Below the pieces are notes generated by a model. The model saw only the letters and a program-made list of their open reading frames with translations, did no database searches and was not told where the DNA came from. The position numbers and the translations under genes were made by a program. Source: Rhodococcus sp. OK302 (GTDB lineage: Bacteria > Actinomycetota > Actinomycetes > Mycobacteriales > Mycobacteriaceae). Taken from it: a DNA stretch of 64,000 nt. The stretch is from contig NZ_NPJZ01000001.1 in the NCBI RefSeq assembly GCF_002245895.1, positions 3,322,501 to 3,386,500 on the forward strand. The letters are read 5' to 3'. The stretch's first letter is position 1. Each line of letters begins with the position of its first letter. Shown one piece after another: positions 1 to 64,000 of this stretch.

Positions 1-1
1 A

Positions 2-1129
2 ATCGGTTTGTTCACGGCAGCATCGATCGCGTCTGCATTGTCGACATCGGCCGGCCTGTTGATCGCAGCACGTGCCGTTCAAGGTGTCGGTGCTGCTGCA
101 ATCATGCCGCTCTCACTGACGCTGCTGGTCGCTGCAGTTCCGGAAGCCAAGCGCGCCATGGCGATCGGCGTGTGGGGCGGTGTGTCGGGACTCGGTATCG
201 CTCTGGGGCCGGTGGTGGGAGGCGCTGTGGTCGACGGATTCTCGTGGCAAGGGATCTTCTGGATCAACGTGCCGGTGGCAATCGTCGCTGTTCCCCTCGC
301 GATGTATGCATTGCGTGAATCGACGGGGCGCACACAACCTTTGGATCTGCCCGGAGTTGTCCTCGCCGGGCTGGGTGTGTTCTTGGCAGTCTGGGGCATC
401 GTTCACGGCAACGACGACGGGTGGACTTCGTTCGGAGTTGTTGCCTCGCTGGTGGGTTCAGCGGTTGCGCTGGCGTTGTTCGTCCTCCGGGAGTTGAAGA
501 CCCGGTATCCGGTGATGCCGTTGCGCTTGTTCCGCTCGCGCAGTTTCTCGATGGCGAACGTAATCGGGTTGACCTTCTCGATCGGCATCTTCGGTGCTGT
601 GTTCCTGCTCTCGCAGTACCTTCAAATCGCCATGGGTTTCAGCCCGTTCGAAGCAGGGTTGCGGACGCTCCCGTGGACGGCGGCACCGATGATCTTCGCT
701 CCGCTGGCCGGACTGCTCGCGCCGAAGCTAGGACTGCGTTCTCTGCTGCTCGCCGGTCTGAGTCTGCAAGCCGGCGCCTTGTTCTGGTTGGCAGCGCTCA
801 TCGAGCCTGGCGTGACCTACGGTTCGATGGTCCCGGCACTTCTCATGGCCGGCGTCGGCATGGGCCTGACCTTCGCTCCGAACGCGACTGCGGTCCTTGC
901 GGACATGGACGCGCCCGATCACGGTACGGCCAGTTCGACCAACGCGACGCTTCGCGAGATCGGCGTCGCGCTGGGAATCGCGATACTGACAGCCGTCTTC
1001 CTCGCGGCGGGTGGCGCACTGACACCGCTCGGGTACGGCGAGGCCCTCACTCCTGCCCTGCGGGTGGGTGGCTGCTTTGTGCTGATAGCGCTGGTAGCGG
1101 CGTGGTTTGTTCCGACCAGGAGGCGGTAA
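2..1129 (+). CDS. MFS drug exporter, DHA2-like (5' end outside window)
   Basis: The reading frame is open from the first bases of the window, so the N-terminus, including the first transmembrane helices, is missing. About 375 residues remain. Successive hydrophobic helices alternate with short charged loops. An early stretch reading ARAVQGVGAAAIMPLSLTLL resembles motif C (antiporter motif) of drug/H+ antiporters, and FWINVPVAIV is typical of the EmrB/QacA (14-helix DHA2) branch. It would be an inner-membrane proton-coupled exporter; the substrate cannot be read. Mycobacteria carry efpA near this locus, but proS is absent here and I do not claim orthology. The gene is convergent with the DUF4439 gene and shares a hairpin terminator with it. 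Confidence 0.85.
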   Translation: MGLFTAASIASALSTSAGLLIAARAVQGVGAAAIMPLSLTLLVAAVPEAKRAMAIGVWGGVSGLGIALGPVVGGAVVDGFSWQGIFWINVPVAIVAVPLAMYALRESTGRTQPLDLPGVVLAGLGVFLAVWGIVHGNDDGWTSFGVVASLVGSAVALALFVLRELKTRYPVMPLRLFRSRSFSMANVIGLTFSIGIFGAVFLLSQYLQIAMGFSPFEAGLRTLPWTAAPMIFAPLAGLLAPKLGLRSLLLAGLSLQAGALFWLAALIEPGVTYGSMVPALLMAGVGMGLTFAPNATAVLADMDAPDHGTASSTNATLREIGVALGIAILTAVFLAAGGALTPLGYGEALTPALRVGGCFVLIALVAAWFVPTRRR

Positions 1130-1136
1130 ACCGCCC

Positions 1137-1171
1137 GTGCGCCTTTTGGTAGTACTACCGAAAAGGCGCAC
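1137..1171. terminator. Bidirectional hairpin terminator between convergent genes
   Basis: GTGCGCCTTTT at 1137 pairs with AAAAGGCGCAC ending at 1171. The loop region GGTAGTACTACCG is itself nearly palindromic. The A/T-rich inner stem gives a T run on either strand. It lies 8 bp after the MFS stop and 5 bp from the convergent DUF4439 stop, so it can serve both genes. Confidence 0.75.
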
Positions 1172-1176
1172 AGGGG

Positions 1177-1632
1177 CTACGACGCCGGAACTCCCGGAAA
1201 TGCCGTTGTCACCGGAGTTGTCCCCAAAGCTGAACGCCACCCGGCCCCGCGAATGGAAGCGTCGGTGAGCGCATCGATCCCGAATGTCCGCAGTTCGTCG
1301 GTATCAACCTGTTCGATGAATGCGCGATAGGTGATCGCTGTGTCGGCTTCGATCTGCGCCGCCAACTGAGCTGCGGTAACGGCATCGGTGACCGGGAAGG
1401 GAATCGCGTAGGCAGCGGCGGCAATCGGGGGAGTGAGTCCGGCCTGGGTTGCCATCGCAATCAGAGAGTTACGCCGAGCACGGTGAGTGGCTGTATGAAC
1501 GGCGACCTCGTTGACGCGAGCCGGATTCGAAAATGCTGCGACGACGCCATAAGCGAAGATCGCGGCATTCTCGGATTCGATTGCTGCGAGCACGGCGTCG
1601 TCGCCGGCTTTCGATCTACGAATGACGCTCAT
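1177..1632 (-). CDS. DUF4439 ferritin-like domain protein
   Basis: A 151-residue alanine-rich, all-helical protein. A stretch beginning AIESENAAIFAYGVV followed by a histidine-containing helix (AVHTATHRARR) fits the ferritin-like DUF4439 family, conserved beside rimP in mycobacteria (the Rv2844 position). Its function is unknown. The ATG overlaps the stop of the upstream secreted-protein gene (ATGA), so the two are probably translated as a pair. No signal peptide is visible in this protein. The family call comes from recognition plus position, not a search. Confidence 0.7.
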   Translation of the reverse strand: MSVIRRSKAGDDAVLAAIESENAAIFAYGVVAAFSNPARVNEVAVHTATHRARRNSLIAMATQAGLTPPIAAAAYAIPFPVTDAVTAAQLAAQIEADTAITYRAFIEQVDTDELRTFGIDALTDASIRGAGWRSALGTTPVTTAFPGVPAS

Positions 1633-2129
1633 GGCAGCAACACCGCAACTTGCGTCGCACAGGAGGCACTGACCGAACCCAGCAAGCCGGCACGGTAACC
1701 CGATACGGTGCGCGCGAGATCTCCGGCACTGCGTGCCGATTCCGTCAAGGTTGTGCGCAGGGCGTCGACCCCGGTAGGAGGTGGCGCCACAGTCGACGAA
1801 GACGGTGCGGTGGTAGCGCTCGGGGTTGTTCCGGCAGCCCGGGCAATTTCGGCGTCCAAGGCGTCTGCGTGAGCCTTACGCTCCGCGCTGATCGTGGTGA
1901 GTGCGGAAACTCGTTCCGGTGCCAACGCGATTGCAGAGGATGCTGCGCTCGCGTCAGCCCGTGCGCGGGCGGCTTGCGTGATCAGTTGGTCGACTTCGGC
2001 GGCAGTTTTTGCGGTGCCGTTGTCACTGCAGGCAGTAGCGGTGACAGCGACGGCGCCGATTGATGCCGCGCCTGCGATCTTCATCGCACTCCGACGGGAG
2101 TGCGGGGTGGTGGATAAGGACGTCAGCAC
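1629..2129 (-). CDS. Putative secreted/lipoprotein of the DUF4439 pair
   Basis: About 166 residues from the chosen GTG. The N-terminus has an SRRSAMK segment (Tat-like twin arginine), a hydrophobic stretch GAASIGAVAVTA and a cysteine (ATAC), consistent with a Tat-exported lipoprotein, though the lipobox is a weak match. The rest is Ala/Thr/Ser-rich with a low-complexity linker (TTPSATTAPSSSTVAPPPTG) and helical flanks. An upstream ATG at 2225 would add 32 residues before the signal, which looks less natural. It corresponds in position to Rv2843. It overlaps the DUF4439 gene downstream by 4 bp. The biochemical role is unknown. Confidence 0.6.
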   Translation of the reverse strand: MLTSLSTTPHSRRSAMKIAGAASIGAVAVTATACSDNGTAKTAAEVDQLITQAARARADASAASSAIALAPERVSALTTISAERKAHADALDAEIARAAGTTPSATTAPSSSTVAPPPTGVDALRTTLTESARSAGDLARTVSGYRAGLLGSVSASCATQVAVLLP

Positions 2130-2439
2130 TCGTCCATGGTGCCAGGTAGGGCGCGAATCGTTCGAATCCGGCGATCGTGTTCGAGTGTGACGTGCAACCG
2201 GTGAGCCTGGTCGCAGTGTCGTCATGGCGTGGTCGCAGTGGCCCCGAATGGGCGGTACTCTTGGATGCTTGGCCGAGAACGTGGGCAATTGTGGTCTCGT
2301 CATGCCCGTAGTTGGGTACACGGTCGATACTGCACGCCACATCCGCAGGCCACATTGGACGCAGCAGTTTCAAGCACACCGCTTGTCAATTACACCGAGT
2401 CGACTGGGTCGACGACAACTGAAACGAGGAGTTCGCGAG

Positions 2440-3060
2440 ATGCCGGTGCCATCCAAGGACAGGGTTATCGAGCTGGTCTCCGAACTCGTGCAGGCCCAGG
2501 GTTACGACGTCGAGGACGTTGTAGTCACTCAAGCGGGCAAGCACAGTGCTGTTCGCATCATGGTTGACAGCGATTCCGGGATCGAGCTCGATGCGGCGGC
2601 CGACATCAGTCGGCTCGTGTCCGAGCTGTTCGACAGCCTCGAGGAGGTCGGCGAAACGCCGTACACACTCGAAGTCACCTCACCCGGAATTGATCGTCCG
2701 TTGACGTTGGGGCGCCATTGGCGTCGGGCGCGCGGACGCAAGGCTCGGATCGACCTCGCTGATGAAACGGTTGTCGGCCGTATCGGGCTGCTCGGTGACG
2801 ATTCGGTTGCGGTCGTGTTGAACAGTCGGGGCCGCTTCACGGTGCGTGAGATTCCCCTCGTCGACGTACAGAAAGCTGTTGTCCAGGTCGAGTTTTCGAA
2901 GCCCGGTGAGCAGGAACTCGAGTTGGCCGGTGGCATCCTGGAAGGGCGCGCTGTTCCTTCGGATGTGAACGCGGATATAGACGAGACCGATGATTCCCAC
3001 GTGGTCGGTTCAGAAGAAGACGAAGAAGACGTAGAAAACGAAGAAGGGTTCGACAAGTGA
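2440..3060 (+). CDS. rimP: Ribosome maturation factor RimP
   Basis: A 206-residue protein with the RimP fold. The N-terminal alpha/beta domain (about 1-85) contains [13 protein letters not shown] and ends in the family signature [11 protein letters not shown]. An SH3-like C-terminal domain follows (about 90-160). It assists 30S subunit maturation. The tail after about residue 170 is strongly acidic (runs of Glu/Asp), as in actinobacterial homologues. The ATG at 2440 gives the normal N-terminus; an in-frame extension to 2224 does not look coding. The stop overlaps the nusA GTG, so the genes are translationally coupled in the classic rimP-nusA-ylxR-infB operon. Confidence 0.95.
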
Positions 3061-4088
3061 ATATCGACATTGCAGCGTTGCGGGCGATCGAGGCAGAAAA
3101 GGGCGTCCCGATCGAAACGGTGATCGCCACGATCCAGACCGCGCTGCTGACGGCGTACCGGCACACCGAGGGTCACAAGCAGAACGCTCGGATCGACGTC
3201 AACATCAAGACCGGATCGGTGCGAGTCATGGCACACGACACCGATTCCGACGGACGCATGATCGGTGAGGAATGGGACGACACCCCGGAGGGATTCGGCA
3301 GGATCGCGGCTACCACTGCGCGTCAGGTCATCCTCCAGCGTCTGCGTGACGCCGAGCATGAGCGCAGCTTCGGCGAGTACGCCACGCATGAGGGTGAAAT
3401 CGTCGGTGGTGTCATTCAGCGCGACACCCGCGCGAATTCGCGCGGCATGGTCGTCGTTCGCATCGGTAGCGACGCGCACGGCACCGAAGGTCTACTGCCG
3501 CCCGCCGAGCAGGTTCCGGGCGAGACCTACGAGCACGGCGAGCGCATCAAGTGCTACGTGGTCGGTGTCGCACGAGGACAGCGCGGCCCGCAGATCACAC
3601 TCTCACGTACGCACCCGAACCTCGTTCGGAAACTGTTCGCGCTCGAGGTACCCGAAATTGCCGACGGCAGCGTGGAGATCATCAACGTAGCCCGCGAGGC
3701 CGGTCACCGTTCGAAGATTGCGGTTGCCTCGCGAATTCAGGGACTCAACGCGAAGGGCGCGTGCATCGGCCCGATGGGTCAGCGTGTGCGCAACGTCATG
3801 AGCGAACTCGCCGGTGAAAAGATCGACATCATCGACTTCGACGAGGATCCCGCGACGTTTGTGGGCAATGCCCTCTCGCCGTCGAAAGTGGTCTCTGTCA
3901 CTGTCGTCGATCCGGATGCTCGTGCAGCCCGGGTCATCGTCCCCGATTTCCAGCTCTCGCTGGCTATCGGCAAGGAGGGCCAAAATGCCCGCCTTGCTGC
4001 ACGGTTGACCGGCTGGCGCATCGATATCCGTAGCGATGCCGCACCCGTCGACGAGGGGTCGGAACGCTCCGGCGCGTCCAACGGATAA
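3057..4088 (+). CDS. nusA: Transcription termination/antitermination factor NusA
   Basis: A 343-residue protein: N-terminal RNA-polymerase-binding domain (about 1-110), S1 domain (about 115-180), then two KH domains with a [10 protein letters not shown] loop in the first and [16 protein letters not shown] in the second. It is the short actinobacterial type without the C-terminal acidic repeats of E. coli. It acts on RNA polymerase during pausing and in rRNA antitermination. The GTG start overlaps the rimP stop by 4 bp, and ylxR follows closely. Confidence 0.96.
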
Positions 4089-4132
4089 CGGTGGAATGCA
4101 GTGTTCGAGACGGTTCGACGGTAGAGTGGACG

Positions 4133-4483
4133 ATGGTTCGACGTGAGTCCTCGGATTCTGCGCACGTGAGGCCCGGTTCGCCGGTCCGGACATGCGTGGG
4201 ATGCAGGGAACAAGGGTCGGCTGCCGATCTGTTGAGGGTCGTGGTTGGTGAGCAGGGGCCGGAGGGTTCCTTGCTCGTCCCCGACGTATTGCGACGGCTT
4301 CCCGGTCGAGGTGCTTGGCTGCACCTCGATCCGAGTTGCCTGAGCCTGGCAGAGCGGCGCCGAGCATTCAGCAGAGCACTGCGAGTGTCCGGAAATCTGG
4401 ACACGTCCGCTGTCGACCAACTGGTCGACGCAGTTCACACAAAAGCAGTACCTCTCGAGAAGAACAGGCACAAGCACTCATGA
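4133..4483 (+). CDS. ylxR: YlxR family nucleic-acid-binding protein
   Basis: A 116-residue small basic protein with the YlxR signature RTCVGCRE near the N-terminus and the later pattern GRGAWLHLDPSCL. The family (DUF448) sits between nusA and infB in many Gram-positives and has been reported to bind nucleic acid or modulate RNase P; its role here is inferred. The start is uncertain: a GTG at 4091 would add 14 residues, but the ATG at 4133 has the more usual spacing to the conserved core. It lies 109 bp upstream of infB. Confidence 0.88.
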   Translation: MVRRESSDSAHVRPGSPVRTCVGCREQGSAADLLRVVVGEQGPEGSLLVPDVLRRLPGRGAWLHLDPSCLSLAERRRAFSRALRVSGNLDTSAVDQLVDAVHTKAVPLEKNRHKHS

Positions 4484-4591
4484 GCACACCGTGAAGCACC
4501 AACGATGAACGTCCATCGGCTATAACCCGAGGTCGTGTGGGACCCACATCTGTGGGAAGCCTCCTGCTCGACCTCATCAGTGAGGAGAGCA

Positions 4592-7500
4592 GTGGCAGGC
4601 AAGGCCCGCGTACACGAGTTGGCTAAAGAACTCGGTGTCACCAGCAAGGAACTACTCGCAACGCTCAAAGAGCAGGGCGAGTTCGTAAAGTCTGCGTCAT
4701 CCACAGTGGAGGCGCCCGTCGCCCGTCGTCTGCGGGAGTCATTCCCGTCTGCCGCCGGCGCAGAAACCAAGTCCGAGTCCGGCGCTGCAGCGGCTAAGCC
4801 CGCAGCAAAGCCCGGTACTCCGGCACCGTCTGCGGCAAAGCCTGGCGCTCCGCGTCCCGGCCCCAAGCCGGTCGCACCCGCTCCGGCTGCTCCCGAGGCT
4901 CCGGCAGCACCTGTTGCTCCCGCAGCAAAGGCGGCAGCTCCGGCTGCACCCGCAGCTCCGGCAGCTCCGGCTCCGGCAGCTCCGGCCGTCGCATCTCCGG
5001 CAGTGCCTACACCCACGTTCAACGCACCGAAGCCCGGTCGTCCGGCTCCGGCTGCTCCCGCAGCTCCGGCTCCGGCAGCACCCGCAGCTCCGGCACCGGC
5101 TGCACCCGCAGCAGCAGCTCCGGCCGCACCGTCGACCGGCGCAAAGCCCGGTGGACCGCGTCCGATGCCCAAGGCTCCGCGCGTCGGCAACAACCCGTAC
5201 TCCTCGGCTCCGACCGAGCGTCCGGCTCCTCGTCCGGCTCCCGGCGCACCGCGTCCGGCACCGGGTCAGGGTGGACCTCGTCCGACTCAGGGCCAGGGTC
5301 AGGGCGGATCGCGTCCGGCTCCCGGCCAGGGCGGTCCTCGTCCGGCTCCCGGCCAGGGCGGTCCTCGTCCGGCTCCGGGTCAGGGTGGACCCCGTCCGCC
5401 CGCAGGTCAGGGTGGACCCCGTCCTAGCCCCGGCTCCATGCCTCCTCGCCCGAACCCGGGTGCAATGCCTGCTCGTTCCGCTCGTCCCGCGCCCGGTGGC
5501 GGCGGACGTCCGGGTCGTCCCGGTGGCGCTCCCGGCGGTCGTCCCGGTGGCGGCGGCGGCGGTGGCGGTGGATACCGCGGTGGCGGCGCTCCCGGCGCCG
5601 GCGCTGGTGCAGGTGCTCCCGGTGGAGCAGCTCCCGCAGGTGGTTTCCGCGGTCGTCCCGGTGGCGGTGGCCGTCCCGGTCAGCGCGGCGCAGCAGCAGG
5701 TGCATTCGGTCGTCCCGGCGGAGCAGTTCGTCGTGGACGTAAGTCGAAGCGGGCAAAGCGCGCCGAGTACGAGAGCATGCAGGCTCCCGCAGTCGGTGGC
5801 GTCAGGCTGCCTCGCGGCAACGGCGAGACCATCCGTCTCGCTCGCGGCGCGTCGCTCTCCGACTTTGCCGACAAGATCGATGCGAACCCCGCAGCGCTCG
5901 TACAGGCACTGTTCAACCTCGGCGAGATGGTCACGGCAACTCAGTCGGTAAACGACGAGACGCTGGAGCTTCTCGGTGGCGAAATGAACTACGTCGTTCA
6001 GGTCGTCAGCCCTGAGGACGAAGATCGTGAGCTGCTCGAACACTTCGACCTCACCTACGGCGAGGATGCCGGCGGAGAAGAAGACCTCGACGCCCGTCCG
6101 CCTGTGGTTACCGTCATGGGCCACGTCGACCACGGTAAGACTCGTCTGCTCGACGTGATCCGTAAGGCCAACGTCCGTGAGGGCGAAGCCGGCGGTATCA
6201 CGCAGCACATCGGTGCTTACCAGGTGCTCACCGAGCTCGAGGGCAACGAGCGTCTCGTGACGTTCATCGATACTCCGGGTCACGAGGCCTTCACGGCTAT
6301 GCGTGCTCGTGGTGCCAAGGCCACCGACCTCGCGATCCTTGTTGTCGCAGCCGACGATGGTGTCATGCCGCAGACGGTGGAAGCGATCAACCACGCCCAG
6401 GCGGCCGACGTGCCGATCGTGGTCGCGGTGAACAAGATCGACAAGGAAGGCGCGAACCCGGACAAGATCCGTCAGCAGCTGACCGAATACGGATTGGTTG
6501 CCGAGGAATACGGCGGAGACACCATGTTCGTCGACATCTCGGCGAAGCAGGGTCTGAACATCGACCAGCTTCTCGAAGCTGTTCTGTTGACGGCTGATGC
6601 TTCCTTGGATCTGCGCGCTAACCCGGACATGGACGCACAGGGTGTCGCCATCGAGGCACACCTCGACCGTGGCCGTGGTCCCGTTGCTACCGTGCTCATC
6701 CAGCGCGGAACGCTGCGGGTCGGCGACTCCATCGTTGCCGGTGATGCTTACGGCCGCGTCCGCCGCATGGTGGACGAGCACGGCGAGGACGTCCACGAGG
6801 CAACGCCTTCACGTCCCGTTCAGGTCATCGGCTTCACGTCGGTTCCCGGCGCAGGCGACAACCTGCTCGTGGTCGACGACGACCGGACTGCCCGTCAGAT
6901 CGCAGACCGCCGCAATGCACGTAAGCGCAACGCGTTGGCAGCGAAGAGCCGCAAGCGCATCAGCCTGGACGATCTCGATGCAGCTCTGAAGGAACATTCA
7001 CAGCTGAACTTGATCCTCAAGGGTGACAACTCGGGAACCGTCGAGGCTCTCGAAGAGGCATTGCTGGCAATCCCGATCGACGACGAGGTGCAGTTGCGCG
7101 TCATCGACCGTGGTGTCGGTGGCGTCACGGAGACCAACGTCAACCTGGCAGCGGCTTCCAACGCGATCATCATCGGCTTCAACGTCCGTGCCGAAGGCAA
7201 GGCGACCGAGCTGGCGAACCGCGAGGGCGTCGACATCCGGTACTACTCGGTGATCTACCAGGCCATCGACGAGGTCGAGAAGGCTCTCAAGGGTCTGCTC
7301 AAGCCGGTCTACGAAGAGGTCGAGCTGGGCAAGGCGGAGATCCGTGCGATGTTCCGTTCGTCCAAGATCGGCAACATTGCCGGTTGCTTGGTCACGTCGG
7401 GCTCCATCCGTCGCAACGCCAAGGCACGTCTCATCCGCGACAGCATGGTTGTCGCCGAGACGGTCACCATCTCCTCGCTCAAGCGGGAGAAGGAAGACGT

Positions 7501-7609
7501 CACCGAGGTTCGCGAAGGCTATGAATGTGGTTTGACCGTCACCTACTCCGATATCAAGATCGGTGACGTTCTCGAGTGCTACGAGCTTCGTGAGAAGCCG
7601 CGCGACTGA
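4592..7609 (+). CDS. infB: Translation initiation factor IF-2
   Basis: A 1005-residue protein. IF2_N domain [15 protein letters not shown] at the start; a very long Pro/Ala/Gly/Arg low-complexity linker (about 60-390); a basic segment ([15 protein letters not shown]); then the GTPase core with GHVDHGKT near 510, DTPGH near 560 and NKID near 614; then domains II-IV. It places initiator fMet-tRNA on the 30S subunit. The GTG at 4592 follows GAGGAG by about 5 bp and starts exactly at the conserved N-terminal helix, so an in-frame extension to 4535 is rejected. Two tandem hairpins end the transcript. Confidence 0.97.
5247..5430 (+). repeat. In-frame tandem repeats in the IF-2 linker
   Basis: About six degenerate units of roughly 27 bp encode RPAPGQGGP and close variants ([24 protein letters not shown]). 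Codons differ between units. Glycine-rich and poly-(Pro-Ala) stretches flank the block on both sides. It forms a flexible spacer between the N-terminal domain and the GTPase core and is prone to length variation. Confidence 0.8.
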
Positions 7610-7617
7610 TAGTCGCC

Positions 7618-7688
7618 CACGAGCGCTGGGGGCGCTCGTGAGTACTGACTGACTGGACTCTCCCGGACATTGACAAAATGTCCGGGAG
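7618..7688 (+). terminator. Two tandem hairpins after infB
   Basis: The first stem is CACGAGCGC (7618-7626) with GCGCTCGTG (7632-7640). The second is a perfect 12-bp stem, CTCCCGGACATT (7660-7671) with AATGTCCGGGAG (7677-7688), and a 5-nt loop. Neither has a long T run, as is common in actinobacteria. They separate infB from the DUF503/rbfA genes. Confidence 0.7.
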
Positions 7689-7750
7689 GGTCCATTCGGC
7701 TATCTCCAGGCTGGTGGCAGTAGAGTTTCTCGGGGATTTCGAGGGGGAAA

Positions 7751-8041
7751 ATGTTTGTAGGAGCATTGGAGTTCGACATTCTTTTCGGAGATGTCCACTC
7801 ACTCAAGGAAAAGCGCTCGCTGGTGTCGCCGATACTGACGGAGCTGCGTCGGTTCGGTGTCAGTGCTGCCGAAGCCGGTGAGCAGGGACGGTTTCGTCGG
7901 GCTCTGGTCGGGGTGGCTGCTGTCAGTTCGTCGGTCGATCACCTGCACGATGTCCTCGATCATTGCGAGCGTGCAGTGGCCGCGCGACCTGAGATGCAAC
8001 TCCTCGCGGTGCGACGACGAATATTCGGTCCCGAGGACTGA
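7751..8041 (+). CDS. DUF503 family protein (YlxP-like)
   Basis: A 96-residue protein with the family opening MFVGALEFDILFGDVHSLKE, the KRS motif and a conserved ferredoxin-like fold. DUF503 proteins lie next to rbfA in many Gram-positives and are thought to act in ribosome assembly or RNA binding; the exact role is not established. It starts at ATG after GAGGGGGAAA, an A/G-rich ribosome binding site. It is followed after 117 bp by rbfA. Confidence 0.9.
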   Translation: MFVGALEFDILFGDVHSLKEKRSLVSPILTELRRFGVSAAEAGEQGRFRRALVGVAAVSSSVDHLHDVLDHCERAVAARPEMQLLAVRRRIFGPED

Positions 8042-8158
8042 TTTGGTTGCCAGGCTGCGATGCACAAGACTGTTGTCGGTAATAATTCTTGTTAATCAGC
8101 ACTTTGATCGATCGAGTCAGCTCGTATCGAATGTCCAGGGAGAAGGAGACAGAGAGTC

Positions 8159-8644
8159 ATGGTGGATCCAGCCCGGGCCCGTAAGCTCGCAAAACGAATC
8201 GGCACGATTGTCGCAACCGCAATTGACCACGAGATCAAGGATCCGCGGCTCGATTATGTGACCGTCACCGATACCAAGGTCACCAACGACCTGCACGACG
8301 CGACGGTTTACTACACCGTCAGAGGTGAAAAGGTCGACTCCGCGCCGGACGTCGAAGCTGCCGCGGCCGGTCTCGAGAAGGCCAAGGGCGCACTGCGCTC
8401 AAAGGTGGGAGCTGGAACGGGCGTCCGTTTCACACCGACTCTGACGTTTGTCGCGGACACAGTTCCGGACACGGCGCGGCACATGGAAGAACTGTTGGCG
8501 CGTGCACGTGCAGCCGATATCGAAGTTGCCAAGGCACGCGAAGGCGCGCAGCCGGCCGGCGACGCAGATCCGTACAAAGAGCCCCGCACAGTAGCCGACG
8601 ACGAGGACGACGTAGTGTCCTCGGACGCTCGTGACAACGACTGA
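8159..8644 (+). CDS. rbfA: 30S ribosome-binding factor RbfA
   Basis: A 161-residue protein starting [14 protein letters not shown]. It has the single KH-like RbfA domain (about 1-120) containing [18 protein letters not shown] and ending RHMEELL, then an acidic disordered tail (about 130-161). It assists 16S rRNA 5' end maturation and cold adaptation. An AGGGAGAAGGAGA Shine-Dalgarno region precedes the ATG. The DHH phosphoesterase gene begins 12 bp downstream. Confidence 0.95.
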
Positions 8645-8656
8645 CGCGTAGCGAAG

Positions 8657-9649
8657 ATGACGATCACCGCGCCCACTGGCGAAGACCTCTGCGAGGCAGA
8701 ATTCGCCCAGGTGGTCGAGGTGTTGGACGTGGCACAGACGGTAACCGTCCTGTGCCACGTCCAGCCGGACGCCGACACGATCGGCAGTGGGCTGGCACTC
8801 GGCCTGGTGCTCGAACGCAAAGGCGTCTCGGTTCAGGTTGCATTCAGTCGACCTGAGGAACTTCCGGAGTCGATGGCAGGTTTGCCCGGACTGCATTTGC
8901 TGGTTCCACCGGCGAGCGTGCGCGCGTCGGTTGATGTTCTTGTCACCGTCGACGTCGGCAGTATCGGTCGGCTCGGTGATCTTGCGAACCGTCTCGACGG
9001 TGCCGATCGAACCATCGTCGTCGATCACCATCGGTCGAATTCCGAATTCGGCGCGATCAACGTCGTGGACGAGTCTGCAGCCTCGACCACGGCACTCCTG
9101 GCGAGATTGTTCGATTTCTGGGGTGTGGAGATCGATCGGGATGTAGCGCATTGTCTCTACGCCGGTTTGGTGACCGACACCGGTTCCTTCCGATGGGGCG
9201 GCCCGTCGACGCATGTTCTGGCGGCCAGATTGTTGGAGACCGGCATTGACGGAGACGCCATTGCCCGTCAACTTCTCGACACCCATCCGTTCGGTTGGCT
9301 GCCGATGTTGTCGTCCGTTCTGGGATCGGCGACGTTGGTGCGCGAGGCTGCGGATGGCCGCGGGCTCGTGTATGCCGTGATCCGCCGAAGTGACGTCGGA
9401 AACCTTCGTTCGGAAGAAATCGAGAGCGTCGTTGACATCGTGCGAACGACGGCTGACGCGGAAGTTGCTGCGGTTCTCAAGGAATCAGAACGTGGTGGTT
9501 GGTCGATCTCGTTGCGCGCGAAGTCCGAAATTGACGTGTCGGCTGTTGCGGAAAGTCTCGGCGGCGGGGGACACCGGCTCTCGGCCGGATATACCTCGTC
9601 GGATTCGAGTGAGCAGACCGTCGCGGCGCTGATTGCGGCGCTGGGGTGA
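8657..9649 (+). CDS. nrnA: DHH phosphoesterase, NrnA-like oligoribonuclease/pAp phosphatase
   Basis: A 330-residue protein of the DHH/DHHA1 superfamily. HVQPDAD (34-40), VTVDVGSIGRLG and DHHRSN (123-128) provide the two-metal site; the C-terminal DHHA1 domain ends with GGGGHRLSAG. The mycobacterial orthologue in this position (Rv2837c) degrades nanoRNA, pAp and cyclic dinucleotides, so a role in nanoRNA and c-di-AMP turnover is expected but not shown here. Its stop overlaps the GTG of the MATE gene. Confidence 0.9.
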   Translation: MTITAPTGEDLCEAEFAQVVEVLDVAQTVTVLCHVQPDADTIGSGLALGLVLERKGVSVQVAFSRPEELPESMAGLPGLHLLVPPASVRASVDVLVTVDVGSIGRLGDLANRLDGADRTIVVDHHRSNSEFGAINVVDESAASTTALLARLFDFWGVEIDRDVAHCLYAGLVTDTGSFRWGGPSTHVLAARLLETGIDGDAIARQLLDTHPFGWLPMLSSVLGSATLVREAADGRGLVYAVIRRSDVGNLRSEEIESVVDIVRTTADAEVAAVLKESERGGWSISLRAKSEIDVSAVAESLGGGGHRLSAGYTSSDSSEQTVAALIAALG

Positions 9650-11064
9650 GTTCGGGGTCAGTCGCTCCCGATGCCGGCACCGATTTCGAGGTGACCGGCC
9701 GTCGAATCTTTGCGCTGGCCTTCCCCGCATTGGGTGTGTTGGCCGCGGAACCCCTATACCTTCTGTTCGATATTGCGGTTGTCGGACGACTCGGTGCACT
9801 TCCGTTGGCGGGACTGGCGGTGGGCGGACTCATCTTGTCTTTGGTGAGTACTCAGCTGACGTTCTTGTCGTACGGAACCACGGCACGCGCTGCGCGTCTG
9901 CACGGCGCCGGTCGCGAGCGGGACGCCGTCGGTGAAGGGGTGCAGGCAACCTGGTTGGCGTTGGCGATCGGACTGATGCTGGTCGCGATCGTGCAGGTGA
10001 TCGCCGGGCCGCTGACGTCGGCAGTCGCCGGTGGTTCGGATATCGCGGATGCGGCGGAGAGTTGGTTACGCATCGCGGTTCTGGGTGTGCCGCTGATATT
10101 GGTGGCATTGGCGGGAAACGGTTGGATGCGTGGCGTCCAGGACACCGTCCGGCCACTGCGGTTCGTGCTTGTCGGTCTCGGAATTTCGGCAATACTGTGC
10201 CCCATTCTGGTCCACGGTTTGTGGGGCGCGCCGCGTCTGGAACTCGAAGGATCTGCCGTCGCAAATCTGGTGGGCCAGAGCATCTCCGGTGCGTTGTTCG
10301 GCTGGGCCTTGTTTCGTGAACCGGTATCGGTCCGTCCGAATGTCGCGATCATGCGAGCCCAGATGGTCATGGGGCGCGATCTGATTCTGCGTAGTCTCGC
10401 GTTTCAGGCATGCTTCGTCTCGGCAGCTGCGGTGGCGTCGCGATTCGGCGCCGCAGTTGTGGGTGCACATCAGGTGGTTCTGCAATTGTGGAACCTGGTT
10501 GCGCTACTACTCGATTCACTCGCGATTGCCGCGCAGACGTTGGTCGGTGCAGCTTTGGGCGGCGGGTATGCGGCAGCGGCCAAGAAGATGTCGTGGCGGA
10601 TCACGGCGTGGTCGACGGTGTTCGCGATACTTCTGGCCGTGGTGTTTGCAGCGGGGCACTCGGTGATCCCGCAATTGTTCACAGCGGACGAGGACGTACT
10701 CGCTCAGATGTCGATCGCGTGGTGGTTCTTCGTCGCGATCATGCCTGTCGCCGGAATCGTGTTTGCACTCGACGGCGTTCTACTGGGCGCGGGCGACGTC
10801 AAGTTCCTGAGAAACGCGACCATGCTGTGTGCCGTCGTCGGTTTCCTGCCCGCGATCTGGATGTCTCTGGCCTTCGACTGGGGATTGGCCGGAATCTGGG
10901 CGGGCCTGACAGTGTTCGTAGTACTGCGGATGGTTGCAGTCCTGTGGCGCGCCCTCTCGGGTAAGTGGGCGGTCACGGGAACCCAACCCACAGCAACCCG
11001 GACAACTGCACTTCACATCGAGCGTCCGAGCGAGGAAACAGAGGGATCGTGGCAGCAAAGCTGA
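9646..11064 (+). CDS. dinF: MATE family efflux protein (DinF-like)
   Basis: A 472-residue integral membrane protein with about 12 helices. The conserved LAFPALGVLAAEPLYLLFD N-terminus and a repeated two-lobe pattern are typical of the MATE DinF subgroup. It is expected to export organic cations by Na+ or H+ antiport; the substrate is unknown. The GTG start overlaps the stop of the DHH gene, and the next gene (pptH) starts inside its 3' end, so it is part of one transcript. The same order occurs in mycobacteria (Rv2837c-Rv2836c). Confidence 0.9.
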   Translation: MSSGSVAPDAGTDFEVTGRRIFALAFPALGVLAAEPLYLLFDIAVVGRLGALPLAGLAVGGLILSLVSTQLTFLSYGTTARAARLHGAGRERDAVGEGVQATWLALAIGLMLVAIVQVIAGPLTSAVAGGSDIADAAESWLRIAVLGVPLILVALAGNGWMRGVQDTVRPLRFVLVGLGISAILCPILVHGLWGAPRLELEGSAVANLVGQSISGALFGWALFREPVSVRPNVAIMRAQMVMGRDLILRSLAFQACFVSAAAVASRFGAAVVGAHQVVLQLWNLVALLLDSLAIAAQTLVGAALGGGYAAAAKKMSWRITAWSTVFAILLAVVFAAGHSVIPQLFTADEDVLAQMSIAWWFFVAIMPVAGIVFALDGVLLGAGDVKFLRNATMLCAVVGFLPAIWMSLAFDWGLAGIWAGLTVFVVLRMVAVLWRALSGKWAVTGTQPTATRTTALHIERPSEETEGSWQQS

Positions 11065-11972
11065 TGGCGGTGAGCGACATTCATGTCGGTCACAACGGTA
11101 ACAAGCCGATGACGGAAGAACTGTTTCCGGATTCACCCGACGACTGGCTCATTCTCGCCGGTGACGTCTCCGAGAAGACCGACGACATTCGCTGGGCGCT
11201 GACGCTGCTGCGCTCTCGCTTCGCGAAGGTGATCTGGATTCCCGGCAACCACGAGTTGTGGACCACCGCCAAGGACCCGGTTCAGATCCACGGTGCGCCG
11301 CGGTACGAGTACCTGGTCAACATGTGCCGCGAGATCGACGTCATCACGCCGGAAGATCCGTTCCCGATCTGGGACGGTGAAGACGGTCCGGTGACGTTGG
11401 TGCCGATGTTCCTTCTCTACGACTACTCCTTCCTGCCGGCCGGGGCACGGGACAAGGCTCACGGACTCGAGATTGCCCGCGAGAAGAATGTGGTGGCGAC
11501 GGACGAGTTCCTGCTGTCGTCGCAGCCGTACGCGACGCGCGACGCGTGGTGCCATGCCCGGATCGAATACACGAAGGCTCGGCTCGATGCTCTGCCCGCC
11601 GGTACGAAGACCGTCCTGATCAATCACTTTCCGATGGTTCGTCAGCCCACAGATGTTCTGATGTACCCGGAGTTCGCGCTGTGGTGCGGTACGACCATGA
11701 CGGCGGACTGGCACGTGAAATACAACGCGGTGTGCTCGGTCTACGGGCACCTGCACATTCCGCGTACGACGTACTACGACGGCGTCCGCTTCGAGGAAGT
11801 CTCCCTCGGATACCCGCGCGAATGGCGTCGGCGAGGATTGCCCGAAAAGCTGTTGCGTCAGATTCTGCCCGTGCCGGAGTATCCGCCGGGAACGCTCAAC
11901 AAGTGGGGCGGCCACTTCAAGGTGACGCCGGAGCAGGAAGCCGAAGTCGAGCGCATGCGCTCGGGGAAGTGA
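11049..11972 (+). CDS. pptH: Phosphopantetheinyl hydrolase-like metallophosphoesterase (PptH)
   Basis: A 307-residue calcineurin-type metallophosphoesterase: SDIHVGHN near residue 9, LAGDVSE, WIPGNHELW, NHFPM and YGHLHIPR supply the bimetal ligands. It directly precedes pptT, as in M. tuberculosis (Rv2795c-Rv2794c), where PptH removes 4'-phosphopantetheine from carrier proteins and opposes PptT. The GTG at 11049 lies just after GAGGG and gives the expected start; an in-frame extension to 10965 would run through MATE coding sequence. It overlaps the MATE gene by 16 bp. The PptH assignment rests on synteny plus family. Confidence 0.88.
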   Translation: MAAKLMAVSDIHVGHNGNKPMTEELFPDSPDDWLILAGDVSEKTDDIRWALTLLRSRFAKVIWIPGNHELWTTAKDPVQIHGAPRYEYLVNMCREIDVITPEDPFPIWDGEDGPVTLVPMFLLYDYSFLPAGARDKAHGLEIAREKNVVATDEFLLSSQPYATRDAWCHARIEYTKARLDALPAGTKTVLINHFPMVRQPTDVLMYPEFALWCGTTMTADWHVKYNAVCSVYGHLHIPRTTYYDGVRFEEVSLGYPREWRRRGLPEKLLRQILPVPEYPPGTLNKWGGHFKVTPEQEAEVERMRSGK

Positions 11973-11985
11973 GAGGTACCGACAC

Positions 11986-12645
11986 GTGATCGAACAGATT
12001 CTTCCCGGTGGCATCGCGACGGCTGAAGCTTTCGAGGATCCGCCCGGGCTCGTTCCGCACCCGAGTGAAGAGGCGCTGATCGGCCGGGCCGTCGAGAAGC
12101 GTCGTCGTGAGTTCGTGACAACGCGCCATCTTGCCCGCACGGCGATGGGCAAACTCGGCGTCCCGCCGGCGCCCGTCATGCGGGGCGAGCGAGGCTCGCC
12201 GCTCTGGCCGCGGGGTGTTGTGGGCTCGCTGGCCCACTGCGACGGATATCGCGGCGCCGTGCTGGCCTATTCGATGCAGGTTCGTTCGCTCGGGATCGAC
12301 GCGGAACCGCATGCGCCTTTACCTAAGGGTGTACTGCCGGCCGTCAGCATCGAGGACGAGCGAACGTGGCTCGGAACGGTGGATCTGGATGGCCCCGTCC
12401 ACTGGGATCGAGTCCTGTTCTGCGCCAAGGAAGCCACGTACAAGGCATGGTTCCCGCTCACCCAGCGTTGGTTGGGATTCGAGGACGCGCACATCACTTT
12501 CGAATCCGAGTCCGCCACGTCGGGCACGTTCAGGTCGAAGCTGCTGGTTCCCGGGGAGGCGACGTCGGGTGCGCCGCTCACCGAATTCGACGGCAAATGG
12601 ATGGTCTCCGGCGGCCTGATTCTGACGGCAATTTCGGTGCAGTGA
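11986..12645 (+). CDS. pptT: 4'-phosphopantetheinyl transferase PptT (Sfp/EntD type)
   Basis: A 219-residue protein. Motifs: GSLAHCDGY, GIDAEPH with Mg-binding D105 and E107, and FCAKEATYKAW with E149 and K153. It transfers phosphopantetheine from CoA to carrier proteins of PKS and NRPS enzymes and would activate the carrier domains of the NRPS at 54-64 kb. The GTG start follows pptH by 13 bp with GAGAGG upstream. The conserved LPGGIATAEAFEDP opening matches the mycobacterial and rhodococcal PptT family. Confidence 0.94.
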   Translation: MIEQILPGGIATAEAFEDPPGLVPHPSEEALIGRAVEKRRREFVTTRHLARTAMGKLGVPPAPVMRGERGSPLWPRGVVGSLAHCDGYRGAVLAYSMQVRSLGIDAEPHAPLPKGVLPAVSIEDERTWLGTVDLDGPVHWDRVLFCAKEATYKAWFPLTQRWLGFEDAHITFESESATSGTFRSKLLVPGEATSGAPLTEFDGKWMVSGGLILTAISVQ

Positions 12646-12669
12646 GTTCGGCTGGCAGAATCGGGACAC

Positions 12670-13590
12670 GTGTCAGCTCGCGAAAAGCCTTCCTCCGGAC
12701 TTGTCGGCGCCGGAATCCTGATCGTCGACAAAGAGGCAGGTCTCACCAGCCATGATGTTGTGGCTCGGTGCCGCAAACTGTTGAACACCCGAAAGGTCGG
12801 TCACGCCGGCACGCTCGATCCGATGGCGACGGGTGTTCTGGTGCTCGGTGTGGAGCGCGCAACCAAGTTGCTGGGCTTGCTGGCCCTGACAACCAAGGCG
12901 TACTCGGCCACCATTCGTCTGGGCGCGTCCACGGACACCGACGACGCCGAAGGCGGGATCCTGACGACGGCCGACGCGAGTGCTGTCACCGATGAGGACA
13001 TTGCCGCCGTCGTGGCGACGTTGACCGGGGACATCGAACAGATTCCGGCCAGCGTCAGCGCAATCAAGGTGGACGGCCAGCGGGCTCATGCTTTGGTACG
13101 GGCCGGCGAGACCGTGGAGCTTGCCGCGCGCCCGGTGACGGTATCGACGTTCGACGTTCTGGCTCGCCGAGATGTCGACGGTGGTTTTGTGGACCTAGAC
13201 GTCGAAGTGGAGTGCTCGTCAGGCACCTACATCCGTTCGCTGGCGCGGGATTTGGGACGCGAACTCGGAGTGGGTGGCCATCTGACGGCGTTGCGTCGCA
13301 CGCGGGTCGGTCCGTTCACACTCGATCATGCTCTGACCCTCGAGGATCTTGCCGAGGCTCCGAGCGTCAGTTTGGACATCGACGAGGCTGCGCAGACAGC
13401 ATTTCCGCACCGTCAGATCACGACTGACGAGGCCGAGGCCATCAGTCAGGGCCGTTGGCTCGAACCGATGGGCGTCAAGGGCATCTATGCGGCCATCGAT
13501 CCCACCGGTCACACCATTGCGTTGCTCCAGGAGAAGGGCAAGCGCGCCAGTTCGGTAATGGTCGTCCGGCCGGCAACCCTGCGTCAATGA
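12670..13590 (+). CDS. truB: tRNA pseudouridine(55) synthase TruB
   Basis: A 306-residue protein with the catalytic motif GHAGTLDPMATGVL (Asp50), the KAYSATIRLG motif and the C-terminal SGTYIRSLARDLG signature. It makes pseudouridine 55 in the T loop of tRNA. The actinobacterial C-terminal domain is present. GTG start at 12670. It follows pptT by 24 bp, and its stop overlaps a possible ATG of the next gene. Confidence 0.96.
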   Translation: MSAREKPSSGLVGAGILIVDKEAGLTSHDVVARCRKLLNTRKVGHAGTLDPMATGVLVLGVERATKLLGLLALTTKAYSATIRLGASTDTDDAEGGILTTADASAVTDEDIAAVVATLTGDIEQIPASVSAIKVDGQRAHALVRAGETVELAARPVTVSTFDVLARRDVDGGFVDLDVEVECSSGTYIRSLARDLGRELGVGGHLTALRRTRVGPFTLDHALTLEDLAEAPSVSLDIDEAAQTAFPHRQITTDEAEAISQGRWLEPMGVKGIYAAIDPTGHTIALLQEKGKRASSVMVVRPATLRQ

Positions 13591-14048
13591 GTGCGCTCCG
13601 AGACTCTGGGTCAATGAGCGCTCCCGACACTGTCCTCATCGTCCTGAAACGGTCGAGGATCTCGTTCCTGCGGAGCGGCGCCTACCGCCCGTTCGTCACG
13701 ATCAACGGCCACACGGACGTACTTCCGTGGGGTGAGCACCGTGTGTCGATTCCGGACGCGCAACCGTTGTCGATCGATATCTATGTCAACGTGCGAGATC
13801 CGAAATCGAAGAGATGGACCTTCGGGCGTTGCGACGCCGTCGTTCCTCCCGGAATCGGTCGGGTGGTGGAGTATTCGGCACCGGCGCAGGAGAGCTTCAA
13901 AGGTGATCTGGGGCCATCGGGCACCACGCGTTCGCACGGGTTGATCGCTCAGGCGCTGATTGTCGGCGCGCTCGGGCTGCTCTGTGCGCTGATCCTGCTC
14001 GGGTTTCTGGGTATGGGGCTGGCCGCACTCAGCGGTGAACTCAGATGA
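13587..14048 (+). CDS. Hypothetical protein with C-terminal membrane helix
   Basis: About 153 residues from the ATG overlapping the truB stop (ATGA), or 144 from a second ATG at 13614. The two candidate starts lie in a short direct repeat (GTCAATGAG) and cannot be separated by sequence alone. The N-terminal part is beta-rich (SGAYRPFVTINGHTDVLPWG). The C-terminal 30 residues form one hydrophobic helix (IVGALGLLCALILLGFLGMG), so it is probably a tail-anchored membrane protein. I do not recognise the family. It is convergent with mntR, with a 9-bp gap. Confidence 0.7.
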   Translation: MSALRDSGSMSAPDTVLIVLKRSRISFLRSGAYRPFVTINGHTDVLPWGEHRVSIPDAQPLSIDIYVNVRDPKSKRWTFGRCDAVVPPGIGRVVEYSAPAQESFKGDLGPSGTTRSHGLIAQALIVGALGLLCALILLGFLGMGLAALSGELR

Positions 14049-14057
14049 CAGGCGAAG

Positions 14058-14804
14058 CTAAACCAGCCAGATAGCTTGGGCGACAGGGCTTCCCAAGTCG
14101 ATGCATTCGGGGTTGTCGCCGAGGCGAACGGACACCGTACCGGCAAAATCGCGTCGTTCTTCCACCGTGATTTCGACGTCGAGGCTGACGCCGACGGAAT
14201 CGAAGTAACGGAGCATTTCCGGATCGGAATCGGAGATGCGAGCTACGCGACCGCGTTCACCGTTGGCGAAGTCGCTCAGTTGCCGGGCCGGGGGAGTCGG
14301 TACCGAACCGTCGGCGGACGGAATGGGATCTCCGTGCGGATCGCGCTCGGGGAATCCGAGTTTGGCGTCCATGCGCGAGATCATCAGATCCGAGACGGCG
14401 TGTTCGAGGATCTCGGCTTCATCGTGGACCTCGTCCCAGCCGTACCCGAGTTCTTGAACCAGATACGTCTCGATCAAGCGGTGGCGTCGCACCATGGACA
14501 CTGCGGCCGCGCGTCCGGTGTCCGTCAGTGCGATGGATCCGTACCGGGCGTGATCGACGAGTCCTTGATCCGACAGTTTGCGAATAGCCTCGGACACAGT
14601 CGATGCGGAGACGCTCATCTTCTCGGACAGCAGCTTGGTGGAGATCCGTTCATGCGACCATTCCTGGACGGTCCAGATCACCTTCAAGTAGTCCTGGGCG
14701 ACGGAGGAGAGTGCAAGTGTGTCGATCGATGCATTCGATGTCTGTTCGACAGCGTTGTCCGCATTGGAGGGATCGCCGGAGGGTTCGGTCTTGTGAGCTG
14801 CCAC
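14058..14804 (-). CDS. mntR: DtxR/MntR family metal-dependent regulator
   Basis: A 248-residue protein. The winged helix (about 35-95) contains DYLKVIWTVQEW and a recognition helix SASTVSEAIRKLSDQGLV. The dimerisation/metal region has RRHRLIETYLVQELGY and the EAEILEHAVSD helix. A C-terminal SH3/FeoA-like domain follows. By position (next to ribF, as Rv2788) it is the SirR/MntR-type regulator of manganese or iron uptake rather than IdeR. GTG start. A short dyad sits a few bases upstream and may allow autoregulation. Confidence 0.88.
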   Translation of the reverse strand: MAAHKTEPSGDPSNADNAVEQTSNASIDTLALSSVAQDYLKVIWTVQEWSHERISTKLLSEKMSVSASTVSEAIRKLSDQGLVDHARYGSIALTDTGRAAAVSMVRRHRLIETYLVQELGYGWDEVHDEAEILEHAVSDLMISRMDAKLGFPERDPHGDPIPSADGSVPTPPARQLSDFANGERGRVARISDSDPEMLRYFDSVGVSLDVEITVEERRDFAGTVSVRLGDNPECIDLGSPVAQAIWLV

Positions 14805-14810
14805 GACACT

Positions 14811-14822
14811 TAGCTTAGGCTA
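14811..14822. promoter_or_regulatory. Candidate MntR/DtxR-type operator
   Basis: TAGCTTAGGCTA is an inverted repeat (TAGC/GCTA) lying 6 bp upstream of the mntR start and 98 bp before ribF. TTAGGCTA resembles half-sites of DtxR-family boxes. It is short and inferred from position only. Confidence 0.3.
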
Positions 14823-14920
14823 CGAATTCCGGAAGGTGCGTACGCGAGCGAGCATTCAGTGTGAGCCGCTCGGCGGGTCCGAAGGTGAGAGTCGCCGACA
14901 CGACCCGTAGGCTGCCATTC

Positions 14921-15919
14921 GTGCTGAGGTGGCGTGGTCTCGACGAAGTTCCGGCCGATTGGGGTCGTTGTGTGCTCACTGTCGGTGTATTCGACGGTGT
15001 GCATCGTGGGCATGCCCAATTGATTGCGACGGCGGTTACCGCTGCGCGCAAGCGGGGTGTTCCCAGTGTTCTGATGACGTTCGATCCGCACCCCATGGAA
15101 GTAGTGCGCCCGGGCAGTCATCCGGCTCAGTTGACGACGCTTGCCCGCCGGGCGGAACTGGCCGAGGAGCTCGGCATCGACGTTTTCTGCGTCATACCGT
15201 TCACCGCGGAGTTCATGAAGGTGACCGCTGAGCGTTACGTCCACGAAATCCTCGTGGAGCGCCTGCATGTCGCCGAGGTAGTGGTGGGGGACAACTTCAC
15301 CTTCGGCAAAAAAGCCCTCGGCAACGTTGATCTGTTGCGCGAGATGGGCGCTCGATTCGGGTTCGCCGTTGACGACGTCCAGTTGCTCGTCGAGCATGCA
15401 GTGACGTTCTCTTCCACCTACATTCGCTCGTGCGTCGACGCCGGAGACATGGCGGCGGCAACTGAAGCGCTCGGCCGGCCGCATCGCGTCGAAGGCGTTG
15501 TAGTGCACGGAGACAAGCGTGGACGTGAACTGGGATTCCCCACGGCAAACATTGCGCCGCCGATGTTTTCGGCCATTCCGGCTGACGGTGTCTACGCGGC
15601 CTGGTTCAGCGTTCTCGGAATCGGTGACTCTGTCGCTCCCGGCGCAGAATTGGGTACCGTCGTACCAGGTCGCAAGTACAAGGCGGCGGTGTCGGTGGGA
15701 ACCAATCCGACGTTCTCCGGACGCACCCGTACCGTCGAGGCATTTGTCCTCGACACAGAAGCAGATCTGTACGGCCAGCACGTCGCAGTCGATATGGTCG
15801 AGCGGATTCGTGGGATGGAGAAGTTCGATTCCATCGAATCGCTGATCGTGGCGATGAACCGAGATGTCGAGCGTGCGCGCGAGATATTGGACGAGGACAC
15901 CGAGCGTAGCGTCGGCTGA
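14921..15919 (+). CDS. ribF: Bifunctional riboflavin kinase/FAD synthetase RibF
   Basis: A 332-residue protein. FAD synthetase (nucleotidyltransferase) domain with TVGVFDGVHRGHAQL, FDPHPMEV and SSTYIR; riboflavin kinase domain from about 185 with GRELGFPTANI, DGVYAAW and the FDSIESL region. It makes FMN and FAD from riboflavin. The GTG at 14921 gives VLRWRGLDEVP, the usual family opening; an in-frame extension to 14861 is possible but unsupported. It is divergent from mntR and upstream of rpsO, as in mycobacteria. Confidence 0.95.
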   Translation: MLRWRGLDEVPADWGRCVLTVGVFDGVHRGHAQLIATAVTAARKRGVPSVLMTFDPHPMEVVRPGSHPAQLTTLARRAELAEELGIDVFCVIPFTAEFMKVTAERYVHEILVERLHVAEVVVGDNFTFGKKALGNVDLLREMGARFGFAVDDVQLLVEHAVTFSSTYIRSCVDAGDMAAATEALGRPHRVEGVVVHGDKRGRELGFPTANIAPPMFSAIPADGVYAAWFSVLGIGDSVAPGAELGTVVPGRKYKAAVSVGTNPTFSGRTRTVEAFVLDTEADLYGQHVAVDMVERIRGMEKFDSIESLIVAMNRDVERAREILDEDTERSVG

Positions 15920-16088
15920 TTTTGCTCACCTCCTGACCGTCCGGAGTGTCGACCGCCACACTTCTCCGTGACCGTCGAGTTGGCCGCATTGCTCCTGGTA
16001 GGATCATCTCTCGGTGTGTGCTGCGGTTTGCGGCGGCCGCATCCGATCTAGATCCTTTTGCGCAATCGTCATCACAGGAGTGAATCAA

Positions 16089-16358
16089 GTGGCATTGACC
16101 ACCGAAGAAAAGAAGACCGTTCTCGGCGAGTACGGCTTGCACGAGACCGATACGGGATCGCCCGAGGCTCAGGTGGCAATGCTCACCAAGCGCATCGTCG
16201 ATCTCACCGAGCACCTCAAGATGCACAAGCATGACCACCACTCGCGTCGTGGACTGCTGCTCATGGTCGGCCGTCGTCGTCGTCTGCTCAAGTACGTAGC
16301 AAAGACCGATGTCGCTCGTTACCGTGCGCTCATCGAGCGTCTCGGCCTGCGTCGCTAG
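16089..16358 (+). CDS. rpsO: 30S ribosomal protein S15
   Basis: An 89-residue protein containing the S15 signature [32 protein letters not shown]. It binds 16S rRNA at the h20/h21/h22 junction and nucleates the central domain. GTG start 9 bp after CAGGAG; longer frames upstream have no conserved sequence. It lies upstream of pnp, as in most bacteria, where S15 and PNPase are often cotranscribed. Confidence 0.97.
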
Positions 16359-16846
16359 TTTTACGACGCTGATCGAAAGCAACACGGCAAACTCACGTTT
16401 GCTCAACACTCCGTCAGCCGGCGAATCCACGGATAGACTGGGATTCGCTGGCTTTCGGCGTTAACTGCCGCAAGGTAGTGATTGGCTGTCATAGGACAGT
16501 GATCGGCTGCAACTGCAGCAGTGATTGGCTGTGCCAGACAGCTGAGTTGGCGGGCGAAAGCGCCGTCAGCACACCGTATGCACCAGAGAACGTGGTGTCG
16601 GTTGTCGGTAGTGGTTTTCCGGATCGGACTCGAGTCCGTCAATATTCTCGAGTCCGGCGTGTTCCGGCGAACTTCGATCGACGGCCGCCCGAAGGTCAGT
16701 GACGTCCCGAAGCAGAGAAAAGTTCGCAGCTATCGCGAACCTCTGCAATTCAAGAGGGGGACGTCCCTCGGTGCGCAGTTTCCACCAGGAGGGTGGAAAC
16801 GCCCGCGCGGGTACGGCGAAGACGAGAGGGAAGTGAAGAAAAAAAG
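16359..16846 (+). other. rpsO-pnp intergenic leader
   Basis: A 488-bp stretch with no convincing gene. It holds three spaced copies of an AGTGATYGGCTGY element (16475-16534) and an A/G-rich pnp ribosome binding region. Small frames crossing it have no conserved look. It may be a long 5' leader used for control of pnp, as PNPase autoregulates its own leader in enterobacteria; here that is inference. Confidence 0.5.
16475..16534 (+). repeat. Three phased direct repeats upstream of pnp
   Basis: AGTGATTGGCTGT (from 16477), AGTGATCGGCTGC (from 16498) and AGTGATTGGCTGT (from 16520) recur at 21 and 22 bp, about two DNA helical turns. The first and third copies are identical over 13 bp. They sit about 330-370 bp before the pnp start. 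Confidence 0.75.
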
Positions 16847-19117
16847 ATGACAGAGAATTCCGTAGTAGAGGTCGACGAAGGCGTGTTCGAATCCACCGCC
16901 GTGATCGACAACGGGTCCTTCGGTACCCGCACCATCCGTTTCGAGACCGGACGCCTTGCTCAGCAGGCTGCCGGCGCCGTCGTTGCATACCTGGACGACG
17001 AGACCATGCTGCTGTCCGCCACGACCGCCAGCAAGCACCCCAAAGAGCACTTCGACTTCTTCCCCCTGACGGTGGACGTCGAAGAGCGCATGTACGCAGC
17101 GGGCCGTATCCCCGGTTCGTTCTTCCGTCGTGAGGGACGCCCCTCCACCGACGCGATCCTGACCTGCCGCCTCATCGACCGGCCGCTGCGCCCGTCGTTC
17201 GTCGACGGTCTCCGTAACGAGATCCAGGTCGTCGTCACGGTCATGAGCCTCAACCCGCAGGACCTGTACGACGTCGTGGCTATCAACGCCGCTTCCGCGT
17301 CGACGCAGATCGCGGGCTTGCCGTTCTCCGGTCCCGTCGGCGGCGTGCGCGTTGCACTCATCGTCTCGGACGACAACAAGGCCGGCCAGTGGGTTGCATT
17401 CCCGACGGTCGATCAGCTCGAAAACGCTGTCTTCGACATGGTCGTCGCCGGCCGCGTCGTTTCCGGTAGCGGTGACGATGCCGATGTCGCGATCATGATG
17501 GTCGAGGCCGAGGCCTCCGTCAACGTCATCGCGAAGATCGCCGACGGCGCTCAGGCACCGACCGAGGCCATCGTCGCCGAGGGCATCGAGGCATCCAAGC
17601 CGTTCATCGCTCGTCTGTGCGCTGCACAGCAGGCGTTGGCGTCCAAGGCTTCCAAGCCCACGGGCGACTACAAGGTCTTCCCGGCCTACCAGGACGACGT
17701 CTTTGCTGCTGTTGAGGCTGCTGCAGCTGAAAAGCTCAATGCCGCACTGACAATCGCCGGCAAGCAGGAACGCGACGACAAGACCGACGAGGTCAAGGCC
17801 GAGGTTCTCGAGCTCGTTGCACCCAACTTCGAGGGTCGCGAGAAGGAACTGGGAGCAGCGTTCCGCTCGCTCACCAAGAAGCTGGTTCGCCAGCGCATCC
17901 TGCGCGATCAGTTCCGCATCGACGGTCGCGGCATCACGGACATCCGTTCGCTGTCCGCCGAGGTTGCGATCATTCCGCGCGCACACGGCTCCGCACTGTT
18001 CGAGCGTGGCGAGACCCAGATCCTGGGCGTCACCACCCTCGACATGGTCAAGATGGCTCAGCAGGTCGACTCGCTCGGTCCCGAGACCAGCAAGCGCTAC
18101 ATGCACCATTACAACTTCCCGCCGTACTCCACCGGTGAGACGGGTCGCGTCGGTTCGCCGAAGCGTCGCGAAATCGGCCACGGCGCACTCGCAGAGCGCG
18201 CTCTCATGCCGGTTCTGCCCAGCGTCGAAGAGTTCCCGTACGCAATCCGCCAGGTCTCCGAGGCTCTGAGCTCCAACGGCTCCACCTCGATGGGTTCCGT
18301 GTGTGCTTCAACGCTCGCACTGCTCAACGCCGGTGTGCCGCTGAAGGCTCCGGTTGCCGGTATCGCCATGGGCCTCGTGTCCGACCAGGTCGACGGCGAA
18401 ACCCGTTACGTGGCACTGACCGATATCCTCGGCGCCGAAGATGCTTTCGGTGACATGGACTTCAAGGTTGCCGGTACCAAGGACTTCGTCACGGCTCTGC
18501 AGCTCGACACGAAGCTCGACGGAATTCCGTCCAAGGTTCTGGCCGGCGCTTTGGCTCAGGCCAAGGATGCTCGCACCACGATCCTCGAGGTCATGGCCGA
18601 GGCCATCGACACCCCGGACGAGATGAGCCCGTTCGCTCCCCGCGTGACGGCCATCAAGGTCCCCGTCGACAAGATCGGTGAGGTCATCGGCCCCAAGGGC
18701 AAGATGATCAACTCCATCACCGAGCAGACCGGTGCCAGCATTTCCATCGAAGACGACGGCACCGTGTTCGTCGGCGCCACCGATGGACCGTCTGCACAGG
18801 CCGCGATCGACATGATCAACGCCATTGCCAACCCGCAGCTCCCCAAGGTCGGCGAGCGGTTCCTGGGCACGGTCGTCAAGACCACCGCCTTCGGTGCCTT
18901 CGTTTCGCTCCTGCCGGGTCGCGACGGATTGGTTCACATCTCCAAGCTGGGCAGTGGCAAGCGTATTGCCAAGGTCGAAGACGTGGTCAACGTCGGATCC
19001 AAGATCCGCGTCGAGATCGCCGACATCGATGCTCGCGGCAAGATCTCGCTGATCCCCGTCGAAGAGGGCAATGACGAGACTGCAGCTCCCGTAGCTGAAG
19101 AGGCTGCTTCCGAGTAA
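16847..19117 (+). CDS. pnp: Polyribonucleotide nucleotidyltransferase (PNPase)
   Basis: A 756-residue protein: two RNase PH domains, an all-helical domain between them, then a KH domain ([18 protein letters not shown]) and an S1 domain ([19 protein letters not shown]). It is a phosphorolytic 3'-5' exoribonuclease and, in actinobacteria, a likely RNA tailing enzyme. The ATG at 16847 lies after an A/G-rich GAAGTGAAGAAAAAAAG leader. A strong hairpin follows the stop. Confidence 0.97.
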
Positions 19118-19129
19118 GCATGTTCACTC

Positions 19130-19163
19130 AGCGGCCCCGTGCGGATTTTCGTACGGGGCCGCT
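19130..19163 (+). terminator. Hairpin after pnp
   Basis: AGCGGCCCCGT (19130-19140) pairs perfectly with ACGGGGCCGCT (19153-19163) across a 12-nt loop containing TTTT. It lies 12 bp after the pnp stop. There is no downstream T run. Confidence 0.75.
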
Positions 19164-19251
19164 GGCGTAAAGTTCCTTTCGCCGTGGCGACCACGCGGTG
19201 TTCTTCCCAAAATTTTCACCCCAACTTCTTCAAGGACCGTTGACACACTTC

Positions 19252-20598
19252 ATGGCCAAGACCGCGCGCAGTCGTACAACTGCACTGAAATCCCCGATCG
19301 ACGCGCAAGCTCCCGAGTCCGGGGTCCAGCGGACGGTCCTGCCCGGTGGACTCCGTGTAGTCACCGAGTTCATTCCGGGCGTGCGCAGCGCTTCGGTTGG
19401 CGTCTGGGTTGGTGTCGGATCGCGTGACGAGCAGCCGAGTGTTGCCGGCGCGGCACACTTCCTCGAACACCTTCTGTTCAAATCGACTCCGTCGCGAACT
19501 GCGCTCGATATCGCACAGGTCATGGACGGTGTCGGCGGCGAGCTCAACGCATTCACTTCCAAAGAGCACACGTGTTTCTACGCGCATGTGATCGACGAGG
19601 ACCTGGCGATGGCAGTGGATCTTGTTTCGGATGTGGTTCTTCGTGGTCGGTGCCGTACCGCGGATGTCGATGTCGAGCGGCAGGTAGTTCTCGAAGAGAT
19701 CGCGATGCGCGACGACGATCCGGAAGACCTTCTCGGCGACGCGTTCATTACGGCGCTGTTCGGTGATCATCCGATAGGCCGTCCCATTATCGGCAGTGTG
19801 GAATCGATCGAATCGATGACCCGCAGCCAGTTGCATTCTTTCCACGTGCGCCGGTACACCCCGCAGCGGATGGTTCTTGCTGTGGCCGGCAACGTCGACC
19901 ACAAGCAGGTTGTGACGTTGGCCCGACGTGCATTTGCCGGGCATCTCGAGCGTGGCGTGAAGCCTGCTCCGCGTCGTGAAGGAACATTGCGACTGCGCAC
20001 GATGCCCGAACTGAGCCTGACCCATCGCGACAGCGAGCAGGTTCATCTGGCGCTCGGAGTGCGGGCATTCGGTCGTCACGAAGGTCATCGCTGGGCATTG
20101 TCCGTGCTCAACACCGCTGTGGGCGGCGGCTTGAGTTCTCGTCTGTTCCAAGAGATTCGGGAACAACGGGGCCTTGCGTACTCCGTCTACTCGGGCGTCG
20201 ACACTTTTGCCGATACCGGAGCTTTTTCGGTGTACGCGGGCTGCCAGCCCGAAAACCTCGGTGAGGTCACCACGGTAATCCGCGAGGTTCTGGCGCAGGT
20301 TGCGGCGGGCGGCATCACCGATGCCGAAATTGCTCGCGCCAAGGGTGCTTTGCGGGGCAGTTTGGTTCTGTCCCTGGAAGATTCGGGTTCGCGAATGACC
20401 CGGATCGGCCGTAGTGAACTCAATTACGGCGACCATCGCAGTGTGGCGCAAACCTTGGCCACCATCGACGCGGTCACTGCCGAAGAAGTTCTCGAAGTAG
20501 CTCAGGTTCTGCTGACGCGTCCGTTCGCGGCTGCTGTCGTCGGACCGTACAAGCGCGTGCGGGACCTCCCGGCCTCGGTGCGCGGGATCGTCGGGTAA
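19252..20598 (+). CDS. pepR: M16 family zinc metallopeptidase (PepR-like)
   Basis: A 448-residue protein with the inverted zinc motif HFLEH (about residues 69-73) inside AGAAHFLEHLLFKST and a downstream VVLEEIAMRDDDPEDLL segment supplying the third glutamate. The C-terminal M16 domain includes GGGLSSRLFQEIREQRGLAYSVYS. It matches the mycobacterial peptidase that follows pnp (Rv2782c). No signal peptide is seen, so it is probably cytoplasmic. The ATG at 19252 is chosen; an in-frame frame to 19198 adds a weak hydrophobic stretch. Confidence 0.9.
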   Translation: MAKTARSRTTALKSPIDAQAPESGVQRTVLPGGLRVVTEFIPGVRSASVGVWVGVGSRDEQPSVAGAAHFLEHLLFKSTPSRTALDIAQVMDGVGGELNAFTSKEHTCFYAHVIDEDLAMAVDLVSDVVLRGRCRTADVDVERQVVLEEIAMRDDDPEDLLGDAFITALFGDHPIGRPIIGSVESIESMTRSQLHSFHVRRYTPQRMVLAVAGNVDHKQVVTLARRAFAGHLERGVKPAPRREGTLRLRTMPELSLTHRDSEQVHLALGVRAFGRHEGHRWALSVLNTAVGGGLSSRLFQEIREQRGLAYSVYSGVDTFADTGAFSVYAGCQPENLGEVTTVIREVLAQVAAGGITDAEIARAKGALRGSLVLSLEDSGSRMTRIGRSELNYGDHRSVAQTLATIDAVTAEEVLEVAQVLLTRPFAAAVVGPYKRVRDLPASVRGIVG

Positions 20599-20687
20599 TC
20601 CCGAACATTCGCCGGGAACCTTGAGGAGTTCGCGCACGAATCTTTGGTGGTGGCACCGGAACGGTGAATTTCGGTCAACGTCGCAAG

Positions 20688-21707
20688 CTAATGCTTGGGG
20701 CTTGTGGCATACACCAGAACCTTGAGCATCTCGATCAATTCGTCGCGTCGGTCCGACGTGGCCCGATCCTGGCTACCTTCCAGGCGGGTCATGTACGGCT
20801 CGTAGAGATCCCACCCGATCGCCACCAATTGGATCAGCGACGCGACGACTCGTGGGTCGAACTGGTCCCGGACCACTGGCTTCCGGGGGTCGCGCCACAG
20901 CGCCTCTATCTGCGTGCGATACCCACTGGTCCGGGTACCAGCGGGGAACAGACGCTCCGGAGTTGCCCCGTCCAGGACCGCCCACGAGAGCATCCGGCCG
21001 TATTGCCCGGCGTCAGATCCGAGAGACTTCTCGATCGCGATGTATACATCGTCCTCGTCGGAGAGACGTTGGCCGCCTTGCTGTATGAAGAGTTGCATCA
21101 CGCTGACCAAGAGGTTCTCCTTGGTCTTGAAAAAGCGGTAGATCAAACTGTAGGAGACGTCGGCAGCCGCAGCGACTTCGCGTAGTGATACCTTCGCGGG
21201 CCCCTTCTGGGCGAAGAGTTTGATTGCGGCGCGGAGGATCGCGCTGCGTGGATCGTCGTCGTCGGGGTTGTCCGGGAACCACTCGAAACTTACTTGTCGT
21301 TCTGACGGCGACACGGTCTCCGCCGGGGTCGGGGAGGTGTCGCGACCGTCGTATCGGCGGGCGAGTTCGAGGGCCAGCTCCTTACCGTCCGGGGAGAGAA
21401 GGAGTTCTGCTGGGGTGTGGTCGAGTTTCGGGACGCGTGTCGTGGACCAGCGGGCGGCGTCGCGGGGGGTGACTTCGTCGCCAAGTGCTTCGAGCAGTTC
21501 CTCGACCTCGGGGCGCAACCATCGAGTGTCGACATCGAACTGCCAGGCGGGGAACCGGGTTATCGCCTTGTCTCGGTATCCGAGCAACGTGCGATTGTGT
21601 ATCCGTCGATTGATTGCTTGGCGGCTGACTCCCATGAACTCGGCTACTTGCGGAGTAGTCCATTCCTCGCGGTCCGTAGCGACAGGGAGAAGTCGATCGT
21701 CGTTCAT
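20688..21707 (-). CDS. TetR family regulator with N-terminal HTH/antitoxin-like extension
   Basis: 339 residues, much longer than a normal TetR protein. The TetR HTH lies in the middle (about 150-200: AILRAAIKLFAQKGPAKVSL, then a VSYSLIYRFFKTKENLL recognition helix) with a ligand-binding part after it. The first 130 residues carry another helix-turn-helix (WTTPQVAEFMGVSRQAINRR) and a HTPAELLLSPDGKELALEL segment that resembles the Xre/MbcA/ParS-type antitoxin arrangement. No toxin gene is adjacent. It is downstream of, and co-directional with, an MHS permease, and a hairpin lies between them. Confidence 0.75.
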   Translation of the reverse strand: MNDDRLLPVATDREEWTTPQVAEFMGVSRQAINRRIHNRTLLGYRDKAITRFPAWQFDVDTRWLRPEVEELLEALGDEVTPRDAARWSTTRVPKLDHTPAELLLSPDGKELALELARRYDGRDTSPTPAETVSPSERQVSFEWFPDNPDDDDPRSAILRAAIKLFAQKGPAKVSLREVAAAADVSYSLIYRFFKTKENLLVSVMQLFIQQGGQRLSDEDDVYIAIEKSLGSDAGQYGRMLSWAVLDGATPERLFPAGTRTSGYRTQIEALWRDPRKPVVRDQFDPRVVASLIQLVAIGWDLYEPYMTRLEGSQDRATSDRRDELIEMLKVLVYATSPKH

Positions 21708-21818
21708 AGTCCAGTCATCTTGTCACTCCGCGCAGGACGGGGATATGCCCGGGGGCAGTTGACGGAGTTCCTGTAGCTGCGGCCTGTGAGAACCGACGCC
21801 GAATGATTCGGATTCTTG

Positions 21819-21840
21819 CCCCGGCAGGTGGGTGCCGGGG
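21819..21840 (-). terminator. Hairpin between MFS permease and TetR genes
   Basis: CCCCGGCA (21819-21826) pairs with TGCCGGGG (21833-21840) across a 6-nt loop, 87 bp beyond the permease stop and 112 bp upstream of the TetR start. No T run follows, so it may be a weak terminator or processing site. Confidence 0.45.
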
Positions 21841-21926
21841 AGGAATTCAAGGATGCGATGCGTCTCGCCATGTGCAGACATTGCCTTTTCTGGTGAGTCG
21901 GTTGGCAGTGGAGTCGGCCCTGCGGA

Positions 21927-23312
21927 TCAGTGCACTCTGTTGGCGCCAACCTCCGGATTTCCCGTCAGCTGCGAGCCGGCGGCATTGCGGTCAACCTGTT
22001 TTCCGTCCATTCGTCCGTCATCGTCGACGATCCCGCGACTGGGAATTGTTGTGATGATGACGATCGCGACAATGGCCGCTACTCCGACCATGAAGGCCGG
22101 CGCGTACGGATTGCCGGTCCAGACAGTCAACTGGCCCGCCAGGTAAGGACCGAATCCACCACCGATCGCCGAGCCGAGCCCGAAACCCATTGCTGCTCCC
22201 GTGTATCGCATTCGGACTGGGAAGACCGCGGTGAACGTGGCGTAAGCCGGAGCTGAAGCGGCACCGGCCAGACCGGCGAACAGGGACCAGGCGAGCACGG
22301 TGATGACGGGGTTTCCGTCGGCCACCTTCATCAAGTACATGATGGGGAGGACGCCAATACCCAACGCCGCCATGATTGCTGTCATTGTTGCGCGCCGACC
22401 GAACCGATCCATGACCAGTCCGGTGACAATCAGGAACGCAATTGCGAACGCGGAAGTGACGGTTGCCATGTTGGCTGTGGTTCCCGGCCTGAAGTTGAGT
22501 TCCCGCTGGAGGTAGATCGGGATGTAGGCGGCAGAGATGTAGCCGATCATCAGTACAGTCGCGCTGAGAACGATTATTTTGATCAGCGTCCGCCAGTGGC
22601 TCGAGATGAGTTCGCGTACCGGCGACTTCGATACTTCGTGAGCGTCAGCCAGGCGTCGGAACTCGGGTGAGTCCTCGAGGCGTAGGCGAAGCAGTAGGCA
22701 TGTGGTGGTGAGCAATAGGGATAGCAGCAGTGGAATGCGCCAGCCCCATTCGGCCATGGTCTCCTCCGAGAGAGCGATAGTCACGAGCGCAACGACACCG
22801 GGAGCCAACACAGTGCCGGTTGCGAAGCCGAGCGGAGTGATAGTGCTCAGGAAGCCGTGGTTGCGCTTGTTGGCGTGTTCGGAAATGAATGTGGCCGACC
22901 CCATGAGTTCGCCGCCCGCCGAAATGCCCTGGAGGAGTCGCAACAGGACAAGGAGGATCGGGGAAACGATGCCGATCTGTTGGTAGGTGGGTAGCAAGCC
23001 CATCAGGAAGGTTGCCGCGCCCATACCCAGGATCGTGACCAGGAGGGCTGTGCGTCGTCCGCGGAGATCGCCGAGGCGCCCGAAGATGATGCCGCCCAAC
23101 GGCCGTGCCAGGAATCCGGTGCCGAGCACGGCCAGCGAGATGAGGATCCCTGCTGCAGGATCATCTCTGGGAAAGAACAGCGGGGACGTGTAGACGATCA
23201 GGTAGGTGAAGACGAAGAAGTCATAGGATTCGACGACCGTGCCGAGGAATCCTGCGATCGACGCTCTACGGACGACTGTGCGCGATGGTGTTAACGGACC
23301 AGCGTCATTCAT
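21927..23312 (-). CDS. MFS transporter, metabolite:H+ symporter (MHS) type
   Basis: A 461-residue, 12-helix permease. It has the MHS/ProP-ShiA pattern: a GTVVESYDFFVFTYLI first helix, ARPLGGIIFGRLGDLRGRR (motif A) between helices 2 and 3, and RLLQGISAGGELMGSATF in helix 4. The family imports organic acids or zwitterions with protons; the substrate is not readable, but the divergent neighbour is a Rieske/beta-oxidation operon, so an acid substrate for that operon is plausible. The ATG at 23312 is chosen. Confidence 0.88.
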   Translation of the reverse strand: MNDAGPLTPSRTVVRRASIAGFLGTVVESYDFFVFTYLIVYTSPLFFPRDDPAAGILISLAVLGTGFLARPLGGIIFGRLGDLRGRRTALLVTILGMGAATFLMGLLPTYQQIGIVSPILLVLLRLLQGISAGGELMGSATFISEHANKRNHGFLSTITPLGFATGTVLAPGVVALVTIALSEETMAEWGWRIPLLLSLLLTTTCLLLRLRLEDSPEFRRLADAHEVSKSPVRELISSHWRTLIKIIVLSATVLMIGYISAAYIPIYLQRELNFRPGTTANMATVTSAFAIAFLIVTGLVMDRFGRRATMTAIMAALGIGVLPIMYLMKVADGNPVITVLAWSLFAGLAGAASAPAYATFTAVFPVRMRYTGAAMGFGLGSAIGGGFGPYLAGQLTVWTGNPYAPAFMVGVAAIVAIVIITTIPSRGIVDDDGRMDGKQVDRNAAGSQLTGNPEVGANRVH

Positions 23313-24132
23313 TGGTATCTACTCTCTTGTCAACCGTTCAAGGAATTGAACTGAGGGGTTGCGTGCGGTGGCGATCCGTTGACGAACCGCCCGAAACTGT
23401 GTGTGGACACTGCGGAGTCGGCGTGGTTCGGCCGGATCGACGGACAGATGTGGTCGCGCTCGGCGACGAGCTCCCGAGACGACGAGGAGTCGTCGACGGT
23501 GAGTTGGCTGGTGAACGTAAGTGCGTGTCCGAGTAGTGATTCCGTGCTGCGGGCCCGGATGGGGCGAGTGAGAAGTCGGCAAGGTTGGCCGTTGTACGTG
23601 AGGCGAAGGGATCCTCGTCGGGATACTCCGCAGTGAGGTAATCAGATTCTGATTCGCTCGTCAAGCATGCGGCGGCGCGTGTATGTCTCTGGCTGTCAAC
23701 GGTATTCAAACTTGAACGCATTGCCGGGCAACGTATTTCCGAGCTATGGGCGGTATGTCCGTAAATCTCCGATTGGTGTGAAAGCTCTGCCCGTTGTGAT
23801 TGGTGGAGCCAACCGAGCCGGCGGAGAGGCGAACTAAGTCCGCGCGCCACATTGGTCCAGGTGAACCCAGGGACGATTCGGTCACTACGCGGTCTGCATT
23901 CGAAAAGTAGTGGTTGACGTCACCGTAGCCAATGGCTACGGTGAGGGTGTCATGGAATCGAGGGGCGGTTCTGAAGCGTCTTCGGAGTCGACCGAAGAGC
24001 GTATTCCTCGGCCCGAGAATCTGTATCTATCTGTGTAGCAATAATTTTGGGCCGTATATATGTGCGTGTTGGTCGGCATAGGCGGCAAGGGTGTGCGGGT
24101 CGCGGTCGCGGCCGTAGTGAAGGGAAGAATCT
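23313..24132. other. 820-bp divergent intergenic region
   Basis: It separates the MHS permease (minus) from the Rieske operon (plus). Several frames are open, but none has a ribosome binding site, a recognisable domain or normal codon pattern, so I call no gene. It holds a TTGACG box followed by a 23-bp dyad (23914-23943) and probably the promoters for both directions. Decayed coding sequence is possible. Confidence 0.5.
23914..23943 (+). promoter_or_regulatory. Candidate promoter with overlapping operator
   Basis: TTGACG (23914-23919) resembles a -35 box. One base later a perfect dyad CACCGTAGCC-AAT-GGCTACGGTG occupies 23921-23943, where a -10 element would lie. Binding there would block polymerase. 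It lies about 190 bp before the Rieske gene. The IclR or TetR neighbour could be the ligand; this is inference. Confidence 0.4.
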
Positions 24133-25161
24133 GTGTCGTCAATGGCGCTGTCAATGAAACCAACTGGATGGTTTCAAATTGGATGGTCGGCCGAACTCGC
24201 GGTGGGGGAGGTTAAGCCCATGCTCTACTTTGGGCAGGACCTGGTCGCCTACCGAACCGTGTCTGGTCGCCTGGTTGTGCTCAATGCGTACTGCGAGCAT
24301 CTCGGGGCCAACTTGGCCTACGGGGGGAAGGTTCAGGGCGACGACATCGAGTGTCCGTTTCACAATTGGCGCTGGAGTCCGGAAGGTCGGAATACGTGTA
24401 TCCCGTACCAGGATTCGACAAATCGCGTCAGGCGCATTCAGTCCTGGAGCGTGCAGGAGATGGATGGCGTCATGTACCTCTGGCACGATGCCGAGGGGAA
24501 TTCTCCGCAGTATCCTGTGCCGAGCGTATTCGGCCTTTTCGAGGAATCTGGTCCGCGCGAGAGGTATCACGAGACTTACCCTGACGGGATATTCGAAAAG
24601 GGTGAACTTCCGGTGCACCCTCAGTATGTGATCGAGAACGGCGTGGACTTCGCCCACTTCAAGTATGTGCACCGCACCGACGAGATTCCCACGGTCACCA
24701 TGCGGGAGTTCGGGGAGCACACACTGCAGACTGAACTCGCATTGAAATATAAGCACCGCAACGAATCTGGCGAGATCGTCACCGTGCATGGGATTACCAA
24801 AGGGTATCTACTCGGAGTCGGTATCTCGTATTCGTACGCCAGTGGCGTCGGGGAGATATGCAGTCTGACGGCCGTAACTCCGATCGATGACAAAAAGTCC
24901 GTCGTCCGGTTCTCGGCGTGGGCGAGTCGGGAGGCAGATGACGACCAGATGCTTGCCAAACGCAGACGGAGCGCGATCAGTCAGCTCAAGGCAGACGTGG
25001 CGATCTGGGAGCATCAGCGCTACACCGAGCCGCCAGGCCTCGCGACTGCGGAAGCTGCCGGATTCCGCGAGATTCGTCAGTGGGCGCGCCGCTTCTATCC
25101 CGAAGGTCAGCGTGGCCACGACGCCAAGGAACAGTTTGCAGGATCGGAGCTCGTGACATGA
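24133..25161 (+). CDS. Rieske non-haem iron oxygenase, terminal subunit (KshA-like)
   Basis: A 342-residue protein. Rieske [2Fe-2S] ligands C54-x-H56 (CEH) and C74-x2-H77 (CPFH), spaced as in ring-hydroxylating oxygenases. The mononuclear iron motif appears as NGVDFAHFKYVH (Asp then two His). The shape resembles 3-ketosteroid 9-alpha-hydroxylase KshA and related single-component-type oxygenases rather than benzoate-type alpha subunits. A reductase partner is not in the window. It opens an operon whose next gene overlaps by 4 bp. The substrate may be terpenoid, steroid-like or another alicyclic acid; it is not determined. Confidence 0.85.
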   Translation: MSSMALSMKPTGWFQIGWSAELAVGEVKPMLYFGQDLVAYRTVSGRLVVLNAYCEHLGANLAYGGKVQGDDIECPFHNWRWSPEGRNTCIPYQDSTNRVRRIQSWSVQEMDGVMYLWHDAEGNSPQYPVPSVFGLFEESGPRERYHETYPDGIFEKGELPVHPQYVIENGVDFAHFKYVHRTDEIPTVTMREFGEHTLQTELALKYKHRNESGEIVTVHGITKGYLLGVGISYSYASGVGEICSLTAVTPIDDKKSVVRFSAWASREADDDQMLAKRRRSAISQLKADVAIWEHQRYTEPPGLATAEAAGFREIRQWARRFYPEGQRGHDAKEQFAGSELVT

Positions 25162-26315
25162 CGACCAAACTAGTTGTCAATCAAGATGATTGGCGTTCTG
25201 AGGTTCGGGACTTTCTTGCGGCCGAGCTTCCGCCCGAGAATGCGTTCAATACCGAATTCGATGACGGACCGCAGCGCTGGAAGACCGCCCTCGAGTTCAA
25301 CCGGAAGGTTGCCGAGAAGGGCTGGATCGGCTTGACGTGGCCGGTTGAGTACGGAGGCGCGGGGCGCAGCGCCGTGGACAATCAAATCCTGCTCGAAGAA
25401 TTCGCCGCCGCAGATGCCCCTATGGTCAATTCCGTCGGGATCTTCCTTGCCGCCGGCACAATCCTGGTCGGGGGGAGCGAGGAGCAGAAGAGGGAACTGC
25501 TGCCCGACATCTCGTCGATGCGCACGCTCTGGGCGGAAGGCCTCACAGAACCCGAGGCTGGTTCGGACCTCGGGTCGCTGCAGACGAAGGCGGTGAAGGA
25601 GGGCGAAGACTGGGTGATCACCGGACAGAAGGCATATACCTCGTGGGGTCCGATGTCCGACGTGCTCTACGTTGCCGCCCGAACCTCGTCCGCCGGTTCG
25701 ACCAGCGGCGCGGTCAGCATCTTCTGGGTCGACCTGAAAAGTCCGGGGGTGTCGATCCATCCGATGCGGAATTTCGGTGGAGGCGTGCAGTCCAGCACCT
25801 ATCTCGACAACGTGCGCGTGCCGGGGAATGCGTTGATCGGGAAAGAAGGAATGGGTTGGCAGTACATCATGCGCGCCTTCTATGCGTCAGGGACGGTTGA
25901 ACCGATCTATGCGATGCAGGAGGCAAGGCTTCGTGAACTCCTTGCGCATTGCAGGTCGATACCGGGTGCGCTCGAAGATTCGCGTGTATCGGCCGGCATC
26001 GCCGAACTCGCGTCGATGATCCAGTCGCAGCGACTGTTGGCCTACGAAGTCGTCGGCAACAACATTGCAGGACGCCTGCAGCCGTATGGCGGAGGAATCC
26101 AGCAGGTCGTGGCCAAGGAGTTCGAGCCGCTGTTCTCGCAGGTCTACGACCGAATACTGGGGCCGGCGAGCCAGCTCACAGGAGAGTCCGGATATGCGCT
26201 CCTGAATGGAAGGCCCGAGGCGTGGTATCGACAATCGTTCGCAAACCATGCAGGAGGAACCACCCAACTCAAACGAATGATTCTGGCCACACGTGGCCTG
26301 GGCCTTCCCCGATAG
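25158..26315 (+). CDS. Acyl-CoA dehydrogenase, likely catalytic subunit
   Basis: A 385-residue protein. N-terminal helical domain with GWIGLTWPVEYGGAG, middle beta domain with EGLTEPEAGSDLGSLQTKA, and the C-terminal end GGTTQLKRMILATRGLGLPR, all standard for the FAD acyl-CoA dehydrogenase family. The ATG overlaps the Rieske gene stop (ATGA). It is followed 9 bp later by a second, divergent acyl-CoA dehydrogenase. Side-by-side FadE pairs in actinobacteria often form alpha2beta2 enzymes acting on steroid or other branched acyl-CoAs, which is the likely arrangement here. Confidence 0.9.
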   Translation: MTTKLVVNQDDWRSEVRDFLAAELPPENAFNTEFDDGPQRWKTALEFNRKVAEKGWIGLTWPVEYGGAGRSAVDNQILLEEFAAADAPMVNSVGIFLAAGTILVGGSEEQKRELLPDISSMRTLWAEGLTEPEAGSDLGSLQTKAVKEGEDWVITGQKAYTSWGPMSDVLYVAARTSSAGSTSGAVSIFWVDLKSPGVSIHPMRNFGGGVQSSTYLDNVRVPGNALIGKEGMGWQYIMRAFYASGTVEPIYAMQEARLRELLAHCRSIPGALEDSRVSAGIAELASMIQSQRLLAYEVVGNNIAGRLQPYGGGIQQVVAKEFEPLFSQVYDRILGPASQLTGESGYALLNGRPEAWYRQSFANHAGGTTQLKRMILATRGLGLPR

Positions 26316-26324
26316 GAGTAACAC

Positions 26325-27410
26325 ATGGAATTGACCTGGGGTGAAGATTTCTCAATTCTCACCGAAGTCGCCAAATCGGTGTTCGCTCGTTGCTCACCGC
26401 TGACCGATCGGGCGACCACAATCGACTACAAAAATCACGTTCAACAGTTTCGCGATCTGGATTGGCTGCAACTCGGGGACCCGGCCGGATTGTCCTCAGA
26501 CAGTGCAGCTTTGGGCAGTATTGCCGGGATCTTCGTGGAGATGGGGAGGGCCCTCGTCGACACTCCCTTGCTGGATCTCACGATGTCCCGGGATGCATCC
26601 ATCGTCATCGGTACGGCGAAGGCAGTCAGCCTTGCGTCGAGGATTGGGAACGGCGCCGCATCGGTGATGCCCGTGTTTCCATTGAGTGGGTGGGGTCGCC
26701 CGTTGGAGATCCGGAATGATGTCTTGAGCGGGACCGCGATGCCAGTGTCGTTCGCCGATCAGGCTGACGGCTATCTGGTGCTCGCCGATGACGGTGGCGA
26801 GCGTGCACTTCTGCTCATCGACAAGACCGACGCGGTCCGCATTGAGTCACTGCCGAATATCGGGGAGTATCCGATGTTCAGTGTGTCCTTCTCCAATGTC
26901 GCGGTTACCGAAGAAGTCGTGTTGGCGAGGGGACTCGATGCGGACCGTGCCGTCGAGATCGCGCAGCAGAGGTCCGCGGTCCTCCGGGCGGCGCAGGTAT
27001 ACGGCGCCGGGAGTCGACTACTCGACATTACGGTCCGGTATGCGCAGGACCGTCACCAGTTCGGCGGGCCGATCGGTCGATTCCAAGCTGTGCAGTATCT
27101 GTGCACGGATATCGCGATCAATGTTCACTTGACCTCGGCATACGCGCGCAGTGCGGCGCTTGCAATCGACAGTGGATCCGACCCGCAGCTCGACGTCGCG
27201 CTGATGTCGAAGCAGGCTAGCCGGACTGCGCAGGTGATGGTGCATGCGGCTCATGAGGTTCACGCCGGAATCGGCTACATGGTGGAGTCCAACGTGCATT
27301 TGTTCACCAAGGCCGCGAAACGGTGGCAGTTCGACTTCGGATCTGATGAGGTCCATGACCACACCATTTCAACGGTTCTCGATCGCGCGTACTCGGGAGA
27401 GATTTCGTGA
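26325..27410 (+). CDS. Acyl-CoA dehydrogenase-like partner subunit
   Basis: A 361-residue protein. The C-terminal domain is recognisable (LDITVRYAQDRHQFGGPIGRFQ, then VHAGIGYMVESNVHLF), but the N-terminal half is degenerate and lacks the TEPEAGSD-type motif of its neighbour. It therefore looks like the second subunit of a heteromeric dehydrogenase. An AGGAG ribosome binding site precedes the ATG. The stop overlaps the crotonase GTG by 4 bp. Confidence 0.87.
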   Translation: MELTWGEDFSILTEVAKSVFARCSPLTDRATTIDYKNHVQQFRDLDWLQLGDPAGLSSDSAALGSIAGIFVEMGRALVDTPLLDLTMSRDASIVIGTAKAVSLASRIGNGAASVMPVFPLSGWGRPLEIRNDVLSGTAMPVSFADQADGYLVLADDGGERALLLIDKTDAVRIESLPNIGEYPMFSVSFSNVAVTEEVVLARGLDADRAVEIAQQRSAVLRAAQVYGAGSRLLDITVRYAQDRHQFGGPIGRFQAVQYLCTDIAINVHLTSAYARSAALAIDSGSDPQLDVALMSKQASRTAQVMVHAAHEVHAGIGYMVESNVHLFTKAAKRWQFDFGSDEVHDHTISTVLDRAYSGEIS

Positions 27411-28213
27411 AAACAGTGAAGTACGAAGTCGAGGGTGCGGTTGCTGTCATCACCCTCGATCGACCGGAGAAACACAACGCCCAGGACGAGTCGATGTTGC
27501 AAGATCTCGACTCTTGCTGGCGGAAGGCAGCCAAGGATGACCAGGTAAAGGTGATCGTCCTTCGGGCCAACGGCAAGAATTTCTCCGCTGGTCACGACCT
27601 GTTGTCCGAAGCCTCAGGGTACTTCCGGCAGGGGAAGAGTGCGCTCGAGAGTGCATACGACTGGGAAACAGAGCACTACCTTGGGTTTTCCCAGCGGTGG
27701 CGCAATATCCCGAAACCCTCGATTGCCTCAGTTCAGGGCGCGTGCGTGGCCGGGGCTCTGAACTTGATCTGGCCGTGCGACCTGATCGTTGCGGCGGAAA
27801 ACGCATATTTCAGCGACCCCGTGGCGAAATTCGGAATCGGAGGCGTGGAATATCACGCCCACACTTGGGAGTTGGGCGCTCGCCGTGCGAAGGAACTGTT
27901 GTTCACCGCCGGCAAGATCTCGGCGGTCGAGGCCCACAATGCCGGGATGGTCAACAGGGTGGTTCCCCTCGATGAACTCGACTTGCGGACAATGGATTTG
28001 GCAATCGAGATCGCCGCGATGGATGCCTGGGCCCTTGCGCAGGCAAAGCGGGCGGTCAATCAGACGCTCGACATCATGGGACAGCAGGCTGCGCTGCAGT
28101 CGGCATTCGACATGCACTGGCTGGGACACGCTAACGCATTGATCACCACGGGCTACCCCTTGCTGAGCGATCAGCCGCTGACCTCGTCCGGAGAAAAGCG
28201 AGAGGTGAAATGA
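27407..28213 (+). CDS. Enoyl-CoA hydratase/isomerase (crotonase family)
   Basis: A 268-residue protein with the crotonase pattern: AVITLDRPEKHNAQ at the N-terminus, the oxyanion-hole segment FSAGHDLLS, and a CVAGALNLIWPCDLIVA helix with EYHAHTWELGARRAKELLFT after it. One of the usual catalytic Glu positions is replaced in the GGVEYHAH region, so activity could be hydratase, isomerase or a ring-hydrolysing variant. It overlaps the acyl-CoA dehydrogenase stop and the ligase start by 4 bp each, so it is tightly operonic. Confidence 0.88.
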   Translation: MKTVKYEVEGAVAVITLDRPEKHNAQDESMLQDLDSCWRKAAKDDQVKVIVLRANGKNFSAGHDLLSEASGYFRQGKSALESAYDWETEHYLGFSQRWRNIPKPSIASVQGACVAGALNLIWPCDLIVAAENAYFSDPVAKFGIGGVEYHAHTWELGARRAKELLFTAGKISAVEAHNAGMVNRVVPLDELDLRTMDLAIEIAAMDAWALAQAKRAVNQTLDIMGQQAALQSAFDMHWLGHANALITTGYPLLSDQPLTSSGEKREVK

Positions 28214-29765
28214 CAACGCCGAACAATTTCGACATCGAATCTGATTCCCTGTGGGACTTGGTGATTCGTCGAATGCGTGCCACCGGAGACCAAACCATGG
28301 TCGTTGACGAATACGATCGCGCCGAGACGTTCAGTTCGGTCGCCCGAGCGGCCGAACGGGTTGCGGCCGGGCTCCTCGCCCTCGGGATCACGCCCGGTTC
28401 GACGGTTAGCTGGCAACTTCCCACGAGAATCGACACGATCGTCCTGACGTTGGCGTTGTCTCGGTTGGGCGTCATACAGAACCCGATCATCCCGATCTAC
28501 CGAAGCCGTGAGGTGGGTGCGATGATTCGTCAGTGCAACTCGGAGTGGCTCATCACGCTCGACAACTTCCGTGGGTTCGACCACCGCGTGATGGCGGAGG
28601 AATTGCGTGCCGCATCGAATGATGCGTTGAAGGTATTGACTATCGTTGACGGCCTGCCGGAGGGTGCACCCTGCCCGCAGCGCCGGCAGGCACGGACGAT
28701 GTGGTGCGCTGGATCTACACCACGTCGGGGACGACGTCGGCACCAAAGGGTGTATGTCACACCGACAGTACGTTGATCGCCGGGGGGCTCAGCCTCGCGG
28801 ATGCGGTCGCGGCCCGCTCGACTGACATCGGAACGATCGTGTCCCCATTCGCTCATATTGCCGGCCCGGACATGATGGTTGCGTCACTGGCGTCGGGTAT
28901 GGGGTTGGTGATCATGGAAATCTTTGATCCGGCAGCTGCGGCGGCGCACCTACGACACCACAATGCCACGCTCTACGGTGGTTCGACCGTCCATTACGAG
29001 CTGTTGTTGGCAGAGCAACGCAAGCATCGAGACGGAGTCCTGGTTCCGTCGCTGCGGGCAATGGTTGGCGGTGGGGCTTCGATGAGGGAAGCGCTATTCC
29101 ACCAGGCCCGAGCGGAACTGGGAGTTCCGATCCTGCACGGGTACGGCATGACTGAATGCCCGATGATCACGCTAGGTCGCCCGGATGACACTGTCGAGCA
29201 GCTGGCGGGTACGGCAGGGAGGCCGGTACTGGGGTGCGAGGTGCAGATCCGTGCAGAGGATGGAGATGTCCTGCCTGCTTGCGCCGATGGGCGCGTGTGG
29301 GTACGAGGTCCGATGCTTTTCAAGCATTATCTCGACCGCGGCGAAATTGTCGAGCCGTTCGACGACGACGGGTGGTACTTCACCGGCGACATCGGCCATC
29401 TGCGGCCGGACGGCAATCTCACTCTCGTCGGCAGAGAGAAGGACCTCATCATCCGCAAAGGCGAGTCGATGAGTCCCATGGAGATCGAAGACGTCGTTGC
29501 GCAGCATGAAGCGGTGTCGGACGTCGCAGTGATCGGCCTTCCCGACGAGGCTCGCGGGGAGCGCATCTGTGCGGTCATCGAGTTGCATCCCGCTGCTACG
29601 CAACCAGATCTCGCCCAAATTCGCGAGCACTGCCGCAGGGCCGGTCTGTCTCCGAACAAATCGCCGGAACAGATCGAGATCATCTCCGAGATGCCCAAGA
29701 CGCCGACGATGAAGACCCGAAAGCAGGAGTTGCGCTCGACGTTCTCGGCAGCATCACCAAGTTGA
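28210..29765 (+). pseudogene. AMP-dependent acyl-CoA ligase broken by a frameshift
   Basis: Two overlapping frames together make one ANL-family ligase of about 515 residues. The first (from 28210) gives the N-terminal domain up to about DGLPEGAP. The second (up to 29765) gives WIYTTSGTTSAPKG (P-loop), HGYGMTECP, YFTGDIGHLRPDGNL, and LVGREKDLIIRKGESMSP. The frame changes from phase 1 to phase 0 between about 28660 and 28690, equal to one missing base (or two extra). Resequencing could restore it. It would activate a carboxylic acid as its CoA thioester for the upstream dehydrogenase genes. It may be a sequencing error in the C-rich tract. Confidence 0.8.
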
Positions 29766-29808
29766 TAGGAGCTGGTCGATCGAATTCGTCCCGCCTTCAT
29801 TCACATCC

Positions 29809-29844
29809 ACTCCCGGTACACCCTGTTCAGGGTGTATCGGGAGT
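29809..29844. promoter_or_regulatory. 16-bp-arm palindrome upstream of iclR-type gene
   Basis: ACTCCCGGTACACCCT (29809-29824), a 4-nt loop GTTC, then AGGGTGTATCGGGAGT (29829-29844). Only one position mismatches (G-T in RNA). It ends just before the GAGGAGG ribosome binding site of the IclR gene and after the ligase stop. It may be an autoregulatory operator, or the ligase operon terminator. Confidence 0.65.
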
Positions 29845-29864
29845 GTCCGAGGAGGACTATTCAC

Positions 29865-30623
29865 GTGCATTCCGCCGCTGGGGCCGAGGGATCGGTGCCC
29901 ACTTCAACCCTAGGCAGAATTGCACTCGTCATCGGTGCGTTCGAAGGACGGAGCAGCCTCCCGCTTGCCGAGATCATGCTGGTGACACAGCTGCCCAGAT
30001 CGTCTGCGCATCGAATGGTCGAGGGGTTGGTGCAGATGGGTTGGCTGAGTAAGCGCGGTCGTGACTACAGCTTGGGGTTACGGCTCGTAGAACTCGGTTC
30101 AACGGCGGTTCACCAGAACCGGGTACATACAGCTGCGTCGCAGTATCTGTACCAGTTGTACCGTACGACCGGCATGACCGTGCACCTCGCGGTCCTGGAC
30201 GCGCAGGATATCGTTTTCCTGGACAAGGTCGGTGGGCCTATGAACGGGATTGTGCCCACCCGGATCGGCGGACGTCTGCCGGCGACGGTCTCAGCGTTGG
30301 GTCAGTCGTTGCTGGCGTACAACGGCAGTTGCGAATCTGGGTACGGTCTGATTCGAGAACGAGGAATCGCTGTCGAAATGAACAGCGTCGTTCAGGGATT
30401 CGGATGTATCGCTTCTCCGATCGGCCCGATCGGAGAAGCCGATGCCGCGATCTCGATCTGTGGTCCGCTGCATCAGCTCGCGTTCGATCGGAGAATGATC
30501 ACACCTGTTCGTCTTGCAGCAGCAGCAATCTGGCGCTCACTCAATGGAATTTCTCCGACGCTACAACGGCGAAATCTATTGCAGTCGATATCAACCGCGG
30601 CGAACGTGCGAGCTGGCGTTTGA
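29865..30623 (+). CDS. IclR family transcriptional regulator
   Basis: A 252-residue protein. N-terminal winged helix (LGRIALVIGAFEGRSSLPLAEI, then PRSSAHRMVEGLVQMGWLS) and a C-terminal effector domain (TGMTVHLAVLDAQDIVFLDKV, GRLPATVSALGQSLLAY). GTG start 10 bp after GAGGAGG. It closes the Rieske/acyl-CoA operon and probably senses the substrate or an acyl-CoA intermediate. The IclR domain around FGCIASPIGPIGEADAAISI is well kept. Confidence 0.9.
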   Translation: MHSAAGAEGSVPTSTLGRIALVIGAFEGRSSLPLAEIMLVTQLPRSSAHRMVEGLVQMGWLSKRGRDYSLGLRLVELGSTAVHQNRVHTAASQYLYQLYRTTGMTVHLAVLDAQDIVFLDKVGGPMNGIVPTRIGGRLPATVSALGQSLLAYNGSCESGYGLIRERGIAVEMNSVVQGFGCIASPIGPIGEADAAISICGPLHQLAFDRRMITPVRLAAAAIWRSLNGISPTLQRRNLLQSISTAANVRAGV

Positions 30624-30922
30624 CCAGCCTCAACTCCGGGGGTGGTGGGTACCAGTCGGGTTCGGTACGGCGTCAATTCTGTCCACGCGGGATCTAGGGG
30701 GAGAAGCTGATCCGGCAAGTAATCCTGTTCGACTGATCTGCGCACTTATCCCCCTTCACCGGCGAAAATGCCGCGGGGTGTTCGGACGATCGAAGCCGAA
30801 ACCGTTCGCTCGAGTGTTACCCGCTGTAACGCGATCGATGTACGCGACGACTTCAGTTGTGACGTTACGTTCTGCCCTGGGGGTCGGTCGGTACGTTATC
30901 CGGAGTGAATTGGGGAGTAGAT

Positions 30923-32638
30923 ATGGCTGTACGTGGGTTCTTTTCACGACATCGAATACTTGCGGGGGCAGTTGCGCCCGCAGCGCTCGGCGTGGCTGCG
31001 CTGGTAGCGGTCGCAGTTGCCGTGGACTCGCCGCAGTCGCGCACTATCGACACCGAACTGACGGCATCGGTCACCGAATGCCACGACATGGTGAGCATTG
31101 CAGTTGCCGGTCGCCACGACACACCGGACCCGAACACAGTCCTGATGTTGGAAGGCGCAGACGGAAAGCTATTGCCGGCCGCGATGTCGGGCGATTACAA
31201 GAGTGATCGCGTCGATCAGGTAATCAATCCGGCCGGATCGGTCAACACCACCAAGCCGGGCTCTTACGCTGCGATGTACATCGCCTATCCGGCCAACATG
31301 GCGACGTATGAGGATGCCGTGGCTGCAGGCGCAGCCAATACTCAATCCGTGATGAGTGCGATCAGTGCAGCATGCCCGAACACCCAGTTCTCGATCGTCG
31401 GATACAGCGAAGGCGCAGACGTCGTCCGCCGCGTTGCCATGGATATCGGTACGCAGAAGGACAACGAGTTCGGTGTCAGCGCCGACAAGGTTGTCGGTGT
31501 AGTGCTGCTCGCCGACGCGGGCCGCCAGGAAGGCGACGGTACGTTCCTCGGCGCGAAGGATCCGTTCACGAACCCGGACAACTTCGACACGAAGTACCAG
31601 AACGGAACGTCGGCGACACCGGGCCAGGGTGCACTCCCGGATACCGCAGGCGGTTTCGGAAAGTTGAACGGCAAGGTCGCTTCGTTCTGTTCCGACGGTG
31701 ACTTCACTTGTTCGGCTCCGGAGAACATCTCCTTGCTGATCTTGGCCGCGAACGTAGGTCGGCAATTGAATGTCGACCAATTGGAATCGCAGGGCCTCAC
31801 GCCGACGACGGGTCAAGATGTCGCGGTTGTATTCAGTGGGATCATGTTCAAGGCATTCAACGATATTTCGTCGCAGCCGAATTGGATGCAGAGCGACGAG
31901 ACGTTCATGGACGTGCTGCTGAAGGTCTCGACTCCGGGGTACAAGCCGGGTACGACGGACACCGTGGCGCCGGTCGCCAAGGACGGCTCGATTTCAGCGG
32001 AGAACGTGTCGCCGCTGGCGTACCTGCCGCAGAAGCTGTTCAAGGAGATCGTAGGACTGATCGCCACCAACCAGAACACGATTCCGGTGATCATGAGCGA
32101 TCCGTACCAGATGACACTGGCTCCCGGTGTCGGCCATCACTTCGACTACTGGACTGACGCTGACACTGCCAACGGCAAGCAGTTGACGTCGGCGCAGTAT
32201 TCGGCAGCGTGGCTTACGTACCTTGCTCAGCAGGCGCAGGAGGGCAAGCCCGTTGACACGACGGTAAAGCCGACCCCCGAACAGCTTGCAGCTGCCGTGG
32301 ATCTGTACATGGCAAATGGTGGCGGTGAGGGCGGAGCCACTGACGGAACTGGCACGACGACCGGCACCACATCCGAGTCCGGTCAGGCTCCCAGCGGGAC
32401 CACCGGTTCGACGGAATCTTCGGGCGCTGCCGCAACGCCGTCGCAGGCACCTGCTGCGGGATCGGCTTCGGCAACGTCGAGTGCCGTCGCTTCACCGACC
32501 GGATCGGTAGCACCGACCTCGGGTGCGGCCGTCACGAGCGCCCCGACGTCGCAGGCTGCGAGCTCGGACGCAGCAGTCACGTCGACCACCGGCGCGACGA
32601 CAACGACGACGACAACCACGAAGCCTCCGGCCAACTGA
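30923..32638 (+). CDS. Cutinase-family secreted protein with Thr/Ser/Ala-rich tail
   Basis: 571 residues. An N-terminal signal/anchor (RILAGAVAPAALGVAALVAV), then a cutinase/alpha-beta hydrolase domain with the nucleophile elbow GYSEG (Ser about 162) and cysteines typical of the family (ECHDMV; AACPNTQF). A GVGHHFDYW segment lies in the later part. From about 455 to the end the protein is an unstructured Gly/Thr/Ser/Ala/Pro tail ending in a run of threonines. Cutinase-like proteins of mycolata act on esters, lipids or cell-envelope substrates. The ATG at 30923 follows GGGGAG; upstream ATG/GTG codons are rejected for lack of a binding site. Confidence 0.85.
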   Translation: MAVRGFFSRHRILAGAVAPAALGVAALVAVAVAVDSPQSRTIDTELTASVTECHDMVSIAVAGRHDTPDPNTVLMLEGADGKLLPAAMSGDYKSDRVDQVINPAGSVNTTKPGSYAAMYIAYPANMATYEDAVAAGAANTQSVMSAISAACPNTQFSIVGYSEGADVVRRVAMDIGTQKDNEFGVSADKVVGVVLLADAGRQEGDGTFLGAKDPFTNPDNFDTKYQNGTSATPGQGALPDTAGGFGKLNGKVASFCSDGDFTCSAPENISLLILAANVGRQLNVDQLESQGLTPTTGQDVAVVFSGIMFKAFNDISSQPNWMQSDETFMDVLLKVSTPGYKPGTTDTVAPVAKDGSISAENVSPLAYLPQKLFKEIVGLIATNQNTIPVIMSDPYQMTLAPGVGHHFDYWTDADTANGKQLTSAQYSAAWLTYLAQQAQEGKPVDTTVKPTPEQLAAAVDLYMANGGGEGGATDGTGTTTGTTSESGQAPSGTTGSTESSGAAATPSQAPAAGSASATSSAVASPTGSVAPTSGAAVTSAPTSQAASSDAAVTSTTGATTTTTTTTKPPAN

Positions 32639-32659
32639 CCTTCGTCAATAGCACTGCAG

Positions 32660-32703
32660 CAGGCTGCGATCCGCACAATGTGCGGATCGCAGCCTGTTTT
32701 TTG
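32660..32703 (+). terminator. Strong intrinsic terminator after cutinase gene
   Basis: A perfect 16-bp stem, CAGGCTGCGATCCGCA (32660-32675) with TGCGGATCGCAGCCTG (32681-32696), a 5-nt loop and seven T. It is the clearest rho-independent terminator in the window and separates the cutinase gene from the hydrogenase cluster. Confidence 0.92.
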
Positions 32704-32776
32704 TCTCTGCTCTGTTTTCGGCAGTGGGTGGCGCTTATCGTGGAATGCACGATCGATCTCGAATTGTGGGTCTGCG

Positions 32777-33106
32777 GTGCATGAATTGTCGATTGCCCAG
32801 AGCGTGGTCGACGCTGTGTGTGAGCGCGCCGGGGATCGAAAGATTGTCACCGTTCGCCTCGAGGTCGGTCGGTTGTGCGCCGTAATTCCAGATTCGTTGT
32901 TGTTCTGCTTCGACGTCGTGACCGCGGGTACTCACGCGGAGGGTGCGAGCTTGTGCATCGACGAGGTCCCGGCCAGTGCACGGTGTAGAGCGTGCGGCGA
33001 CTCGTTTTCACCGCCGGACATGTTTCTCCTGTGCCCGTGTGGCAGTGCCGACGTCGAGGTTCTTGCCGGACATGAGCTGCGAATATTGTCGATGGAAGTG
33101 AGTTGA
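32777..33106 (+). CDS. hypA: Hydrogenase nickel metallochaperone HypA
   Basis: A 109-residue protein opening VHELSIAQSVVDAV; His2 with the adjacent acid is the nickel site. A zinc-binding pair follows (CRACGDSF and CPCG). It delivers nickel to the hydrogenase large subunit with HypB. GTG at 32777 matches the invariant HypA start; an in-frame extension to 32678 crosses the upstream terminator. The stop is adjacent to hypB. First gene of the hydrogenase cluster. Confidence 0.92.
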   Translation: MHELSIAQSVVDAVCERAGDRKIVTVRLEVGRLCAVIPDSLLFCFDVVTAGTHAEGASLCIDEVPASARCRACGDSFSPPDMFLLCPCGSADVEVLAGHELRILSMEVS

Positions 33107-33108
33107 TC

Positions 33109-33897
33109 ATGTGTGCGACGTGTGGCTGCGGGGAGAGTGCGGGAGTGCGGGTTTCCGACTCTGCACACAGCCATGACCATCCTGTACCGAGCCATGACCA
33201 CAGCGATCTGCACCATCATCCGCACAGCGAGACTGTGGTTCTGGAACAACGGGTATTGGCCAAGAACGACGAACTGGCGGCGCGCAATCGAGATTGGATG
33301 CGGACTCGCGGGATCTCCGCGCTCAATGTCATGAGTTCTCCCGGCGCCGGGAAAACAACCTTGCTGGTTCGTACGATCAACGATCTCGGTGGCAGGTTTC
33401 CCATTGCTGTCATCGAAGGAGATCAGGAGACTGAGCTGGACGCCGAGCGAATTCGCGCCACGGGATCGACTGTTGTGCAAGTGAATACGGGTGCAGGATG
33501 CCATTTGGACGCCAACATGATCGATCGCGCACTTGCTGTGAGTCGTCCGGTTGACGGGTCGTTGCTTTTGATCGAGAACGTCGGAAACCTAGTATGCCCG
33601 GCACTTTTCGATCTCGGCGAAGAAGGTAAGGTTGTCCTAATTTCGACGCCGGAGGGTGCCGACAAACCCGTGAAGTACCCGCACATCTTTGCCGTTGCGG
33701 ATCTCGTGATCATCAACAAGATCGATCTGCTGCCGTATGTGGATTTCGATGTCGAGGCCTGTGTCCGGCAAGCTGAAGCGCTCAATCCTGCTGTGCGCGT
33801 GATGACTTTGTCGGCGACAACGGGTGAAGGCCTGTCCGAGTGGTACAGCTGGATCGGTACTCGACTGGGCTGGGCGCCGGTGGCCGTTGACAAGTGA
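33109..33897 (+). CDS. hypB: Hydrogenase/nickel GTPase HypB
   Basis: A 262-residue protein. The N-terminus has CATCGCG (high-affinity nickel site) and a His-rich stretch (SHDHPVPSHDHSDLHHHPHS) that can store or buffer nickel. The GTPase core has MSSPGAGKTTLL, EGDQETELDAER, and NKIDLLPY. With HypA it loads nickel into the large subunit. The ATG at 33109 is used; a TTG at 33103 is also possible. It overlaps nothing and ends 148 bp before hhyS. Confidence 0.95.
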   Translation: MCATCGCGESAGVRVSDSAHSHDHPVPSHDHSDLHHHPHSETVVLEQRVLAKNDELAARNRDWMRTRGISALNVMSSPGAGKTTLLVRTINDLGGRFPIAVIEGDQETELDAERIRATGSTVVQVNTGAGCHLDANMIDRALAVSRPVDGSLLLIENVGNLVCPALFDLGEEGKVVLISTPEGADKPVKYPHIFAVADLVIINKIDLLPYVDFDVEACVRQAEALNPAVRVMTLSATTGEGLSEWYSWIGTRLGWAPVAVDK

Positions 33898-33984
33898 TGT
33901 GCTCGGGTAGTTAATGAAATGAGTGGGTGCCACAGAAGAGGGCCGATTATCGGTTCGGGTGGCGTTCGATACCGGCGGCAGTTC

Positions 33985-34012
33985 GACCCGGTGGAACAGA
34001 CCCGGTGGAACA
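33985..34012 (+). repeat. Perfect 14-bp tandem duplication upstream of hhyS
   Basis: GACCCGGTGGAACA is repeated head to tail at 33985-33998 and 33999-34012, within the 148-bp hypB-hhyS gap. It ends 33 bp before the chosen hhyS start. If translation begins at 33923 it would encode a duplicated peptide instead. Confidence 0.8.
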
Positions 34013-34045
34013 CATGGTGCCGTCGCACACGTGAAAGCGGCTGAC

Positions 34046-35119
34046 ATGGACACTCGAATTGCGACTGCTGAGAGCGCAGCAGCCAAGGCGGAAGAAACTC
34101 TGATCCACGTTCTGTGGATCAACGCCGGACTCAGTTGTGACGGAGATTCAGTAGCGTTGACCGCCGCCACACAACCGAGCGTCGAAGAGATCGCACTCGG
34201 CGCGTTACCGGGATTGCCCAAGGTTGCGATGCACTGGCCGCTCATCGACTTCGAGTGTGGTCCCGAGGGTGGTGCCGACGATTTCCTGGAGTGGTTCCGG
34301 AAAGCCGACCGTGGTGAGTTGGAACCGTTTGTCCTCGTCGTCGAGGGCTCCATCCCGAACGAGAAGCTGCACGACGAGGGCTACTGGTGCGGATTCGGAA
34401 ATAACCCGGCGACCGGGCAACCCATCACGACGAGTGAATGGCTGGACCGGCTGACTCCCAAGGCGACAGCCGTGGTGGCTGTCGGCACCTGCGCGACATA
34501 CGGCGGTATTCACGCGATGGCGGGCAATCCGACCGGTGCGATGGGTGTGCCGGACTACCTGGGGTGGGATTGGAAGTCGAAAGCCGGCATTCCGATCGTG
34601 TGTGTGCCGGGCTGCCCGATCCAGCCGGACAACCTCTCCGAGACTTTGACCTACCTGCTGTACATGGCTACGGATCAGGCGCCGATGATTCCGCTCGACG
34701 AATCACTGCGGCCACAATGGTTGTTCGGTGCGACCGTGCATGAGGGTTGTGATCGCGGCGGGTATTACGAGCAAGGCGAATTTGCGACGGAATACGGTTC
34801 ACCCAAGTGCATCGTCAAGTTGGGATGCTGGGGTCCGGTCGTGAAATGCAATGTGCCCAAACGAGGTTGGATAAACGGTGTTGGTGGTTGTCCTAATGTC
34901 GGCGGTATCTGCATCGGCTGCACGATGCCGGGATTCCCGGACAAGTTCATGCCGTTCATGGACGAACCGCCGGGCGGCAAACTCTCGACCAATGCAGTTG
35001 GACTGTACGGCAACGTGATTCACAGCTTGCGCCGAATTACCGGAAGCACGTTGGATCACGAACCGCACTGGCGTGAACGTGGATCGACGTTGCTCAGCGG
35101 AGCCCGGCGCACGTGGTGA
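34046..35119 (+). CDS. hhyS: Group 1h [NiFe]-hydrogenase small subunit HhyS
   Basis: About 357 residues. Fe-S ligand motifs: NAGLSCDGD near residue 28, VGTCATYGG, CVPGCPIQP, and a late Cys cluster (CIVKLGCWGP, GGCPNVGGICIGCTMPGFPD). In LSCDGD an Asp stands where most uptake hydrogenases have the second Cys of CxxC, which matches the 3Cys-1Asp proximal cluster of the actinobacterial-type O2-tolerant enzyme. No Tat signal is visible. The start is uncertain: a frame is open to 33923, but the ATG at 34046 gives the usual family length. Together with HhyL it oxidises H2, including trace atmospheric H2, and passes electrons onward. Confidence 0.9.
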   Translation: MDTRIATAESAAAKAEETLIHVLWINAGLSCDGDSVALTAATQPSVEEIALGALPGLPKVAMHWPLIDFECGPEGGADDFLEWFRKADRGELEPFVLVVEGSIPNEKLHDEGYWCGFGNNPATGQPITTSEWLDRLTPKATAVVAVGTCATYGGIHAMAGNPTGAMGVPDYLGWDWKSKAGIPIVCVPGCPIQPDNLSETLTYLLYMATDQAPMIPLDESLRPQWLFGATVHEGCDRGGYYEQGEFATEYGSPKCIVKLGCWGPVVKCNVPKRGWINGVGGCPNVGGICIGCTMPGFPDKFMPFMDEPPGGKLSTNAVGLYGNVIHSLRRITGSTLDHEPHWRERGSTLLSGARRTW

Positions 35120-35170
35120 AGGACGCACTATGAGAACACGAGTTTTCGACTTGTCTGGGAGGCATTGAAC

Positions 35171-36964
35171 ATGACGGCCATCATTCCCGAACCCACCTCG
35201 ACGGCAGACCGTGACGGTCTGGTCGAGATGGCCTGGGACCCCATCACACGAATTGTCGGAAGCCTAGGCATCTACACCAAAATCGACTTCGCCAATCGTG
35301 AAGTCGTGGAATGCCACAGCACGTCGTCGATCTTCCGTGGATATTCCCTGTTCATGAAGGGCAAGGATCCGCGCGACGCGCACTTCATCACGAGCCGCAT
35401 CTGCGGGATCTGCGGTGACAACCACGCGACGTGCTCGTGCTACACGCAGAACATGGCGTACGGAGTCAAACCACCCCACCTCGGCGAGTGGATTGTCAAT
35501 CTCGGTGAGGCTGCGGAATACATGTTCGACCACAACATCTTTCAAGAGAATCTTGTGGCGGTCGACTACTGCGAGAAGATGGTGTCCGAGACCAATCCCG
35601 GCGTCCTGGCCCAGGCCGAGAACACCCGCTGCCGCCATGAGGATCAGCACGGATACCGCACGATCGCCGACATCATGCGCACGCTCAATCCGTTCACCGG
35701 AGAGTTCTACCGTGAGGCCCTTCAGGTTTCGCGCTCGACACGGGAAATGTTCTGTCTGATGGAAGGGCGTCACGTCCACCCGTCGACTCTCTACCCGGGC
35801 GGAGTCGGAACCGTCGCGACCATTCAGTTGATGACGGATTACATGACGCGGTTGATGCGGTACGTGGAGTTCATGAAGAAAGTTGTGCCCATGCACGACG
35901 ATCTGTTCGATTTCTTCTACGAAGCTCTCCCTGGATACGACAAGGTCGGTCTGCGTCGAACGTTGCTCGGCTGCTGGGGGTCCTTCCAGGATCCGGAGTA
36001 CTGCAATTTTGCATACAAGGACATGACCGAGTGGGGACGGAAGATGTTTGTCACCCCCGGTGTTGTTGTCGACGGCAAACTTGTCACCACGGATCTTGTG
36101 GACATCAACCTCGGAATCCGGATCATGCTGGGCTCTTCGTATTACGAGGACTGGAAAGACCAGGAAATGTTCGTCACGACCGATCCGCTCGGGAATCCGG
36201 TGGATCGGCGTCACCCGTGGAATCAGCACACCAACCCTCACCCGCAGAAGCGTGACCTCGAGGACAAGTACAGCTGGGTGATGTCGCCGCGTTGGTTCGA
36301 TGGCAAGGACAACCTTGCACTCGACACGGGCGGCGGAGCGCTCGCCCGGTTGTGGAGCACAGCTCTGGCGGGGCTGGTCGATATCGGGTATGTGAAGTCG
36401 ACGGGGCACAGCGTGCAGATCAATCTGCCGAAGACGGCGTTGAAGGGTCCGGTGTCACTCGAGTGGAATATTCCCGAATACGGGAGCAATACCCTCGAAA
36501 GAAACCGTGCGCGTACATATTTCCAGGCTTACGCTGCGGCGTCCGCCCTGCATTTTGCCGAGAAGGCACTGGTAGAAATTCGCGCGGGCCGGACCAAGAC
36601 GTGGGAATCGTTCGAGGTGCCCGACGAAGGAATCGGTTGTGGATTCACCGAAGCGGTACGCGGAGTTCTCTCGCACCACATGGTGATTCGAGACGGCAAG
36701 ATCGCGAACTACCACCCGTACCCACCGACGCCGTGGAACGCGAGCCCGCGAGACAACGAAGGCACGCCGGGACCGTACGAGGACGCCGTGCAGGGGCAGC
36801 CGATCTTCGAAGAGAATGATCGCGACCACTTCAAAGGCATCGACATCATGCGCACCGTTCGCAGTTTCGATCCGTGCCTGCCGTGTGGTGTGCACATGTA
36901 TCTCGGCGGCGGCAAGACCATTGAGAAACTGCATTCACCGACACAATCCGTGACGGGGGAGTAG
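35171..36964 (+). CDS. hhyL: Group 1h [NiFe]-hydrogenase large subunit HhyL
   Basis: 597 residues. The L1 motif RICGICGDNHATCS (C78, C81) and the L2 motif DPCLPCGVHMY (C569, C572, H575) bind the NiFe(CN)2CO centre. About 22 residues follow the L2 histidine, the piece normally removed by the maturation protease encoded at 40711. A GGGAGG site precedes the ATG. The sequence matches the actinobacterial type high-affinity hydrogenase (RICGICGDNHATCS, GCWGSFQDPE). The next gene starts 3 bp after the stop. Confidence 0.95.
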   Translation: MTAIIPEPTSTADRDGLVEMAWDPITRIVGSLGIYTKIDFANREVVECHSTSSIFRGYSLFMKGKDPRDAHFITSRICGICGDNHATCSCYTQNMAYGVKPPHLGEWIVNLGEAAEYMFDHNIFQENLVAVDYCEKMVSETNPGVLAQAENTRCRHEDQHGYRTIADIMRTLNPFTGEFYREALQVSRSTREMFCLMEGRHVHPSTLYPGGVGTVATIQLMTDYMTRLMRYVEFMKKVVPMHDDLFDFFYEALPGYDKVGLRRTLLGCWGSFQDPEYCNFAYKDMTEWGRKMFVTPGVVVDGKLVTTDLVDINLGIRIMLGSSYYEDWKDQEMFVTTDPLGNPVDRRHPWNQHTNPHPQKRDLEDKYSWVMSPRWFDGKDNLALDTGGGALARLWSTALAGLVDIGYVKSTGHSVQINLPKTALKGPVSLEWNIPEYGSNTLERNRARTYFQAYAAASALHFAEKALVEIRAGRTKTWESFEVPDEGIGCGFTEAVRGVLSHHMVIRDGKIANYHPYPPTPWNASPRDNEGTPGPYEDAVQGQPIFEENDRDHFKGIDIMRTVRSFDPCLPCGVHMYLGGGKTIEKLHSPTQSVTGE

Positions 36965-36967
36965 TCG

Positions 36968-37897
36968 ATGGAGCAGCCCGACGGCCGCAGCGTATCGGGT
37001 GATTACTGGCGCGGGGCGGGTGAACGTATCGAGACGTTGTTGCAGAGCAGCGCCGGCGGCGGACCTGTCGCGCGAGATCGCGCCGAGCAGTTGGTCCGCG
37101 AGGTCGTCCAACTGTACGGCGCAGCCCTCGAAAAGACTGTGCAGCTTGCAGATCCGGCGATGGTCGACAAGATGGTGCACGATGACCTGATTTCGAGTTT
37201 GATGTTGGTCCACGGGCTCCACCCGCACGACGTCGAAACCCGTGTCCGAACCGCGTTGGACAGCGTGCGTCCGTACCTCGGGTCACATGGCGGTGACGTC
37301 GAGTTGATCGAGGTGTCGGGCGGCGTCGTTCGATTGCGACTTCTGGGCAGTTGTAACAGTTGCCCGTCTTCCTCGGTGACCCTCGAGTCGGCGGTTCAGG
37401 ATGCCGTGCAGGCCGCAGCGCCGGAGACCACGGGTATCGAAGTCGAGACGCCGACCGAGCACGAGCCGAAAGCCGGTGTGATTTCGGTGGAATCTCTTTT
37501 CTCACATGTCCATCGCGATACGGGTAGTCAGTGGGTCAGCGTTCCGGAGTTCGGCGAGGTCGGCGCCGGTGAAGTAGCCGGCTTCCGCATCGGCGGCGTG
37601 GATCTGCTGGTGTGTCGGTCGGGTGACGACCTGTACGCGTACCACGATCACTGTCCGGCGTGTGACCGCTCGCTGGCCGGAGCTGTATTGGAACGGATGA
37701 TGGGGCGATCCGCGCGCAATGCCGCGGTGTTGACTTGCCCCCATTGCGCCGCTCACTACGACGTCCGAGGTGCCGGAGCGCGAGTCGGCGCCGGTACGGA
37801 GCATCTTGTACCGTTGCCGATCCTGACCCGTGACGGGGTGCTGTCGGTCGCTGTGCCGATCGATTCTGTTGCAGGATCCCAGGTTCCGGTGATGTAG
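36968..37897 (+). CDS. hhyE: NifU/Rieske-like Fe-S protein (HhyE-type electron relay)
   Basis: A 309-residue fusion. The middle domain (about 90-160) is the NifU C-terminal scaffold: YLGSHGGDVELIEVSGGVV then C129-N-S-C132. The C-terminal domain resembles a Rieske/ferredoxin subunit but carries Cys pairs HDHCPACD (C228, C231) and CPHCAAH (C256, C259) instead of the canonical CxH plus CxxH. The N-terminal 90 residues are helical. In mycobacteria the equivalent gene beside hhyL is proposed to relay electrons from the hydrogenase. It starts 3 bp after hhyL, so they are co-expressed. Confidence 0.8.
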   Translation: MEQPDGRSVSGDYWRGAGERIETLLQSSAGGGPVARDRAEQLVREVVQLYGAALEKTVQLADPAMVDKMVHDDLISSLMLVHGLHPHDVETRVRTALDSVRPYLGSHGGDVELIEVSGGVVRLRLLGSCNSCPSSSVTLESAVQDAVQAAAPETTGIEVETPTEHEPKAGVISVESLFSHVHRDTGSQWVSVPEFGEVGAGEVAGFRIGGVDLLVCRSGDDLYAYHDHCPACDRSLAGAVLERMMGRSARNAAVLTCPHCAAHYDVRGAGARVGAGTEHLVPLPILTRDGVLSVAVPIDSVAGSQVPVM

Positions 37898-38556
37898 TGG
37901 CGAAATCGACAGTGGGAGAGGTTCTCACACGAATAGCGTCGGCGCGCCCGGTATCGACGGGGCCGCGATGCGAGATGTGCGCCGTCGATATCGGCGACGC
38001 CCATCAACATGTCGTCGACGTCCAGGTGCGCAGTCTCCTGTGCGTCTGTCGGCCCTGCTATCTGTTGTTTGCACCGGTCGACGCGGACCTCCGATACAAA
38101 GCCGTTCCGGACCGATATCTTGAACTGGCCGAATTCGAATTAGGGCCGGGCCGATGGGAATCGTTGGAGATTCCGGTAGGTCTGGCGTTCTTCTTCCGAA
38201 ATTCGTTGCTGGAGCGATTCATCGCGTTCTATCCCGGGCCGGCCGGGGCCACGGAATCCGAACTGCCCATCGACGCTTTCGGGACCGTCCTGCGCGAGAA
38301 CCCGATCCTGCGCGAGGTGAGGTCGGACGTCGAGGCACTGATCGTCCACATCCTTCCGGGTGAGCAGGTACCGAGATGCTTCATTGTGCCGATCGACGCG
38401 TGCTACGAGTTGGTGGGGCGATTGCGCACGGTCTGGCGGGGATTCGACGGTGGCCAGGATGCGAAGCGTGAGGTATCGCGGTTCTTCGAGCGCCTGCAGT
38501 CGCGGAGTACTGCTGTATCAGGTGACAGTACTGTTGTAGCGGGTGAACGGCAGTGA
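37897..38556 (+). CDS. DUF5947 family hydrogenase-cluster protein
   Basis: 219 residues. Near the N-terminus are two cysteine groups, RCEMC (25, 28) and CVCRPC (49-54), suggesting a zinc or Fe-S site. The rest is alpha/beta with FELGPGRWESLEIPVGLAFFF and FIVPIDACYELVGRLRTVW. The family occurs almost only beside group 1h hydrogenases. The role is unknown; an Fe-S assembly or redox partner role is possible. GTG start overlaps the previous stop by one base. Confidence 0.75.
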   Translation: MAKSTVGEVLTRIASARPVSTGPRCEMCAVDIGDAHQHVVDVQVRSLLCVCRPCYLLFAPVDADLRYKAVPDRYLELAEFELGPGRWESLEIPVGLAFFFRNSLLERFIAFYPGPAGATESELPIDAFGTVLRENPILREVRSDVEALIVHILPGEQVPRCFIVPIDACYELVGRLRTVWRGFDGGQDAKREVSRFFERLQSRSTAVSGDSTVVAGERQ

Positions 38557-39191
38557 CCGCCCTCGAATTCTCGGTTGTGGACGTCGTCGTAGATCCGTAT
38601 TCGGTGACGCCGAATCTCACTGTGCGGTTGCGCATCTCGGAATCCACCGGCGCTCATGTTCGGGCATTGTCGTTGCGGGCGCAGGTTCGCATCGAGCCTC
38701 ATCGTCGGCCGTACACGGAGCTGGAGGAAGAAGCTCTGTTGGATTTGTTCGGCCGAAGGGAACGGTGGTCCAGCACTTTACGAACCTTCCTCTGGATGGA
38801 GTGCTCGACAGTGGTGCAGGGCTTCGAAGGTGTTACCGTCGCACACTTACCCATGCCGTGCACCTACGACGTTGCGGTGACGGCATCGAAGTACATGCAC
38901 GCGTTGGCCGGCGGCACAGTGCCGGTGGTCCTGTTGCTGAGCGGAACCGTTTTCACCGACGGTAATCGAGGATTTTCGGTCGAGCAGATTCCCTGGGACA
39001 GGTCGGCGTCGTACGAAATTCCGGTGGCAACGTGGAAACAGTTGATCGAGACGCATTACCCGGGCTCCGGCTGGGTACGCCTTGATCACGACACCATCGC
39101 CGAACTTGCCCGGTTCAAGGCTGCTCACGGGCTCACCGACATGGAATCTGCAGTGCGGGAGCTACTTTCCGGAAGCGAGGTTGCGACATGA
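38553..39191 (+). CDS. DUF6084 family hydrogenase-cluster protein
   Basis: 212 residues. Beta-rich N-terminal half starting FSVVDVVVDPYSVTPNL, with RIEPHRRPYTELEEEALLDL and FGRRERWSSTLRTFLW in the middle. It has few cysteines and no signal peptide or membrane helix. It is conserved next to group 1h hydrogenase genes; no activity is known. Start and stop overlap the neighbours by 4 bp each, so its stoichiometry is tied to the operon. Confidence 0.72.
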   Translation: MTALEFSVVDVVVDPYSVTPNLTVRLRISESTGAHVRALSLRAQVRIEPHRRPYTELEEEALLDLFGRRERWSSTLRTFLWMECSTVVQGFEGVTVAHLPMPCTYDVAVTASKYMHALAGGTVPVVLLLSGTVFTDGNRGFSVEQIPWDRSASYEIPVATWKQLIETHYPGSGWVRLDHDTIAELARFKAAHGLTDMESAVRELLSGSEVAT

Positions 39192-40588
39192 GCGGAGTCG
39201 GTACCGGTCATGACGTCCGGGCGGTTGCCGACGCTGTTCTGTACGAGGGCTATCTCCTGTACCCGTATCGGGCGACCGCGGGAAAGAACCAGTCGCGCTG
39301 GCAGTTCGGAGTGCTGGGACCGCCCGGTGCTGCCGAAGCCGGGGTCGGCGAGGAATCGGGGATGTCGGTGCAGTGCGTTCTGGATTCTGATGCCGGCGCT
39401 GTGGGTGTGACCTTGAGGTTTCTGCATTTGCAGGCACGCACTCTGGAGTGTCCGGGTCCGCACGGGGAGTGGGTACCGGTCGACCGTCTCAGTTCGGGTG
39501 ATCGTGAATGGATTTCCTGGGACGAGGCGAGTGAGTGCGAGATCGAGTTAGGTTCGTGGACACTGACGGAGTTGATGTCGGGGATCGAATTGCCCTTCGA
39601 GGTTCCGGCCGGTGTGGAAACCGAACTAGTTCTCGAGTCCGACGGCCGGCAACTGGGGAGGATCGTTCGGACCCAGTGGGCTCTGTCGGGGCACGTCGAG
39701 ATTCAGGCCGTGCAGGACACTCACTCAGTGCTGTCGATAGGTGTTCGGAACACCACTGCTCAGAACACAACTGTGGTCGAGGGTGTCGACAAGCGTTCGG
39801 CGCCTGCGTATTCGATGCTCGGGGCGCATCTCATACTGGAGTGCGACACAGCGTCGTTCATATCGCTCTTCAGCGTGGACGACTCGCAGACACTGATTCA
39901 GAATCGGTGTTACCCCGTGCTGGCCGGAGTTGAGAACCCCGAGTTGCCGGGTCGGTCGAGCACAGTTCTGGCGTCACCGATCATTCTCTACGACTTTCCG
40001 GAAATCGCCGAACAGAGCGAGGGTGCGTTGTTCGACTCCACCGAAATCGACGAGATTTTGACGCTTCGCATTCTGACGATGACCGACGACGAGAAAGTCG
40101 AAGCAAGAGCTACCGATCCGAAGGCCGCAGCCATCATTGATCGTTGCGAAGGATTGGCCCCCGAAGGTCTCGCGGACTTACACGGCGTTCTCCGCGATCC
40201 ACAGGTGGGGCAGAGGGATTCGTCGAATTTGATTCCCGAGGTGCCGGATGGTGCCGATTGGTGGACACCGGAGGCTGACACCAGCGTGAGTCCCCGCACC
40301 GACGCGGTGATGATCGGTGGCGTCCGTGTCGCCGGTGGCAGCACAGTTCGACTACATCCTTCGCGTCGTGCGGACGCTCAGGACCTGTTCTTCGACGGCC
40401 GGATCGCACACGTTGCCACCATCCATGAAGACGTGGACGGCGACATTCATGTGGGGGTGACGCTGATCGACGATCCGGCCGCCGATCTCCACAACTGGTA
40501 CGGCCGCTATCTGTACTTCGCTCCGGACGAGGTGGAACCGGTGTCTGCGGTGGAGGAGCAGGGTTATCGAGAGGAGAACGGATCATGA
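39188..40588 (+). CDS. Hydrogenase-cluster protein of unknown function
   Basis: 466 residues, no recognisable domain. The first half is beta-rich (ALYEGYLLYPYRATAGKNQ style motif LYEGYLLYPYR; later GVTLRFLHLQAR). The second half has a helical segment (TDDEKVEARATDPKAAAIID) and a C-terminal part containing RVAGGSTVRLHPSRRADAQD and DPAADLHNWYGRYLYF. The last part is typical of hydrogenase-cluster proteins in actinobacteria with group 1h enzymes. No membrane helices. It sits between DUF6084 and the small membrane peptide. Confidence 0.75.
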   Translation: MSGVGTGHDVRAVADAVLYEGYLLYPYRATAGKNQSRWQFGVLGPPGAAEAGVGEESGMSVQCVLDSDAGAVGVTLRFLHLQARTLECPGPHGEWVPVDRLSSGDREWISWDEASECEIELGSWTLTELMSGIELPFEVPAGVETELVLESDGRQLGRIVRTQWALSGHVEIQAVQDTHSVLSIGVRNTTAQNTTVVEGVDKRSAPAYSMLGAHLILECDTASFISLFSVDDSQTLIQNRCYPVLAGVENPELPGRSSTVLASPIILYDFPEIAEQSEGALFDSTEIDEILTLRILTMTDDEKVEARATDPKAAAIIDRCEGLAPEGLADLHGVLRDPQVGQRDSSNLIPEVPDGADWWTPEADTSVSPRTDAVMIGGVRVAGGSTVRLHPSRRADAQDLFFDGRIAHVATIHEDVDGDIHVGVTLIDDPAADLHNWYGRYLYFAPDEVEPVSAVEEQGYREENGS

Positions 40589-40704
40589 GAGGCATGGGAA
40601 TGCTGTCGACGGTACTTCTCGGCGCAACAGCGATCGCCGCGGCGGTCGTGCTGGTCGTGTCGATGCCGGACATTCAGCGGTATCTGCGGATGCGGAAGAT
40701 GTAG
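40585..40704 (+). CDS. 39-residue single-helix membrane peptide (DUF6893-like)
   Basis: Too short for usual gene callers. It starts ATG at 40585 overlapping the previous stop (ATGA) and ends at TAG 40702-40704. A GAGGAGAACGG ribosome binding site precedes it. The peptide is hydrophobic (LSTVLLGATAIAAAVVLVV), then ends with a basic tail (PDIQRYLRMRKM), giving one membrane helix with a cytoplasmic-type positive tail. Similar tiny proteins occur in actinobacterial hydrogenase clusters. It might anchor the hydrogenase to the membrane or link it to the quinone pool; this is inference. Confidence 0.75.
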   Translation: MRGMGMLSTVLLGATAIAAAVVLVVSMPDIQRYLRMRKM

Positions 40705-40710
40705 TCCCAC

Positions 40711-41199
40711 ATGCGGGTTCTGGTGGCGGGGGTCGGAAACATCTTTCTCGGAGACGACGGCTTCGGGCCCGAGGTGGTGCGCGTGCTCGAACGGGAAGAT
40801 CTACCGGAGGGAGTGAGGTTGGTGGACTACGGGATTCGAGGCGTTCATCTGGCTTACGACCTACTCGAACCTTGGGATGCGCTGGTCCTGATCGATGCCT
40901 TGCCGCAAACCGAACAACCGGGGCAGGTTGAGGTTTTCGAGGTGGACTCCGAAAGTCTCAGCAGTACTCGAGGATTCGATGCGCACTCGTTGGATCCGAC
41001 GTCGGTGTTCGGGAGTGTCCGGGCGCTCGGCGGAACGCTTCCACGGACCTTTGTCGTCGGGGCACACGCACGTTCGGTAGACGAGGGGATCGGCCTCACG
41101 CCGGAACTGCAGAGTTCGGTAGGTGGTGCGGTGTCGGTGGTCCGCGGACTCGTCAGATCGATGGCCGTTGATGCCGCTACCTCGGAACAGGAGGCGTGA
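40711..41199 (+). CDS. Hydrogenase maturation protease (HyaD/HoxM type)
   Basis: 162 residues of the HycI/HyaD family. The N-terminal GVGNIFLGDDGFGPEVVR contains the nickel-sensing acidic residues (D15/D16), and a VDYGIRGVHLAYDL segment follows, with DALPQTEQPG after it. It removes the C-terminal peptide of HhyL after nickel insertion. ATG 6 bp after the small membrane gene. The cluster has this one protease for one large subunit, as expected. Confidence 0.9.
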   Translation: MRVLVAGVGNIFLGDDGFGPEVVRVLEREDLPEGVRLVDYGIRGVHLAYDLLEPWDALVLIDALPQTEQPGQVEVFEVDSESLSSTRGFDAHSLDPTSVFGSVRALGGTLPRTFVVGAHARSVDEGIGLTPELQSSVGGAVSVVRGLVRSMAVDAATSEQEA

Positions 41200-41202
41200 G
41201 CC

Positions 41203-41460
41203 ATGTGCTTGGGGATCCCCGGACGAGTCGTGCGACTGCTGGACGGGTACGGCGGTCAACTCGCCCTCGTCGACGTCGAGGGAGTGGCGCGCAAGGTCAA
41301 TATCGGAATGCTCGACAACAATTCCGTGTCGGCTGGTGACTGGGTGGTGATCCACATGGGTTTCGCGGTCGACAAGGTGGACGAGAATGGTGCGGCCGAG
41401 GCGATGGCGGGCCTGGAATTGATGGGCCAGGCTCGCGCTGAGCCGGAGGTCGACCCATGA
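41203..41460 (+). CDS. hypC: Hydrogenase assembly chaperone HypC, copy 1
   Basis: 85 residues opening MCLGIPGRVV, with the invariant Cys2 that binds Fe(CN)2CO, and the HypC-family SH3-like fold including VIHMGFAVDKVDE. It carries the iron from HypD to the large subunit. A second HypC lies at 43777 after hypF. Stop overlaps the hypF ATG (ATGA). Confidence 0.94.
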   Translation: MCLGIPGRVVRLLDGYGGQLALVDVEGVARKVNIGMLDNNSVSAGDWVVIHMGFAVDKVDENGAAEAMAGLELMGQARAEPEVDP

Positions 41461-43760
41461 TTGCTGCCAGCCGTTTGATCGTACGTGGGGTGGTTCAGGG
41501 CGTCGGATTCCGGCCGTTCGTGTACTCCCTCGCAACAGAATTGGGGTTGGCAGGTTCGGTAGGTAACTCGACTCGCGGTGTGGTGATAGACCTCGAGGGG
41601 CGCGACATCGAAGTTGCCGAATTCGTGACGGCGCTACAGCTACGGCAACCTCCGTTGGCCCGCATTGATTCGGTGGACTACGAACCTGCGCAACCCCGCG
41701 GCCTGTCCGGATTTCGGATCGTCGAGACGGACACCAGTTCCGTGGGGCAAACGCTGGCGCCACCCGATGTTGCGACCTGTGACGACTGCCTGCGCGAGAT
41801 GACCGACCCGACGAACCGGCGGTTCCGCCATCCGTTCATCACGTGCACACATTGTGGTCCACGCTTCACGATCATCACAGCGCTTCCGTATGACAGGTCC
41901 TCGACAACGATGGATCGCTTCCCGATGTGCACGAATTGTGCGGCAGAGTATGCGGATCCGGCTGACCGCAGGTTTCACGCGCAGCCCATTGCGTGCCCTG
42001 ATTGTGGGCCGACCCTGTCATTTGTCGAACCGTCGGTCGGTAGCTCGTCGGGGGAGTACGCGGTACGGAAAGCGCGGGAGTACCTACGGGACGGAAAGAT
42101 CATCGCGGTCAAAGGGATCGGTGGATACCACCTGGCTTGTGATGCTCGGAGTGAATCTGCGGTTCAGGAGTTGCGCGCCAGAAAGCACCGGCGCAGCAAG
42201 CCTCTGGCCGTGATGGTGCGTGACCTGCCGGCCGCGAGTGAGTCGGCACAGGTAAGTCCGGCCGAGGCCACGGCACTTGTCGATCGGTCACGGCCCATTC
42301 TTCTCGTCCCGAAAGCGTCGGGATATACCCTTGCGTCATCCGTGGCGCCCCGTCTTCCCGATATCGGAATTATGCTGGCCTACAACCCGATTCAATACAT
42401 GCTGCTCGGGCTGGCGGGGGATCTGAGCGGTCCGCAGGTGTTGGTGATGACGTCGGCAAATTTCGGTGGTGAGCCGATCATTTACGACGAGCGCGATCAG
42501 GACCGATTGTTCTCCCTGGCCGACGGCATTCTCACCCATGACCGCCCGATTCGGATGCCCTGCGACGACAGCGTCCAGCGAGTGGTGGACGAGGAGATGA
42601 CAACGGTGCGGCGATCACGTGGACATACACCGTTGCCGATTGATCTACCCGCCACTCTGCCGTTCGATGTGCCCGCGACGCTGGCAGTCGGCGCGGACCT
42701 GAAAAACACGTTCTGTCTGGCGCAGGGGGCCTCCGCCTGGCTGAGTCAGCACATCGGCGACATGGGCGATCTGGCTGTACTGGAAAGCTTTGCCACCTCG
42801 GAGTCGCACTTCGAATCGCTCACCGGCGTTACGCCGATCCAAGTTGCCTGCGACGAGCATCCGGGGTACCGATCGTCGCGGTGGGCTCGGCGACATGCCG
42901 GGCCACTGCCGGTACGCGCAGTTCAACACCATCATGCGCACGTGGCTGCTGTCATGGGTGAGAATGGTTGTGACGGTGACGAACCCGTTCTCGCTCTGGC
43001 TTTCGACGGTACCGGATACGGCGCCGACGGTGCGGTGTGGGGCGGGGAAATGCTGCTGGCGACATACAAGGGTTGTCAGCGTCTCGCACACCTGAAATAT
43101 GTGCCCTTGCCGGGCGGCGATATCGGCGTCGAACGTCCGTACCGAATGGCGTTGTCACACTTGTGGAGTGCTGGGATCGACTGGGATCCGGGTCTGCCGC
43201 CGGTTGCAGCCTGCCCGCCGCGGGAATTGGCAGTCCTGCGTCATCAACTCGAAACCGGATTCGGATGCTCCGACACGTCGAGTATGGGCCGGTTGTTCGA
43301 CGCTGTTTCTTCCCTGATCGGCGTGCGTCACGTTGCCGACTACGAGGCCCAGGCGGCGATCGAATTGGAGGGGATTTCCCGTGGAATCGTCTGTGGTTCG
43401 GAGTACTACGCCTTCGATCGGATTGACGTTGCGGACAGTGATTCCTGGGTCGGCGACTCCTCGTCGATGATTCGAGGTGTTGTCCGGGACCTGCGTGCCG
43501 GAGTGTCGGCCGGTGTTATCGGTGCCCGCTTTCACGAGGCTGTCGCTCAACTGGTGCTCGAGTGGGCACTGCGGGGGCGTGAGCTTGCCGGTGTGGATGA
43601 CGTTGTGTTGACCGGCGGGGTATTCCAGAACCCACTGCTGCTCTCCCGCTCGCGAATCCTCCTGCGAGAGGCCGGATTCACGCCGCTGACCAGCCGTGAA
43701 CTGCCACCCAACGACGGAGGTCTCGCGTACGGCCAAGTGCTGGTGGCGAGTTCATCATGA
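41457..43760 (+). CDS. hypF: Carbamoyltransferase HypF
   Basis: 767 residues. Acylphosphatase domain (1-90: GVVQGVGFRPFVYSLA), two zinc-finger repeats (CDDCLREM..., CTHCGPRF, CTNCAAEY, CPDCGPTL), YrdC-like domain (about 195-380: KGIGGYHLACDA and KHRRSKPLAVMVRD), then the Kae1-like domain with QHHHAHVAAVMGENG and LTGGVFQNPLLLSR. It transfers carbamoyl from carbamoyl phosphate to the HypE cysteine to make CN ligands. It is full length. Confidence 0.96.
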   Translation: MIAASRLIVRGVVQGVGFRPFVYSLATELGLAGSVGNSTRGVVIDLEGRDIEVAEFVTALQLRQPPLARIDSVDYEPAQPRGLSGFRIVETDTSSVGQTLAPPDVATCDDCLREMTDPTNRRFRHPFITCTHCGPRFTIITALPYDRSSTTMDRFPMCTNCAAEYADPADRRFHAQPIACPDCGPTLSFVEPSVGSSSGEYAVRKAREYLRDGKIIAVKGIGGYHLACDARSESAVQELRARKHRRSKPLAVMVRDLPAASESAQVSPAEATALVDRSRPILLVPKASGYTLASSVAPRLPDIGIMLAYNPIQYMLLGLAGDLSGPQVLVMTSANFGGEPIIYDERDQDRLFSLADGILTHDRPIRMPCDDSVQRVVDEEMTTVRRSRGHTPLPIDLPATLPFDVPATLAVGADLKNTFCLAQGASAWLSQHIGDMGDLAVLESFATSESHFESLTGVTPIQVACDEHPGYRSSRWARRHAGPLPVRAVQHHHAHVAAVMGENGCDGDEPVLALAFDGTGYGADGAVWGGEMLLATYKGCQRLAHLKYVPLPGGDIGVERPYRMALSHLWSAGIDWDPGLPPVAACPPRELAVLRHQLETGFGCSDTSSMGRLFDAVSSLIGVRHVADYEAQAAIELEGISRGIVCGSEYYAFDRIDVADSDSWVGDSSSMIRGVVRDLRAGVSAGVIGARFHEAVAQLVLEWALRGRELAGVDDVVLTGGVFQNPLLLSRSRILLREAGFTPLTSRELPPNDGGLAYGQVLVASSS

Positions 43761-43776
43761 GATCAGGAGTTGTGCC

Positions 43777-44094
43777 ATGTGCCTAGCTGTGCCGGGACGA
43801 ATCGAATCCCTGGAGAATCGTGACGGAACACTGATGTCTGTCGTGAACTTCGGTGGGGTACGCAAGGAAGTGTGCCTGGAGTACATTCCCGGCGCGGAGG
43901 TCGGTGAATACGTAGTTGTGCATGTCGGTTTCGCCATTCAGCGGCTGGACGAGGAATCGGCAAAGCGCACCCTGGCGGAGTTCGAGCACCTCGGTGTCCT
44001 GGAAGAGGAATTCGGCGACGGGTTCGCTCGTGCCGCTCGCGCCGCAGGCGTCCAACCTGATGGTGGTATCGAATCGAAGGAGAAGGAATCGTGA
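43777..44094 (+). CDS. hypC: Hydrogenase assembly chaperone HypC, copy 2
   Basis: 105 residues opening [10 protein letters not shown], with Cys2. It has the HypC core ([18 protein letters not shown]) but a longer, acidic, alanine-rich C-terminus than copy 1. ATG at 43777 follows ATCAGGAG; frames from further upstream run through hypF. Stop overlaps the hypD GTG by 4 bp. Two HypC paralogues in one cluster suggest specialised roles, for example one for HypD and one for HhyL. Confidence 0.93.
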
Positions 44095-45203
44095 AGTATC
44101 TGGATGAGTTCTCCGACCCGGAGTTGGCGGGAAAACTGCTGGACCAGATCCGTGCCCTTGCCACCCGCCGGTGGGCAATCATGGAAGTGTGCGGAGGCCA
44201 GACGCATTCGATCATCAGACACGGAATCGACCAATTGCTGCCCGAGCAGATCGAGATGATTCACGGCCCGGGATGCCCAGTCTGTGTCACGCCGCTGGAG
44301 ATCATCGACAAAGCCCTCGAGATTGCTGCCCGTCCGGACGTGATCTTCTGTTCGTTCGGAGACATGCTGAGGGTGCCCGGAAGCTCCTCGGATCTGTTTC
44401 GTATCAAGAGCGCCGGCGGTGATGTGCGGGTTGTGTATTCACCCCTCGACGCCCTCACCATCGCGAAGGAGAATCCGGATCGCCAAGTCGTGTTCTTCGG
44501 TATCGGATTCGAAACCACCGCGCCGGCCAATGCCATGACTGTGTACCAGGCGCACCGCTTGGGCATCAAGAACTTTTCGCTGTTGGTTTCCCACGTCCTC
44601 GTCCCACCCGCAATGGCGGCGATCATGGATTCACCGGATTGCCGCGTGCAAGCATTTCTGGCGGCGGGTCACGTGTGCAGCGTCATGGGCACGTCCGAAT
44701 ATCCTTCTCTGGCCGAGAAGTACAAGGTACCGATCGTCGTCACGGGATTCGAGCCGCTCGATCTGCTCGAAGGCATCCGCAAGACCGTGCTGCAATTGGA
44801 GACCGGCAGATACGAGGTGGAAAACGCCTATGCACGGGCCGTCACGGCCGAGGGGAATACCGCGGCCAAAGCGATGCTCGAGGACGTGTTCGCGGTGTCC
44901 GATCGAACGTGGCGTGGAATCGGCTCCATCCCCGACAGTGGTTGGCAACTGGCACCGAAATATGCGGAGTTCGATGCAGAACAACGATTCTCGGTCACTC
45001 ACATTCATACCGAGGAATCCACGGTGTGCCGATCGGGTGAAGTGCTCCAGGGTCTGATCAAGCCGCATGAATGCAGTGCGTTCGGCAAGCAGTGCACGCC
45101 GCGTAATCCCTTGGGGGCGACGATGGTTTCGTCCGAAGGTGCGTGCGCCGCCTACTACCTGTATCGACGCTTGGACTTGCAGGAGGTTGGTCATGCCGGC
45201 TGA
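44091..45203 (+). CDS. hypD: Hydrogenase formation protein HypD
   Basis: 370 residues. [28 protein letters not shown], and the C-terminal Cys region ([19 protein letters not shown]) that binds the [4Fe-4S] cluster are present. It assembles Fe(CN)2CO with HypC. GTG start overlaps hypC2. hypE starts inside its 3' end. Confidence 0.96.
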
Positions 45204-46263
45204 AAAGGGTGCACTCGTAGACGCGTCGTCGTGGGTTTGCCCACTGCCGCTGCGCGATTCGCCGAACATCGTCATGGGTCACGGCGGCGGTGGAGCGATG
45301 TCCGCGGAGTTGATCGAGCATCTCTTCCTGCCGGCTTTCGGTGAGGCGGCCGATGCCGAACTGGGAGATTCGGCGCTGATCGATATCGGCGGTGTGCGCC
45401 TTGCCTTTTCGACGGACTCCTACGTCGTCAAGCCGATGGTTTTTCCCGGCGGCACAATCGGCGATCTTGCCGTCAACGGTACGGTGAACGATCTGGCGAT
45501 GGCCGGCGCACAACCACTGGTGATGTCGACGGCCTTCATTCTCGAGGAAGGTACCGCCCTCACCGACATTGCCGGGATTGCTTCGGCGTTGGGTACCGCG
45601 GCGCGCGTGGCCGGAGTTCGGTTGGTAACGGGCGATACCAAGGTGGTCGATGCTGGTCACGGTGACGGAGTATTCATCAATACGGCTGGGATCGGTGTGG
45701 TGCCGGAGGGCGTGGATATCCGTCCGACGCGAGCCGCCGAGGGCGACGTGGTGATCGTCAGCGGAGACATCGGGGTGCACGGCGTTGCGGTGATGAGTTG
45801 CCGGGCCGGTCTCGAATTCGGAACCGAAGTGGAAAGTGACTGCGCTGCACTCAATGGCGTCGTCGCGGACATGATTGCGACCGGGGTCGATATTCATGTG
45901 CTTCGTGATCCGACTCGCGGCGGTGTCGCGGCCACGCTCAACGAGATCGCGCAGGCGTCGAACATCGGTGTGGCACTGGTGGAGCGCAGCCTTCCGATTC
46001 CGGCGGAGGTCCGTGATGCCTGCGGGCTTCTGGGATTGGATCCGCTGTACGTGGCCAACGAGGGGAAACTTGTAGCGTTCGTTCCGCGTGAGGATGCCGA
46101 CCGAATCCTGGAAGCGATGCGTGGCAACCCCCTGAGTAAGGGTGCGGCTGTGATCGGGGAGTGCGTAGCCGAGCATCGAGGAATGGTTGTCGCGCGGACA
46201 GCCCTTGGCGGAAACCGCGTAGTGGATCTTCCGGCCGGTGAGCAACTTCCGCGGATTTGCTGA
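45193..46263 (+). CDS. hypE: Hydrogenase expression/formation protein HypE
   Basis: 356 residues of the PurM/ThiL-type ATPase fold ([53 protein letters not shown]) ending in PRIC. The C-terminal Cys carries carbamoyl/thiocyanate from HypF. The ATG at 45193 follows AGGAGG and overlaps hypD by 11 bp; the in-frame extension to 45067 is in hypD coding sequence and is rejected. Confidence 0.96.
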
Positions 46264-47015
46264 TGACTGCGGTTGAAACTGCGGGGCCGGTCCTGTTCGC
46301 GCGGTACGCGTATCCACCCAACGAGCTGGGGTACTGCGGGCCGGATGATCCATCGGCATTGCTACGTCAGGCCGGTGGAGTTGCGACACATCAGGATCGG
46401 GACCGGGCGCAACAGTTCGACGGCGCCTGGCCATACCTCGAGGCGCTGGCACGGGGTGCCGGTATCGAGGATCCGCTTGATCCGCGGGTGATCGAGGCCT
46501 ATTGGGTTGGTAGCGATCTGCTCGGCTCGGTGGACCCGGGAAAGCTAGTGCAGCACTTACGGAAAGAATTCGGTCTACGCAGCGACGTGGGTCTACTTGC
46601 CGATCTCGGAGGGCAGGACCACGCCCTCGCGCATCACAGTTTTCACGTATTCGTCGTGTATCCGTGGGTGAAGCTACTTCGTAAACACGGTGCGGTGCCC
46701 CTGTCCGTTCTCCAGAGCTGCCGAATCAGGTGGGGTGAAGTGCAAGAAGTCGGTGCGCAACACGCTGTTGTGCGTTCCGTGCCAATCACATTCGACGGTG
46801 AGCGACTGACGCGCGGCGCGCCGATGATCGAACGAGTGCGTTGGAACGTCGACGGAATGTCACTGGCAGCAGCCCCGGTGCACGGTGGTTTGGTGACAAT
46901 GCACTGGGATTGGTTGTGCGACAGCATCACAGCAGCGCAGTCCCGGGCATTGGACGGCGCTGAAGATTCAGCACTCGAGATCGTGAACCTACGGTTGAGC
47001 GAGCGCAGGCTGTAG
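46263..47015 (+). CDS. DUF6390 family hydrogenase-cluster protein
   Basis: 250 residues starting [20 protein letters not shown]; other recognisable parts are YCGPDDPSALL, IEAYWVGSDLL and HHSFHVFVVYPWVKLLR. The family is found beside group 1h hydrogenases and its function is unknown; conserved His and Trp residues could bind a cofactor. The ATG overlaps the hypE stop (TGATG). It is the last plus-strand gene of the cluster and its 3' end overlaps a convergent gene by 27 bp. Confidence 0.78.
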   Translation: MTAVETAGPVLFARYAYPPNELGYCGPDDPSALLRQAGGVATHQDRDRAQQFDGAWPYLEALARGAGIEDPLDPRVIEAYWVGSDLLGSVDPGKLVQHLRKEFGLRSDVGLLADLGGQDHALAHHSFHVFVVYPWVKLLRKHGAVPLSVLQSCRIRWGEVQEVGAQHAVVRSVPITFDGERLTRGAPMIERVRWNVDGMSLAAAPVHGGLVTMHWDWLCDSITAAQSRALDGAEDSALEIVNLRLSERRL

Positions 47016-47432
47016 GACTTGGCTCGGCTGTTGGACTGGGGCCGACTGCAAGACTGGGCCGGACGAAACCACGAAGACGGGCAACTGCCCCGCGCTCCCC
47101 GTCGACGTATATTCGACTCGGACCCGACCGTCGGACGTTGTCGGAACCGTTCCGGTGACCCACGAATACACCCAAGGGCCGTCGTCGAGTTCGACAATCG
47201 CGATCGTGCAGGGTTCGAGCTTGCTGAAGAGATTGTCCACCTCACGCTCGACTACCTTGAACGACACGATGGAACCGACGCCGCACGACTCGACTGGTAC
47301 GAACGTGCTGCCGTGACACCACGAGCACTCGGCCATTGTCGGTGCGAGCAAGGTTGCGCAGTGCGAGCAACGCAGGATCATGAGTTTGCACTGTGAATGC
47401 ACACTCGCTCGGGTCAGGCCGTCGACGGTCAT
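46989..47432 (-). CDS. DUF35/OB-fold zinc-ribbon protein
   Basis: 147 residues. N-terminal zinc ribbon CSHC...CSWC (about residues 22-38), then an OB-fold (GVGSIVSFKVVEREVDNLF, VELDDGPWVYSWVTG, VRVEYTSTG). The family is usually paired with a thiolase or hydratase and binds acyl-CoA; no partner lies here. The C-terminus is rich in Gln/Pro/Ala. It is convergent with and overlaps the DUF6390 gene by 27 bp. A fragment open frame lies upstream to 47557, without a start. Confidence 0.75.
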   Translation of the reverse strand: MTVDGLTRASVHSQCKLMILRCSHCATLLAPTMAECSWCHGSTFVPVESCGVGSIVSFKVVEREVDNLFSKLEPCTIAIVELDDGPWVYSWVTGTVPTTSDGRVRVEYTSTGSAGQLPVFVVSSGPVLQSAPVQQPSQVLQPALAQP

Positions 47433-47658
47433 GCGTGTGGCTCCGTCAAAAGCGTGGTGTCGCCGAGGTCGATTGGCTTGCCGATCATGGGGTTCCGCTT
47501 CTCATTACGCGGACGAGTTCTGGTGAGGGTTGTTCCGGTCCGCTGCGTCTTTTTCTTCTACTGATCTTCTCAATCGAACCCTCCGTGGGTTTGATGATCA
47601 GCGACACATGCTTGACGCTCGGCGACAGGTCTTCTACCGGCCTCCTTCTGGGACGAGG

Positions 47659-48618
47659 TCAGTGACAACGGGCTCGAAACTGCGTGGGGTTGACCCCGTA
47701 CCGCGTTGTGAAGTTCCGACTGAATTGCGCGAGGTCGAAGTATCCGTAGCGGGCAATGATCGTCGAAATGCTCGACTTCGGTTCGACCAACAGTGCATGA
47801 CGGCTCTTCTCCATCCGTCGGCCCCGAATCCAGTTGGCCACGGTTTCTCCTTCGCGGGCAAACAGTCGGTGCAGAGTGCGTGTGGAGATGAAGAAGTGAT
47901 CAGCGACGTGCTGCGGGTCGAGTAGAGGGTCAGCAAGGTTCAGCTCGATGAAGTGGAGTACCTGTTTGGTCAAGCTTTGCGTCGAAGCGGTGATTTCGCG
48001 TTGTTCGAGACCTGCGGTGACGGCCAGAGCAGCGAGTTCATCGGCAAAACGGATTCCGCTGGCAGCGGAGACATCGCTACCCAAGTTCACGACATCGGTG
48101 AGGGCGTGAGCGAGAATCCCGCTGATTCCTGAGTGTCCAGGCAAGCGGAGAGCAGTAATCTGCTCGGATTCGAGTCGGTCGAGGGCTATCGCTTCTCGCT
48201 GCCAGGTAAATACCAACAGCTTCCAATCGCCATCGAGTTGCCAGCGGAATGGACGCGCGGTTTCGTAGACGGCAAAGTCGCCAACTTTCACGTTGCAGGA
48301 TCGACCGTCCTGTATGAGGTGACCAGAGCCTTGGGTGACGAGTCCGATCTGAAAGAGTTCTGCCGGCTCGGCGGCAACGAGCCGTTTCGATCTGGTGAAA
48401 ACTTGCGGCGACGACGAGACCTCGGCGGCGGAAAGGTGTCCCAACTGTCGATTCCAGACAGTGCCGTTGAGTGGTTCCTGTGGGTCTGACGCTGTTTGTG
48501 GGGCAATATCGAGCGCCACGAACTTGGACCGGATCAGATCGGTCCACTCGTCGATACTTCCCGCTGTCACGGGTTGGTTCGGACGTGTGTTCATCGGCGA
48601 TTCTCGAGTGTCTGACAA
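47659..48618 (-). CDS. AraC/XylS family regulator
   Basis: 319 residues. N-terminal cupin-type ligand domain (about 60-180: LFQIGLVTQGSGHLIQDGRS, VYETARPFRWQLDGDW) and C-terminal double HTH (about 220-319: HVADHFFISTRTLHRLFARE and GYFDLAQFSRNFTTRYGVNP). It probably controls a nearby catabolic gene; the adjacent DUF35 gene is a weak candidate. It is divergent from the small membrane-protein gene at 48733. The 226 bp between it and the DUF35 gene show no gene I can support. Confidence 0.9.
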   Translation of the reverse strand: MSDTRESPMNTRPNQPVTAGSIDEWTDLIRSKFVALDIAPQTASDPQEPLNGTVWNRQLGHLSAAEVSSSPQVFTRSKRLVAAEPAELFQIGLVTQGSGHLIQDGRSCNVKVGDFAVYETARPFRWQLDGDWKLLVFTWQREAIALDRLESEQITALRLPGHSGISGILAHALTDVVNLGSDVSAASGIRFADELAALAVTAGLEQREITASTQSLTKQVLHFIELNLADPLLDPQHVADHFFISTRTLHRLFAREGETVANWIRGRRMEKSRHALLVEPKSSISTIIARYGYFDLAQFSRNFTTRYGVNPTQFRARCH

Positions 48619-48732
48619 GTCTGATCATGGCTGGCGATGGAACTGTGAAACTCCCAGGGCTATTGCAGATATTACGCTGATCAGCTGGGTGACAGCGAGT
48701 AATCTGCGCGCACCGGTGGAAGAATTGGAGTC

Positions 48733-48900
48733 ATGTTCCGTGATCGGCCGGCACGTGTCGACGGTGCGCTGGCGGTGTCCGCCGGAACTTTCTCCGGAAT
48801 CGCTGCCGGAGCGACGAGCGGAAGCGTGTGGGAAGGAATTATCACCGGGACAGCGATAGCGGCCGCATTTGTTGTCGCAAGGTTGCTGATCCGCGGCTGA
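48733..48900 (+). CDS. Small 55-residue membrane protein
   Basis: ATG at 48733 after TTGGAG, ending TGA at 48898-48900. The peptide is short, with a Gly/Ala/Ser-rich core (GTFSGIAAGATSGSVWEG) and one hydrophobic helix (AIAAAFVVARLLI) ending in RG. No family is recognised. It lies between the divergent AraC gene and the convergent PPOX gene. Coding is plausible from the ribosome binding site and composition, but not proven. Confidence 0.5.
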   Translation: MFRDRPARVDGALAVSAGTFSGIAAGATSGSVWEGIITGTAIAAAFVVARLLIRG

Positions 48901-48923
48901 AGAGCGGAGTAGGTGAGCGATCG

Positions 48924-49337
48924 TTAGATGTCGCGCGCGTTCGTGACTAGTTTATGGACATCGAGCTCCATGTCGTCGAGGCCGAAGCTGATGATGCGTT
49001 CGGGGTGGATGCGGATAGTCGGACCATCCAGACCACGAGAAGCAGCAGTGGCGGTGTCGATAGCTTCGGCGCGCCCTCGGATTTCGACGCACCGGACTCG
49101 CCAGGGGTCAACCGACGGTACGTCGTCCACGACGAATGCAGCTCGCCCGTTGTCTGCGACGTTGCGGAATTTTCGGCTCGACGCCATGTTGTAGCCCTGG
49201 ATGTCGATAGTGGATGTATCGGGGTTGTAGTGGAAGCCCACGGGACTCACCTGCAGCGTTCCGTTCGGTTGAACGGTCGCCAGTCGTCCGAGGCGTTGTG
49301 ACGCCAGATAGTCGAGTTCCTGCTGGGTGAAGGTCAT
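48924..49337 (-). CDS. PPOX-class F420-dependent oxidoreductase family protein
   Basis: 137 residues of the split-barrel flavin/F420-binding (pyridoxamine oxidase-like) fold: LASQRLGRLATVQPNGTLQV, GYNMASSRKFRNV and RVRCVEIRGRAEAI. The small size and these motifs match the F420H2-binding PPOX subgroup found in actinobacteria. The substrate is unknown. It overlaps no gene and is followed by low-complexity sequence. Confidence 0.85.
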   Translation of the reverse strand: MTFTQQELDYLASQRLGRLATVQPNGTLQVSPVGFHYNPDTSTIDIQGYNMASSRKFRNVADNGRAAFVVDDVPSVDPWRVRCVEIRGRAEAIDTATAASRGLDGPTIRIHPERIISFGLDDMELDVHKLVTNARDI

Positions 49338-49479
49338 GAAGCAACGTTAGAACCTCAAGCGCACTCGAGGTCAAGGTGGCGTTATCGGGTAGGCCGACCA
49401 GCCACGGATGTCAGAAATTTCCTGATTCTCTGGTTGGATCGCGACTTTGTAGAGGGCTGTCGGAGGCTGGGTAGGCGCC

Positions 49480-49526
49480 GCTGTGTGTTTGTGCCTGCTG
49501 TGTGTTTGTGCCTGCTGTGTGTTTGT
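49480..49526 (+). repeat. 17-bp tandem repeat, 2.8 copies
   Basis: GCTGTGTGTTTGTGCCT repeats at 49480, 49497 and (partial) 49514 with no mismatch. It lies in a 285-bp gene-free stretch between PPOX and the HNH gene. GT-rich on the plus strand; it could vary in copy number. Confidence 0.85.
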
Positions 49527-49558
49527 TAGTGCTGTGGGCTTATGGCCCCATGCGTGTG

Positions 49559-49591
49559 GGCTTCGCATCGGCGAGATTCTGATGCGAAGCC
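49559..49591 (-). terminator. Hairpin after HNH gene
   Basis: GGCTTCGCATC (49559-49569) pairs with GATGCGAAGCC (49581-49591) across an 11-nt loop. It lies 32 bp beyond the minus-strand HNH gene stop. Confidence 0.6.
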
Positions 49592-49622
49592 AGACACGTC
49601 TGTAGTTGTGGTGCAACAATTT

Positions 49623-50303
49623 TCACGTGCGCAGCACCGGACCGGGCGGCAGCGTTGATCGCCGCGGCCGCCGCTCCGGATCAATCCCCGCCGGCGGAAC
49701 AAACCACGGTTTACGATCCGATCCCATCTTGATCTCCCACTGCCCCGCGAACCCGACCTTGCGGTGAATCAAAGTGTGATGGGACCGGCACAGCAAAGTC
49801 AGGTTGTCCATCACCGTCGGCCCACCCTGAGACCACGGCCGAATATGGTGCGCATCGCACCATGCCGGCACCGCATCACACGACGGGAACGCACACCCCT
49901 TGTCACGGGCGATCAACGCCGTCCGCTGCGCCGCCGACACCAACCGCTTCAGCGGACTCACATCGAGCGGGGCACCGTTCCCATCCAGCAGCACCGTCGA
50001 GAGCATGCAATCGCACGCCAACATCCGGGTGCGGGTGATACTCAGCGGACCCATCCACGGCATGTGCCCGACATCAAGATCGTCGAAGTCCTCGAGGTCG
50101 TCGAAATCGTCGAAATCGTCGAAGGCCCACACCGGCGCATCCCCGACGTCGCAGTCTTCATCGGAAGTAGCCGCACGGGTAGACGCGCAGTCCCGATGCT
50201 CCGCAAGATCTTTCGCCGTCACCTGCACATTCACATGCGGACGCTGACCACCGTCCACCCCCGTCGCAGCATTGTCGAGATACCGACGAATCAACTCCGT
50301 CAA
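49623..50303 (-). pseudogene. 13E12-repeat type HNH protein, N-terminally truncated
   Basis: 226 residues are coding from a TTG. The C-terminal HNH part is intact: CAFPSCDAVPAWCDAHHIRP, WSQGGPTVMDNLTLLC and HHTLIH. The N-terminal DUF222 part, normally about 200 residues, is missing; the frame stays open about 30 codons upstream without a start and enters the promoter. A run of Asp (DDFDDFDDLEDFDDLD) lies in the linker. Intact relatives are DNA-damage-induced in mycobacteria. The promoter region 50362-50389 drives it. The product may be inactive or a free HNH domain; it looks like an internal deletion product. Confidence 0.7.
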
Positions 50304-50361
50304 CGCATCCGCCGTCCGTTTGGCAGCGGAGCGTGCATCCGGTGTCCCGTCCTTGCCCCCA

Positions 50362-50389
50362 ATTATACTCGAACATCCATTCGAGTCAA
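50362..50389 (-). promoter_or_regulatory. SOS-type promoter: -35, LexA box and -10
   Basis: On the minus strand TTGACT (50389-50384) and TATAAT (50367-50362) are 16 bp apart. Between them is TCGAATGGATGTTCGA (50384-50369), one base from the TCGAAC-N4-GTTCGA mycobacterial-type LexA box. It should be repressed by LexA and open on DNA damage. It faces the HNH gene. Confidence 0.75.
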
Positions 50390-50525
50390 GGGAAAGTTTC
50401 GGTGGAGATTCAGCAGACTTTCTGAAAACCGTTGCAGCAAAGAATCTTCAGGATCGTAACGGCGGGAATTCGGGACTTGCTCAAGCCGTGCAGGCTGTCG
50501 ATCCACGCACCGATAGACTGAACAA

Positions 50526-51575
50526 ATGCGCGGAGAGTACAAGGTCCCAGGTGGCAAGCTGGTAGCGGTCGATGTCGAGATCGAGGACGGACAGCTGTGC
50601 CGAGTCGCAGTGTCCGGCGATTTCTTCCTCGAGCCCGACAGCGCTCTGGACGATATCAACGCGGCGTTGACCGGAATGCCGGCTGATGCCAATGTAGACC
50701 AACTCGCTGACGCCATCACCGCCTCGCTTGATGCCTCCGTTTCAATGATCGGGTTCACTCCGGAATCGGTCGGCATCGCGGTCCGGCGTGCACTCGGCCA
50801 CGCCACGAGTTGGGCGGACCACACGTTCGACGTCATCCCGCCGGTGGTGCTCGATCCTGCGATGCACGTTGCGCTTGACGAGGTCATTGCGCGTGAGGTG
50901 GCGTCCGGCGAGCGGCCGCCCACCTTGCGGTTCTGGGACTGGGACTCGCCGCTGGTAGTCATCGGATCGTTCCAGTCCGTGCGGAACGAGGTCGACGCCG
51001 AAGCTGCTGCGCGGCATGGCATCGGCGTCGTTCGGAGAATTTCCGGTGGTGGCGCCATGTTCATGGAGCCGGGCAACTGCATCACTTATTCGTTGGCGGT
51101 GCCGGCGTCGCTGGTGGAGGGGCTGAGTTTCGAGAGGTCCTACGCGTTCCTTGACCAGTGGGTGATGGGTGCGCTCGCTGACGTCGGGATCAACGCCCGG
51201 TATGTGCCTCTCAACGACATCGCCTCGGACAAGGGCAAGATTGCCGGCGCAGCGCAGAAGCGGTTCGCTTCGGGCACTGTGCTGCATCACGTGACCATGG
51301 CCTATGACATCGACGCGGAGAAGATGACGCAGGTTCTGCGGATCGGCCGGGAGAAGATGTCGGACAAGGGCACCAAGAGTGCCGCGAAAAGGGTTGACCC
51401 ACTCCGCTCGCAGACCGGCATGACCCGTGCCGCGATCCTGACCGCATTCTTGGACCACTTCCGGGCCCAGTACGACACTCACGACAGTGATTACACTGCC
51501 GCCGAATTGGCACAGGCACGTGAGCTGGTGGAGACGAAGTTCAGCACCGAGAAGTGGACGCACCGCGTGCCGTGA
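50526..51575 (+). CDS. lplA: Lipoate-protein ligase A family protein with N-terminal accessory domain
   Basis: 349 residues. The N-terminal 80 residues (MRGEYKVPGGKLVAVDVEIE, FLEPDSALDDINAALTGM) are the lipoate ligase accessory domain, placed before instead of after the catalytic domain. The catalytic part has LRFWDWDSPLVVIGSFQSV, RRISGGGAMFMEPGN (lipoyl-AMP loop) and DKGKIAGAAQKRF. It scavenges lipoate for 2-oxoacid dehydrogenases. ATG start. A hairpin overlaps the stop. Confidence 0.9.
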   Translation: MRGEYKVPGGKLVAVDVEIEDGQLCRVAVSGDFFLEPDSALDDINAALTGMPADANVDQLADAITASLDASVSMIGFTPESVGIAVRRALGHATSWADHTFDVIPPVVLDPAMHVALDEVIAREVASGERPPTLRFWDWDSPLVVIGSFQSVRNEVDAEAAARHGIGVVRRISGGGAMFMEPGNCITYSLAVPASLVEGLSFERSYAFLDQWVMGALADVGINARYVPLNDIASDKGKIAGAAQKRFASGTVLHHVTMAYDIDAEKMTQVLRIGREKMSDKGTKSAAKRVDPLRSQTGMTRAAILTAFLDHFRAQYDTHDSDYTAAELAQARELVETKFSTEKWTHRVP

Positions 51576-51588
51576 GGCGCGTCCACTT
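51552..51588 (+). terminator. Hairpin overlapping the lplA stop
   Basis: AAGTGGACGC (51552-51561) pairs with GCGTCCACTT (51579-51588), arms of 10 bp, enclosing the stop codon. No T run follows. Confidence 0.5.
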
Positions 51589-51709
51589 GCATCGGTTAAC
51601 CCCTGCCGGCCACTGATGATTCCTCGGCGTTTCGACGTCGAATTGCGCGATATCTGCGCCGCTGGATAGGAACCGCGATTATCGCTCAAAAGGGTCCGCC
51701 TGCAGGGCT

Positions 51710-53407
51710 TTAGGCGTGAACCACTTTCGCTGCGGCATCGAGTGCGGCAAGGTAACCGAACACGATTGCGGGTCCGATGGTTGCGCCTGGTCCGGCATAG
51801 GTATGGCCCATCACCGGCGAACTGGTGTTGCCGGCCGCGTAGAGCCCCTCGATGACCGTTCCGTCGTCACGCAAAGCGCGAGCCTGGCTGTCGGTATTGA
51901 TCCCGCCTTTGGTGCCGAGGTCGCCGGGCACCATCTTGGCCGCATAGAACGGTCCTTTGCTCAGTTCGCCGAGGCTGGGGTTGGGTTTGTTGGTGATGTC
52001 TCCGTAGTAGTGGTCGTAGGCGCTTGCGCCACGGCCGAAGTCGGGATCGCTACCACTGCGGGCGTGGCTGTTGAATCGGATAATCGTTTCGGTAAGTGCA
52101 GTCTCGGGCACGCCGATTTCGAGGGCGAGTTCGGAAATCGTTTCAGCGGTAACGATGGCGCCCGATGCCAGCCATGAGCGTGGCATCGGACTGCGCGCGG
52201 GAATTCCCGCAAACAGGTATCTGTCACGGTAGGTCTGGTCGAAGATCAGCCAGGCCGGGATATTCTCGGCCGGTCCGTCGCCACGGCCGAATTTTCCTCC
52301 GAACATCGCGTGAGTGGCTTCGACGTAGGGGAGTGATTCGTTCATGAACCGCTCACCTCTGGCGTTCACCATGATGCTGCGCGGCAGCGAGCGTTCCGCC
52401 AGTGCGAACCACGGTCCCTTCGGGAGAGGTATGGACGGTGCCCACCAGGCGTCGTCCATGTACGAGATCGCGGCACCTCGCTGGACTGCCGCAGTAATGC
52501 CGTCGCCGGTGTTCGTCGGTGCACCAAGGGTCCATTCGGCGCTGCTCGGTTGCCGCTGGTACTTGATTCGCATCTCGTTGTTGTTCTCGAACCCACCGCA
52601 CGCCAGGACGACGCCGTATCGAGCGCGCATGGTTGTCTGAACGCCTCCGCTTTCGAGGTTCACTCCGACCACTCGATCATTGTCGGTGATCAGATCCAGC
52701 ATTGCGGTGTCGAGAAGTACCGGTACACCTGCCGTCCGGACTCCGATCATCAGTTCCGCCATTAACGCGGAGCCCAGTCCGATCAGCTTCTTTCGCCGCA
52801 GCTTTCCGACCGCTGTTCGAGCACCCACCTGGAGCATGCGCGCAGGGCCTCGCCAGTGGCGAAGGCCGGTGCTCAGCCACCGATAATCCGACTGCTTGAC
52901 GACGACGTTGAGTGGGGTTTTCATGTACGACGGATGCAGTGTGGCGAGATCGTCGCCCAGAGCGCGCGCATCGAAAGGTAAAGGCTCGCAGGAGCGTCCG
53001 GAAGCGCGACCCCCGGGAGCTTCGGGAAAGTAATCGGAGTATCCCTCTACCCACTCGAGCTTCAAGGCAGAATTGCGAATGAGAAAGTCGAGTGCTTCGT
53101 GGCCTCGATCGATGTAGGTGTCGATGCGTTCGGGATCAGCGTCGTCGCCGACGATACTGTTGAGATACTCTCGCGCAGAATCGAGTTCATCGATCGGCGC
53201 CTGTTGGCGGAGCACCGAATTTCCCGGGATCCAGACTCCGCCGCCGGACCGCGCGGACGAGCCGCCCCAGTACGGGGACTTCTCCACGATGACTGTCGAG
53301 AGGCCGTTACAGGCAGCGGTGATGGCTGCGGACATGCCGGCCGCGCCGGATCCGACAACGATCAGATCAACTTCGGTGGGGATCGGGCCATGTGGAATTG
53401 AGGTCAT
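51710..53407 (-). CDS. KstD-like FAD dehydrogenase (3-ketosteroid delta-1-dehydrogenase family)
   Basis: 565 residues. N-terminal Rossmann FAD motif VDLIVVGSGAAGMSAAITAA, then SARSGGGVWIPGN; middle substrate domain with GVVLACGGFENN; C-terminal AGNTSSPVMGHTYAGPGATI and GYLAALDAA typical of KstD. It introduces the 1,2 double bond in steroid ring A or acts on a related 3-oxo compound. Start ATG at 53407 overlaps the TetR stop (TGATG), so they are one transcript. Earlier upstream codons are in TetR coding sequence. Which KstD paralogue this is cannot be told. Confidence 0.85.
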   Translation of the reverse strand: MTSIPHGPIPTEVDLIVVGSGAAGMSAAITAACNGLSTVIVEKSPYWGGSSARSGGGVWIPGNSVLRQQAPIDELDSAREYLNSIVGDDADPERIDTYIDRGHEALDFLIRNSALKLEWVEGYSDYFPEAPGGRASGRSCEPLPFDARALGDDLATLHPSYMKTPLNVVVKQSDYRWLSTGLRHWRGPARMLQVGARTAVGKLRRKKLIGLGSALMAELMIGVRTAGVPVLLDTAMLDLITDNDRVVGVNLESGGVQTTMRARYGVVLACGGFENNNEMRIKYQRQPSSAEWTLGAPTNTGDGITAAVQRGAAISYMDDAWWAPSIPLPKGPWFALAERSLPRSIMVNARGERFMNESLPYVEATHAMFGGKFGRGDGPAENIPAWLIFDQTYRDRYLFAGIPARSPMPRSWLASGAIVTAETISELALEIGVPETALTETIIRFNSHARSGSDPDFGRGASAYDHYYGDITNKPNPSLGELSKGPFYAAKMVPGDLGTKGGINTDSQARALRDDGTVIEGLYAAGNTSSPVMGHTYAGPGATIGPAIVFGYLAALDAAAKVVHA

Positions 53408-54027
53408 CAAGCGTCGTGTCCTTCGCGGTCTGGGGCGTTCGGTGTGCGCCAACGGGTGTCGAGAACGGCGTCGAGTGCACCCTCGACGCAGACAGGCAGG
53501 GAAGCTTCTCGTTTCTGTGGACTCCGAATCCACTGGCGATAGCCGAACTCAGCTGCGGCCAACATCAGGTGTACGAGAAGTCCTGGGCGACTGTCAGTTT
53601 CAGGATCGCACTGCATTCGTTGCGCCACGAGCTCGACAAGTCGGTCGCGATGCTCCGGTGCGATCAACGCGACACGATCCATCAGGTGTGGGGCCGTCCG
53701 GAAGGCTGCTCGCCAGTGCTCGACCTCGGCGGAATCGAGAGTGCTGGACCGTTCCAGGATTGCCTTCGACACCGCGAGGTCTGCGGGTTCCGATTCGGGG
53801 CGAGCCTCGAGGAGTGCCACAATTCCCGCGCCGCCGTGTCTCACCGGATCCAGGAGGAGGTCTTCCTTGTTGCGAACGTGCCGGAAGTACGTACTCGCGG
53901 ACACTCCGGCTGCGGATGCAATCTGGTCTGTGGTGACGTTTTCGAATCCGTCTCGGGCGAACAGGGTCAATGCTGCTCGTTGAATCTCAGCTCGTACTTG
54001 CAAGCGTTGCCTTGCGCGCAATGACAT
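53407..54027 (-). CDS. TetR family regulator of the KstD-like gene
   Basis: 206 residues. HTH at about 15-60 (AALTLFARDGFENVTTDQIA, SASTYFRHVRNKEDLL) and a variable ligand domain (ALIAPEHRDRLVELVAQRMQ). It is upstream of and overlapping the dehydrogenase gene. A nested dyad at 54079-54129 lies 52 bp before its start, the usual place for autoregulation, and also faces the NRPS. ATG start. Confidence 0.92.
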   Translation of the reverse strand: MSLRARQRLQVRAEIQRAALTLFARDGFENVTTDQIASAAGVSASTYFRHVRNKEDLLLDPVRHGGAGIVALLEARPESEPADLAVSKAILERSSTLDSAEVEHWRAAFRTAPHLMDRVALIAPEHRDRLVELVAQRMQCDPETDSRPGLLVHLMLAAAEFGYRQWIRSPQKREASLPVCVEGALDAVLDTRWRTPNAPDREGHDA

Positions 54028-54078
54028 CGGGTAGCACCCCTTTGTAGTGGATTGAACCTGTGGAATCCGGCCGACTAA

Positions 54079-54129
54079 TGACAGCTTCGCTTAATATGAC
54101 AGTGACTGTCAAGAGGCAATTAGCTGTCA
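54079..54129. promoter_or_regulatory. Nested double palindrome, likely TetR operators
   Basis: TGACAGCT (54079-54086) and AGCTGTCA (54122-54129) form an outer dyad; TGACAGTGACTGTCA (54097-54111) forms the inner dyad. Both are centred exactly on 54104. The four TGACAG half-sites are in pairs spaced 18 bp. This suits two TetR dimers binding cooperatively. It lies 52 bp from the tetR start and 151 bp from the NRPS start. Confidence 0.75.
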
Positions 54130-54279
54130 CGTTGGTCAGCTTTCGAGTCTTCATATGCGTGTATGTCCTGATTCTGGGTACGCGTTCTATGAGGGGCGGG
54201 TTCCGCCTCTCATCGATGTGAGTACAGATCTGTCAGGCGGCCACGTTTTCCCCGGTCGCGCGACCTACAGGGCGGGACC

Positions 54280-57200
54280 GTGGTGGAACCTATCGACGTC
54301 AGGAAGTCCGTAGAAAATAGTTCCGTAGAGCACATATCGAGCGCCGAGTATTTTCCGTTGTCCGCGGCGCAACGAGCGACCTGGTTCGCGCAACAAATTC
54401 AACCCGACGTACCGATTTCGATTGCGCATTACGTCGAGTTGCGCGGAGAACTCGATGTTGACCTGTTGCGACAGGAAACCGTTGCGGTTGCACACGAGTT
54501 TCAGTCACCGTTACTCAAGGTGATCGAGATCGATGGCCGTCCGATGCAGTACGTGGACAACACGATCGATATTCCTGTCGACTTCATCGATTTTCGTGGC
54601 GAGGCCGACCCGGTTGCCGCTGCGCACGATCTGATGAATCGGGACTACCAGAGGCAACTCGATCTCGGAGTCGATCGACTGGTAGAAACCTCGATCCTGT
54701 GTGTGGGGCCTTCGCATTACCTGTGGTACAGCCGCATTCATCACGTCGCGCTCGACGGATACGGTGCCATGACGATGATGAACCGCATCGCGCACCGCTA
54801 TTCTGCCGCGGTCGCCGGCTGTGAACCGGACTTGAATCACGCTGCCGCCCAGCGTGAGCTGTACGAGATCGACTCTCGCTATCGGTCGTCGGATCGGTAT
54901 GTAGCAGATCGGGAGTACTGGGCGACGCGAACTTCAGCGCTCGAAGGCTCGACCCTGTCCGATGTGTCGGCACCCTCACTGGCGAGGAGCAGAGTCGAAA
55001 GTGCCTTGCTCTCCGGCGCGGCGTGTGTCGGGCTCGAGGAATCCGAGCGGCAGGCAGCAACGGTTGTTGCCGCCATCGCCTGCTATCTGGCGCGGATGAC
55101 TTCCAAAACCTCTGTACTGGTGAATGTTCCGTTGTCCGGACGAACAACGTCCGCCCTTCGCAAGTCCGGCGGCATGATGGTCAACGTTGCGCCACTCGCG
55201 ATTTCGGTTGACGAAGGGGATACAGTATCCGAACTCGTGACTTCGGTTCAGCAAGAACTGATGGGTGCGTTGCGGCATCAGCGGTGCAGTTTGGACGATA
55301 TCCGCCGCGATCTCGGTCGCAGCGGGGACGGATTGTCCGGACCCATGGTCAACGTCATGCTGTTCCGGCAGAACATCGCCCTGGGCTCGATGGTGGGCGA
55401 GTACCACATCGTCACGTCCGGTCCGGTCGAAGATCTGCTGATCAACGTGTACCCGAGCGGCACGCGAGCAGAGATCTTTGTCGACTTCCGAGCAAATCCG
55501 AATCGATACACAGACTCCGCGCTCCGGACACACCACACGCAGTTCGTTGAATTGTTGGAAGAGTTCATCGCGTCAGACCCGGGCGCCAAGCTCGACACAA
55601 TTCACCGGGCGACAGCTCTCGAAGGCGAGCGACGACATCGAATAGTTGACCAACTCGAATACTGGAAGAATCAGCTTTCGGGGATTCCGGAGCTTCTGAA
55701 ATTGCCGTCCGATCGGGCTCGGCCGGCCTCGCAATCCCTGCGAGTCGATGGCGCCCGAGTCCAGATCGGCGCTGATACCCACCGCAGAGTGATCGAAGTG
55801 GCCGCCGACCACAGCGCCACTAGTTTTGCGGTTTTGCATGCGGCTTTCGCCGTGCTGCTGAGCAGGCTTTCGGGCACATCCGACGTGGTGGTCGGAACGG
55901 CGGTCTCCGGGCCCGCAGACGTCATTGTGCTGCGGACCCGCGTTGAGATGGAAATGTCCTTCGTGCATCTCCTGTGTCTGGTTCGGGACACCGATGCGGA
56001 GGCCTTCGATCACAGCGAGGTTCCTTTCGAAGAGTTGGTTCGGTCGCTCGAGATGGGTGATTCTCCGGCATATTCCCCGATCGCCCAGGTGATGTTTGAG
56101 GATCGTGATGGGGAAGAAGGTGTGGGGGACAATGGAATCGGCCGGTTCGATCTTCGGGTGACCGCGTCGGAGGTTTTCGATGCAGGAGGCAATCCTGCCG
56201 GCATCACGGTGAATCTCGGGTTCGCGACAGATCTGTTCGACGCGGAGACTGTTCGTGGTCTCGGGACGAGATTTCGCCGCATTCTGGAGGCGATCACGAT
56301 CACCCCCGATATCGGAGTAGGCGACATCGATATCCTCGTCGATGCCGAACGTCGAACTCTCGTTCCGGTTCAGGGCGCAGTGGCCCGCTCGGAACGCACG
56401 CTACCGGAACTGTTCGATGCTGCAGCACAAGCGAATCCTGACGGCGTAGCCCTCTCGTATTGCGGTGTCACGTTGACCTATCGCGAAGTGGACGAGCGCT
56501 CGAACCAGCTCGCGCGAGTCTTGGTCGCACAGGGAATTGGCACGGAAGACTATGTAGCGCTGGGGATTGCACGCTCGATCGAGTCCGTCCTGTCCGTGCT
56601 GGCGATAGCCAAGACTGGCGCGGCATTTGTACCGGTGGATCCGAGTTTTCCCGCAGACCGGATCCAGCACATGTTGGATGATTCCGGTGCGGCCGCCGGA
56701 GTGACTGTGTCTGCTGATCGCTCGCGACTGCCGAATTCGATTCCGTGGCTGGTGCTCGACGACCCAGAGTTTCGGACGGAGTGTTCGACGCAAGCAGCGT
56801 TCGGAGTTACCGACGCTCAACGTATCCGGCCGCTCCACCGGGATAATCCCGCCTACGTGATTTACACGTCCGGTTCTACGGGCAGACCGAAAGGCGTCCC
56901 GGTCACCCATCGAGGCCTGGACAACCTTGCCGCCGAGCATCTTTCACGATTCGGGGCGACGCAAGACTCGCGGATCCTGCATTTTTCCACGCCGAGTTTC
57001 GATGCGTCGGTCTCCGAGTATCTGCACGCCTTCGGTGCCGGAGCGACGATGGTGATCGTTCCGCCCACGATTTACGGTGGGGAGGAGTTGTCCCGGTTTT
57101 TGAGAAATGAGCGGGTCACGCACGGATTCATAACAACTGCTGCGCTCGGAACTGTTGAACCGGAGGGACTTTCAGAATTTCAGGATGTGGTGTTCGGTGG

Positions 57201-60200
57201 CGAGGCGTGCCCGCCGGAGTTGGTGAAGCGGTGGGCGTCGGGTCGGAGGTTGTGTAATGCCTACGGGCCGACTGAGGCAACTGTCATGGCGAACATCAGT
57301 GAACCGATGTCACCGGCGGACGCGATCACCCTGGGCGGACCGCTGCGAGGAATCTGCGAGGTAGTTCTCGACGCACGGTTGAAGGCGGTACCACTTGGAG
57401 TCGCGGGGGAACTGTACGTCGCGGGCGAAGCACTGGCCCGCGGGTATCACGGCAAATCTGCGTTGACGGCGGAACGCTTCGTAGCCAATCCCTTTGGTAG
57501 CCCGGGTGAGCGGATGTACCGAACCGGGGATGTAGTGCGCTGGCGAACCGATCGCACACTCGAGTACGTCGGCCGCAGTGACTTTCAGGTGAAGGTACGC
57601 GGCTTCCGTATCGAATTGGGCGAGATCGATACCGTCCTCCACACTCATCCACACGTGAGGACAGCGTTGACGACGTCGCGACCAGGGCCGTCGGGCGATA
57701 CGATGCTTGTGTCGTACGTCGTGCCGGTGGCCGGGCAAGTGCTGGTAGCTGCCCAGGTGATGGACTATGTCACAGAGCAATTGCCGACGTATATGATTCC
57801 GGCGGCGATCGTCGTACTGGTCGAGATGCCGATGACGGCGGTGGGGAAGCTCGATCGCGCAGCGTTGCCGGCGCCGCAATTTGTCTCGTCGGAGGCGGAG
57901 TTCCGCGCCCCGACAGGCCGCGTCGAACAGACAGTCGCGCAGGTATTGGCCGATGTACTGGGTGTGGCTCGAATTGGCCGGGGCGACAGCTTCTTCGACC
58001 TCGGAGGAAACTCGCTGGCCGCAACCAGGGTAATTGCGCGACTCAATCGGGCTCTCGGCGTTGACCTCGGTGTCCGGACGCTGTTCGAGGCACCGACGGT
58101 GGAGACTCTGGCACAGCAGATCGGGCAAGCTGCACTGTGGCACCTCGATCGGCCAGTTCTGACGGCACGATCGCGTCCCGACATCATCCCGGTTTCGCCG
58201 GCGCAGCAGCGTATCTGGTTCATCAACCAGTTCGACACCTCCTCGTCGGCCTACAACATCCCGATGGTGGTGCGCCTGTCCGGCGATCTCGATGTGGCGG
58301 CGCTCCGCGCTGCACTGGGTGACGTGATCGAACGGCACGAGTCGCTTCGGACTGTCTATCCGGCATCTGCAGACGGCCCTCATCAGATGATCGTTCCGTC
58401 GGCTCCGGTAGTTCCGGATCTGAGACCGCAGGTGTGCAGCGATGTTGAAACGTCGATCACCGAGTTCGCTTCGCGGGGTTTTGATGTGAGCAAGACGGTG
58501 CCGGTCCGGGGCGTTCTGTTCCGGACCGGACCCGACGAGCACGTCCTCCTGCTGGTGGTTCACCACATTTCGGCCGACGGAGCGTCGCTGGCACCACTCG
58601 CTCGCGATCTGGCAATTGCCTACGACGCGCGTGTTCAGGGGCAGTCGCCAGACTGGAATCCACTCCCGGTGCACTATGCCGATTTCAGTCTGTGGCAGAC
58701 GGAAATTCTTGGTAGCGACCAGGATCCCGACAGCATCATGTCGGCGCAGTTGGACTACTGGAAGTCAGCATTGTCGGACCTCCCCGGCCCGATCGACCTT
58801 CCCTTGGATCGGCCGCGGCCCCGGGACCGTTCGTTACAAGGCGGGATCGTCAAGTTCTCGGTATCTCCGGCGTTGCATCGGGACCTTCTCGCGCTTGCAC
58901 GGCAACACAACTCCACAATGTTCATGGTTATGCATGCAGCACTGGTGGTATTGGCAGCGCGTCTGAGTGGGTCCACGGATATCACCATCGGGACGCCGAC
59001 CGGAGGACGCGGGGAGGAGGCGCTCGACGATCTGGTCGGGATGTTTGTCAACACTGTGGTGCTGCGGACGGCCGTCGACCCGGGCACGACCTTTGCGCAG
59101 ACGCTGTCCGAGGTGCGGAAGGTTGACCTGGAGGCATTCGGACACACCGAGGTGCCGTTCGAGAGAGTGGTGGAAGCGCTCGCACCGGATCGTTCGACGT
59201 CACACTCTCCGCTGTTTCAGATCTTGCTGGAGTTCCAGAACACCGTCGCCCCCAATCTGGAATTGCCGGGACTGTCGGTGGAGGTGGTTGACGTTGATGC
59301 CGGAGTGTCCAAGTTTGATCTGCAGTTGACGCTTGCGGAGCGCTACGACGAGTCGGGTTCTGCGGACGGTATCTCCGGAGCATTCACTTTTGCGTCCGAT
59401 GTGTTCGATCGGCTGACAGTGTCGGGATTCGGGGAGCGATTCATTCGGATTATGGAAAGTGTTGTTGCGGAACCGGATAGGGCTGTCGGCGATATCGAGG
59501 TTCTCGGGCCGGGTGAGCGGGAGTTGGTACTCGATTCGTGGAATGCGACGGGGCATGCGTTGCCGGGGGTGACGTTGGCGGATCTTTTTGATGCGCAGGT
59601 GGCGCGGACGCCGGGTGCTGTTGCGGTGGTGTTCGAGGGTACGGCGTTGTCGTATCGGGAGTTTGATGCTCGGGTGAATCGGTTGGCGAGGTTTTTGATT
59701 TCGGTGGGGGTGGGGCCGGAGGTGTCGGTGGGGGTTGCGGTGGGGCGCAGTGTGGAGTTGTTGGTGGCGATTTATGCGGTGGTGAAGGCGGGTGGGGCGT
59801 ATGTGCCGGTAGATGTGGATCAGCCGGTGGAGCGTGTGGGGTTTGCGGTGTCGTCGGCGGGTGCGGTGTTGATTTTGACGGTTTCCGGTGGCGGTGGTGG
59901 GTTGCCGGTGGGGGTTCGGGTTGTCGAGCTTGATGTTGTTGATGTGTCGGGGTTTTCGTCGGTTCGGGTGACGGATGCGGATCGGGTGGCGCGGTTGTTG
60001 CCGGAGCATCCGGCGTATGTGATGTTTACGTCGGGTTCGACGGGTCGTCCGAAGGGGGTGGTGGTGCCGCAGGTGGGGGTGGTGAATCGGTTGTTGTGGA
60101 TGCAGGATCGGTACCCGTTGTCTTCGGATGATGTGGTGTTGCAGAAGACGCCGGTGACGTTTGATGTGTCGGTGTGGGAGTTGTTCTGGCCGTTGATTGT

Positions 60201-61140
60201 TGGTGCTCGGGTGGTGGTTGCGGTTGCGGGTGGGCATCGTGATCCGGTGTATTTGTCTCGGGTGATTGTGGGGCAGGCGGTGACGGTGGTGCATTTTGTG
60301 CCGTCGATGTTGGATGTTTTTGTGGCGGAGTCGGGTGCGGCGGCGTGTGTGGGGTTGCGGCGGGTGTTTGCGTCGGGTGAGTCGTTGTCGGTGGTGTCGG
60401 CGGTGCGGTTGCGTGATGTGTTGCCGGGTGTTGAGTTGCATAATTTGTATGGTCCGACGGAGGCGTCGGTGGATGTGACGTTTCATGAGTTCGGGTCGGG
60501 TGTTGTTGGGGTTGGGTCGGTTCCGATCGGTGTGCCGGTGTGGAATACGCGGGTGTTTGTGTTGGATTCGCGGTTGCGTCCGGTGCCGGTGGGTGTGGTG
60601 GGGGAGTTGTATCTCGGTGGTGTGCAGTTGGCGCGGGGGTATGTGGGTCGGGCTGATTTGACGGCGGATCGGTTTGTGGCGGATCCGTTCGGGGGGTCGG
60701 GTTCTCGTTTGTATCGGTCGGGGGATGTGGTGCGGTGGGTGCGGTTGAGCGGAGCGAGGGGGGATGTTGCTAGCTCGAGCGGAGTGAGGGGGGATGTTGC
60801 TAGCTCTGGTGAGTTGGAGTATGTGGGGCGTAGTGATTTTCAGGTGAAGTTGCGGGGGCAGCGCGTCGAACTGGGTGAGGTGGAGGCGGTGTTGTTGCGT
60901 CAGGTGGGGGTGGCGCAGGCGGTGGTGGTGTTGCGGGGTGGTGTTGGTGGGGAGTATTTGGCGGGGTTTGTGGTGCCGGTGAGTGGGGTGTCGTTGGATG
61001 TGGGGTGGTGTTGGGGGTGTGGCGGCGGAGTTGGTGGGGTTTATGGTGCCGTCGGTGTTGGTGGTGTTGTCGGGGTTGCCGGTGACGGTGAATGGGAAGT
61101 TGGATCGAAAAGGGCTACCGGATACCGGTTTCAGTGCTGA
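54280..61140 (+). CDS. Non-ribosomal peptide synthetase, first part (C-halfC-A-PCP-C-A, frameshifted)
   Basis: 2286 residues before a stop, of a protein that continues in another phase. Full C domain (25-430; HHVALDG near 154), whose AHYVELRGELD opening is EntF-like; then a half C domain (about 455-690) with no HHxxxDG; A1 (700-1200; YTSGSTGRPKG near 862, GFRIELGEID); PCP1 with DLGGNSL near 1240; C2 (1300-1730; HHISADG near 1428); A2 (about 1750-2240; MFTSGSTGRPKG, FDVSVWELF, GQRVELGEVE). A2 residues read DVWHFSLVDK, the Ser code. The frame leaves the coding phase between about 60990 and 61019; the last 30 residues are frameshifted. GTG start (54280 or 54283). Product unknown. Confidence 0.9.
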   Translation: MVEPIDVRKSVENSSVEHISSAEYFPLSAAQRATWFAQQIQPDVPISIAHYVELRGELDVDLLRQETVAVAHEFQSPLLKVIEIDGRPMQYVDNTIDIPVDFIDFRGEADPVAAAHDLMNRDYQRQLDLGVDRLVETSILCVGPSHYLWYSRIHHVALDGYGAMTMMNRIAHRYSAAVAGCEPDLNHAAAQRELYEIDSRYRSSDRYVADREYWATRTSALEGSTLSDVSAPSLARSRVESALLSGAACVGLEESERQAATVVAAIACYLARMTSKTSVLVNVPLSGRTTSALRKSGGMMVNVAPLAISVDEGDTVSELVTSVQQELMGALRHQRCSLDDIRRDLGRSGDGLSGPMVNVMLFRQNIALGSMVGEYHIVTSGPVEDLLINVYPSGTRAEIFVDFRANPNRYTDSALRTHHTQFVELLEEFIASDPGAKLDTIHRATALEGERRHRIVDQLEYWKNQLSGIPELLKLPSDRARPASQSLRVDGARVQIGADTHRRVIEVAADHSATSFAVLHAAFAVLLSRLSGTSDVVVGTAVSGPADVIVLRTRVEMEMSFVHLLCLVRDTDAEAFDHSEVPFEELVRSLEMGDSPAYSPIAQVMFEDRDGEEGVGDNGIGRFDLRVTASEVFDAGGNPAGITVNLGFATDLFDAETVRGLGTRFRRILEAITITPDIGVGDIDILVDAERRTLVPVQGAVARSERTLPELFDAAAQANPDGVALSYCGVTLTYREVDERSNQLARVLVAQGIGTEDYVALGIARSIESVLSVLAIAKTGAAFVPVDPSFPADRIQHMLDDSGAAAGVTVSADRSRLPNSIPWLVLDDPEFRTECSTQAAFGVTDAQRIRPLHRDNPAYVIYTSGSTGRPKGVPVTHRGLDNLAAEHLSRFGATQDSRILHFSTPSFDASVSEYLHAFGAGATMVIVPPTIYGGEELSRFLRNERVTHGFITTAALGTVEPEGLSEFQDVVFGGEACPPELVKRWASGRRLCNAYGPTEATVMANISEPMSPADAITLGGPLRGICEVVLDARLKAVPLGVAGELYVAGEALARGYHGKSALTAERFVANPFGSPGERMYRTGDVVRWRTDRTLEYVGRSDFQVKVRGFRIELGEIDTVLHTHPHVRTALTTSRPGPSGDTMLVSYVVPVAGQVLVAAQVMDYVTEQLPTYMIPAAIVVLVEMPMTAVGKLDRAALPAPQFVSSEAEFRAPTGRVEQTVAQVLADVLGVARIGRGDSFFDLGGNSLAATRVIARLNRALGVDLGVRTLFEAPTVETLAQQIGQAALWHLDRPVLTARSRPDIIPVSPAQQRIWFINQFDTSSSAYNIPMVVRLSGDLDVAALRAALGDVIERHESLRTVYPASADGPHQMIVPSAPVVPDLRPQVCSDVETSITEFASRGFDVSKTVPVRGVLFRTGPDEHVLLLVVHHISADGASLAPLARDLAIAYDARVQGQSPDWNPLPVHYADFSLWQTEILGSDQDPDSIMSAQLDYWKSALSDLPGPIDLPLDRPRPRDRSLQGGIVKFSVSPALHRDLLALARQHNSTMFMVMHAALVVLAARLSGSTDITIGTPTGGRGEEALDDLVGMFVNTVVLRTAVDPGTTFAQTLSEVRKVDLEAFGHTEVPFERVVEALAPDRSTSHSPLFQILLEFQNTVAPNLELPGLSVEVVDVDAGVSKFDLQLTLAERYDESGSADGISGAFTFASDVFDRLTVSGFGERFIRIMESVVAEPDRAVGDIEVLGPGERELVLDSWNATGHALPGVTLADLFDAQVARTPGAVAVVFEGTALSYREFDARVNRLARFLISVGVGPEVSVGVAVGRSVELLVAIYAVVKAGGAYVPVDVDQPVERVGFAVSSAGAVLILTVSGGGGGLPVGVRVVELDVVDVSGFSSVRVTDADRVARLLPEHPAYVMFTSGSTGRPKGVVVPQVGVVNRLLWMQDRYPLSSDDVVLQKTPVTFDVSVWELFWPLIVGARVVVAVAGGHRDPVYLSRVIVGQAVTVVHFVPSMLDVFVAESGAAACVGLRRVFASGESLSVVSAVRLRDVLPGVELHNLYGPTEASVDVTFHEFGSGVVGVGSVPIGVPVWNTRVFVLDSRLRPVPVGVVGELYLGGVQLARGYVGRADLTADRFVADPFGGSGSRLYRSGDVVRWVRLSGARGDVASSSGVRGDVASSGELEYVGRSDFQVKLRGQRVELGEVEAVLLRQVGVAQAVVVLRGGVGGEYLAGFVVPVSGVSLDVGWCWGCGGGVGGVYGAVGVGGVVGVAGDGEWEVGSKRATGYRFQC
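60748..60807 (+). repeat. 30-bp in-frame tandem duplication in A2
   Basis: Two 30-bp units (60748-60777, 60778-60807) differ at two bases and encode SGARGDVASS and SGVRGDVASS between DVVRWVRL and GELEYVGRSD. It lies in the loop after core motif A7, where A domains usually have only a short spacer. The insertion is in frame. Confidence 0.85.
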
Positions 61141-64000
61141 TGCAGTCGAATTTGCAGCTCCTCGCAACCCGATCGAACAGATAGTGGCCTCCGTTGTGGC
61201 CGACCTACTCGGAATCGTCAGAGCGGGAGTAGACGACAACTTCTTCGCTCTTGGTGGGAACTCCCTGATTGCCACTCGGCTGGTGGCGCGGATCAATGCT
61301 GTAGTCGGCGACCGGATCAGCGTTCGTGATGTCTTCGATGCCCCCACCGTCGCAGGTCTGGCGGTGCTGGCGCAATCGGAGGACGGATTGGAATCCCGCC
61401 CGCCCTTGAAGCCGCGGGAAGGTTCAACAAAAGTCCCCGTGTCGCTGGCTCAGCAGCGTCTGTGGTTTGTCAATCAGTTCGACACGTCGTCGTCGGCCTA
61501 CAACGTCGCGTTTGTGTTGAGCCTCGAAGGGCGGCTTGACGTGAGCGCGCTTCGCCAGGCATTCGCGGACGTCATCGCGCGACATGAGACGCTGCGCACC
61601 ATTTTCCCGCTTGCTGATGACGGGCCGCAGCAGGTGATCTTGCCGACGACAAGCGCATTACTCGGCCTTGATCCGATCGTCGTGTCGGGTGACGCCGAAC
61701 TTCGCGAACTGTGTCATCGGGTGTTGTCGACAGGATTTGACGTGACGGCGCAGATCCCGTTGCGTGCGAGCCTGTTCCGGCTCGCGGAGGATGCGCACAC
61801 GCTGGCAGTGGTCGTGCATCACATCGCGTCCGACGGTTTCTCGATGGCACCTTTGGCGCGAGATGTCATGACCGCGTATTCGTCTCGCCTGAACGGTTCA
61901 GAACCGGATTGGACGCCGCTCGATGTGCAGTACGCCGACTACACGCTGTGGCAGCGCGAGTGGCTGGGTTCGGAATCCGATGAGGAGTCGTTGATTTCGC
62001 GACAGTTGGCCTACTGGACTGCCGCACTGTCAGACCTGCCAGAAGTATTGGAGATACCCACTGACCGCCCCCGCCCGGCTGTCCGATCTCTCCAAGCGGA
62101 CCATTTCGAATTTGGCATCGGTGAAGAGGTTCACGCCGGTGTGGTGGCGCTGGCACGCAATCACAACGCAACGGTCTTCATGACTATGCATGCAGTACTG
62201 GCGATTCTGCTGGCACGACTGAGCGGTGGCGACGACATCACGGTCGGGACGCCGATCGCCGGACGTGGTGAGAGGGAACTAGACGACATTGTGGGCATGT
62301 TCGTCAACACACTTGTCTTGCGCACACGCATCAACGGAGATGCCACATTCTCCGATGTACTCGGGATGGTCAGGGAAGGCGATCTGGGTGCATTCACCCA
62401 TGCGGAAGTCCCGTTCGAACGGGTCGTAGAGGTTTTGAATCCGTCCCGGTCCACCGCATACTCGCCGCTCTTCCAAGTGATGCTGGAGTTCCAGGACATC
62501 GAGCGCCCCACACTGGAACTCCCGGGCCTGCAGATTCGGAGTCTTGATGCTCCGATCGACACCACCAACTTCGATCTCCAGTTGACAGTGTCCGAGAACG
62601 TCGACGCCGACGGGATTCCAGCTGGAATTACGGCGGAATTCGGTTATGCAACTGATCTTTTCGATGAGGAAACAGTTGCCGGGTTCGCGAGGCGATTCCA
62701 GTGCATCCTCGAGACGGTAACCGAGAGCGCTGACGTCAGAGTCGGCGACATCGATATCCTGGGGATCTCCGAGCGCGCTGAACTCGCTCCGGCACCGGGC
62801 GGTGAGGCACTAACACCGAGGACGTTGCCGGAACTGTTGGCAGAGGCAACCGCACACGATCCGGATGCCGTGGCGCTAGCCTTCGAGGGACGGGAGGTTT
62901 GCTACGGCGAACTCGACGAGCGTTCGAATCAGTTGGCCCGTATGTTGATCGAGCGTGGCGCCGGCCCCGAGACGGTGGTAGCGGTGTGTATACCGCGTTC
63001 TGTCGACGCCATCCTTGCAGTCTGGGCAGTGGCCAAATCCGGGGCGGCGTTTCTTCCGGTAGATCCGAATCATCCGGCTGGGCGGATCGAATACATGCTC
63101 ACGGACTCCGGAGCAGTCTGGGGCGTGACGACGTCGGCGCAACGGGCGGCACTTCCCGACACTGCGGCATGGATCGTGCTGGGCGGAATGGACTGTGAAG
63201 ACCAGCTTGCGAGGTATTCGTCGGCGGCGCTCAGCGATGACGAGCGGACGTCACCGATCCTGATCGACAACCCTGCCTACCTGATCTACACGTCCGGATC
63301 GACGGGAACGCCCAAAGGCGTGGTCACCACGCACCGCGGTCTGTCCAATTTTGCGGCCCAAGAGTGGGAGACGTTTGCGACTTCGGTCCGCTCCAGAACA
63401 CTGCATTTTGCGTCGCCGAGCTTCGATGCGTCAGTTCTCGAGTTGCTGCTGGCGATCGGTGCGGGCGCCACGATGGTGATCGCTCCGCCAACGGTCCTCG
63501 GCGGTGCCGAGTTGGCGGATCTGTTGGAATCACAGCAGGTCACCCACTGCTTTGTTACTCCGGCGGCGCTCGCGTCGGTTGATCCCGCTGGTCTCACTGC
63601 CCTCGAATGTGTTGTGACCGGCGGCGAGGCCTGTCCTCCCGAGTTGGTCGCCCAATGGGCACGAGGTCGGCGAATGTTCAACGCGTACGGGCCAACCGAA
63701 GCGACGGTCGTCTCCAGTATCAGTGGCCAACTGGTGGCGGAGGCGCCGGTGACCATTGGTGCGCCGACTCGGGGGTTCACAGAGGCAGTACTGGATTCTC
63801 GGTTGCAACCCGTGCCGGCGGGTGTCACCGGTGAGTTGTATCTCGCCGGTCCGGCTCTCGCTCGTGGTTATCATCAGCGGTTCCCGCTGACCGCCGAACA
63901 CTTTGTCGCCAATCCGTTCGGCCCGGCAGGAAGTCGGATGTATCGAACCGGCGATCGGGTGCGGTGGACGGCCGATCAACAGTTGGAATATCTCGGACGT
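61019..64000 (+). CDS. Non-ribosomal peptide synthetase, continuation (A2 end-PCP-C-A, 3' end outside)
   Basis: An open frame of 994 codons with no stop, one base out of phase with the upstream frame. It opens VAAELVGFMVPSVLVVLSG, then VNGKLDRKGLP (A10), PCP2 (FFALGGNSLIATRLVARI), C3 (HHIASDG, NHNATVFMTMHAVLA), and A3 up to its core motifs (YLIYTSGSTGTPKG, FDASVLELLL, NAYGPTEATVV, YRTGDRVRW). A3 residues at the specificity positions read about DALFVGAVVK with unclear substrate. It needs no start of its own; it is the remainder of the same NRPS. Confidence 0.88.
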   Translation, partial: MAAELVGFMVPSVLVVLSGLPVTVNGKLDRKGLPDTGFSADAVEFAAPRNPIEQIVASVVADLLGIVRAGVDDNFFALGGNSLIATRLVARINAVVGDRISVRDVFDAPTVAGLAVLAQSEDGLESRPPLKPREGSTKVPVSLAQQRLWFVNQFDTSSSAYNVAFVLSLEGRLDVSALRQAFADVIARHETLRTIFPLADDGPQQVILPTTSALLGLDPIVVSGDAELRELCHRVLSTGFDVTAQIPLRASLFRLAEDAHTLAVVVHHIASDGFSMAPLARDVMTAYSSRLNGSEPDWTPLDVQYADYTLWQREWLGSESDEESLISRQLAYWTAALSDLPEVLEIPTDRPRPAVRSLQADHFEFGIGEEVHAGVVALARNHNATVFMTMHAVLAILLARLSGGDDITVGTPIAGRGERELDDIVGMFVNTLVLRTRINGDATFSDVLGMVREGDLGAFTHAEVPFERVVEVLNPSRSTAYSPLFQVMLEFQDIERPTLELPGLQIRSLDAPIDTTNFDLQLTVSENVDADGIPAGITAEFGYATDLFDEETVAGFARRFQCILETVTESADVRVGDIDILGISERAELAPAPGGEALTPRTLPELLAEATAHDPDAVALAFEGREVCYGELDERSNQLARMLIERGAGPETVVAVCIPRSVDAILAVWAVAKSGAAFLPVDPNHPAGRIEYMLTDSGAVWGVTTSAQRAALPDTAAWIVLGGMDCEDQLARYSSAALSDDERTSPILIDNPAYLIYTSGSTGTPKGVVTTHRGLSNFAAQEWETFATSVRSRTLHFASPSFDASVLELLLAIGAGATMVIAPPTVLGGAELADLLESQQVTHCFVTPAALASVDPAGLTALECVVTGGEACPPELVAQWARGRRMFNAYGPTEATVVSSISGQLVAEAPVTIGAPTRGFTEAVLDSRLQPVPAGVTGELYLAGPALARGYHQRFPLTAEHFVANPFGPAGSRMYRTGDRVRWTADQQLEYLGR

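Follow-up and report, generated by a model that had tools for sequence, protein, structure and literature searches.

The adenylation (A) domains of modules 2 and 5 in a stand-alone NRPS of Rhodococcus sp. OK302 probably form a pair of GRINS, made by intragenic gene conversion with keto-favouring transmission. GRINS are genetic repeats of intense nucleotide skews, as defined in the accessible portions of two published accounts (PMC10394414, PMC9899208). The component of this reading that we infer is the bias in transmission, by which conversion would enrich the coding strand in G and T at the expense of A and C. The two serine A domains would exchange sequence along tracts that start in the C-A linker and reach the NGKLDR motif, transmission would be non-neutral, and repeated cycles would fill third positions with G and T while pushing residues towards Val and Gly.

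Base composition of A2 and its twin

In the window, which is the whole stretch of 64,000 nucleotides analysed, maximum-likelihood segmentation delimits one keto-rich segment of 1605 bp over the A domain of module 2 (A2; Table 1). It scores 200 nats, against 14.7 and 6.8 nats for the best keto-rich and best amino-rich segments elsewhere in the window, with 59000-61500 excluded from that comparison. Its coding strand consists of A 0.088, C 0.140, G 0.481 and T 0.290, amounting to 77% G+T, and the flanks show near-zero skew. The segment begins 24 bp before the C2 match stops and extends into the NGKLDR motif, where it ends. An unusual composition over 59510-61100 had been reported in the first-pass annotation, and the coordinates agree within about 11 bp. 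Its description of the strand as almost free of C stands in that C is rare (14% overall, 3% at third positions); C is nevertheless not absent, and A is equally depleted.

The preference for codons ending in G or T, also described there, is confirmed by the third positions of A2 (A/C/G/T 0.00/0.03/0.68/0.29), which correspond to NNK codons. The same frequencies are 0.15/0.28/0.38/0.19 in A1, 0.12/0.30/0.38/0.19 in A3, 0.10/0.30/0.42/0.19 in C2 and 0.14/0.34/0.35/0.17 in C3. Total G+C remains almost constant, at 0.60-0.64 in windows from 58.75 to 61.75 kb. Within the segment, C is replaced by G and A by T. Since A has been lost to the same degree as C, the bias favours keto bases (G, T) at the cost of amino bases (A, C). 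A scan of G+C at third positions, proposed earlier as a check, is nearly blind to this bias since G+C hardly shifts: A2 gives 0.71, within the 0.66-0.72 found across A1, A3, C2 and C3.

The minus strand across A2 is indeed open for more than 700 codons, as noted previously (Table 1). A2 contains no TTA, CTA or TCA codon over 59530-60990, and the codon-aligned minus frame is hence open there. All 500 of 500 codon shuffles of A2 preserve this open antisense frame, so codon order is irrelevant. An antisense gene is therefore not needed, and the ORF is a by-product of codon bias.

Table 1. Coordinates of the features discussed, as positions in the window
Feature	Position	Strand	Remark
Repeat block	59510..61136	+	1622/1629 columns identical to twin at G000:C1:3389871-3391499
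Keto-skewed segment	59499..61103	+	GC skew +0.55, TA skew +0.53
A2 adenylation core	59587..60642	+	AMP-binding match; presumed serine code DVWHFSLVD
Pocket-region island, approximate place	60223..60423	+	offset 700-900 bp past C2 end
C2, upstream C domain	58180..59523	+	neither converted nor skewed
C3, downstream C domain	61427..62785	+	no skew
A1 domain (comparison)	56413..57450	+	no skew
A3 domain (comparison)	62843..63874	+	no skew
Antisense ORF, 715 aa	59200..61347	-	by-product of codon bias

A whole-genome DNA search places a second copy of the block 7.86 kb downstream, outside the window, in a later ORF of the same synthetase, such that modules 2 and 5 carry the two copies (A2 and A5). 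The copies align over 1629 columns, of which 1622 (99%) are identical; the remainder comprises two substitutions, two gaps of one base each and a difference of 3 bases at the end. Among the matches listed, none extends the block on either side, and the next best in the genome is 72% identical. Both domains read DVWHFSLVD, which we take to be a serine code.

Two local features of the copies deserve mention. A2 is one G shorter than its twin in two G-runs (window positions about 61001 and 61013), which breaks the frame: ORF 54280-61140 stops at the G-run site, and the remaining synthetase is encoded in a different frame that opens at 60983. These length differences may be sequencing errors or real. 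In addition, two tandem 30-bp units (60747-60806) lie in frame within the skewed block and are present in both twins. Sites related to this unit (at most 2 mismatches) number 10 in the genome, including four in the twins, and a reversed control pattern yields 0.

Concerted evolution and the unconverted pocket island

The gene was followed through 28 genomes of the genus, with named Rhodococcus records searched using the C2 domain. Twenty stretches from 20 genomes were fetched (G007, G014, G018, G019, G020, G023 and G025 fall outside this set), giving 21 with the window's own. Fifteen of the 21 hold C2-A-C3-A3-E-C5-A-C6 in order and were used for counts; G001, G002, G005, G015, G016 and G021 were left out as rearranged, cut at contig ends or a different gene. 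The code DVWHFSLVD stands at both A positions in 13/15 genomes, with that of G010 A2 read from a partial hit. The exceptions are A5 of G024 (DVWHVSLVD) and A5 of G027 (DVWTVDLVD, where the alignment looks frameshift-noisy).

Trees of the A block outside the pocket island (see below) join a genome's own two copies as sisters in 12/15 genomes, the exceptions being G003, G017 and G024. PCPs and upstream C domains, in contrast, form same-genome sisters in 0/15 and split by position in 15/15 and 15/15. This is gene conversion that has recurred between the two serine modules and is restricted to their A domains. Genomes with higher A2/A5 identity (0.75-1.00 in the 15) also have stronger mean skew (0.25-0.66; rho 0.71, p 0.003, relatedness uncorrected). 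Of the 9 genomes whose copies are incompletely identical, 7 show a correlation between local identity and skew along the block (p < 0.03); the other two are G003 (rho 0.39, p 0.16) and G024 (rho -0.36, p 0.19).

Some of the stretches left out show other arrangements. The order is C2-A-C6 in G002 (L135) and G005 (L133); a close C3-A3 match is absent from G002 and lies about 15 kb upstream in G005. The synthetase of G001 (L136) has no A1-C2-A2. The remaining A domain is still skewed in all three.

Six genomes (G004, G006, G009, G011, G026 and G027) retain an island 700-900 bp past the C2 end, over the binding pocket, where the two copies are 58-79% identical between flanks at 87-100%. Flank identity averages 0.982 for the two copies of one genome and 0.853 for copies of different genomes, at the same or the other position. 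The island averages 0.652 within a genome, 0.803 at the same position and 0.642 at the other position, and the PCP of the same genomes 0.592, 0.867 and 0.590, respectively. The island hence retains position-specific ancestry amid overwritten surroundings.

Skew per 100-bp window is 0.02-0.20 in A2 islands and 0.01-0.39 in A5 islands (3/12 A5 windows lie at 0.27-0.39), against 0.15-0.62 in the flanks. Fourfold sites, with five island genomes pooled with G008 and G027 absent, read A 0.06, C 0.26, G 0.60 and T 0.09 in the island, A 0.00, C 0.06, G 0.82 and T 0.11 in the rest of the A block, and A 0.07, C 0.39, G 0.49 and T 0.05 in the C domains of the set. In composition, the island comes far nearer to ordinary DNA than the rest of the block does, yet it is not wholly ordinary or neutral.

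An A2-type island occupies both positions in six other genomes (G000, which is the present one, G008, G010, G012, G013 and G022), and for this reason A2 is the donor and A5 the recipient there, perhaps in three or four independent events. In the present genome, the island place is converted and skewed. In G008, the A2-type island overwrote that of A5 and is 100% identical but still unskewed, suggesting that skew trails conversion with a lag. G024 remains skewed at 0.80 identity. Both cases are explicable by lag and persistence, although they show that identity is not the same thing as skew.

On these comparisons, skew follows the conversion tract rather than the gene or the domain, as one gene, transcript, frame and domain carries both states. 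The island comparison is the new element here, in that an unconverted stretch of ~200 bp separates skew from gene and domain. The gene pair serves as a natural experiment that argues against gene-, transcript- or codon-use-level explanations and points to the recombination step.

Direction of the bias and rival explanations

In G012, G013 and G022, fourfold sites of the A block read A 0.00, C 0.01, G 0.81 and T 0.18, against A 0.15, C 0.32, G 0.37 and T 0.15 in the C domains of these genomes. Outside the island zone, all 132 Leu codons of these genomes start with T. Val and Gly make up 40% of A-block residues, versus 17-20% in the C, A1 and A3 domains of the same genomes. The force acts down to the protein sequence, unlike codon selection, and turns C into G, unlike deamination.

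Changes were divided by whether they appear in one copy or both, counting keto to amino (K>M) and amino to keto (M>K) separately. One-copy changes comprise 24 K>M and 6 M>K, an M>K share of 0.20 versus 0.25 expected (p 0.67). The 24:6 ratio departs from the 1:1 of a mutation-only balance (p 0.0014; thinned 19:6, p 0.015). G>C accounts for 14 of the 24 K>M changes, an odd spectrum. Both-copy changes comprise 36 K>M and 21 M>K, a share (21/57) slightly richer in keto-directed changes than unbiased mutation would give (p 0.046). The direct contrast between the classes (6/30 vs 21/57 M>K), with G027 dropped as focal genome, is not significant (Fisher p 0.14). A looser version of the test, on overlapping data, yields 6:27 vs 32:39 (p 0.009) and, for a trio, 8:25 vs 35:25 (p 0.002). 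Control C domains show 237 and 215 changes, equal per site. At present, no keto-directed mutator seems to act on the block, and the transmission test as a whole is suggestive only.

Residual differences between copies, in windows of at least 90% identity, total 189 (G-T 42, K/M transitions 84, K/M transversions 57, A-C 6). Between-genome differences in C domains total 2982 (G-T 234, K/M transitions 1462, K/M transversions 945, A-C 341). G-T differences look about twofold enriched between copies once composition is allowed for by hand, but the control is between species and the figure carries little weight here.

These data bear on the closest rival, conversion-coupled mutagenesis, in which a strand-specific mutator would act on single-stranded DNA during recombination and conversion would only spread its G/T-directed changes. 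Such a process would likewise bind skew to conversion tracts and reach amino acids. The one-copy counts, however, match unbiased mutation, with the caveat of the G>C excess, which makes this account rather unlikely. A pure deaminase predicts C to T, yet fourfold T moves from 0.15 to 0.18 while G doubles; deaminase-type mutation is disfavoured because fourfold C is lost to G and T is barely up. Selection for a coding strand rich in G and T, acting through codon use, the transcript or R-loops, would fit a bias that is strongest at third positions. It is nonetheless very improbable, given that the bias begins and ends within one gene and even, at the island, within one domain, that it doubles Val and Gly, and that the PCP-C-A neighbours of the same transcript are unaffected.

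The first-pass annotation had instead proposed that A2 was swapped in from another NRPS, changing the peptide. Part of that picture is borne out: the recombination history of A2 differs from that of its flanks, the breakpoints are sharp and coincide with the domain edges, and in the suggested phylogeny the A copies pair by genome in 12/15 and the C and PCP domains by position in 15/15. The suggested DNA search also recovered a near-identical A domain, but in the same gene; the partner is the second serine module, and the next best of the matches listed in the genome reaches 72%. A donor in a different synthetase, which a domain swap calls for, is thus missing among those matches. Rather than a single swap into A2, the copies have been homogenised in many Rhodococcus lineages, with A2 as the donor where this can be read. 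Import of a keto-rich A2 from another NRPS or genome is scarcely credible, as the same module pair occurs in 15 genomes, with same-genome sisters in 12 and the serine code kept; the same-gene twin and the concerted evolution in the genus trees led us to reject it. A changed specificity is not predicted by the code, which is the same in both copies. An assembly artefact, with one copy collapsed onto or copied into the other, deserves equally little credence. The two 1-base G-run differences in A2 do look like consensus errors, and the contigs of G021 end in the repeat. Yet the twins also differ by the two substitutions and the 3-base end difference, and the pair recurs in 15 separate assemblies, 11 of which have A-block copies less than 100% identical.

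A possible mismatch-repair model and comparison with known systems

For the origin of the bias within the GRINS reading, we consider a tentative and rather doubtful possibility: GRINS may arise from a blind spot of actinobacterial mismatch repair, in that NucS sees only keto-keto mismatches. According to the accessible parts of the relevant papers, NucS repairs G-G, G-T and T-T mismatches in Mycobacterium smegmatis (PMC11551767) and restrains recombination of non-identical sequences, tenfold at 90% identity (PMC8228993). Matches to NucS_C occur in 27/28 genus genomes, including all 15 used, the one miss being G019 (75% complete). MutS_V occurs in 1/28, G012, one of the 15; its two matches, the sole ones in the 28 genomes, lie on a small contig (G012:C6:108503-110427).

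In a heteroduplex of fixed polarity, a keto/amino difference would produce a keto-keto mismatch in one direction and an amino-amino mismatch in the other. Detecting keto-keto mismatches only, NucS would filter one direction of transfer, and G/T or A/C differences would yield mismatches beyond its range either way. Keto-rich copies would become super-donors whose recombination NucS could not stop. GC and TA skew would climb together with G+C unchanged, towards an endpoint of NNK codons. The model predicts a bias of keto over amino that treats G and T alike, in keeping with the preserved G+C.

The sign of the bias would depend on heteroduplex polarity and on what follows recognition of a mismatch, either rejection of the transfer or an advantage to the donor. 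The coding strand is the leading strand in 11/11 genomes with a placed dnaA, the gene pointing from dnaA to the assumed terminus, as worked out by hand. The terminus was assumed to lie opposite dnaA or at the ends of a linear chromosome; in G001, G012 and G017 the gene is no more than about 0.5 Mb away from it, and in G001, G005 and G015 of this set the gene is rearranged or a different one. Replication and transcription are not separable as sources of polarity.

The origin of GRINS is reportedly stated as unknown in the abstract of the 2021 GRINS paper. A literature search, with coverage excluding most subscription papers, revealed no link between NucS and GRINS, and the connection to the G-G, G-T and T-T recognition described in the available NucS/EndoMS text (PMC11551767, PMC8228993) is drawn here. 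GRINS are also reported in cyanobacteria and Firmicutes (PMC10394414), so NucS cannot be the whole story. If the NucS idea is true, GRINS would be drive-like elements of biased conversion, with skew as a clock of conversion history. Skew would then mark naturally exchanged assembly-line modules, useful for engineering.

The pair resembles GRINS, as far as the literature could be consulted, in a length of at least about 1 kb, high identity to another region of one assembly line, a coding strand with strong GC and TA skew, and a sign of gene conversion. Its 1629 aligned columns exceed the expected 500 bp at more than 80% identity, and its skews exceed the cut-offs of 0.15 for both GC and TA (azalomycin paper) or 25% (2023 catalogue), in the text seen. 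The conversion sign is found in the sister pairs of the genus trees. GRINS of the accessible literature reside in assembly-line PKSs and PKS-NRPS hybrids, in AT and KS regions; the fetched gene, in contrast, contains C, A, carrier and E-like domains. The unconverted islands, which part skew from gene and domain, likewise differ from the published cases.

Other gene families are reportedly allowed for in the 2021 paper, and PKS or hybrid location was for that reason treated as setting, not as defining. By the criteria readable from sequence, the pair qualifies as GRINS in a stand-alone NRPS A domain. In the accessible text of Medema et al. 2014 (PMC4256081), A domains are more alike within a cluster than they are to their positional counterparts, as here; base skew is absent from that text, and the unit here is one A-domain pair in one gene. 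The accessible account of the wollamide cluster (PMC9205934) describes recombination inside A domains, as here, and duplicated genes that share skew patterns. There the pocket was replaced and specificity changed, whereas here it is spared or converted with the same code.

Among named genome loci, 4/52 contain a repeat (at least 300 bp, 88%), and all four are keto-skewed; three are this Rhodococcus synthetase and one is from Streptomyces. As an outside contrast, a small, hand-picked set of 12 plasmid NRPS loci was fetched by number of places and taxon, from 60 listed of 117 matching records. Intragenic repeats occur in 7/7 proteobacterial loci, six with pairs above 98% identity and Eleftheria with at most 87.8%. 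Among the matches listed, their skews reach at most about 0.22 (GC) and 0.20 (TA), none above 0.25, although L149, L152 and L154 contain a few short repeats above the loose cut-off of 0.15. L148 (Methylocystis bryophila) and L153 (Bradyrhizobium japonicum) have many long repeats, the longest among the matches listed being 8 kb and 6 kb, which are 99-100% identical and hardly skewed. Proteobacteria carry MutS; their repeats may also be young duplications. Of the five actinobacterial plasmid loci, the one of Streptomyces NBC_01431, with a repeat of 89%, has strong skew (0.47 over 900 bp). Those of S. cadmiisoli (repeats of about 92% and a single short pair of 95%) and Nocardia farcinica (84%) lack it, and two have no repeat among the matches listed.

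Skewed A domains are not limited to this gene, which speaks against reading the composition of A2 as one foreign signature, as originally proposed. In the NRPSs of this genome, both skews exceed 0.15 in 16/49 A domains versus 2/57 C domains. The A domains were kept by hand among condensation domains, from 132 AMP-binding matches with two pairs of pieces merged, and the C domains from 65 condensation matches after removal of short or weak fragments. Mean skew is 0.37-0.54 in the 8 domains that make up four near-identical A pairs, and one of the remaining 41 A domains has a skew above 0.3. Best identity to another domain correlates with skew in A domains (rho 0.58, n=49) and not in C domains (rho 0.04, n=57). 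Besides A2/A5, other NRPS genes at G000:C1:2611000-2709000 (L011-L016) contain three skewed A pairs of near-identical sequence (identity 1.000, 0.998 and 0.982), together with several A domains of moderate skew. A minus-strand NRPS at G000:C1:4047000-4064000 (L029, L018), among whose domains near-identical copies are absent, displays a coding-strand skew of opposite sign in both C and A domains. This skew rises towards the 3' end and is illustrated by the A domain at 4051521-4052549 (GC -0.28, TA -0.18).
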